Origin: a virus
Virus record (IMG/VR): IMGVR_UViG_3300009152_002590
Span: 1 to 33,454 of that record
Length of the DNA stretch: 33,454 nucleotides
Strand: one strand, 5' to 3'
How positions within the stretch are numbered: the stretch's first letter is position 1; every line of letters begins with the position of its first letter. A program made the position numbers and the translations under genes. Positions 1 to 33,454 of the stretch are shown in pieces. The notes below the pieces were generated by a model. That model did not search any database, was not told the origin of the DNA, and saw nothing but the letters and a program-made list of their open reading frames with translations.

Positions 1-435
1 CTGCTCGGCCCCTCCGGCGTGGGCAAGACGCACGTGCTGAAGCAAGCCCTCGCCTGCCTGCAGTCCGCCGCCGCACGCGGCCACTGGAAGATCCCCACGC
101 CCACCGGACACCGTGGCCCTCAGGTCGCCCACCTCATCCCCGCCGTCGATTTGAAGGACTACCGCGCCCCAGGCGACTATGCCCGCTATGACATCATCTA
201 CATCGAGGACATCGGCAGCGGGGCGGACCTGGACAAAGGCGCAGGTGCCGTCATCCGCAGCCGCATTGCGGAGCTGCTGCAACTGCGCTCTGGCAAATGG
301 ACCCTGCTCGACGCCAACCTCTACCGCCGTGACATTGAGGCGAAGATAGACGGACGCATTGCCTCCCGCCTGAAGCGGGACGGGAGCTGGATGGTCGAGG
401 TGCCTGATGATGTGCCGGACTTTTGGGACAGATAA
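1..435 (+). CDS. DnaC/DnaA-like AAA+ ATPase, 3' part
   Basis: The reading frame is open at the window edge, so the N-terminus is missing. The visible part begins almost at the Walker A loop (GPSGVGKT, bases 7-30). A Walker B strand of the form DIIYIEDIG follows (about bases 190-216). Near the C-terminus RIASRLKRDG resembles the sensor/arginine region of DnaC, IstB and DnaA-type ATPases, where loaders discriminate bound nucleotide. By family such a protein would load a replicative helicase or act as an ATP-driven DNA-binding factor in the cytoplasm. It sits just upstream of the DUF5131 gene with a gap of only 37 bases, so co-transcription is likely. A helicase-loader role is inference. An ATPase of transposition type (IstB/TniB) cannot be excluded because the N-terminal domain is outside the window. 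Confidence 0.8.
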   Translation: MLGPSGVGKTHVLKQALACLQSAAARGHWKIPTPTGHRGPQVAHLIPAVDLKDYRAPGDYARYDIIYIEDIGSGADLDKGAGAVIRSRIAELLQLRSGKWTLLDANLYRRDIEAKIDGRIASRLKRDGSWMVEVPDDVPDFWDR

Positions 436-472
436 TTACCATGAAATGCCACAACCAACCACACCCTACACT

Positions 473-1555
473 ATGAAAACTACAATCGGCTGGACTCAAT
501 TCACCATTAATTTCTGGTGGGGCTGCACCAAGGTCTCGCCCGCCTGCAAAAACTGCTATGCCGCCGCGCTGGGGCTGTTCTTTGGTCGCAAGCTCTTCGG
601 CCAGCCCGTGCTGTGGGGGCCGGGACAGCCACGACAGGAGCGACTCCAAGCCGCCCGTGCCGAGGCCCTGGCACTGCAACGGCAAGCGGTCAAGAAAGGC
701 GAGCGTTACCGCGTCTTCGTTAATTCCATGTCCGACTGGCTGGATGAAGACAGGCCCTTTGCCTGGCTCCTTTTCCTGCTGGAAACGATTTACCTCTGCC
801 CCAACCTCGACTTCCAATTGCTGTCGAAGCGCCCTCACAACTTCCTGCTGCATGTGACTGAATGCATGCGAATGGCGTATGGGTATCCAGTGAACGAACA
901 CGCACCGTTTGCAGTGTGGCTTGATGAATGGCTGACAGGCAAGCCACCCCCCAACGTCTGGATCGGCTGCACTGCTGAGGATCAAGAGTGGGCAGGCAAG
1001 CGCATTCCACACCTACTCAATATCCCGGCCAAGGTGAGGTTCCTGAGCTGCGAACCACTCAGCGGCCCGCTGGATTTGTCGTATGGATTCAAGACTGGTG
1101 TGCATTGTCCAGATTGTGGTGGGACCGGCGCACTGGATGACGACCATCCAGACCATGGTAAACAGACTGGAGATTGCGAGGATGATGACGACTGTCTGAC
1201 ATGCTGGCGGGGCGGTTATCCTCAAATAGTGCGGGGGCTTCATTGGATCATCGCCGGCGGCGAGTCAGGCACCAAGGCCACGCCCGCAGATCCTAGGTGG
1301 TTCCGCGCCCTGCAAGCCCAGTGTGCTGCTGCCGGGGTGCCTTTCTTCTTTAAGCAGTGGGGTGAATGGCTCCCCAAGGACCACGTCGAAGCCGCTCACA
1401 CTGCCGCTGTCGAATCAGGCATTCCCTACACCGTCCCACGCAGAGGCGACAAAGGCCAGAAGCTCCCCGACGGAACCCTCATGCTCCGCGTTGGGACTGC
1501 GGTGGCAGGCAATCTCCTCGATGGCCGCAAATGGGAGGAGCTTCCAAAACCATGA
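473..1555 (+). CDS. DUF5131 (phage Gp37/Gp68 family) protein
   Basis: This protein of 360 residues has the hallmarks of the DUF5131 family, known from phages and sometimes described as radical-SAM-like. The N-terminal IGWTQFTINFWWGC leads into a C18-X6-C25-X2-C28 cysteine cluster followed by Tyr. Later come an IIAGGESG segment and, near the C-terminus, FFFKQWGEW, both typical of the family. Between them is an inserted Cys/Asp-rich stretch with CPDC and C-X2-C pairs that may bind zinc. The ATG at 473 was chosen because family members start just before the IxWT motif. In-frame ATGs at 407 and 446 would add residues overlapping the upstream gene. The stop overlaps the methyltransferase start (ATGA), so the two are probably translationally coupled. 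The biochemical activity of the family is not established to my knowledge. Confidence 0.88.
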   Translation: MKTTIGWTQFTINFWWGCTKVSPACKNCYAAALGLFFGRKLFGQPVLWGPGQPRQERLQAARAEALALQRQAVKKGERYRVFVNSMSDWLDEDRPFAWLLFLLETIYLCPNLDFQLLSKRPHNFLLHVTECMRMAYGYPVNEHAPFAVWLDEWLTGKPPPNVWIGCTAEDQEWAGKRIPHLLNIPAKVRFLSCEPLSGPLDLSYGFKTGVHCPDCGGTGALDDDHPDHGKQTGDCEDDDDCLTCWRGGYPQIVRGLHWIIAGGESGTKATPADPRWFRALQAQCAAAGVPFFFKQWGEWLPKDHVEAAHTAAVESGIPYTVPRRGDKGQKLPDGTLMLRVGTAVAGNLLDGRKWEELPKP

Positions 1556-2760
1556 TCCTGCCAACCAGCGAGAGTCCCGTGCTCCTCCTGCACGAACCAG
1601 ACCAAATGGAGGTGCTGCGAAGTCTGCCAGACAACAGCGTGGACGCCATTGTCACCGATCCGCCCTACGGCCTCGGAAAGGAGCCTGACGCCCTGGCTAT
1701 GCTCCAGGATTGGTTAGAGACCGGTCACCACGACCTTTTTGGGCGCGGCTTCATGGGGAAAGAATGGGATGGCTTCGTTCCCCAACCTGTCCAGTGGCGG
1801 GAATGCCTACGCGTGCTCAAACCCGGCGGCCATGTCCTGGCCTTTGCGGGCACACGCACCCAAGACCTGATGGCCCTCGGCCTACGTTTGGCTGGTTTCG
1901 AAATCCGTGACCTGCTCGCCTGGCTCTATGGATCCGGTTTCCCCAAGTCACACAATCTTAACGACGACTGGGAAGGCTTTGGAACTGCGCTCAAGCCCGC
2001 CTTGGAGCCAATCACACTGGCGCGGAAACCGCTTGAAGGCACCATACAGCAGACCGTCCTCAAATGGCACACGGGCGCTCTGAACATTGATGCTTGCCGG
2101 GTTCATTCCCATGACTCAGAAGGCTACGAATACACTGGACAGCGCCTGGAGCCAGGCGCTGTCCAGAACAAAGAGGGCACCACGCACCTGGAAAACGTCC
2201 TATTCACAGGAAAGACGAAGGACGGACGCTGGCCAGCCAACGTGATCCATGATGGCAGCGACGAGGTGCTAGCAGCCTTTCCCGAGGCCGGGGGTGCAAG
2301 GGCTCCTGTTACAGGGCTTGAACCCACCGCCAACGGTTTCAGCGGCAGCGTAAAGTATGGCGGCATGATTGGCCGAATCGCTTCGGCCAATCCGCGCAAA
2401 GATGCCACCACCAGCGCCGCCCGGTTCTTCTACTGTGCGAAGACCAGCAAGACCGACCGCAACGAGGGCTGCGATCACCTGCCAGACAAAGAGTGGGCAG
2501 ATGACGGTGCCTGCATTCCTGAGCGCGCCAAGCGGCCTTTCAATCCCTCCAAGAACAATCACCCAACAGTGAAACCCACAGCGCTTATGCGCTACCTGTG
2601 CAAGTTAATCACCCCGCCCGGCGGCATCGTGCTTGATCCCTTCCTGGGCAGTGGGAGCACAGGGAAAGCTGCCCGGCTCGAAGGGTTCCGGTTCATCGGC
2701 ATTGAAAAAGAGCAGGAGTACCTGACCATCGCACAAGCGAGAGTTCCAAATGTCCCATAA
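1552..2760 (+). CDS. DNA methyltransferase, N6-adenine type, beta class
   Basis: A protein of 402 residues. The catalytic motif IV, TDPPYG, lies at residues 35-40, and the SAM-binding motif I, DPFLGSGS, lies near the C-terminus at about 362-369, followed by the acidic strand FIGIEKEQEY. Catalytic motif before SAM motif is the beta-class order. DPPY favours N6-adenine over N4-cytosine methylation, although N4 enzymes cannot be ruled out. The target-recognition region is the long stretch between the two motifs, with a Trp/Gly-rich segment at about 120-145. There is no restriction endonuclease beside it, so it is probably an orphan phage methyltransferase that modifies phage DNA against host restriction or for regulation. 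The start at 1552 overlaps the preceding stop; the frame extends further upstream but inside the DUF5131 gene. Confidence 0.92.
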   Translation: MILPTSESPVLLLHEPDQMEVLRSLPDNSVDAIVTDPPYGLGKEPDALAMLQDWLETGHHDLFGRGFMGKEWDGFVPQPVQWRECLRVLKPGGHVLAFAGTRTQDLMALGLRLAGFEIRDLLAWLYGSGFPKSHNLNDDWEGFGTALKPALEPITLARKPLEGTIQQTVLKWHTGALNIDACRVHSHDSEGYEYTGQRLEPGAVQNKEGTTHLENVLFTGKTKDGRWPANVIHDGSDEVLAAFPEAGGARAPVTGLEPTANGFSGSVKYGGMIGRIASANPRKDATTSAARFFYCAKTSKTDRNEGCDHLPDKEWADDGACIPERAKRPFNPSKNNHPTVKPTALMRYLCKLITPPGGIVLDPFLGSGSTGKAARLEGFRFIGIEKEQEYLTIAQARVPNVP

Positions 2761-2784
2761 AAACAGAAAATACTGTAGAATACT

Positions 2785-3282
2785 ATGAACACTGATCTTT
2801 TCGCCCTGGATTCTCCACTCGCTAGCTCAGCAGTGTTTTCACCTTGTGGCCGTTATCGCTACGAACTGTGGCGCAGGTGGGCAGAGGGACCGCATGTGCT
2901 GTTCATCATGCTCAACCCCTCCACGGCAGATGCGACTGTGAATGACCCCACCATCCGCAAGTGCATCAGCTACGCCAAGGCCTGGGGCTACGGTGCCCTG
3001 TGTGTCGCCAATCTGTTTGCATGGCGGGCAACTGACCCGAAGGATATGAAGGCCGCGCACGATCCCATCGGCCCCGAGAACAACATCACCTTACACCGCC
3101 TGATGAGCCCAGCCTCCAAGATCATTGCCGCATGGGGCAAGCATGGCAGGCATCTCGACCGCGACCAGCGAGTCATGGCTATGATCCCTTCTCTGTATTG
3201 CCTCGCACGCAATGTGGACGGCACCCCATGCCACCCGCTTTACCTGCCGGGCTCGCTCACCCCTACCGCCTTTTCTCCATGA
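2785..3282 (+). CDS. DUF1643 domain protein
   Basis: A protein of 165 residues. The pattern RYRYELWRRW, then LFIMLNPSTAD, then DPTIRKC and later VANLFAWRATDPKDM is characteristic of DUF1643, a family of small soluble proteins common in phages and mobile elements and often near modification genes. The invariant NPS(T)AD and the NLF(A) segment are clear. The molecular function of the family is unknown. The start follows a 24-base AT-rich gap and has no Shine-Dalgarno sequence. Its stop overlaps the start of the next gene by ATGA, which places it in the same transcription unit as the HTH protein downstream. A nucleic-acid or nucleotide-related role is only a guess from neighbours. Confidence 0.85.
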   Translation: MNTDLFALDSPLASSAVFSPCGRYRYELWRRWAEGPHVLFIMLNPSTADATVNDPTIRKCISYAKAWGYGALCVANLFAWRATDPKDMKAAHDPIGPENNITLHRLMSPASKIIAAWGKHGRHLDRDQRVMAMIPSLYCLARNVDGTPCHPLYLPGSLTPTAFSP

Positions 3283-3905
3283 GTGAAGCCACCCCCAAGC
3301 CTCGGCGAACCAACAAGGGCAAAAAGCTCGGTCCACACCGCAAGGCTGACGATAGTGTGATGCAAGAAGTCGTGAGAGGCATCCCTTTGGCTGTGCGCAG
3401 ATGGCTTCAGCGCGTAAAAACCATGGGGTTGAGCCAACGGCAGGTCATCTGGGAGCTCCATGTCAGGCAAGGCAAGCCGTTGCTCGAAATCGCCAGCATC
3501 CTCAAAATTTCCCTCGAAGGCGTCTGCAATCACTGGCGTCACATCCGGGAGTCGATAGCCGAGAACGCCCCCAAGACCGAGGCGGACTACATCGCCGTGC
3601 GCGAGGAGCTGCATGCGGTGCTGCGGCAGACCATCGAGGAGACCTACCAGAAGGCCAAGATCATCGAAAACGGCAAGGAGATCGAACTCTCTATGCCCAC
3701 ATGCCCGAAGATGCTCGCCATCCGCCTCAAAGCGGTGGATCAGATCGCCCGCCTCTACGGGGTCAATCAGGAGGTGCAGGCCGTCGGCACCGGCACTCTG
3801 CCCTACGCAACGCCTGCGGAGATCATGGATGCAGTGCGGCAGCGGGTGCTCGCCTTGCATGGGAAGCCCGTGACGCTGCTGGAGCAGAGAGAAGGTGATA
3901 CGTAA
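3279..3905 (+). CDS. HTH protein, possible small terminase subunit
   Basis: A protein of 208 residues starting with a basic tail (KPRRTNKGKKLGPHRK). A helix-turn-helix-like segment follows at about residues 48-80 (LSQRQVIWELHVRQG... LLEIASILKISLEGVCNHW). The middle is helical with many Glu and Lys residues, and the C-terminus contains PYATPAEIMDAV. Its size, HTH, and place just before the portal gene fit a small terminase subunit, which recognises packaging sites. However, no large terminase gene follows it here, which is the normal arrangement, so a DNA-binding regulator is also possible. The ATG at 3279 overlaps the DUF1643 stop. The frame is open further upstream, but that would bury the start inside the preceding gene. 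Confidence 0.5.
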   Translation: MSEATPKPRRTNKGKKLGPHRKADDSVMQEVVRGIPLAVRRWLQRVKTMGLSQRQVIWELHVRQGKPLLEIASILKISLEGVCNHWRHIRESIAENAPKTEADYIAVREELHAVLRQTIEETYQKAKIIENGKEIELSMPTCPKMLAIRLKAVDQIARLYGVNQEVQAVGTGTLPYATPAEIMDAVRQRVLALHGKPVTLLEQREGDT

Positions 3906-4097
3906 ATGCCGGTGAAATGCCGCTGGCTCAGCGTGGCAATGTCACAATCGTATCAATGGGACGCAATGCGATACCAGGCACTGGGCAGCGATTCACAAAA
4001 CGCTTGCGTTCTTTCGGGCATGACCTGAGTCAGTCAGTCGTTTCCCGACGCTGTGCAGAACTCGGAGGGGGTGTTTGGCTCTCTTTTGTTGCTGTCC
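3906..4097 (+). other. Gap before the portal gene: hairpin, tiny ORF, shared motif
   Basis: This gap holds three things. A hairpin lies at 3919-3937 (GCCGCTG, loop GCT, CAGCGtGGC with one bulged base); no T-run follows, so it is not a standard terminator. A 40-codon frame runs from an ATG at 3906, directly after the previous stop, to a TGA at 4026-4028; its product resembles nothing I know and its status is doubtful. The shared element ending RTGACCTGA, listed separately, overlaps that stop. Confidence 0.4.
4004..4028 (+). promoter_or_regulatory. Candidate phage promoter/operator, copy 1
   Basis: TTGCGT, 11 bases, then TGACCTGA (preceded by A), followed by GTCAGTCAG. The same layout occurs in two other intergenic gaps with a perfect TTGACA hexamer (10778-10802 and 14500-14523). 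This copy lies 69 bases before the portal ATG. No TATAAT-like -10 lies at normal spacing, so the motif may be read by a non-standard sigma factor, a phage RNA polymerase or a repressor. Confidence 0.5.
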
Positions 4098-6191
4098 ATG
4101 CCTCTTCTCCCCACGTCTCCAGTGACCGTGCAACCCGATGTGCTCGCCGCGCTCCGGGCGAAGGCGGCGCTCGTGCGGAAGAAGAAGAAGACGCCGCTGG
4201 AAGATGCTCTCGCCGCGAACGGTGGAGCACATGCGGTGCGGCTGGTGCAGTGGGCGCGCAAGCAACGCTCCGATTATGATGCCGGGCTGGTGCAGTGGCG
4301 GGCAAACCGGCTACGCTGGGCGCAAGAGGCGCAAGATATTTTCGAGCACCGAGCACGTGCCCGCAGGGAGAAGCGAGAACTGGATGACGACGCGGCCAGC
4401 ATCTTCGACCTAGCCAACGACTCGCTTAATGTGGTGGCGTCACTGGCGGAGTTCGCCGCGGCGCAGGCGGAGCAGGATATTTATGGCGGAGAGCCATGGT
4501 TCGCGGCAAACCCTGTAGGCAAGGCTGACAAGAAGCTCGCCGAGGACATCCAGCACCACCTGCAGTGGACATTCCGCGACGGGCGGTTCGTGGATGCGCA
4601 GTGCCTCGGAATCGACCAAGCCGTGACCTTGGGGGAATCGTTCACCAAGACGTATTACGCCGTCGATGTCGATGAATTTGAGGCCACCGTCCCTTGCCTG
4701 CATGCGGATGGGAAGCCGGTGCTGGACGCGAGCGGACAGTACGTGACCACTGATACGCAGGCCCAAGGCCTGAAAATCAAAGGCAAGCTGGAATGGAAGG
4801 ATGCATACCAGACGCAGCAGAACATCATCCGCCAGGGTGTCGAGGCGATGCCGGTCCACTTCAACGACATCAGCTTTCGGGAGGATGCGCCGGAGCTGGA
4901 CCTGCGGCACACGAATGTGTATCTGTCGGTGGAGATGAGCACGTTCGAAGCGATGCGTCGTTTCAATCTCTCGAAAGAGGACGCGATACGCCTAGCACGC
5001 TGCGCCGACACCCGCACTCACACCGACCAAGAAAAACAGCGTGAGCAGACCGCTGACGCCACCGTGACAACCACCCCTGCCGATGAAGCCTTAGGCCAGG
5101 AAGAGGCGCAAAAGCTACTGAACACCCGTGTGAGGCTGATCGAGGGCTACATCCGCGCTGACGCCACGGGGGACGGCAAAGAGGCCCGCATGTGCATCGT
5201 TTTTCCTCCTCACCAAGAGGACTGGATCGTCTGGGGCGACTACCTCGCCAACATCTCGCCCAAGGCTGAGTTGCCGATCAAGTGCGAGGTGTGGGAGCCA
5301 GTGCCGCATCGACTGTATGGCCGGGGATTTTTCTCGAAGTATGCGTATCTGCAGACGGGCACGGACAATCTGTGGAACCAGGTCAGCTTTCGCAATGAGA
5401 TGCACGCCAACCCGCTGACGGCGTTGCATGAGGAGAACCTGCAGATGGATGAGGATGGCGGCAACATGGTCATCGGCCCCGGCAAGACGATTCGCCCGAA
5501 GGCGGGGAAAACGCTGGGAGATTGCATCGAGTTCGCCACCCTCCCAGACGCGGACAACCGCAGCATGGAGCTGCTGAACACGGGGATGCAGATCGCACAG
5601 TTGCGCAGTGGCATCACCAGCGCCAGCCAGGGCGACCTTTCTGCGGTGCCGGAAAACAATACGGCCACCGGCATTCGGGCGCTCATGAGTCGGGCCGCCG
5701 TGCTGCTGAAAAAGCCTATCCGCCGACTGCGCCGCTCCAAAGGTCGCGCATTCAGCTACGCCGTGAAGCTGCACTACGCGAATTTCGACCGTTTGGAGGC
5801 TTTTGTGTGGGGAGAGGGCAACAATCAGGAGATCGTCACCATCACGCCTGATCACATCAAGGATCTCGACATCGACGTGGTGATGCTGCTGACGCAGGAA
5901 CAGAACCAGACCAAGCTGCAAGGCGCACAGGTGATGATGCAGCAACTGCAGGGCTACTCCGGACTGCCAGAGATCGACAAGGCCGGGGCACGCGTCGGCG
6001 TGGTGCAGGCGCTGAAAGCGCTGGAGTTCGCAAACGCCGAGGAAATGGTGCGCCAGCCAGTTGTCAGCATTGAGACCTGCCTGCCCCTCCTGCCGCCCGA
6101 AGAGCAGGTCCGTTTGCAACAAGCCTTGCAGGTCATGCAACAACTCCCACAGCCACCCCAAACAACGATCCCACCGACAACAACACCATGA
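4098..6191 (+). CDS. Phage portal protein
   Basis: A protein of 697 residues, the usual size for podovirus-type portals (the P22 and N4 portals are of similar length). It is highly charged near the N-terminus (KKKKTPLEDA), has a long acidic/helical start, and in the second half carries the features of portal families: LYGRGFFSKYAYLQTGTDNLWNQ, a conserved segment SQGDLSAVPENNTATGI preceding a long helical stretch rich in Arg/Lys (LKKPIRRLRRSKGRAF), and a Gln/Pro-rich C-terminus. Portals form the dodecameric ring at one capsid vertex through which DNA enters and leaves. The ATG at 4098 is preferred; an in-frame GTG at 4053 would add 15 residues, and neither has a good ribosome-binding site. Identification rests on overall pattern and position in a virion block, not on a unique motif. 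Confidence 0.75.
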   Translation: MPLLPTSPVTVQPDVLAALRAKAALVRKKKKTPLEDALAANGGAHAVRLVQWARKQRSDYDAGLVQWRANRLRWAQEAQDIFEHRARARREKRELDDDAASIFDLANDSLNVVASLAEFAAAQAEQDIYGGEPWFAANPVGKADKKLAEDIQHHLQWTFRDGRFVDAQCLGIDQAVTLGESFTKTYYAVDVDEFEATVPCLHADGKPVLDASGQYVTTDTQAQGLKIKGKLEWKDAYQTQQNIIRQGVEAMPVHFNDISFREDAPELDLRHTNVYLSVEMSTFEAMRRFNLSKEDAIRLARCADTRTHTDQEKQREQTADATVTTTPADEALGQEEAQKLLNTRVRLIEGYIRADATGDGKEARMCIVFPPHQEDWIVWGDYLANISPKAELPIKCEVWEPVPHRLYGRGFFSKYAYLQTGTDNLWNQVSFRNEMHANPLTALHEENLQMDEDGGNMVIGPGKTIRPKAGKTLGDCIEFATLPDADNRSMELLNTGMQIAQLRSGITSASQGDLSAVPENNTATGIRALMSRAAVLLKKPIRRLRRSKGRAFSYAVKLHYANFDRLEAFVWGEGNNQEIVTITPDHIKDLDIDVVMLLTQEQNQTKLQGAQVMMQQLQGYSGLPEIDKAGARVGVVQALKALEFANAEEMVRQPVVSIETCLPLLPPEEQVRLQQALQVMQQLPQPPQTTIPPTTTP

Positions 6192-7231
6192 AAAAGCACA
6201 TCCTGCCACTCGTCCTCATCATCGCAGCCATCGCCACGACCGCGCTCGCGGTTGACAGCGTGGATGTCATGCTCCGCAAAATCTTCGGCACTGACCGCCC
6301 GCCGACTGCGCCGCCCTATGCACTCACGAGCCATGCCCTCGTGGACAAAAACAACGTCGTCGTGGCCAAGACCTGGAACGGCTCTCTCGACCTCAGCGGC
6401 AGCACGAACTCGGTCACGCTGCCCAAGGCGGACGTGTCTGTTCCGGTCCCTGACAACGGCGGCAACCTGGGCGCATCGAATGCGTTCACGGGCATCGTCA
6501 ATTCCACGCTCGTCACTTTCGGCACCATGACCAACGGTGCGGCAACTGCCAAGACCAAGGCCCTCATGGATGACACGCCAGCGGCCGAGTTCAGCGCGGT
6601 CACCGTGGGCACCGCTCCTACCGATACGCAAGACGCGACGATTGCCAGAAAGGGCACAAACGGCCTGAAACTGGCATGGCCTGAGGCAAGTGTAGCGGGT
6701 GACGGCGTGATGTGGACGGCATTCAGCGCCGAGGACTGGACTACGGCGGAGAGTGTCGGCTTCTGGATTTACACCAATGTCGCTCTGGCTGCTGGTGATC
6801 TGACCTTCGTGATCGTGGACAGCACCGCTGATCAAGCATTCAACATTCCGGCGGTGCCGTCTGTGAATAAGTGGACCTGGGTCGAGATTGACATCTCGCT
6901 GCTTGCCACCACGAACGGCGATGCGGTGACCAACTACAAGATCCTCGCCAGCACGGCAGGAGCAGCCAAAGGGGCGATGAACACCTACTTTGACGGCGGC
7001 TGGAAATGGGACTCCACCGAGGAACTTGCGCTCGGTGTTGACCTCGTGGACAGCCCTGGCGCGGTGCGCAAGCTGCTCACACTGGTGAAAGCCAACACCG
7101 GCACGCACAACTACGTCGCCCTGGTGGAGGACACTGATTACTTCATCCACAGGGAGAGCGGCAACGACTTCATTGTCACGGTCACCGACCAATCAGCCGC
7201 TGCCGCCATCGGCCTTGTGAACCACAAGTAA
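6188..7231 (+). CDS. Beta-sandwich protein with a signal-peptide-like N-terminus
   Basis: A protein of 347 residues starting ATGA-coupled to the portal gene. The N-terminus (MKKHILPLVLIIAAIATTALA) is a textbook Sec signal: two Lys, a hydrophobic core and an A-L-A cleavage site. The middle (about residues 150-260) alternates hydrophobic and polar residues with segments such as VGFWIYTNVALAAGDLTFVIVD and WTWVEIDISLL, the look of a carbohydrate-binding-module or galactose-binding beta-sandwich. It is likely a virion surface or spike component that binds glycans, because the next genes encode spike proteins. A signal peptide is unusual in a cytoplasmically assembled virion protein. The hydrophobic leader could instead be an anchor, or the protein could be exported to act at the host surface. 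Confidence 0.6.
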   Translation: MKKHILPLVLIIAAIATTALAVDSVDVMLRKIFGTDRPPTAPPYALTSHALVDKNNVVVAKTWNGSLDLSGSTNSVTLPKADVSVPVPDNGGNLGASNAFTGIVNSTLVTFGTMTNGAATAKTKALMDDTPAAEFSAVTVGTAPTDTQDATIARKGTNGLKLAWPEASVAGDGVMWTAFSAEDWTTAESVGFWIYTNVALAAGDLTFVIVDSTADQAFNIPAVPSVNKWTWVEIDISLLATTNGDAVTNYKILASTAGAAKGAMNTYFDGGWKWDSTEELALGVDLVDSPGAVRKLLTLVKANTGTHNYVALVEDTDYFIHRESGNDFIVTVTDQSAAAAIGLVNHK

Positions 7232-7249
7232 TACAACCGCTCGCACGCC

Positions 7250-7540
7250 ATGCCCGCCTCCAAACGTCGCACGCCACTTGATCCGCAGTCCATCCCTGGA
7301 GTTCTTCAGGAGATGGTGCCCAACGCATCCTTCCGTGCGGTCACGCCGTCGGACACCGTTCCCATCAAGGGTGGCCCGGCGCGGGCGCTGTATGTGGGTG
7401 TCGCGGGCGACGTGGTCGCGCTCAATGAGAACGGCGTTGCTGTGAAATTCAAGGCTGTCCCAGCGGGGACAGTTCTTCCAATTGCCACCACGCGGGTGAA
7501 CAACACCAACACCACCGCCACGGATATTGTGGCCCTTTAA
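7250..7540 (+). CDS. Head-spike base protein, GTA Rcc01079 family
   Basis: A small protein of 96 residues with the family pattern: VTPSDTVPIKGGPARALYVGVAGD, then VVALNENGVAVKFKAVPAG, then a C-terminal RVNNTNTTATDIVAL. This matches the short phage proteins related to Rhodobacter capsulatus gene transfer agent Rcc01079, the base of head spikes that project from the capsid vertices and carry a glycan-binding fibre. In gene transfer agents the fibre gene follows directly, which is the arrangement here: the next frame begins four bases after this stop. The start codon ATG at 7250 follows a short 18-base gap without a Shine-Dalgarno sequence. The family assignment is from remembered sequence pattern. 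Confidence 0.82.
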   Translation: MPASKRRTPLDPQSIPGVLQEMVPNASFRAVTPSDTVPIKGGPARALYVGVAGDVVALNENGVAVKFKAVPAGTVLPIATTRVNNTNTTATDIVAL

Positions 7541-7544
7541 TCGC

Positions 7545-8438
7545 ATGTTCGTACTCGGACACGGTCTTTCACTTTCGCTGGCCCCTCAAGGGCCACTGGT
7601 GCCGCCGTTTGTGGGGGCGCTGGATGGGTTTACGAGTGGGCTGATGGAATGCTGGAGTCACCGGCGGAAGCTGGTTGTTAACCCTGTGTCTGAAACTTTG
7701 CTGCAGGCGAGGAGATCGAGTGATGAGGCTCCGCTGAATGTGGGTGCGCTGGCGAATGGCGAGCTTGATCAGACGAGCCTGTTGGCTTTTACGGGAGCTC
7801 AGTCGGCGGGGGTTGCGGCGCTGATGGGTCAGGTCAATGGTCGAAACTTAATCCAAGAAACCTCGGAGGAGCAACGGCTCATTGTGGATGTGGGCAGTCT
7901 GGTGACAGTCGGCGGAAAGGCTGCAAGCCGGGGGCTGCGAGCACCAGTTGGAGAAGTCACTGGCGGGGGACTGATAACGGACACGTTTACGACCTACACC
8001 GGAAACGTGTTGAGTGTGTTTTTGCGCGGGGCTCACAGCGCCTATTCTGGCGTTTTCGCAGCCATTGTGGACACATATTTTGGTCTGGCCAAAGACTCAT
8101 CCATTGGAGACAATAACACGCGGCCCATTCTGACGCACAGGAATGTCACGGGAGCGCCGGGGGTGACGTGGGTCGGTGATTTCTCAGGGACTTTTAATTC
8201 CGACTATCTCATATCTCTCATTTTTGACGGCTCTGCGGTGACGTTTCGGGACGGGACGAACACCTACACGCAAGCGTTTTCGGCAAGTTTTAACTTCAAC
8301 CGTTTTACGTTTGGTCTGCTAAACGACATTGCCTCTACCGGATTTGCATCATCTGACAACCGGTTTCAGGAGGCGGCGGTGTGGTATGCAGACCAAACAG
8401 CGAACGAGGCGGCGATTAGGAGCGCCCTGATGGCATGA
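7545..8438 (+). CDS. Probable spike/fibre protein, lectin-like
   Basis: A protein of 297 residues, rich in Gly, Ser, Thr and Phe with alternating beta-strand pattern. The first part contains DGFTSGLMECWSHRRKLV and segments such as GALANGELDQTSLLAFTG. The second half (about residues 120-290) has the rhythm of a concanavalin/LamG-type jelly roll: SVFLRGAHSAYSGVFAAIV, then YLISLIFDGSAVTFRDG, then FNFNRFTFGLLND and NRFQEAAVWY. In many phage fibres the last element (surface strand after an aligned Trp/Tyr) closes such a fold. Directly following the spike base gene, it is most simply the fibre that binds a host glycan. The ATG at 7545 was chosen over an upstream in-frame GTG that would overlap the previous gene. 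Confidence 0.6.
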   Translation: MFVLGHGLSLSLAPQGPLVPPFVGALDGFTSGLMECWSHRRKLVVNPVSETLLQARRSSDEAPLNVGALANGELDQTSLLAFTGAQSAGVAALMGQVNGRNLIQETSEEQRLIVDVGSLVTVGGKAASRGLRAPVGEVTGGGLITDTFTTYTGNVLSVFLRGAHSAYSGVFAAIVDTYFGLAKDSSIGDNNTRPILTHRNVTGAPGVTWVGDFSGTFNSDYLISLIFDGSAVTFRDGTNTYTQAFSASFNFNRFTFGLLNDIASTGFASSDNRFQEAAVWYADQTANEAAIRSALMA

Positions 8439-8836
8439 AGATGTATGTTCCAGCCTCGAAAGCGAAAGATTTAAGTGCGGCTTTTTTTGGTCTGTCGCGC
8501 CCTCCCGCTGTGAGGATTCCGGGCGAGGTGACAAAATCCCTTTGTCCAGTGAAGCAAGATTTGCGGGGCGACTGGTGGGTGGTTCTCGACGATCAGCGCA
8601 CTGTGTTTGTGAATGAGCAGGCTGACTTGGCCGAGATCACGGTGCTGGTGCAGCCTTTGATCACATCTGGAGTGTTGGCCGCTGACACTCTGGTAATTTT
8701 ACAGAGCAGATTGGATGCGGGGCGGGGCGGAGAGATTAACGTTTTTAACTCTCTGCCAGATGAGATCAAAGCACAGGCCCTTAGTAAACGACAAATGGTG
8801 GAGCAAGGCAAATTGGCTGCGGAGGGGGACCTATGA
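8435..8836 (+). CDS. Hypothetical protein after the spike gene
   Basis: I do not recognise this 133-residue protein. It is soluble, without signal or membrane segment, and has a slightly basic start (MKMYVPASKAKD). It contains a compact middle with GDWWVVLDDQRTVFVNEQAD, which looks like a small beta domain, and a helical C-terminus (LPDEIKAQALSKRQMVEQGKL). It is ATGA-coupled to the fibre gene upstream and to the membrane protein downstream, so it is expressed with both. Position between the tail-fibre gene and the lysis block is where phages often carry fibre assembly or small accessory proteins; that role is a guess. Confidence 0.7.
   Translation: MKMYVPASKAKDLSAAFFGLSRPPAVRIPGEVTKSLCPVKQDLRGDWWVVLDDQRTVFVNEQADLAEITVLVQPLITSGVLAADTLVILQSRLDAGRGGEINVFNSLPDEIKAQALSKRQMVEQGKLAAEGDL
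8821..8828 (+). promoter_or_regulatory. Strong ribosome-binding site for the holin-like gene
   Basis: GGAGGGGG ends four bases before the ATG at 8833, with its GGAGG core at a good distance. This is one of the few clear Shine-Dalgarno sequences in the window and suggests that this gene is translated more strongly than its SD-poor neighbours. Confidence 0.65.
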
Positions 8837-9252
8837 AGATGCCGCTGGACTCGTCGCATTTGGAGCTGCCGTTTTATTTGGCGACGTGTATCCTGGGTGC
8901 GGCAGTGAGTGTGCTGGGGCTGGTGGGGGCGACGGTGGCGGGGTGGTATGTGAGCCTGGTGACGATTGACCCGGCGGAGCTGGCGATCCAACCGCTGCAT
9001 GTGGTGCTGATTGGATTCATTGTGGCGCTGGCGACGTTCATTGTGCTGATTCTGCGCGCGGTGTGGGGGCGGGGGATTGAGACGGTGAATCGGTTCAGCG
9101 CCGCGCTGGATAATCAAGCCGCCGCGATTGACAACCAAGCGAAGCAGATCGCGGATTTGATTGATCTGCAAACCAACCGTGTGGAGAAGCTGGAGGGGCT
9201 GAGCTTTGACGCGCTGCGCACTTCGGCCAGTCACGAAAGGAACCATCATTGA
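8833..9252 (+). CDS. Small membrane protein, candidate holin
   Basis: A protein of 139 residues with two clear membrane segments: about residues 15-41 (LATCILGAAVSVLGLVGATV and onward) and about 57-76 (VVLIGFIVALATFIVLILRAV). They are separated by a short loop with acidic residues. After the second segment comes a soluble helical tail with a repeated ALDNQAAAIDNQAKQI pattern, which could form a coiled coil, and a His at the end. Size, two-helix topology, and location two genes upstream of a lysozyme-like gene suit a class II holin, which permeabilises the inner membrane at lysis. The long soluble tail is larger than in most holins, so a membrane-anchored spanin-like or i-spanin-type partner is another possibility. 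Confidence 0.6.
   Translation: MKMPLDSSHLELPFYLATCILGAAVSVLGLVGATVAGWYVSLVTIDPAELAIQPLHVVLIGFIVALATFIVLILRAVWGRGIETVNRFSAALDNQAAAIDNQAKQIADLIDLQTNRVEKLEGLSFDALRTSASHERNHH
9236..9242 (+). promoter_or_regulatory. Ribosome-binding site that decides a TTG start
   Basis: AAAGGAA ends six bases before the TTG at 9249. For the alternative ATG at 9261 it would be 18 bases away, too far. This favours TTG as the initiator of the next gene. Confidence 0.5.
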
Positions 9253-9716
9253 TCAATACTATGTGGACATTCTTCTCCAAACCCAAGCCCAAACCCTTGG
9301 CCCGCAGTCTGGTGCGCCATGACGCGCTGGAGATGATTCTCAAGCTCGGGCTGCACACGGCTTGGGGCGAGCACACGAAGATCGTGCCGACTGATGAGGC
9401 GTATCTCACCACGACGCGGGAGGAGATCGTCAAGATCGCGAACAAGTCCTGGGTGCCGTGGAAGAAAACGCCCATCGGCGGCGGCATTTGCGAGATTCAA
9501 TGCCTGCGGGTGGTGGTCGGAGCTTACGACTACGCCGTGGCACAAGAGCTTCCGGGCAGGCTGGCGGTGTTTGCGGCCCTGACAGCGGGCGATGCGCCCC
9601 ACGCTTACGTTGTTGCGCTGACCGGCGCGGCGCATGTGGAAGTCTATGAGCAGACCTCCGGCCAGTTCATTGACGAGGATGAGATGGACCTGCCAATCAG
9701 GATTGTTTACGCATGA
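9249..9716 (+). CDS. Unknown protein in the lysis block
   Basis: A protein of 155 residues if it starts at TTG 9249, or 151 from ATG 9261; the ribosome-binding site favours TTG. I do not recognise the family. The N-terminus is basic (SKPKPKPLARSL), then comes LGLHTAWGEHTKIV with TDEAYLTTTREEIVKIA, a CEIQC pair, and a C-terminal half with APHAYVVALTG and HVEVYEQTSG. The order Cys ... His in a beta-rich second half recalls transglutaminase or papain-like folds, but the spacing does not fit a known family and I do not claim an enzyme. It lies between the holin-like and DUF1353 genes with overlaps on both sides, so it probably belongs to lysis or virion completion. Confidence 0.72.
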   Translation: MINTMWTFFSKPKPKPLARSLVRHDALEMILKLGLHTAWGEHTKIVPTDEAYLTTTREEIVKIANKSWVPWKKTPIGGGICEIQCLRVVVGAYDYAVAQELPGRLAVFAALTAGDAPHAYVVALTGAAHVEVYEQTSGQFIDEDEMDLPIRIVYA

Positions 9717-10216
9717 AACGAGAACTTTTCACGCCTGACATTGAGCCAATCAAAGATGCGGATTTTGGCTTTGGCCTTTGGCCTTGGTCACGAGGTCCGA
9801 TGTGGGAGTTGCTGGAGACCTGGGCGTTTACAGTGGATAACGGTGGCTTTGCACGGGTGTATGAGATCCCGGCTGGATACCAGTTTGACAAAGCCAGCGT
9901 GCCTGCGTTTTTCTGGAGCCTGGGATATACGCCGGATGGTCTTTGCACCGTCCCGGCTCTTGAGCACGACTTCCTGTGTGACATCTACTCCGGCGGCTCC
10001 GCATGGCTGCGCGACAAGCTGGGGGTTATTCCCTTGGCTCCGCCTGCGCAAGTGATTCACCGCCATTTTTACGACCAGCTGGTGCGCTGGGGAATGCGGC
10101 CCTCCAAGGCCCGCGTGATGTGGGAAGGTGTTCGCAACTTTGGCCCTGGCGGCCGCCTGCGCCCTTCGTCCTGGTTCAAACGAAAAGCCATTCAACAATC
10201 AACTGAAACACTATGA
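9713..10216 (+). CDS. DUF1353 family protein
   Basis: A protein of 167 residues with the DUF1353 pattern. This is YEIPAGYQFDKASVPAFFWSLGYTPDG in two pieces, then a conserved LEHDFLCD (usually HDYLY or similar), then a helix containing VIHRHFYDQLVRWGM. Such proteins are widespread in phages, often near lysis or tail genes, and their function is unproven; the conserved Asp and His residues suggest metal or substrate binding. It starts ATGA-coupled to the previous gene and is itself coupled to the lysozyme-like gene. The C-terminus is basic (RPSSWFKRKA). The identification is fairly firm, the role is open. Confidence 0.82.
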   Translation: MKRELFTPDIEPIKDADFGFGLWPWSRGPMWELLETWAFTVDNGGFARVYEIPAGYQFDKASVPAFFWSLGYTPDGLCTVPALEHDFLCDIYSGGSAWLRDKLGVIPLAPPAQVIHRHFYDQLVRWGMRPSKARVMWEGVRNFGPGGRLRPSSWFKRKAIQQSTETL

Positions 10217-10761
10217 GCGCACTGGCGGATGTTTATGCGAGGCAGTTTCGGGCATGCAGGATCAAACCGGAGCATGAGCGGGAGGTGCGTGCGCAGGCGG
10301 CGCGGATCATGGTGAGTGTGGAAACGTATGAGAAGGTGGCGGGGCGGTTTCCGGGAATGCCGTGGTGGGTGGTGGGGGTGCTGCACTCGATGGAGTGCAA
10401 TTTGAATTTCAAGCAGCACCTGCACAATGGTGACCCGCTGACGGGGCGGACGGTGCAGGTGCCGAAGGGGCGGCCAGTGGCAGGGAAGCCGCCGTTTGCG
10501 TGGGAGGAGAGTGCAATAGATGCGCTGGTGTGTGACAGGCTGGACCAGGTGAAGGACTGGAGCCCTGGGAATGCGCTGGTGATGCTGGAGAATTACAATG
10601 GGACGGGGTATCGCCGCAAGGGGGTGCCAAGTCCGTATCTGTGGAGCTTCACGGATCAGTATCGCTGTGGGAAGTACACCGCCGATGGTCGCTACGATGC
10701 CCTAGCTGTCAGCAAGCAGTGTGGCTGTGCGGCGCTGCTCAAGGTGCTGATCGAGTATTGA
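10213..10761 (+). CDS. Lysozyme-like protein, candidate endolysin
   Basis: A protein of 182 residues. The segment WWVVGVLHSMECNLNFKQHL with Glu61 resembles the catalytic-Glu helix of lysozyme-fold transglycosylases and muramidases. It is followed by HNGDPLTGRTVQVPKGRP, PPFAWEESAIDAL, LENYNGTGYRR and SPYLWSFTDQY, a motif chain I know from a family of phage and bacterial lysozyme-like proteins often joined to peptidoglycan-binding domains. No such binding domain and no signal peptide are present here, so release would need the holin. It is the last gene of its overlapping cluster. Cleavage of peptidoglycan glycan strands at lysis is the likely role; a virion-associated lysin for DNA entry is the alternative. 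Confidence 0.78.
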   Translation: MSALADVYARQFRACRIKPEHEREVRAQAARIMVSVETYEKVAGRFPGMPWWVVGVLHSMECNLNFKQHLHNGDPLTGRTVQVPKGRPVAGKPPFAWEESAIDALVCDRLDQVKDWSPGNALVMLENYNGTGYRRKGVPSPYLWSFTDQYRCGKYTADGRYDALAVSKQCGCAALLKVLIEY

Positions 10762-10777
10762 TGCTATATTCTGCCAG

Positions 10778-10802
10778 TTGACAGCAGGAAATAGTGACCT
10801 GA
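10778..10802 (+). promoter_or_regulatory. Candidate phage promoter/operator, copy 2
   Basis: Perfect TTGACA at 10778-10783, 11 bases, then TGACCTGA at 10795-10802 preceded by G. It fills the only gap between the lysis block and the IPT/TIG gene and ends 11 bases before the ATG at 10814. A transcript starting at usual distance from TTGACA would have nearly no leader. See copies at 4004-4028 and 14500-14523. Confidence 0.55.
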
Positions 10803-10813
10803 GACGGTAGGGC

Positions 10814-11542
10814 ATGCCAGCGCCCACCGTCACTGCCGTCACACCGAACTCTGCCAGCATCAACGGCGGAGCGGCAGCGACGATCACGGGCACAAACTTC
10901 ACCGGGACAACGGGCGTCACGGTCGGCGGTGTGGCGGCGACTTCGGTCGTGGTGGTAAGTGCGACGCAGATCACCTGCATACTCCCTGCGGCTTCATTGG
11001 GTGTCGCCAGCATCCTCGTCACGAACGCCAGCGGCACGAACGGTGCAAATTCGCTGCTTGTCCTGGTCCCGGCCCCGGCGGTGCCGCTCTACGTCTATCT
11101 CAAAGGTGGCCGGGGTGACGCGCATGTGACGGAAACCTGGAACGGATCAGAGCCGACTGAGGAGGGCACAGTTGACGGCAGCGGCGCGGCGCTGGATGGC
11201 AAGGGTAAAGAGGTGATTCCACCCTACCGCGACATTTTCACGCCGAGTCATCCTGTTAAGTTTCGGAAAACCAATACTACCTCTGGATCTACGGAGCTTG
11301 TGGAGACTTCAACGGAGTTTGTCGGCACGGCAACACCGCAAATCGAGGCCCCGTCGGGCGTTCTTAATTTCGGTCAGGTCACGGCGACTTTAGCCGTAGC
11401 CAATTCCGATGAGCGTCTTCACGTGCCACCCCGCCAAGCCAATGCGGTTTTCACCTGGCTCATCTTCCACGACATCAACGGCGCAATTTACAAAGCGCGT
11501 AAAGACCTCACGATTGGATGGGGGCAGAACCCGCGCCAATAA
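10814..11542 (+). CDS. IPT/TIG-domain virion protein
   Basis: A protein of 242 residues. Residues about 3-86 form an IPT/TIG immunoglobulin-like domain: PTVTAVTPNSASINGGAAAT, then GTNFTGTTGVTVGG, then a run of Val/Ser and ILVTNASG. Such domains decorate tail tubes, capsids and adhesins and often bind carbohydrate. The rest (about 90-242) is unrelated to anything I recognise, contains AHVTETWNGSEPTEEG, and ends in a beta-rich segment VFTWLIFHDINGAIYKARKD. This is the first gene behind a candidate promoter and heads a unit that includes the mucin-like protein and two glycosyltransferases. A role as a virion decoration or tail component is likely. Confidence 0.72.
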   Translation: MPAPTVTAVTPNSASINGGAAATITGTNFTGTTGVTVGGVAATSVVVVSATQITCILPAASLGVASILVTNASGTNGANSLLVLVPAPAVPLYVYLKGGRGDAHVTETWNGSEPTEEGTVDGSGAALDGKGKEVIPPYRDIFTPSHPVKFRKTNTTSGSTELVETSTEFVGTATPQIEAPSGVLNFGQVTATLAVANSDERLHVPPRQANAVFTWLIFHDINGAIYKARKDLTIGWGQNPRQ

Positions 11543-11545
11543 GCC

Positions 11546-12349
11546 ATGCCTTCCATCGGTCCACCACGCTTCAAATGGGAGGAACTGCCATGCACGCCAT
11601 GGAATCAGCTTCGGGCGTTCACGATCTATGTTCCCACCTGCGAGACCGACCAGACAAAAACGCTGCCGTCATTGGGAGTGACGTGGTCGGATTCGCCTGC
11701 ATGGATCAAGAACGTGGAAGCGATCACGGTGCCAGCGCTCAAGACTTACGTGCTCCGCATGCAGACTCAGGCTGGCGAAGGCCGACTATTCACCTATGGG
11801 CCGGTCCTGACGCAAGTTGATCGGGACACGCCGTTTCGTCCGCCCTATCACAAACGTCAGCAGTATTACTGGCCGACCGTGCTGTCAAAGCTCTGGTTCG
11901 AGAGGCACGCGGTTTCTGGTCAGGAGGTGATACTGGATCGCGACAAGCATCGGGTCGGTCAAACCTACCCGACTGTTTTTGAGACGAGGGAATATTTCAG
12001 CGATGTGCCGTGGGATAAGTTGAAATTCTCCAAGCTCTTTCCCATCACGGACACAGTGAGTTGGAACATGGGTAGCAATAAGGGCAGCTTCCCTGAGTGC
12101 CTGCATCCCGATTGCGCATTCCCGAGCCAGCAACTCACCACCACTGGATCGGTGATGTATGGCGCTGGAACGGTCGCCTCGGATGCAGATATTGGATACG
12201 ATTTGGTGCAGCAGCAATATCCAGCCACGCCAATGACCGATTGGGAGAGATACGTCGTGGACGTGCAGACATTCTCCGTCCTGGGAATGTGGCACATGAT
12301 CGAAACCTGGGCACTACCGCCCATTGATGATCGAGAGGTGCAAACGTGA
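11546..12349 (+). CDS. Unknown virion-type protein
   Basis: A protein of 267 residues with no recognisable domain. It is rich in aromatic residues (many Trp, Tyr, Phe) and Pro, with segments such as KRQQYYWPTVLSKLWFERH and FSKLFPITDTVSWNMG. There are four Cys (CTPW, CETD, CLHPDC), and no signal or membrane segment. The composition fits a folded structural protein. It starts three bases after the IPT/TIG gene and its stop overlaps the start of the Thr/Pro-rich gene. It may form a stalk or base for that protein; this is inference from order only. Confidence 0.7.
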   Translation: MPSIGPPRFKWEELPCTPWNQLRAFTIYVPTCETDQTKTLPSLGVTWSDSPAWIKNVEAITVPALKTYVLRMQTQAGEGRLFTYGPVLTQVDRDTPFRPPYHKRQQYYWPTVLSKLWFERHAVSGQEVILDRDKHRVGQTYPTVFETREYFSDVPWDKLKFSKLFPITDTVSWNMGSNKGSFPECLHPDCAFPSQQLTTTGSVMYGAGTVASDADIGYDLVQQQYPATPMTDWERYVVDVQTFSVLGMWHMIETWALPPIDDREVQT

Positions 12350-12972
12350 TGGACACTCCAGCCCAACCACTGGATGTAGTCAGAGGGCCAGGAGCACGCG
12401 ACAATCGCCTGCTCCTGGAGCGGCTTCCTGACGGTGCCCTAAACCTGAAACAGGTGAGCCGCCCGAGTTCGGAGAATGTTGCATTGGGTGAGGCGGCCAC
12501 AACAACCACGCGCCCGCATCCGCAGCTTACGGGGATCCGGCTTGGTCCCGGTGGTAGCGCACGTACCAACGAGTTCACGGTGAATCAGGCTCCCGGCGGC
12601 TCGCTGCTGCTGCGGGGTGTGGTGCGGCCGTCTTCGGAGAATGTGGCACTGCCAACCAGTACAACTACCTCCTCAACCACCACCAGCACGACCACTACGG
12701 CACCGCCAACGACCACTACGCCGCCTCCGACTACTACGACGAGTTCAACCACGACCACCAGCTCTACAACGACCACCAGCTCTACAACGACCACCTCCTC
12801 CACTACCACTACCACTACGCCGCCACCAACAACGACTACGGCACCGCCAACGACCACCACTCTACCTCCAACCACAACGACATCGTCAACAACGACCACC
12901 TCCTCCACGACTACCACGCCTCCCCCCACCACGACCACCCCACCACCAACCACCACCACGCCGCCGCCGTGA
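12349..12972 (+). CDS. Thr/Pro-rich mucin-like virion protein
   Basis: A protein of 207 residues from ATG 12349 (an in-frame GTG at 12346 is also possible). The N-terminal half has two related units of about 38 residues, each ending in RPSSENVAL (about residues 10-46 and 62-101), containing a Leu-rich strand pair. The C-terminal 105 residues are almost only Thr, Ser and Pro, with just two Ala and one Leu, in blocks like TTTTSS and PPPTTTT. That is the composition of O-glycosylated mucin stalks. All Thr codons are mixed (ACA, ACC, ACG, ACT), so the amino-acid sequence itself appears selected rather than a simple DNA slippage. The gene overlaps a glycosyltransferase start (GTGA), which points to glycosylation of this tract. 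Confidence 0.78.
   Translation: MDTPAQPLDVVRGPGARDNRLLLERLPDGALNLKQVSRPSSENVALGEAATTTTRPHPQLTGIRLGPGGSARTNEFTVNQAPGGSLLLRGVVRPSSENVALPTSTTTSSTTTSTTTTAPPTTTTPPPTTTTSSTTTTSSTTTTSSTTTTSSTTTTTTPPPTTTTAPPTTTTLPPTTTTSSTTTTSSTTTTPPPTTTTPPPTTTTPPP
12655..12969 (+). repeat. Thr/Ser/Pro low-complexity tract
   Basis: 105 codons of near-pure Thr, Ser and Pro. At DNA level the strand is A/C-rich with almost no G. One exact tandem duplication of 18 bases lies at 12760-12777 and 12778-12795. Length may vary between isolates. Confidence 0.9.
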
Positions 12973-13676
12973 TTTCCTGCTTATGCCCGACCTATGGAAG
13001 GACCGCTCTGCTTGAGGAAGCGGTTCAGTCGTTCCTGATGCAGGACTACCCCTGCGAGACAGAGCTTGTCATTTGCAATGATCTGCCGTCACAGACCCTC
13101 GTATTTGATCATCCGAGAGTCACTGTGGTGAATCTGCCAGCGCGCTGCGCCAATCTGGGCGAGAAACGAAACGTCACAGCCTCACATGCCAAGGGCAAAT
13201 GGCTCATGACTTGGGGCGACGACGATATTCATTTGCCCTGGCGGATTGGGCGACTGGTCAAGCACATGGAGGCTCAAAACCTCGACTTCTGCCTTGAGGG
13301 ATCACATTTTGTCCTGGATCACCTCGGGCTGCATCGGAAGGAATACTCCACCGGCGGCGCTCACATGGTAAAACGCTCGCTCTTTGAGCAGCTTGGCGGT
13401 ATCTCGCCTCTATCCAGCGGTGAGGACGTTGAGTTCAACGAACGGGTTCGGGCTGCGTTGGGCGAGCTCCCAGAATGCCACGAGCCGCCCGCGTTCATCT
13501 ACCGCTGGCACTCCGACCGCCCGCATGTCTCGGGCTTGAAAGGGGATCACTACAAGGTGTTTGGCGAACTCATCGACAGTCTGATCGCCGCAGGCAAAGA
13601 GCCGCAAGGAACCATTCATCTCCAGCCGCAATGGCGGCAATCATGGATCAATATCGCTTCTTCCTCCAACCTATGA
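12969..13676 (+). CDS. Glycosyltransferase, GT2-like (first of two)
   Basis: A protein of 235 residues with a GT-A fold pattern: ISCLCPTYGRTALLEEAVQS at the N-terminus, an LVICND strand, then WLMTWGDDDIHLPWRI with the metal/UDP-binding DxD motif at residues 84-86. A GEDVEFNERVR segment supplies the catalytic-type acidic pair typical of GT2. No membrane segment is seen. It uses a GTG start (GTGA overlap with the Thr/Pro-rich gene) and is ATGA-coupled to the second glycosyltransferase. By family it transfers a sugar from a nucleotide-sugar in the cytoplasm; acceptor unknown. Tight coupling to the Thr/Ser-rich gene makes that protein a likely acceptor. Modifying host glycans or phage DNA is the alternative. 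Confidence 0.85.
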   Translation: MISCLCPTYGRTALLEEAVQSFLMQDYPCETELVICNDLPSQTLVFDHPRVTVVNLPARCANLGEKRNVTASHAKGKWLMTWGDDDIHLPWRIGRLVKHMEAQNLDFCLEGSHFVLDHLGLHRKEYSTGGAHMVKRSLFEQLGGISPLSSGEDVEFNERVRAALGELPECHEPPAFIYRWHSDRPHVSGLKGDHYKVFGELIDSLIAAGKEPQGTIHLQPQWRQSWINIASSSNL

Positions 13677-14503
13677 AATGCCCTCTCACCATCTCCATGG
13701 CCACGTACGACGACTACGACGGCTGCTATTTCACGATTCAGTCGCTCCGACTGTATCAGCCGTTGCCGGAGGGAACGGAAATCATCGTTCTGGACAACAA
13801 TCCCACAAGCGCACACGGGAAGGCGCTGGAGAATCTTGCCACCAGTGTGCCGGGGTTACGCGTGGTGCCGGTAACCGACCGCAAAAGCAGCTTTGTGAAG
13901 TTCGACATCGTCAAGCATGCGCAGGGTGACGTGATTCTTGGTCTGGACTGCCATGTTTTGCTCCAGCGGGGATTCATTGCGGCGATGATGGAGTATTGGG
14001 CGTCAAATGCGGATTCGACCGACATGCTCACTGGGCCGCTGATTTACAATGATCTGAAATCCCTAAGTGTGAAGATGGAGCCTCGATGGAGAGGCCATGA
14101 CTTCGGGTGCTGGGCCAGCGATGATGAAGCGATGAACGAAGGCGTGCCGTTTCAGGTATGGATGCAGGGCATGGGATGTTTCAGCTTTCTCCGAAAGAAC
14201 TTCCCGGTGATCAATCCCTCTTTTTCCGGCTTCGGTGCTGAGGAGTGGTATGTGGCTGAAAAAGTGCGGCAGAACCGGGGCCGCGTGATGTGCCATCCTG
14301 CAATGGGCTGGAACCATCGTTTTGACTGGCCGCAGCGCACCTTCCCCCTGCGCCTGGCAGACAAAGTGCGGAACTACTACCTCGGCTGGCTCGAACTCTA
14401 TGGCAGCCTGGACCATTCCATGATCGTGGAGATGACAAACCACTGGCGCACGCAGATGCCGGCGGCGGAGTTGGAAGCGGTCATTGCCGCGATAGGCACT
14501 TGA
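13673..14503 (+). CDS. Glycosyltransferase, GT2-like (second of two)
   Basis: A protein of 276 residues that looks like a second, divergent GT-A enzyme. It begins LTISMATYDDYDGCYFTIQS, followed by EIIVLDNNP and a GDVILGLDCHVLL segment in which Asp92-Cys-His94 stands where DxD or DxH is expected. Later come FGAEEWYVAEKV with the acidic pair and a conserved HPAMGWNHRF. It is not a simple copy of the preceding enzyme, so the pair could add two sugars in turn or sugar types of different kind. The start at 13673 is ATGA-coupled; the frame extends upstream inside the first enzyme. It closes the transcription unit, and a candidate promoter overlaps its stop. Confidence 0.8.
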   Translation: MKCPLTISMATYDDYDGCYFTIQSLRLYQPLPEGTEIIVLDNNPTSAHGKALENLATSVPGLRVVPVTDRKSSFVKFDIVKHAQGDVILGLDCHVLLQRGFIAAMMEYWASNADSTDMLTGPLIYNDLKSLSVKMEPRWRGHDFGCWASDDEAMNEGVPFQVWMQGMGCFSFLRKNFPVINPSFSGFGAEEWYVAEKVRQNRGRVMCHPAMGWNHRFDWPQRTFPLRLADKVRNYYLGWLELYGSLDHSMIVEMTNHWRTQMPAAELEAVIAAIGT

Positions 14504-14523
14504 CACATTACAAAATGACCTGA
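14500..14523 (+). promoter_or_regulatory. Candidate phage promoter/operator, copy 3
   Basis: Perfect TTGACA at 14500-14505, overlapping the glycosyltransferase stop codon, 10 bases, then TGACCTGA at 14516-14523 preceded by A. It ends 32 bases before the scaffold-like gene and thus would drive the capsid block. The spacer is one base shorter than in the other two copies. Confidence 0.55.
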
Positions 14524-14555
14524 TTCGACACTACCACCACCCACCACGATCTATT

Positions 14556-15665
14556 ATGCCTGATGAAGCCACACCGACAGCCGTTACCCCAGACGCAGAG
14601 GTAACGCCCGCCTCGAATCCAGCACCAGCTCCCGCCGCTGAAACACCGCAACCACCGGCGACTACCAAGGCGCTGACCCTGGAGGAAGCCATGGAGGCGG
14701 TGGATTTTGGCAAAATGACCGATGCACAGATTTCGGCTTTTGAGAGCGGTGATTTTTCTTCTCTTGGACTGCCCGGCCCGAGTGCGCCAGCGGCACCGGC
14801 CAGCGAAGACGAACCGCCCGCCACTCCACGGAAGGCTGCGCTCGCCGCAGCAACGCCCGAGCAGCTTCGGGAGGCTGGGGAATCCATTCCCAACCGTGTC
14901 TCAATAGCTTCCCTAGCCGCTGAGGATCGGGCGCGCACTGTCCGCGCCTTGGAATTGATCCGTGGAGGCAAGTCTGCCGCGCAAGCCTTCGCCGAAACTT
15001 TCGGCATTACGACCGCCCCAGCGCAAGATGCGACTGAAACCCCTGCCGCCCCAGCCATGCAGCCGGTGCCTGAGGTGCCAAATGAGGTTGCAGACCTGGA
15101 AGGACAACTCGCCGTTCTTCAAAGCAAATACCAGCAGGCCAAGGCTGCGTATGATCCGGCGGCTACCGATTTCTTGGAGCAGATCCAGGATGTGAAGTTC
15201 GACCTGCGTGAAGCCAAGAACCGGGTCGCTTCTGTTGCGGCGCAGTTCGAGACCGAGCAGACCCGGAGCCACCAACGGGTGCTTGACCAGTACTCTGACC
15301 TCATCACTTCAAACCCGCAGTTCTTACCGCTGTGCGATCATGAGATTTCGCTTGCGCAAAAACAGAATGACCCAATCCTTTCGCAACCTGACTGGCCCGA
15401 GAATATCGCCAAGAGGGTTCAATCCAAGTATTTCCAACGCGAGGCCGTGAAGAACGCTGAGCCGAAGAATAGCGAGGCACAACCGATTCCACCCGCCCCG
15501 TCTAATGCGGTGCGACTTCCTGGATCACCCACCGGCCCCGGTTTCGCTGCTGGCACCCTGTCACCACAGGTGGCACAGGCCGAAGTCGATAAGCTGACGC
15601 CCGAGCAAGAAGAGGCTTTCATCAAGGAACTCGACAGGATCACTGCGCCGCCAAGGCGCGCTTAA
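14556..15665 (+). CDS. Scaffold-like head protein upstream of the capsid gene
   Basis: A protein of 369 residues, acidic and rich in Ala, Pro, Glu and Thr, without signal or membrane segment. The first 110 residues are low-complexity (TPASNPAPAPAAETPQPP and similar). A long helical and likely coiled-coil segment lies at about 175-245 (DLEGQLAVLQSKYQQAKAAY ... LREAKNRVASVAAQFE). The C-terminus ends in LTPEQEEAFIKELDRITAPP and basic residues. Lacking conserved motifs, it is placed by composition and position: scaffolding proteins are acidic, helical, disordered, and encoded just before the major capsid gene, as here. It would guide procapsid assembly and leave. Internal head protein is the alternative. 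Confidence 0.65.
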   Translation: MPDEATPTAVTPDAEVTPASNPAPAPAAETPQPPATTKALTLEEAMEAVDFGKMTDAQISAFESGDFSSLGLPGPSAPAAPASEDEPPATPRKAALAAATPEQLREAGESIPNRVSIASLAAEDRARTVRALELIRGGKSAAQAFAETFGITTAPAQDATETPAAPAMQPVPEVPNEVADLEGQLAVLQSKYQQAKAAYDPAATDFLEQIQDVKFDLREAKNRVASVAAQFETEQTRSHQRVLDQYSDLITSNPQFLPLCDHEISLAQKQNDPILSQPDWPENIAKRVQSKYFQREAVKNAEPKNSEAQPIPPAPSNAVRLPGSPTGPGFAAGTLSPQVAQAEVDKLTPEQEEAFIKELDRITAPPRRA

Positions 15666-15727
15666 TCGTGTCCCAAGGTGGTAGTTTCCGGCAGTTCATA
15701 GCACCCATTTCTACCTAATTTACCGTC

Positions 15728-17296
15728 ATGCCTACTTATCACGCAGAATCAATCGTTTCCACATTGGCAGCCGCCGTTGCGGCTGATCCGTCAGTCGTCG
15801 CAAAGGTCTATTCCCAGCAGCTCCGCAAGGGCGCACGCTCGGTGGATGACTTCGCGATGTTCGAGGGCGGCGAAGGCTCCGGCAAGCCATTCATCGTTCG
15901 CAAAGACCTTGCGTCGGCGCAAGCTGGCGATGAAGTCAAATTCACCGTCATGAGCCAGCCTCGCGGCCCCGGAGCGCGGGGCGAGCAACCTCTCCGTGGC
16001 AATGAGTCCAGCGTGGACTTCAAGACCTTCGGCTGTGTGGTGGACTTCTGGCGCGATGCCTTCAAGTTCACCAAGAAGCAGATGAAGTTCATGGCTGCGG
16101 GCGGTGGTGTGAAGTCCGCCGTGCTGCTGGCCCTGCGTGAAAAGCTGGGTCGCCGCCGCATGAACGACATGAAGATGGCCCTCAAGCTCCAGACCTCGGG
16201 CAACATCATCTACCCGAATGGGCGCAAGACCCTGGCCAGCCTCAATGCGCTGGACACGCTGACGCCTTCCGGCATCACCAATGCCATCCCGCAGTGGCGG
16301 CGTCTCGGTGGCCGCAGCATTGTGGTGACGAGCAAGCACGGCAGCCCGGTGTACAAGCCGATGGTGTACATTCCTGATGCGGCCATCGCCAGCATCAAGA
16401 ACTCCTCCAGCTACGAGCAGGCGGCGATGCATGGTGGAGCCAAGAGCAACGAGGAAAACCCGCTCTTCTCCGGCAAGCTGCTGGACTGGAACGGCGTGGG
16501 CCTCTTTGAGCATGCGTCCGTCGATCCTGAGAACGACCAGTGCGCCGATCCGCTGGCACCGCGTGCAACGCTCTCGACTGGGTTCGGGGTGGATTCTGCC
16601 GTCGGTTCCTGCGTCCTCAAGAGCCATGCCACCGACACTAAGACGCCTTACATGGCATGGATGGGCGGCTACGCCTATGAGTGGTATGAGGGCCAGACAA
16701 CGAAGGATGCGACCTGGATCGCCTTCTACGCCGCGCTGGCTGCTGCCACTTACTACGGCTGGGTCATCAATCCCGATGGCTCTGTCGGTTTTGTGAGCTG
16801 GCTGGGCTCTGCGAACGACGGGAACAAGATCACGGTGAACGCGATCCTGAACCCGGACAACACGAACGACGCTTCCACACTTGGTGTAGCGACGCTGGGC
16901 AACTTCATCGCTACCGGGGATTCCTGGGGCCTGAACACCGCTGGTAATGCCTACACACGCGCCGCAGGGGGCACAGGTGCCACATCCAACTGCTCGCCGG
17001 ACTTTGTCTGGACCTCGGAGTTTGATGCGGGTGCCTACATCATCCCATGCAACGCCAATGGCGCTGTGGACATGTGCAGCCTGATTCTCGGGCAGGAAAG
17101 CGCCGTGCGCTGCTATGCGCAGGACGACCTCCTCGTGGGCGACAAGGACGATTACTCCTTCGTCGATGGTGGCGGCTATGAAACCGTCTTTGGTCAGGCC
17201 CCGTGCATCCGCACGGATGGCAAGACCAGCGGCTACTCCTTGCTGCGTCATGCCGGTCAGCACCCCGGCCTCGAAGTGCCCACTCTGAGCGCCTAA
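15728..17296 (+). CDS. Major capsid protein, N4-gp56 / DUF4043-like
   Basis: A protein of 522 residues. The first 120 residues carry the pattern of the N4-gp56 and DUF4043 capsid families: GSGKPFIVRKDLASAQAGDE, then VKFTVMSQPRGPGARGEQPL, RGNESSVDFKTFG and a helical DFWRDAFKFTKKQM. This corresponds to the N-arm and E-loop side of the HK97 fold. It is longer than N4 gp56 (about 400 residues); the extra part is probably the Gly/Ala/Asn-rich insertion in about residues 305-430, which could be a surface domain. It follows the scaffold-like gene and is followed by a strong terminator, as expected for the most expressed phage gene. The start ATG lacks a Shine-Dalgarno sequence. Confidence 0.8.
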   Translation: MPTYHAESIVSTLAAAVAADPSVVAKVYSQQLRKGARSVDDFAMFEGGEGSGKPFIVRKDLASAQAGDEVKFTVMSQPRGPGARGEQPLRGNESSVDFKTFGCVVDFWRDAFKFTKKQMKFMAAGGGVKSAVLLALREKLGRRRMNDMKMALKLQTSGNIIYPNGRKTLASLNALDTLTPSGITNAIPQWRRLGGRSIVVTSKHGSPVYKPMVYIPDAAIASIKNSSSYEQAAMHGGAKSNEENPLFSGKLLDWNGVGLFEHASVDPENDQCADPLAPRATLSTGFGVDSAVGSCVLKSHATDTKTPYMAWMGGYAYEWYEGQTTKDATWIAFYAALAAATYYGWVINPDGSVGFVSWLGSANDGNKITVNAILNPDNTNDASTLGVATLGNFIATGDSWGLNTAGNAYTRAAGGTGATSNCSPDFVWTSEFDAGAYIIPCNANGAVDMCSLILGQESAVRCYAQDDLLVGDKDDYSFVDGGGYETVFGQAPCIRTDGKTSGYSLLRHAGQHPGLEVPTLSA

Positions 17297-17307
17297 TCCT
17301 CAATCGC

Positions 17308-17350
17308 GGCCCGCGTGGTGTGATAGCCACGCGGGCCTACCTCTTTTTTT
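17308..17350 (+). terminator. Intrinsic terminator after the capsid gene
   Basis: A perfect 11-bp stem, GGCCCGCGTGG (17308-17318) pairing with CCACGCGGGCC (17327-17337), with an 8-base loop, then TAC-CTC and a run of seven T at 17344-17350. The stop of the capsid gene is 11 bases upstream. The T run starts six bases after the stem, slightly farther than ideal, so partial read-through into the next gene is possible. Confidence 0.85.
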
Positions 17351-17355
17351 ATCCT

Positions 17356-18192
17356 ATGAAGCCCAATACCACACTGCCCGCCCGTGTCGATTCTGCGATG
17401 CTGGCCAAGTACCGTCAAGACGGTGAGCCCGTCATCATCCTGAAGCTGATCGGCGTCGGGAACACTGCATTGTTCGATTTCCGCGACAAAGGGACACGGT
17501 CCTACGTCTTCCGCTTTGATTCCACTTTCGGCGGCCACATCATCCGCATCCCGCTGAGCCTATGGCAGGCAAACAAGGGTCAGATGGCCCATGACATCAT
17601 GGATCAGCGACGCACGACGCAAACCATGATCGTGCTGGTGGAGATGCCGACTCCAGCCCCAATTGAGCAGCCAAGCCTCACAGAGCCTTTGACTGCAACC
17701 AATGCAGGCGATGCGCAATTCACCATCGACTGCATCAAGGCTACTATCGCATCATACAAGGATAGCGATAACTCAAACGCTGAGGAGAGTTTGCGGGAGT
17801 GCCTGGATCGCATCAGCAATGCAGTCTCTGGCACCATTACCGCCCCTGCCAGCACTCCAGAATCCCCCCAAATGGGCGCAACGGACACGAGCGCAGAAGT
17901 CCGAAACGTGGTTGGGCCGGATGATGTGCCGACCGTTGCGCCCGCCTCTTCTCCTTCCAACGAAACCACGGCAGATGACGGCAGCCAGCACATGGTTGGT
18001 GACGTGCATCTGTTTCAGGCTGCTTACGACCTTGTCGAGTCGCCAAAACGGCTCAAGGCGCTGGCAGCCCTGCTCGGCGTTGAAGAAACGCCGCTGCGTG
18101 AAGCCATCGGATGCCCGATGTCCAAGGTCGAACTCGTCACCGCTGGCTGGGTTCGCCGCAAGGAATCCACCTCAACCCCAACCGCCCCATGA
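17356..18192 (+). CDS. Unknown protein after the capsid gene
   Basis: A protein of 278 residues starting just behind the terminator T-run, without a Shine-Dalgarno sequence. The N-terminal 95 residues (VDSAMLAKYRQDGEPVIILK ... FGGHIIRIPLSLWQANKG) look like a small beta domain. A Pro/Ala/Thr/Ser-rich linker follows at about 100-215, and a helical C-terminal domain contains LFQAAYDLVESPKRLKALA. I do not recognise either domain. Small proteins with N-terminal beta domain and linker are common as capsid decoration or head-tail components, but this is only position-based. Its stop overlaps the GroES-like gene start by ATGA. Confidence 0.72.
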   Translation: MKPNTTLPARVDSAMLAKYRQDGEPVIILKLIGVGNTALFDFRDKGTRSYVFRFDSTFGGHIIRIPLSLWQANKGQMAHDIMDQRRTTQTMIVLVEMPTPAPIEQPSLTEPLTATNAGDAQFTIDCIKATIASYKDSDNSNAEESLRECLDRISNAVSGTITAPASTPESPQMGATDTSAEVRNVVGPDDVPTVAPASSPSNETTADDGSQHMVGDVHLFQAAYDLVESPKRLKALAALLGVEETPLREAIGCPMSKVELVTAGWVRRKESTSTPTAP

Positions 18193-18524
18193 ATTCACCT
18201 GGAATCCACCCGTTGACCAATCATCTCCTGCTCGATGTCACTCCGCAGGAGCAAACCACCGCCGCAGGCATCGTCCTACCCACTGCCGTGCAGGGTGCCA
18301 GCACGCGCATGGAGGCCGTCATCGTCGGGCGCGGGCCTGACTGCACGCGCCCGCAGCTCACCTGCGGCACTCAGGTGTATGTGGGCCGTTACGCCAGCAG
18401 CGAGCTCATGCGCGGCGGACGTAGCTACAGGCTTGCACTGGAGACAGACATCATCGCCACGCTTGATGTCGTGGGTGCAAGCCTGCCACCGCCGACCGTG
18501 ATGCCCATTCACCCTGGACTCTAA
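18189..18524 (+). CDS. Phage GroES-like co-chaperonin (Cpn10)
   Basis: A protein of 111 residues with the Cpn10 pattern: HPLTNHLLLDVTP (as RPLxDRVLV in GroES), then a mobile-loop segment AAGIVLP with the hydrophobic IVL at residues 28-30 that contacts GroEL. These are followed by EAVIVGRG, GTQVYVGRYASSELM and the closing ETDIIATLD (as ESDILAIVE in GroES). By family it caps the host GroEL ring to fold substrate proteins. T4 gp31 and RB49 CocO are the known phage examples, and gp31 is needed to fold the T4 capsid protein. Placed two genes after the major capsid gene and ATGA-coupled upstream, it is most likely for folding that capsid protein. No GroEL gene is visible, so it would use the host ring. 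Length matches the family (about 95-110). Confidence 0.9.
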   Translation: MNSPGIHPLTNHLLLDVTPQEQTTAAGIVLPTAVQGASTRMEAVIVGRGPDCTRPQLTCGTQVYVGRYASSELMRGGRSYRLALETDIIATLDVVGASLPPPTVMPIHPGL

Positions 18525-18530
18525 CCGCTC

Positions 18531-19475
18531 ATGACCATTCGGGATGTTGCACAAAGCATGCTGTCCTACCTCCGGGCTGAGCAGCGCGGCATCCCCTACG
18601 GTGGCGACACGGCTTACACCGACCCACTGCCGGATGTCGTTGCCTCAATCAATTCGGCCTTGCAGCGCATGGCGGTGTTCGCGCCCCTGTTCGCCACCAA
18701 GCAGCAGCGGAGCGCCTACTTCCGTGCGCCGTCCACGCTGGCCGTGACTGGGCTGACACGGGGCGGCATGACCGCGACAGGTGCTTTTCCTGCATGGTCT
18801 GCGGGCTGCTGGGTGCAACTGCCAGGCGATGCGGCGATGAACCGCATTCTGTCGATCACAGGCACGACGGCAACGCTGCAGTTCCCCCATTTGTCTGACA
18901 GCGCGGCAGGCACCGCCACAATCAACGTGGATACCGTGGAGCTTGATGCGGATGTGATCACCGTGCTGGAGCCGGTGAGATACCGCAACAGCCGGTGCAA
19001 AGTCCGTGCTGCACAGAATCGGGAAGAACTCGCGCAGCCATGCGGGGAGGCGCGGTATTTCATCGAAACCGCGAACTCCAATGGCGGGGTGCGGCATCGC
19101 ATGATGGTGTCTGGCTACGTGTCGGAAGATACCGTTTTCGAGTTTCAGGCGCGGGTGGCTGCACGGCACATCACCCTGGCCGATGTCTATACAGACACCA
19201 GCGGTTATCCCGACCCCGGCGTGCCAGTGCCGGTGCCTGCACAGTTCGTGGAGTCTATTTTCCTCCCGCTGGCGATGGATGATTTCTTTGCCACGCCATC
19301 CGTGGTGAACTACGACGTTGCCGGCCTGCGCAATCAAGATGCTCCCAAACTGATCCGCGAACAGGCGCAGACCGCGTTGGCGATGCTGGAGAAGATGAGG
19401 CCGCAGGGAAGTAAGCCGGTCAGCCTTTGGCCAGCCTTTGGTGGCTTGAGCCGCCGCACTTCGCATTGGTGGTGA
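18531..19475 (+). CDS. Unknown virion-type protein, last gene of the + block
   Basis: A protein of 314 residues. It begins with a helical segment (IRDVAQSMLSYLRAEQRG), then PDVVASINSALQRM, which resembles the N-terminus of phage head-tail connector or adaptor proteins (the region where they meet the portal). The middle is beta-rich with short Thr/Ala repeats, and it ends with a helical QAQTALAMLEKMRPQG. No family can be named with confidence. Location after the capsid and the GroES-like gene supports a head-completion or tail-adaptor role. It stops at 19475 and is followed by the convergent gap. Confidence 0.7.
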   Translation: MTIRDVAQSMLSYLRAEQRGIPYGGDTAYTDPLPDVVASINSALQRMAVFAPLFATKQQRSAYFRAPSTLAVTGLTRGGMTATGAFPAWSAGCWVQLPGDAAMNRILSITGTTATLQFPHLSDSAAGTATINVDTVELDADVITVLEPVRYRNSRCKVRAAQNREELAQPCGEARYFIETANSNGGVRHRMMVSGYVSEDTVFEFQARVAARHITLADVYTDTSGYPDPGVPVPVPAQFVESIFLPLAMDDFFATPSVVNYDVAGLRNQDAPKLIREQAQTALAMLEKMRPQGSKPVSLWPAFGGLSRRTSHWW

Positions 19476-19727
19476 GGCGAGAACTCTGCCCGATCTGCTG
19501 GGGACATGGCCGCTCGCTATGGGTGAGCAGCTGCCTTTGCACGGGAGATGTGATGAATTCGCCCGGCTTCTTCAGAGCGATGGGACACGCGGCATTCCCG
19601 GTGCGCGTGGATCTCAAAAACCGCGCTGCTACTGCTGTGCCCGCTGCGTGCAGACCGCCACCTACCCCACGAAAAAAGGGGGCGTTTCGTGGGGAGCGTA
19701 CCGAGGAGCTGGTTTGAATGGAATACC
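19476..19727. other. Convergent gap between the two gene blocks
   Basis: 252 bases between the stops of the + block and the giant - gene. It holds a perfect inverted repeat (listed separately). A frame of 83 codons on the + strand from ATG 19519 runs into the 3' end of the giant gene; its product (Cys-rich middle, GVSWGAYRGAGLNG) is not recognised, and it may be chance. I see nothing else here. Confidence 0.5.
19665..19694. repeat. Inverted repeat, possible bidirectional terminator
   Basis: CCCCACGAAA (19665-19674) and TTTCGTGGGG (19685-19694) form a perfect 10-bp stem with a 10-base loop. It lies between convergent genes, where a bidirectional terminator is expected. No T-run follows on either strand outside the stem, so termination efficiency is uncertain. 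Confidence 0.5.
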
Positions 19728-21632
19728 TCAATTCAGCTTTCTGGCAGCCATGGCTGTCATGAGTGCCTGATCACGATAGACACTCTGCACCTTGCGGATG
19801 ATGTCTTTCATGTCGTCCACGTCCTTCTCGGTGAGATCGCGGCCTTGATAGGTGGTGCCGAGGGCGGCACGGGAGGCCTTGCCAGCCTTGGTGACGAAAT
19901 CGAGGTATTCAGTGTCGTTGAGGCTGATTTTCACCTGCTTGCCGCCGATGGTCCGCTGAATCTCGCGTGAAGGTGCTGCAACGCCAAATGACTCATCGTG
20001 CGTCATGTTGTAGCGTTGCAAGGCCACGTCGAGCGGATCCACGCCGCCTGCGTCGCGAACCTCGACCGGGGAGAGCAAGCGCAGCATCCAGTCGGTGTTG
20101 GGGCCGCCGGTGCCGGTGTTCTTGGCGGCTTCACGGCCCCAGATGTCCACGGCAGGCATGGGTGTGAGGGGATTGGATGCAGCGGGGAAGAGGCCGTAGC
20201 CGATGCGGCGCTCCAAGGTCTCCCAGAAACCCATGTTGTTGGGAAGATCGGTTTCGCGGAAAACAGCGTCACTGGTGCGGGCGGGCTGGCGGATGAGGTT
20301 TGGCAGGAAGCCAATGGCAATGTTTGTGGCCCATTTCGTGCCGAAACGCTGCGGGTCTTGGGTGGCGTTCACAAGGTCCGAGATGCCCTGCAGGAAAGTC
20401 TTGTCCTGCAGGTTGGTCATCATTCCCATGCCGACTTTGCCCCAGACCTCATCAATGGGTTTGCCGCTCTGGAACTCGCGGATGGCGTCGATGGTGAAAG
20501 CGAGCGCCGAGGCGAAGGGATCGAGGCGCTTGTAGCTGTACCATTTGTCACCGATGCGGATCGACTGCGGCGGCGCGGTGCGGTAGGCGATTTCGCGCTC
20601 GCCAGGCGAGGTGGAGCGCCATGGAATGGTGCCAGTGATGAACGGCAGCTCGTCCTCGTCATCCCCCGGCTTGACCAGCGCGGAGAGACCAAGGATGAAT
20701 CCCCATGCCACGATCTGGTTGGTGATGTCATCGAGGGCACGGGCCGCGTTGTAGATGCGCCGGGCTTCTTCGACATTGCCCTGCTTGTAGCGGTGGAGAG
20801 CGCGGGTGGCGTCGATGATGGCGAGCAGACCGCCCACGGGTGACATGGTGACGCCCGCCTTGAAAATGTTCGTGGGCGTGTCCACAAACGGAAAGGTGAA
20901 GTGGGCCAGCCCTTTGAGAGCGCGGCCAAAGTCGCCCTTTTTGGTGCGAGTGATGAGAGCGGCCAAGTTGTCAATGACATCGACTGTGCCGTGTCCGGGC
21001 TGCAAGGGACTTTCCAGCTTGCCGTAACCGCGCACCTCCTGGGACTGGAAGGTGATGCGCTTGGATTGTGCGAGCGCCCGCTCCCACGCGAGAGAACCGG
21101 GCTCCATGAGTTCCGAGATGGCGTTGGCCAGCGCAAGGCCGGTTTTTCCCTCATTGCGGGCGATCTGACGCGCCTGTGCCGCTACCTCGATGCGTGTGAA
21201 GAATGACTTCACAAACTCGTCTGCGGCCCCCATGAGACGGAAGGAGATGCCACGCATGATCTTACCGAGCTTGCCTTTCAGGGCCGGTGGGTAGTCCTCT
21301 TTGAAAAGCACGCCGTTGTCATCGAGCATCTGGAGGGCGTAGGCGTCAAACAGGCCGGTTTCGTTCTTCCAGGACTTCATTCCATCCAAGAAGGCCGACC
21401 GGATGGCTGGGAGTGTGGCGGCGATCATGGCCGGGATGTCCGCGAGGCTCGCGGCGTCGGGCTTGAAGCCAAACATGCGGGCAATATCGGCCTGGGCTCC
21501 TGAAGCCAGTTTTTTGAAACTTGCCTCGTAGGTGCCGTAGGTGAGACCGGACACAATGTTGACGACATGGGTCTGCGGCCCGGAGAGAATGGAGGCGCGC
21601 CAGTACTCGCTGATCTTGTCGAAACCGTTGGA
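19728..21632 (-). other. C-terminal module of the giant protein
   Basis: About residues 3930-4563. It opens with YWRASILSGPQTHVVNIVS, a pattern I associate with C-terminal parts of large phage proteins. Long helical stretches follow, with a hydrophobic segment near 4230-4255 (IVAWGFILGLSALV) and a helical end. The region may form the internal-virion or membrane-contacting part that helps ejection. Function not established. Confidence 0.5.
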
Positions 21633-24600
21633 TTTGCGCTCCTCAATGAGGCGACGGGCACGGTTCGTGGAGAGCGGGTCTTTGAGGTCGATTTCTCCGC
21701 CTGCCTTCTTGCGGTCACGTTGCTCTTTGAGCTTTGCCGTGGCAGCGGTTTTGACGGCCGTGTGAGTGAGCTCCACGTCATCCGTCCATTCAGGCAGTCC
21801 GAGCGCGGCGGCAAAGTCCTGCACGGGCGCGGAGCGCAACATCTGATCACGGGCAGCGGCGGCGGCTTTGGCGGCGATGTCATTGAGCGCGGAGCGGAAA
21901 CCGTTGTAGGCGGCTTTGGCGGCGGTCAGCGTGAGTCCTGCGGCATCCATGGCCTCCTGCCAGGTCTTGCCCTCCAGAACGGCTTTCACGAGTTGGCGGG
22001 TCTTTTTGGGAGCGCGCGCGAGCGGCTCTTTGACGGGATCGGGGATGGTAGCATCTGCCAGCTTTTTCTCCTTCGCCATCTCACGGAACGTGGCATCGAG
22101 GTCAATGCCGGCGGCGAGCATGTCGGCCTTGATCTTGTCGGCCTTGGCGGCCCAGGCAGCAAGAATCTTCTCCTTGTTGCCAGGGTTCTTCTTGATCTCG
22201 GCGCGGATGGACGGCGGCGGAGTGAGGAGGGTTTCCGAAAGATACATGGCGGCGCGCTCCTCGGGGGTGTCGAAGGGATCGCGGCGCATGTTGAGAGCAC
22301 GGGCCTGCTCGGTGCCGGTGTTGCGGTAGAGGTCAATCAGTCGCGCAAGCTCTGCGCTGCTGCCACCCTGGAGGGCTTTTTCACTGACGAGCATCTTAGC
22401 GGCGGCAGTCATGAGCATTTCAGCGGCAAGCCGTGCATGGGCTTCATCGACGATGCGTTTGATGCTGTCTGGCATGCCATCGGTCGAAAGAACGGTGGTG
22501 CCGCTGTCCATCCATCGAGTGACGAGCTTTTCGGCGGCTGCAAGATCCGCGGCAAACATGCGATTCGCGAGTTCCTGCATTTCTGCGTGGGTCACTTCCT
22601 CGGGAGTCATGCGGCGCTGATCGACAGCGGCCACGGCTGCCTTGCCGCTCAAGCTGAGGTCCGGACGCCCGCCCTTGGCCTTCACGACGCCGTCCTGCAC
22701 CTGTACAATAGGCTTGAGGCTATCAGCCTGGGCCTTCATCAGCACATTGAACCGGCCCGTCGCTAGACGAATGATGTTGTGAACAGAGGGGATGGAGAGA
22801 TGGCGCGAGGTGGCGATGTCGGCGATGGACTTGCCTGCTGATTGATCCTGTAGGACATCGCGCCAGATCGCTGGCATGGCGTTGAGGATTTCGCGGACCT
22901 GGGTGGATGGGGCGCTGTAGAGCACCTCCTGATCGTCCACTTCGTCAAACTCCCCGTCTTCGAGGTTCCAGCGCCAGCGGCCCGTGTCCTCGACTTCCTT
23001 GATGGACGATTGCAGCCAGGCGTCGATGGCAGGGAGGTAAGTATTGACGACGTGGTTGTGAGGGCCGTCTGCAAATACCCAATCGCTCAATGCCTCAGCG
23101 GCGGTGTTGAGTTCCTCATCTTCGGCGGTGGTCAGTTCATCTATGATTGCTTTGCTGGTGAGTTCAGCATTGCGGGCCGCATAAGTGTCGTAGGGGGCCG
23201 GGAACCAGTTGGGGGAAGGCACCTCGGTTTCGGCGTCATGTTTTTCAAGCCACTGCCAGCGGGGGTCATTTGCGATCTGTTTCTGGATCGGTTTGGGCAG
23301 GTAATCGTACATACCCAGGCCGTCATCATGGTAGCGGTGGACATCCTGCACCTCTTCGATGAGTTCGAGAGTGGCGGGTTTTTCATCGACCGGCAGGAAC
23401 TCCTTGCGGGCTGCGTTCCATTTGAGGCGTCCGGTGGCTTCGATCTGCGCCTTGGTGGCTTGCACCCGTTCCTTGGCCTGCGCGAGAAAAGGTGCCTTGG
23501 CGAGATTCTCTGCCGCTGCGGACTCCAGGAATGCAGTCTGTTCTTCGAACGGATCGTCAAGGAGTTTACGCTCGGGAATGGTCAACTGTTGCTTGGCGCG
23601 TTCGTCCACGCGCCGCATGATGCGGCCGTCGCGCTCCGTTTCCGGCTTGGTCTGGAGGTCGGCCCATTCAGCGGGTGTGAATACCTTCTGCGGGTCTTTG
23701 TTGATGCGGCTGTACTCCTTCGCCAGTTTGACATAGACGACATCGCTGGCCTTGGACTGCTCATACCAATCCTGCATCTGGCGAGTGCGGGCGGCCTCTG
23801 GAACGGCCTCGTAGAAAGCGCTGTAGTCGCCAAATTCCAGGGCGTCTTGCATCGGTGAAGCCTCGAACGCCTCGCGGATGTCGTCGGGCCAGTTGTAGGT
23901 GTCGGATTCGTCAGCAGTGAAGGCCTCCAGGAGGCTCACCGCATCGTCGATGTTGGTCGGGATGCCCACGGGGGCGCTCATCAGCCCAGCAGCGCGGGCA
24001 GAGACCATGTTCTCGTAACGCTCTTGCTGGCGTGGCGAGACTTCCTTGATCTGGATGTCGATGGGCTGAACGGTGCCGTCTGCTCGTTGGAGCACATTGG
24101 CGGGCTTGGCATCCGTGACGAGGAGGTCGCGGCCCATGGAGTAATACATGTCGTTGGCAGCGGGATCGAAGCCCTTGGCGGTGAAATAAGCGTCCTTGGC
24201 TTTTTGCTCGGCAGGAGTGCCGATCACCCACGGCTGGCTGGTGACGATGCGCGGCTTGCCGTCATCATCGGCGATGCCCTCGAAGGTGTAGCCGGTGCCG
24301 AAGAGTTCGTTCTGACGACGCAGATTGATCAAGTAGGCGGCAGGACTACCCTGAACGAACTGAGAATCGATGGTGAGCTTTATGGCCCTGCCTGCGTCTG
24401 GATCGGCCCACACATCATGTTCATCTCCTCCTGGCACCTCTCTCGCGGCCTCCAGTTTTGCAGCAAACGTATCTGTATCAATCAGCCAGCCGTTTTCTTT
24501 CGCCCAAGGAAGCATTGCCGAGGTCGAATTGGGGAATTTCCGTGAATCCGCAAGGCCTGAGCTACCATTTGATCGCCCGTCAAGCGGGTTTGAGGCTGCA

Positions 24601-27600
24601 CGTTTGGCGTCTTCGACTGGGGTGCTGGGGCTGGCTTGTCCATCTGGGTCAATGTAGCTCAGTGAGAGCTGGGGTGCAATGGGATTGATCGGCGCTGAAG
24701 CCAGAGTAGGCGTGGAGGCTTGATCTGGGGCGAGCAGCGCGTTGGACTTGTCGTATGCGGCTTGCTCATTGGGGAGGAGCTGGCGCACAGCTTTCACCTT
24801 ATCGAGGTTGGAAAGGATGGTGGATGCCAGAATGAGCGGCTGATCAAAAGCCATCTCCACACCGGCGGGGCCGTGGACGAAAGGTTTGGCGGCATTGTAG
24901 GTAGCGGTGCTCTCGGCAAGGCCGAACAGGGCGCGGCCATCGTCCATGCGGCCAATGGCCTCCAGAAAGACCGCAGGCGTAAGCGATTGATCGGCAGCGT
25001 ACGCGGCATCGAAAACGGCTTTGATCGACACCATGGCGCTGCTCTTGCCCGCAGCGGCGGCGCGGTAGGCGTCGAGCATTGAGCGCGGGGTGATGGCGGG
25101 CGCTGCCGGCTGCTTCTGAGGCCGGGTCATGCCCTGCATGGTCTGTGCGGCGTTGGCGAGGAGGCTGGTGGGTGACTGGTAGCGGGGCGCGCTGGAAAGG
25201 CTGTCGCTTTTGCCAATGGTGTAGCTGAATGCCGCACCATGATTCGTGCGCAGGTAGTCAAAGACGGTTCCGAGGTTTGAAGGGGCCACAACACCGATCA
25301 TTCGGTTCGTGTGCTGCTCAAACTCGCCACCTTTCATCAGGCGATTCAAAGCTGGATCACGCCAATACTTACCCCCCGTCTGTCGATTGGCTGGCACGCT
25401 GAGAAAGATTTCGCCATCCTTTGCAGTGAATGAAACGGCCCCGTCGCGGCTTTCAATGCGGCGATTTTCTCCCAATGCCTCGCGTAGCTGGGGGGCATCT
25501 TGAACTGGAACCGCCCCATCGTTCTTGCGTTTGATGCTTTCCGCGACTCCATGACCCAAAAGGATGCCCATGGACTGAGATCCATCGGCTTTGGTGTAAC
25601 CAATGACGCGCCCCTTGGTGTCTGTGGAGCTGAGCTGCTGCAATGCGGCAAGGAGATTGCCGGTGACAAGGGCCTGCTGGGTACCGAATGTCCAAGAGCG
25701 TTCCCATCCCTGCTTCGATCCACGCTCGCGGTTCATCTCGGAGAATCCAGCGGGCGTGAAGAAGTCGGCCAGCTTTGAAACGGGCAGCTTGAGCCGGTCC
25801 TGGCTGTCATTCACGCGCACTACGGCAAATTGAGCCGATGGCGTGTTCGGTTTATCATCGTTGAGCAGGACATCCTCAACGAAGGCGTATCCCTGCGTCT
25901 TGTCATCGCGCTCGTAGGTGCCGAAACGGCCAAGCAGTCCAAGGGCATTGGAGATGCTATCGCGCTGCTCGTGCTGGCTCCTGAGCCAATCCTGACGGCG
26001 CTCGTCCCAATTGCGGGATTTGGTAGCTTTGCTAGCTTCCTCGGCGGCAATGAAGGCGTCGGCGCGGGCCATGAAATCGTTCTGGCGCTGATCTGCAGTC
26101 CTTGCGGCGGCGCTGGCAGACTGCCATGCGTCATCTACGAACAGCGGCTCCTTGCCGATCTTCGCATTGACTACTTCAAGGTATGACGGGTCGGAGAAAA
26201 CAGAAACGGAGTCCCCCGGCGCTCCTTGGGTGAAGATTTCCGAGCTCACGGTTTCGGCCTTCATGTCGAGCACGCTGGCGCGCAGGTCATTCTTGCCGAT
26301 CTCATCGAGGTATTGAATCAAACCCTGATAGTCGGCGGTCACAGACTCCCAGAAGGCCTCCTGCTCATCCACGGGCAGGATTGCAAGGTGCCCAGTCACA
26401 GAGCGCGACAAGTAGCCGTATTCTCCGCCGCTGTCGGCGCTTTGGAAGTCTCCCAGCGGGCGCAGTACGCCGCCATCGACTAGCTTTTCCCAACTCTGTG
26501 AAACCAGCTTCACCAAACCTGGATTGCGGGCGAGGTAGTTCCAGACCACTTCGTCACCGTACTGATTGAACAGGTCCACCGCGTCCTTCTGCGTGACTTC
26601 GGAGTCGGCATTGCTGGTCGTGTTGGCGTTCAGCATCGCCATTTTACGGCCAAGGATGGCAGCGGGGCGATTTTCGGCGGGAAGCGCGGTCTGGAGATTG
26701 ATGTAAGCGGGTAACTCCACCTGTCCGGCGCGGTGAATGCGCCCGATGGTCTGCATGAACTCGTTGATGTCGAGGTTCGGTTGCACCACGATCATAAGGC
26801 GTGGGCGCCGATCCTTGAACTTCTCAGAGGCGTGCATGGAAACCCCCGTGCTGCCGCTCTTGTTGATGACAAGGAAGTCGAGGTTTTCGTTATTGAAGGA
26901 GTCCTTCACCTTGAGTTTGCCTTTCACCTCGGAGGCTTTGCGCTCGTAGGTGTCGCCGTTGGAATCAATGCCTGTGGAGCGCCCCGTCATTTCTCCAGTG
27001 CGAATACCTGCGGCCTCCACCGCCTGCCGCATGGCGTCGATGGGTGAAACAGGCATGTCGGCAAGGTCGATGCCTTCGATCTGCTTGCCCGCTTCACGAA
27101 AAACGCCAATCATGGCGCGGCGGATCATTTCGGTAGCGGCACCCTGATTCACATCGAGTGTTGGCGCTCCTGTTTCGGGATGCTCGCCCGTTTTGACCAA
27201 CTGCCCACGCAAAGCGCGGTCGTCGAGATCCGCAAAAGCCGGGTCAGGCGTTTCTGACACCTCAAAATACTGCGCAGCCTTGCCGAAAGCTCCACCGCTC
27301 ACTTTGATGCGGCGCATCTGGTTCAGGTAGAGCTGGAGCACGCCGTTGAAGGTCAGCGGCAGGCGATTTGCGGCCAAGTCTTCAATGACCGACTCCATGG
27401 TGTTTTCCACGGCCACGATGACCTTGTGAGGCTTCACGGAGCCATCGGCACCCTTGATACCCTTGTTGATGGCCTGAACTGCAAGGCGTGCGGCGCTGTT
27501 TGCTTTGATGGCGAGCAGGTACTGACGCACAAGGTTGTGAAGCTTCGCGGAGAAGTTCGAGGACTCCAAACGTGCACGATTGCCTGCGGGAATACCCACC

Positions 27601-30600
27601 GACTTGCCGTAAGCACCGAGAATTTGATTCACGACACTGGCGGCTTTTACCATGCTCTCCTGAATATGGATGATGACGCGAAGGCCATCGGTGTAGTTGT
27701 CGGCCAGCAGCTTGTCGCGGTCGTAGCTGTCCGTGTTGACATGGGTATTGAACGACACGCCAGCAAAGGAACGCTCGCGGCGCATATACTGGCCGTCCTG
27801 GGCGAGCATGGATGATCCAACCTGCATGGCGGGAACTCCGCCCATCTGCATGAGGTTCATCAGGCCTTTGATGTCTCCGCCCACCTGTCCAAGATTGGTG
27901 CGGAAGTAGATACCCATGTTATCGGGCCGCTTTGCGAAAGTAGCGGAGGAGTAATAAGTGTGCTTCGCGGTTTTGAGCAGTTCGCCAAAACGCCAACCAG
28001 TTGCGCTTTGGCCCCCGGCAAGGTGGCTTTCATCAAGGATGAACATCGCATTGGGAGCGATGCGACGGAGGGCTGCCATACGCCATTTGCTCGCAGGTGC
28101 TTCCTGTGCCTGCTTGGCGCGGGCGCGGTCACTGTCCGTCAATCCTTTGGCGTCGTCGGCCTTGATCTGATCGTAAGTGGTGAAAATGACATTTGTCCCG
28201 GCTGGCATCTCGCCAGTTTCGGCAATCTCGTTGAAAGCCTTTTCTCCACGGATAGAGCCCTTTTCCTTGAGGCGCTTTTTCAGTTCAGCCTCGTCAATGT
28301 CGGTATTCGTGATGGCCGGAACGACTTCGGGGGCGTCGATGTCGATCAAGTCATCAAGCATCGCGTCATAGAGGTCTTGATTCTTCGTGACGAACACGGG
28401 GATCATGCCCTGCTTGACGGCATACTTCATCAGGGCGGCGGCAATGCGGCCTTTACCGGTGCCGGTCTGGTCACCAATCACCAGCGCGCCGCCATGCTCT
28501 GCGGTGTAGATGGCCTGCGCGATGGCGTCGATCTGGTCGCCAAAGAAATACTTCGAGATGTCGGTTTTCTTCGGGTAGCCGAGTTTGCCGTGAACGTACT
28601 TCACAAGACTGCCAACATTCTTCTTGAGGCGCTGCAAGGCCTCCGACATCGGCTCAATGAGATTGACCGGCGCAAGAAGTCCCGCAGGATTGACGCCGGA
28701 CGTAGGCGGAAACTCGGCCTGAAACTCGGTTACTGCCCCGGCCCGTAGCTCTCGCCCTCGGCTGGATTCAGTTCCCGATTCATCGCGTACAGGAGTTCCA
28801 TCTGCCAATTCGGCTTCATTCCCGCTCCGAACTTGGCCGGCTGCAGGCGTGAAGGCATCTGGTCGAGCATTTCCACCAGTGATGTTTGAATCTGCTGTTC
28901 CAGTTGCTGCTTTTGTTCCCCCGTTGGAGGTTCCGGCATCTCCGGCAGGTCGGGGAGTCCCGGCATTGACTGGGCGGCTTGTTGAAGGACCGGGTATTGC
29001 TCCTCCCAATTGGGAGAGGCCATTAGCCACTTGGTCAGCGCGGCCGCGCAGTTCTGCCTCTGTGAGTTGATTGAGTTTGATGCGGTCGGCATCGGCGCGG
29101 TCGAGTTCATTGGAAAGTTCCTCCCAGTTGTTGATACTACGCGGTGATTTGAGTCCCGGCAATGTGTTTGATGAGCGGCCCTTGCCACTCACCACGATGA
29201 TGTCGAGCGGCCAGCCTGCGCCCTGCTTCTCGTAGAGATCGCCGGAAACGGTGAAATGGTCGATGACGTTGTTGTTTTCGTAAAGATGGGCAAAGAATTT
29301 ACCGGCCTTGCCTTTGCGGTAGAACTCGGCGCGTGCTTCGGGGTTGCGGACAGTCGGCGGCGGGCCTCCAATGATGAACGCAGCACGGCCATCCGGTGCC
29401 ATTGTGGCGAGGCTTTGAAGCAAAATCGCGTGGTCGATGGAAGTTGTTGGTCCTGCGGGAGTCTCGAATACGCGGTTTTTGCCGCCCTGTTCCATCACCT
29501 GCCCAAATGGAGGGTTTGCGATCACGCGGTCAGGAGCTTGCGCGGGAGTCCATGTAGCGGCGTCTTCGCCCGTGGACTGAATACCCTGGGTGGCGAGGCG
29601 TTCACGGCGTGACGGGTCAAGTTCGTTGGCGAGGATCGTTTGGCCTGCGCGGCGCTCAATCAAGAGCATGCCATTACCTGCGGACGGCTCCGCGACTACC
29701 TTGCCGCCAACAACATCAGCCAGGCGTGAGGCGACATAGGCCATCGGCGCTGGCGTCGAGTAGGCTTGATTGATCTTCGAGGAACTGGTTTTTGCGTTCA
29801 GCTTCGGCTGGCGGCCATAGAGATCCTTGAGACGTTGAAAGACTTCCTGCGGGTCGCCGCCGTCCAAGACGATCTGGCGGGCTTCCTGGGTGATAGCAAG
29901 TTCTGCTTGTTCGTCCTGCTGTTTGGCTGTGAGAGGTTCCTCGATCTCGGGCAGAGGGGTCTCAATGGCAGCGAAAATGCGGCTCCAGTCATGCTGGCCG
30001 GTCAGCTCGGGCTTGATGGTGCTGAAGAAGTTCCATAGAGCCTGCGAGTATTTGACCAGAGAGCCGTCAGGGCGTGCGGCCATGAGTGCGGCGGCGAGAC
30101 CTGCAGGAGTTTCAACGCCATCGGCGATGAGGGATTCAGCGACATCGAGAAAGGCGGCGCGGCGTTCCTTGGGGAGTCCGACCTGCTCAGATGCAGGGGC
30201 GCTTCGCAGTTCTGACCGAACCAGGTCATCGTCACTGGCTGGCAGTAGTTCGGAATAGGGGCCACGGCGCAGAGCCTCGGAAAAGACGCGGGCAGTGACC
30301 TGCCGCGCTGCTGCAATGTCCGAAAGAACGTTTTCCGTGCCCCACTCGCTACCAACCAAGCGAGAAGGCAGATCACGAAACCATTGCATGACGCTGGCGA
30401 GCAATTGGCGCAGCAATCCTTGATCCTCTTTCTCCACCTCGCGCCAAAATTCAGGAGCGGTGAAGAAGTCGCCGATGATGTTGTTGGTGATCTCGGTATT
30501 GAGAATCTTCCGGCGATAACGATCAGCAAGGTTCTGGCGCAACTGGCGTCCGTCAGCCTTGCTGATGAAGCGAGAGAGGGCGATCTTGAGCTCACGATAG

Positions 30601-33454
30601 AGTTTGGGGTCCTGCGCTTCAAGCGTGTGGCCCCACTCATGCCCAACGAGAGCCAGAACGTTAGCGTTTGCCCGCTGGTGAACAAAAATTGTATTGGGCC
30701 GGCTGGGGCTGACAGCAGCCTTCCACGGAATGTGCAGACCCGGCGCAGTATCGACCCAGACTATTTGTTTTCCTGTCGCATCTTCAAAGGCACGTAGGAA
30801 GGATGCAAGGGATCGTCCTCGTCCGCTGGCAGTGGTAAGTATGCGTCCGCGTGTGAACGGCGAAGTCTTTCCCACTGCTCCGGCGTCTTTTTGCCAACGT
30901 TCGCCAAGGGCTTCCAAGTCTTCACGGAGGCGGGCTGGGAGTTGGTCGGTTGGGACATGCTCGAATTGAAGCACATCTGAGGCGGAATTTCCAGCGGATT
31001 CATTGGAAGAGTCCACCATCGACCAGCTCGCCGGTGCCGAAGCAAGGCCATCGAAGGCGCTTTGGATCTTCGCAATGGTTCCGGCGGATGCGGCCGGTGC
31101 CGCACCGCCCCCAGAATCGGGAGCGGTGACGGCGGATTCGGTTAGCAGCCCTTCTTGCCGCCCTTGCCCGTTTTCTTCTTGGCGTTTTGCGTCGTTTTCA
31201 TTGATGTTGGTGTTGGTTGTCGCAGGCGGGATTGCATGGGAATTGTTGGGGGAAGGCTCACGTTTCCAACCGCCCACGGCGGCCTGGGGCACGACATCGC
31301 CTGCATTCTCGCCTTCCATGCCGATCACGGGCGTGGTGTCATCGAATGAGATGACGGGCCCCATGCTGCCGTTGGAGTCGCTGATCCAGTCGCCCACCTG
31401 CACGGCGGGGCTGTCGAGGTCTGAGCGCACACGTTCGGCAGGGGGATTCGGTGAGTCAGGGAGCGCCTGAATCTGCGTCTTGTTCAAGCCGGACATGCGG
31501 GCGGCATTGGCCTCGGGCATGAGGGTTTGATCTTTGCCAATCCGCACCTCGTAGCTGCCAGCGGGTGTGCGGCGCAGGATGTAGGCGGGCGTGCCGGATC
31601 GAACGCCTTTCCAGATGTGGGGCGGCTCGGGTTCGCCGTCGGAATTCAAGGATGGGGCGCTTTCCTTGGATTTTGCGGCGGGCTTTGCAGCTTTCTTGGA
31701 TTTGGGCTTTGCCGCCTGCTTTGTGGCCTTCGTGGGGGTCACAGTGCCATTCTCGTAGCCGTATTCGGTGAGCACCTCGGCGATGGCGTCGATTTCACGC
31801 TGCACGACGGGCTGTGATCCGGCAGTGACGAGGTTCAGGTACTCGCGCAGAGCGGTGAGGACAGCATCAAGGGCGCGGAGAACGGATTCGGTGATGGAGC
31901 CAGTAGCGCGGAGCTGGTCGAGCATGCGCAGGCCTTCCATGGCGCGAATCCAGTCCTGTTCTGGCAGGGTGTCGCCATAGGCGTCCTGCACCTTGTCACG
32001 CATCGCTTGGGTGAAGTGGTTGCGCCAGATGTCGCCATACCATTCATCGCGCCATGTTTCGAAATCGACCTGCAGCGGGTTGGTGTCTTTCGCCTCCCAC
32101 AACCGCCGAGCGGCGAGCATGTTGGCGGAATGTCGGATTTCCTCATCGAGCAGAGCGGCGACTTGTTGCGCCACTGTTTTGGGGTCGAGCCCAGCGAGCT
32201 GTTTCTGGACCGTGGGGACGTGGTAAGCGATGGAGCCGTCTGGCTTCATCCAGAAACCGCCCGTGGGGTATGGATTCGGCTTTTTCGACTCCTTGATCAG
32301 GCCCTTGAGGATGGTGGATTTTGCGGCAACAGCGCCAATCACCGAGCGGGCGATGTTTTCAACGCCATTGGCGGCGGGTGCGTTCGCGGCAGGTGGGGCA
32401 TTGAGCGCCGCGAGTGCCTCTTCGGGCTTCATGGCGTTCACCTGTGTTTTGGTGAAACCACGGTCGTAGAGCTGCTGACGTGTGTCCTTGGTGACCATCA
32501 TCGGCACAGCGGCGGGCGCGGGTGCTGGAACGTTCTGCTTCGCGGGCGGAACGATCTGGGCAGGAGGCGGAACGGAAACCGATCGGTTTGTGGTAAGGAG
32601 ATCAGTGAGCGACGGAGCACGGTCCTTGAGTGCCTCGATGGCCTGCGGTGGCACTTGGATACGGACACCCGGCGGCAGGCGATAGTGGCCAAGGCCAGTC
32701 TGGGAGACGGTGGGAGGGGCCGACAGCGTGCTCACCTGTGGAGGCCCGGCGACATCAGCAGGAAGAGCTTCGGCCTGCTGGAAGGCGGCGGCGCTTTCAC
32801 CCCCAAGGCCCATGATGGCCTTGGCTTCGGGTGCGGTGTAGTCGGTGGCTCCGCTGACGGCTTTGGCAAGGCCAGTGTAAAGCGGGCGCTGATCGGCTGG
32901 CAGGGCGCGGAGTTCATCGGTGGCGCTGAAAGCCATGGAGGCAAGGCCGGTGAGATTGTCGGCGCTGGCCTGGGCTGCGGCCTGTGCTGCCAGAAGACGG
33001 GGAGAGGCCGGGACATCGGGCACAGCATTGCCAGCCGCGGCGTCCTGCATCTCCATGACGGAAGTGGCGTGCTCCTGTTGGGCGTCAGCGAGTTCATTCA
33101 GGGCGGCGGCATGATCTGCGAGCGCGGATTGGTGCGCAGGGTTCTCCTGGATGCCCTGCATGATGTCGAAATCATCGACGGTGAGCGGTTTGAAACCGGG
33201 CTGCCCAGCCATGCGGTCGTTGAACTTGCCCACGAGTCCGGTTTTGAACTCTGTGATGCTCTGCTCCCGCTTCCCTGCGCCCCAAGCGTTGGTAAGGGCA
33301 TTGGCCCCGGCAAACATGGGGGCGAGCACGGCACCGCCCATGGAGCCCATAAGCATGGAGGATGCAAGGTTCTCGGGCGTGGGGGCGGGCTCAAGAACGG
33401 CATGGAGGCCTTCCTCCACGGCCTCAACAGGAGCAGCCGCGAGGGCCGACTTGC
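19728..33454 (-). CDS. Giant polyvalent protein, >4,570 codons, partial
   Basis: One uninterrupted frame. It is open at the right edge; residue numbers below count from the in-frame GTG at 33417-33419. An Ala/Gly-rich start (about 16-50) is followed by Lys/Ala-rich linker (about 560-587). Then come, in order: an HEWGH metallopeptidase motif (927-931), an N6-adenine methyltransferase (NPPF 1302-1305), a Strawberry-notch-type SF2 helicase (Walker A 1649-1657, DESH 1796-1799, QTIGRIHRAGQ 2223-2233), a kinase-like region (Lys3014, DAKPAN 3103-3108, Asp3121), an HTH (3515-3560) and a C-terminal module (about 3930-4563) with a hydrophobic helix. Multi-domain proteins of this kind are known as polyvalent proteins of phages and conjugative elements; P1 DarB shares methyltransferase plus helicase. 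Likely packed in the virion, injected and anti-restriction; inference. Opposite strand to all other genes. Confidence 0.95.
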   Translation of the reverse strand, partial: KSALAAAPVEAVEEGLHAVLEPAPTPENLASSMLMGSMGGAVLAPMFAGANALTNAWGAGKREQSITEFKTGLVGKFNDRMAGQPGFKPLTVDDFDIMQGIQENPAHQSALADHAAALNELADAQQEHATSVMEMQDAAAGNAVPDVPASPRLLAAQAAAQASADNLTGLASMAFSATDELRALPADQRPLYTGLAKAVSGATDYTAPEAKAIMGLGGESAAAFQQAEALPADVAGPPQVSTLSAPPTVSQTGLGHYRLPPGVRIQVPPQAIEALKDRAPSLTDLLTTNRSVSVPPPAQIVPPAKQNVPAPAPAAVPMMVTKDTRQQLYDRGFTKTQVNAMKPEEALAALNAPPAANAPAANGVENIARSVIGAVAAKSTILKGLIKESKKPNPYPTGGFWMKPDGSIAYHVPTVQKQLAGLDPKTVAQQVAALLDEEIRHSANMLAARRLWEAKDTNPLQVDFETWRDEWYGDIWRNHFTQAMRDKVQDAYGDTLPEQDWIRAMEGLRMLDQLRATGSITESVLRALDAVLTALREYLNLVTAGSQPVVQREIDAIAEVLTEYGYENGTVTPTKATKQAAKPKSKKAAKPAAKSKESAPSLNSDGEPEPPHIWKGVRSGTPAYILRRTPAGSYEVRIGKDQTLMPEANAARMSGLNKTQIQALPDSPNPPAERVRSDLDSPAVQVGDWISDSNGSMGPVISFDDTTPVIGMEGENAGDVVPQAAVGGWKREPSPNNSHAIPPATTNTNINENDAKRQEENGQGRQEGLLTESAVTAPDSGGGAAPAASAGTIAKIQSAFDGLASAPASWSMVDSSNESAGNSASDVLQFEHVPTDQLPARLREDLEALGERWQKDAGAVGKTSPFTRGRILTTASGRGRSLASFLRAFEDATGKQIVWVDTAPGLHIPWKAAVSPSRPNTIFVHQRANANVLALVGHEWGHTLEAQDPKLYRELKIALSRFISKADGRQLRQNLADRYRRKILNTEITNNIIGDFFTAPEFWREVEKEDQGLLRQLLASVMQWFRDLPSRLVGSEWGTENVLSDIAAARQVTARVFSEALRRGPYSELLPASDDDLVRSELRSAPASEQVGLPKERRAAFLDVAESLIADGVETPAGLAAALMAARPDGSLVKYSQALWNFFSTIKPELTGQHDWSRIFAAIETPLPEIEEPLTAKQQDEQAELAITQEARQIVLDGGDPQEVFQRLKDLYGRQPKLNAKTSSSKINQAYSTPAPMAYVASRLADVVGGKVVAEPSAGNGMLLIERRAGQTILANELDPSRRERLATQGIQSTGEDAATWTPAQAPDRVIANPPFGQVMEQGGKNRVFETPAGPTTSIDHAILLQSLATMAPDGRAAFIIGGPPPTVRNPEARAEFYRKGKAGKFFAHLYENNNVIDHFTVSGDLYEKQGAGWPLDIIVVSGKGRSSNTLPGLKSPRSINNWEELSNELDRADADRIKLNQLTEAELRGRADQVANGLSQLGGAIPGPSTSRPVNAGTPRPAGDAGTSNGGTKAATGTADSNITGGNARPDAFTPAAGQVRSGNEAELADGTPVRDESGTESSRGRELRAGAVTEFQAEFPPTSGVNPAGLLAPVNLIEPMSEALQRLKKNVGSLVKYVHGKLGYPKKTDISKYFFGDQIDAIAQAIYTAEHGGALVIGDQTGTGKGRIAAALMKYAVKQGMIPVFVTKNQDLYDAMLDDLIDIDAPEVVPAITNTDIDEAELKKRLKEKGSIRGEKAFNEIAETGEMPAGTNVIFTTYDQIKADDAKGLTDSDRARAKQAQEAPASKWRMAALRRIAPNAMFILDESHLAGGQSATGWRFGELLKTAKHTYYSSATFAKRPDNMGIYFRTNLGQVGGDIKGLMNLMQMGGVPAMQVGSSMLAQDGQYMRRERSFAGVSFNTHVNTDSYDRDKLLADNYTDGLRVIIHIQESMVKAASVVNQILGAYGKSVGIPAGNRARLESSNFSAKLHNLVRQYLLAIKANSAARLAVQAINKGIKGADGSVKPHKVIVAVENTMESVIEDLAANRLPLTFNGVLQLYLNQMRRIKVSGGAFGKAAQYFEVSETPDPAFADLDDRALRGQLVKTGEHPETGAPTLDVNQGAATEMIRRAMIGVFREAGKQIEGIDLADMPVSPIDAMRQAVEAAGIRTGEMTGRSTGIDSNGDTYERKASEVKGKLKVKDSFNNENLDFLVINKSGSTGVSMHASEKFKDRRPRLMIVVQPNLDINEFMQTIGRIHRAGQVELPAYINLQTALPAENRPAAILGRKMAMLNANTTSNADSEVTQKDAVDLFNQYGDEVVWNYLARNPGLVKLVSQSWEKLVDGGVLRPLGDFQSADSGGEYGYLSRSVTGHLAILPVDEQEAFWESVTADYQGLIQYLDEIGKNDLRASVLDMKAETVSSEIFTQGAPGDSVSVFSDPSYLEVVNAKIGKEPLFVDDAWQSASAAARTADQRQNDFMARADAFIAAEEASKATKSRNWDERRQDWLRSQHEQRDSISNALGLLGRFGTYERDDKTQGYAFVEDVLLNDDKPNTPSAQFAVVRVNDSQDRLKLPVSKLADFFTPAGFSEMNRERGSKQGWERSWTFGTQQALVTGNLLAALQQLSSTDTKGRVIGYTKADGSQSMGILLGHGVAESIKRKNDGAVPVQDAPQLREALGENRRIESRDGAVSFTAKDGEIFLSVPANRQTGGKYWRDPALNRLMKGGEFEQHTNRMIGVVAPSNLGTVFDYLRTNHGAAFSYTIGKSDSLSSAPRYQSPTSLLANAAQTMQGMTRPQKQPAAPAITPRSMLDAYRAAAAGKSSAMVSIKAVFDAAYAADQSLTPAVFLEAIGRMDDGRALFGLAESTATYNAAKPFVHGPAGVEMAFDQPLILASTILSNLDKVKAVRQLLPNEQAAYDKSNALLAPDQASTPTLASAPINPIAPQLSLSYIDPDGQASPSTPVEDAKRAASNPLDGRSNGSSGLADSRKFPNSTSAMLPWAKENGWLIDTDTFAAKLEAAREVPGGDEHDVWADPDAGRAIKLTIDSQFVQGSPAAYLINLRRQNELFGTGYTFEGIADDDGKPRIVTSQPWVIGTPAEQKAKDAYFTAKGFDPAANDMYYSMGRDLLVTDAKPANVLQRADGTVQPIDIQIKEVSPRQQERYENMVSARAAGLMSAPVGIPTNIDDAVSLLEAFTADESDTYNWPDDIREAFEASPMQDALEFGDYSAFYEAVPEAARTRQMQDWYEQSKASDVVYVKLAKEYSRINKDPQKVFTPAEWADLQTKPETERDGRIMRRVDERAKQQLTIPERKLLDDPFEEQTAFLESAAAENLAKAPFLAQAKERVQATKAQIEATGRLKWNAARKEFLPVDEKPATLELIEEVQDVHRYHDDGLGMYDYLPKPIQKQIANDPRWQWLEKHDAETEVPSPNWFPAPYDTYAARNAELTSKAIIDELTTAEDEELNTAAEALSDWVFADGPHNHVVNTYLPAIDAWLQSSIKEVEDTGRWRWNLEDGEFDEVDDQEVLYSAPSTQVREILNAMPAIWRDVLQDQSAGKSIADIATSRHLSIPSVHNIIRLATGRFNVLMKAQADSLKPIVQVQDGVVKAKGGRPDLSLSGKAAVAAVDQRRMTPEEVTHAEMQELANRMFAADLAAAEKLVTRWMDSGTTVLSTDGMPDSIKRIVDEAHARLAAEMLMTAAAKMLVSEKALQGGSSAELARLIDLYRNTGTEQARALNMRRDPFDTPEERAAMYLSETLLTPPPSIRAEIKKNPGNKEKILAAWAAKADKIKADMLAAGIDLDATFREMAKEKKLADATIPDPVKEPLARAPKKTRQLVKAVLEGKTWQEAMDAAGLTLTAAKAAYNGFRSALNDIAAKAAAAARDQMLRSAPVQDFAAALGLPEWTDDVELTHTAVKTAATAKLKEQRDRKKAGGEIDLKDPLSTNRARRLIEERKSNGFDKISEYWRASILSGPQTHVVNIVSGLTYGTYEASFKKLASGAQADIARMFGFKPDAASLADIPAMIAATLPAIRSAFLDGMKSWKNETGLFDAYALQMLDDNGVLFKEDYPPALKGKLGKIMRGISFRLMGAADEFVKSFFTRIEVAAQARQIARNEGKTGLALANAISELMEPGSLAWERALAQSKRITFQSQEVRGYGKLESPLQPGHGTVDVIDNLAALITRTKKGDFGRALKGLAHFTFPFVDTPTNIFKAGVTMSPVGGLLAIIDATRALHRYKQGNVEEARRIYNAARALDDITNQIVAWGFILGLSALVKPGDDEDELPFITGTIPWRSTSPGEREIAYRTAPPQSIRIGDKWYSYKRLDPFASALAFTIDAIREFQSGKPIDEVWGKVGMGMMTNLQDKTFLQGISDLVNATQDPQRFGTKWATNIAIGFLPNLIRQPARTSDAVFRETDLPNNMGFWETLERRIGYGLFPAASNPLTPMPAVDIWGREAAKNTGTGGPNTDWMLRLLSPVEVRDAGGVDPLDVALQRYNMTHDESFGVAAPSREIQRTIGGKQVKISLNDTEYLDFVTKAGKASRAALGTTYQGRDLTEKDVDDMKDIIRKVQSVYRDQALMTAMAARKLN
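22740..22877 (-). other. HTH region of the giant protein
   Basis: About residues 3515-3560: a sigma-region-4/LuxR-like tetrahelical HTH (MPAIWRDVLQDQSAGKSIAD, then IATSRHLSIPSVHNIIRLA). It suggests DNA binding or a transcription-related role after injection. Similarity is by eye. Confidence 0.5.
24015..24467 (-). other. Protein-kinase-like domain of the giant protein
   Basis: About residues 2985-3135. A strand RAIKLTID with Lys3014 matches the VAIK lysine, DAKPANVL at 3103-3110 matches the catalytic-loop pattern (xDxKPxN), and PIDIQI with Asp3121 stands where DFG is expected. A kinase family of polyvalent proteins is known. The first Asp of HxD and the Gly-rich loop are not clear, so activity is uncertain. 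Confidence 0.6.
26070..28742 (-). other. Strawberry-notch-type helicase domain of the giant protein
   Basis: About residues 1560-2450. A Q-like start (KYFFGDQIDAIAQAIY), Walker A GDQTGTGKG, an IFTTYDQI strand, Walker B DESH in place of DEAH/DECH, YYSSATFAKRP (motif III), then a C-terminal RecA half with GSTGVSMHAS, PNLDINEFMQTIGRIHRAGQ (motif VI). This is the eukaryotic-SBNO/phage-DarB type of SF2 ATPase, which moves on or remodels DNA. Confidence 0.85.
29220..29777 (-). other. N6-adenine methyltransferase domain of the giant protein
   Basis: About residues 1215-1400. It begins with a typical AYSTPAPMAYVASRL segment, then SAM motif I (EPSAGNGMLL), an acidic strand (LANELDPSRR) and motif IV NPPF (bases 29505-29516). 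This is the gamma-type order with NPPF, as in DarB and Type I/IIG enzymes. The motif is intact, so activity is plausible. Confidence 0.88.
30420..30842 (-). other. Metallopeptidase-like domain of the giant protein
   Basis: About residues 860-1000. HEWGH (bases 30627-30641) is a zinc HExxH motif on a helix, LALVGHEWGHTLEAQD, with a conserved Asn/Phe-rich strand just before (TIFVHQRANANV). Polyvalent proteins carry such peptidases, thought to release domains or cut host proteins. A third zinc ligand is likely downstream but not identified. Confidence 0.7.

Follow-up and report, generated by a model that had tools for sequence, protein, structure and literature searches.

A predicted GroES-like co-chaperonin tied to the capsid gene of a Verrucomicrobiota phage and of a candidate gene transfer agent

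The window analyzed here, a linear stretch of 33.5 kb (IMG/VR virus record IMGVR_UViG_3300009152_002590, positions 1 to 33,454), contains a gene that, judged from its sequence, encodes a true GroES-like co-chaperonin (Cpn10) and is tied in position to a phage capsid gene. The reading that we favor, and hold to be probable with some reserve, is that the protein serves specifically as a GroEL lid for head proteins and has been retained in two settings, a phage and a candidate verrucomicrobial gene transfer agent (GTA). The cpn10 gene would belong to a five-gene head cassette (scaffold, capsid, P0003, cpn10, and gp18531) that is part of a Verrucomicrobiota phage lineage, represented by the window. 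The same cassette would be fixed and vertically inherited in Verrucomicrobiaceae chromosomes, with terminase and portal/lysis/fiber genes of the same ancestry at separate loci.

The co-chaperonin gene and its place beside the capsid gene

The ATG of cpn10 overlaps the stop codon of the preceding gene (ATGA), and the start methionine is common to the homologs. The protein scored 33.8 bits (E 3.6e-8) against Pfam Cpn10 (PF00166; curated cutoff, 21.1) and matched PHROG 3188, "co-chaperonin GroES" (E 1.7e-8), and a phmmer search of the PDB returned Cpn20 (E 1.7e-11) and the 10-kDa chaperonin 3nx6 (E 3.9e-7). The IVL of the mobile loop, a hydrophobic tripeptide, occupies residues 28 to 30; the motif reads GIVL in the window, and the two relatives farthest from it have GIYL and GIFL. 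An AlphaFold model of the protein had a pLDDT of 48, too poor for use. On the strength of the Pfam, PHROG, and PDB matches and the GIVL motif, we confirm an earlier note on this DNA that described a Cpn10 with an IVL mobile loop two genes after the capsid gene.

The capsid protein scored 24.8 bits against PF13252 (Phage_capsid_3), barely above the cutoff of 23, and matched the PHROG 334 major head protein at E 3.8e-11. Its Gly/Ala/Asn-rich stretch is the most indel-rich region of the capsid alignment, and its AlphaFold model (pLDDT 33) was too poor for use. A tblastn search of annotated phages with the capsid gave no match, and no isolate of the phage collection has a recognizable relative. 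The window resembles phage SU10 and the N4-gp56 families in matching the SU10 portal profile and the PF13252 capsid profile, although the capsid match lies only just over the cutoff. The scaffold candidate had no family match, and P0003 occurs in cassettes both with and without cpn10. Upstream of the cassette, the protein encoded at 12346-12972 ends in Thr/Pro/Ser runs (TTTTSSTTTT and TTTTPPP), a low-complexity, glycosylation-like tail, and its gene directly precedes two glycosyltransferase genes. Features of the window are collected in Table 1.

Table 1. Features of the window, in order of position
Feature	Position	Strand	Basis or remark
Portal protein, SU10 type	4053..6191	+	PF23899, 85.7 bits
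Small membrane protein	8833-9252	+	In block 8833..12349
Lysozyme-like gene	10213-10761	+	In block 8833..12349
TIG-domain protein	10814-11542	+	In block 8833..12349; TIG domain found
Last gene of block 8833..12349	11546-12349	+	Homologs travel with portal
Glycosyltransferase-2	13652..14503	+	68% homolog in genome G012
Probable scaffold protein, first cassette gene	14556..15665	+	Position, composition; upstream of capsid in all relatives
Major capsid protein, N4-gp56/Phage_capsid_3 type, 522 aa, 55.4 kDa	15728..17296	+	PF13252, PHROG 334
Cassette gene P0003, between capsid and cpn10	17356..18192	+	Alignment; N- and C-terminal ends conserved
Cpn10/co-chaperonin gene	18189..18524	+	111 aa, 11.7 kDa; ORF, coordinates, and strand verified
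Mobile loop, residues 19-36, GIVL	18243..18296	+	Aligned to GroES 16-33; GroES-length
Shortened roof segment, residues 48-59, 12 residues	18330..18365	+	Alignment
C-terminal tail beyond Cpn10 domain, fast evolving	18465..18521	+	Conservation 0.61 versus 0.81 in body
gp18531, possible connector, last cassette gene	18531..19475	+	Alignment; conserved in all relatives
Polyvalent protein, 4563 aa	19728..33419	-	Strawberry-notch helicase and PolyVal kinase domains; strand opposite structural genes

A capsid-guided scan yielded eight virus contigs. In all six that bear cpn10 (L001, L003, L005, L007, L008, and L009), it is the second gene downstream of the capsid gene, L007 and L008 carrying identical copies; L002 and L004 stop before the cpn10 position. 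Together with the chromosomal loci described below, the coupling in position that had been proposed is true of every cpn10-bearing relative found. A group of ten bacterial genomes in the capsid tree has the window and two short virus contigs, L001 and L002, next to it or within it. From this placement, L001 and other short IMG/VR records may be pieces of chromosome, and the window may be a phage whose genes are shared with chromosomal sets or exchanged with them. The "viral" contigs L001 (3300019776_001069) and L002 (3300010885_081135) may both be bacterial chromosome.

Cassette and dispersed loci in Verrucomicrobiaceae chromosomes

A genome scan with the capsid alignment identified ten Verrucomicrobiota MAGs, three of them titled Prosthecobacter. 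At nine of the ten scanned loci, the matches to the window were scaffold, capsid, P0003, cpn10, and gp18531 only, up to the contig end; at the tenth (L024 in G017), whose capsid is 58% identical, cpn10 is missing from its place between P0003 and gp18531. A contiguous prophage in the MAGs was considered and rejected, as only the five cassette genes matched. None of the integrase matches of four genomes lay on a cassette contig. Among the ten main Verrucomicrobiaceae genomes, cpn10 is the second gene after the capsid in nine, the contig of G015 ending first. The capsids of the chromosomal cassettes are 82 to 93% identical to that of the window. In this main group the cassette has a single conserved locus, where it stands by itself with host genes on both sides: those for an ArsA ATPase, ArsD, and an esterase upstream and a common 466-aa gene downstream.

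The remaining head and packaging genes lie elsewhere. All 15 capsid-bearing genomes have one close terminase relative (49 to 66% to the L008 phage), located apart from the capsid; in the main group this solitary terminase adjoins H+-PPase, TonB, ExbB, and ExbD genes, making a conserved second locus. A third locus holds the portal, lysozyme-like, TIG-domain, and other genes (portal/lysis/fiber block), with the phage order kept. The portal occurs as a single-copy homolog in 8 chromosomes, 78 to 83% identical to that of the window, and homologs of the block at 8833..12349 accompany it.

The separation can be read within single contigs. One 145-kb contig of G012 carries the terminase at 42 kb and the cassette at 108 to 113 kb, 64 kb apart, with RND, TolC-type, TetR, LysR, and ABC-transporter genes between them, and the glycosyltransferase-2 homolog is on the same contig. 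In G068 as well, terminase and cassette share a contig with host genes between. The 8.2-Mb single contig of G076 has the terminase at 6.745, the portal at 6.852, and the capsid at 6.874 Mb, terminase and portal thus being 107 kb apart. Overall, the loci are 64 to 107 kb or more from each other. Most hosts are MAGs with many contigs, which leaves some room for the dispersal to be an assembly or binning artifact of MAGs containing a window-like free phage. We regard this as extremely improbable: the contigs of G012, G068, and G076 just described argue against it, as do identical flanking host genes in independent assemblies and a correlation between host distances and gene-set distances (see below).

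Genome G074 differs: a single contig has the genes for capsid, portal, polyvalent protein, and terminase together in a stretch of about 31 kb, and this compact arrangement may be the ancestral state. G074 is also the exception with respect to the polyvalent protein, a phage-side gene of which the ten main genomes had no full homolog at their mapped chromosomal loci. The loci differ between the three host sub-clades, so that single and repeated domestication are both possible.

Shape of the lid and the heads that carry one

In a single alignment, the loop segment comprises 26 residues in the window Cpn10, host GroES, and Escherichia coli GroES and 30 in T4 gp31, and the roof segment comprises 12 residues in the window Cpn10 and gp31, 17 in E. 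coli GroES, and 18 in host GroES. The gp31 protein is described as lacking roof loops and having longer mobile loops, which makes its cage larger and more open (PMC6318259). With a roof as short as that of gp31 and a mobile loop of GroES length, the window Cpn10 has one of the two gp31 traits; in loop length, the comparison that the earlier note proposed, it matches GroES and not gp31. The cellular GroES profile NF011106 (91 positions) aligned to the window roof without gaps; since there is no length difference, short-roofed cellular GroES proteins probably exist, and a reduced roof is probably not exclusive to gp31-type co-chaperonins.

The loop TAAGIVLPTAVQGAST is the same in the window, L001, L003, and L005, and the whole proteins from these contigs are 58 to 78% identical to that of the window. 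Loop conservation exceeded that of random column sets (P 0.002 with 14 sequences; 0.005 minus the two most distant), although 6 to 9 of 71 sliding windows reached the loop's score. Across Cpn10 alignments, the GroEL-binding residues and the loop are conserved while the tail varies, and relatives gave cpn10 dN/dS values of 0.14 to 0.46 against the window copy. The window protein resembles T4 gp31 (and RB49 CocO) as a phage-side Cpn10 of 111 aa with a 12-residue roof and a presumed capsid use. It differs from gp31 in its GroES-length loop, that of gp31 being longer (PMC6318259), in being a clear Pfam Cpn10 match, and in its location inside a capsid cassette, the neighbors of T4 gene 31 being non-head genes.

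Phage co-chaperonins shown by experiment are T4 gp31 and RB49 CocO (PMC9598537). The earlier note took these two as the known cases, which proved too narrow. An E. coli GroES query matched 90 phage-collection records, a few being bacterial contigs, and a host-type GroES query matched 43. GroES lies ∼2 kb upstream of a ∼300-codon capsid gene in CRP-901, HTVC027P, Pag-Yong1, DSL-LC04, ct2G2228, and 023Pt_psg01, and less than 2 kb after a head gene of ∼670 to 690 codons in Shewanella phage 1/44 and Vibrio phage 1.049.O. In Xanthomonas phage PBR31 it is two genes before the terminase, and in Vibrio phage D93 and T4 it does not adjoin head genes. Phage GroES is not rare, and the placements across unrelated phages indicate that a position in the head module is recurrent and independent of capsid size. 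Podoviruses of the Pam1/CRP-901 type (CRP-901, HTVC027P, Pag-Yong1, and DSL-LC04) and Shewanella phage 1/44 are like the window in having GroES in the head module. They are unlike it in capsid type and in gene order, GroES being upstream, between the portal and a ∼300-aa capsid, in the former and four genes after a ∼690-aa head-protease fusion in the latter.

Closer to the window, five genomes (G017, G031, G036, G074, and G076) have cassettes with 503- to 526-aa capsids and no cpn10 in the cassette or elsewhere, with a single GroES per genome. All cpn10-bearing rows group in a single clade of the capsid tree (98/95), and one gain of cpn10 at its base would be the simplest reading. The cpn10-less sister lineages show that the head can be built without cpn10. 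In G074, a 203-aa open reading frame (G074:C129:67906-68517; L082) occupies the place of cpn10 between P0003 and gp18531.

These relatives bear on the suggestion that the large capsid protein (522 residues) may need a wider cage. Size as the reason is not supported, given equally large sister capsids without cpn10 and podoviruses with ∼300-aa capsids that have GroES; on the same grounds capsid size was rejected as a general rule for cpn10, and size alone does not decide its presence. The wider cage itself fared better in one respect, the roof having 12 rather than 17 to 18 residues, although the mobile loop is of GroES length; the argument from a large capsid to a wider cage is weak. The presence and absence of cpn10 beside similar capsids is a natural experiment on the need of phage heads for a GroEL lid of their own, a question so far tied to T4.

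A different role for the co-chaperonin would be to redirect or relieve host GroEL generally while particles are being produced, in stress help or take-over, and not to fold the capsid specifically. Equally large sister capsids without cpn10 imply that the capsid fold is not strictly dependent on it, and host GroES was present in every host genome searched. Nevertheless, cpn10 stays in the capsid cassette after terminase and portal have become unlinked, and in the window it overlaps the preceding gene; both features suggest a product used together with the head proteins, and we consider a general role unlikely. Most likely, the Cpn10 serves its own head proteins as a GroEL lid, in the manner of gp31. 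We infer that it binds GroEL and acts on a head-protein substrate: seven copies would cap the host GroEL ring via the GIVL loop, replacing host GroES or acting beside it, and under this lid the head proteins encoded in the cassette, with the 55-kDa capsid protein as the likeliest client, would fold and assemble. Like that of T4 gp31, the lid may be more open because of its shortened roof.

Inheritance, selection, and a candidate gene transfer agent

Of the 68 family genomes, 15 contain the capsid gene; these and no others contain the terminase, and 13 of them have the portal as well. The probabilities of chance coincidence are ∼2e-15 and 3e-12 for independent draws, relatedness making the true figure less extreme. 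The two missing portals are likely assembly gaps, the hosts being mostly MAGs with many contigs. An order-level capsid search found 19 of 387 genomes, the 15 known and four distant matches. An encapsulin-like compartment, i.e., a capsid without DNA-packaging genes, was dropped as a candidate in view of the terminase and portal counts.

Purifying selection acts on the chromosomal genes for head, portal, and terminase. Median dN/dS values in ten hosts were 0.09 for terminase, 0.17 for portal, 0.15 for capsid, 0.20 for cpn10, 0.16 for gp18531, and 0.31 for both scaffold and P0003, computed on stop-to-stop frames that would miss in-frame stop breaks; neighboring host genes gave 0.06 to 0.30. The ATPase and nuclease motifs of the terminase are intact except in G014, where the terminase (G014:C62:4891-6609; one of ten) has an in-frame TAG, due to a sequencing error or a broken copy.

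The genes also diverged with their hosts. Mantel correlations with rpoB distances were 0.82 for terminase, 0.77 for portal, 0.75 for capsid, 0.65 for cpn10, and 0.90 for gp18531 (rho; p 0.001 to 0.02), and the capsid groups equal the rpoB groups, namely, G074 with G076, G017 with G031 and G036, and the ten main genomes. Distances at the host groE locus correlated neither with the gene set nor with rpoB; as the groE locus does not follow rpoB, the latter was taken as the host clock.

These data weigh against the rival interpretation of an ordinary phage GroES for head assembly, with the chromosomal copies being decaying, functionless pieces of prophage. In its favor, several unrelated lineages carry GroES near head genes, and the gene set of G074 is compact. 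Decay, however, is at odds with open head, portal, and packaging genes under purifying selection (dN/dS 0.09 to 0.31), conserved loci, unlinked genes in the same genomes, and co-divergence with rpoB, and we assign this interpretation a low probability.

A chromosomal set that is maintained could also make some phage-derived particle other than a GTA, for instance a killer particle filled with DNA, like PBSX, or a protein compartment. The cassette alone, with scaffold, capsid, and chaperonin, resembles a compartment kit. Co-inheritance of terminase and portal with the capsid and the intact nuclease motifs instead favor DNA packaging. PBSX-like elements are contiguous, unlike the chromosomal set, which is spread over at least three loci. 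Such a particle therefore seems to us quite improbable.

We thus return to a GTA. The genomic parts of the GTA definition comprise phage-derived proteins, location at several loci, and vertical inheritance (PMC9662315), and the chromosomal set fits this genomic half. Capsid, portal, and terminase are the caudoviricete-derived proteins; endogenization is full, often at several loci by that definition and here at at least three among host genes; and vertical inheritance with host co-diversification is seen in the rho values of 0.65 to 0.90 and the matching main groups (PMC9662315). The definition further describes agents that package mostly random host DNA, deliver it to other cells, and cannot fully package the genes that encode them (PMC9662315). 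Particle formation and DNA packaging are what we infer for the set. We regard the chances as evenly balanced that Verrucomicrobiaceae possess a GTA derived from an SU10/N4-gp56-type podovirus and encoded at three or more loci, in one sub-clade of which the capsid cassette gained a dedicated, roof-shortened GroES.

Such an agent would resemble RcGTA-type GTAs in its caudoviricete-derived head, portal, and terminase genes, its several chromosomal loci, and its vertical inheritance (PMC9662315). It would differ in belonging to another phylum, in its SU10/N4-gp56-type podovirus genes, and in having its own co-chaperonin. GTAs have been genetically characterized in few bacterial groups, in three major clades (PMC9662315), and we found no GTA of Verrucomicrobiota in the literature searched. 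If the dispersed set makes particles, it would add a new phylum for GTAs and another independent exaptation.

Two other regions of G012 are of note. The first (G012:C56:903-5727; L097) has a second, distant terminase (26 to 29% identical) and a portal (26%), probably from another phage of a related type. The second (G012:C9, ∼80 to 103 kb; L057 and L058) has very large minus-strand open reading frames with the common start MPPPP(C/S)GHASAM next to the ArsA gene, and one of them showed a weak 77-aa match to the polyvalent protein of the window.
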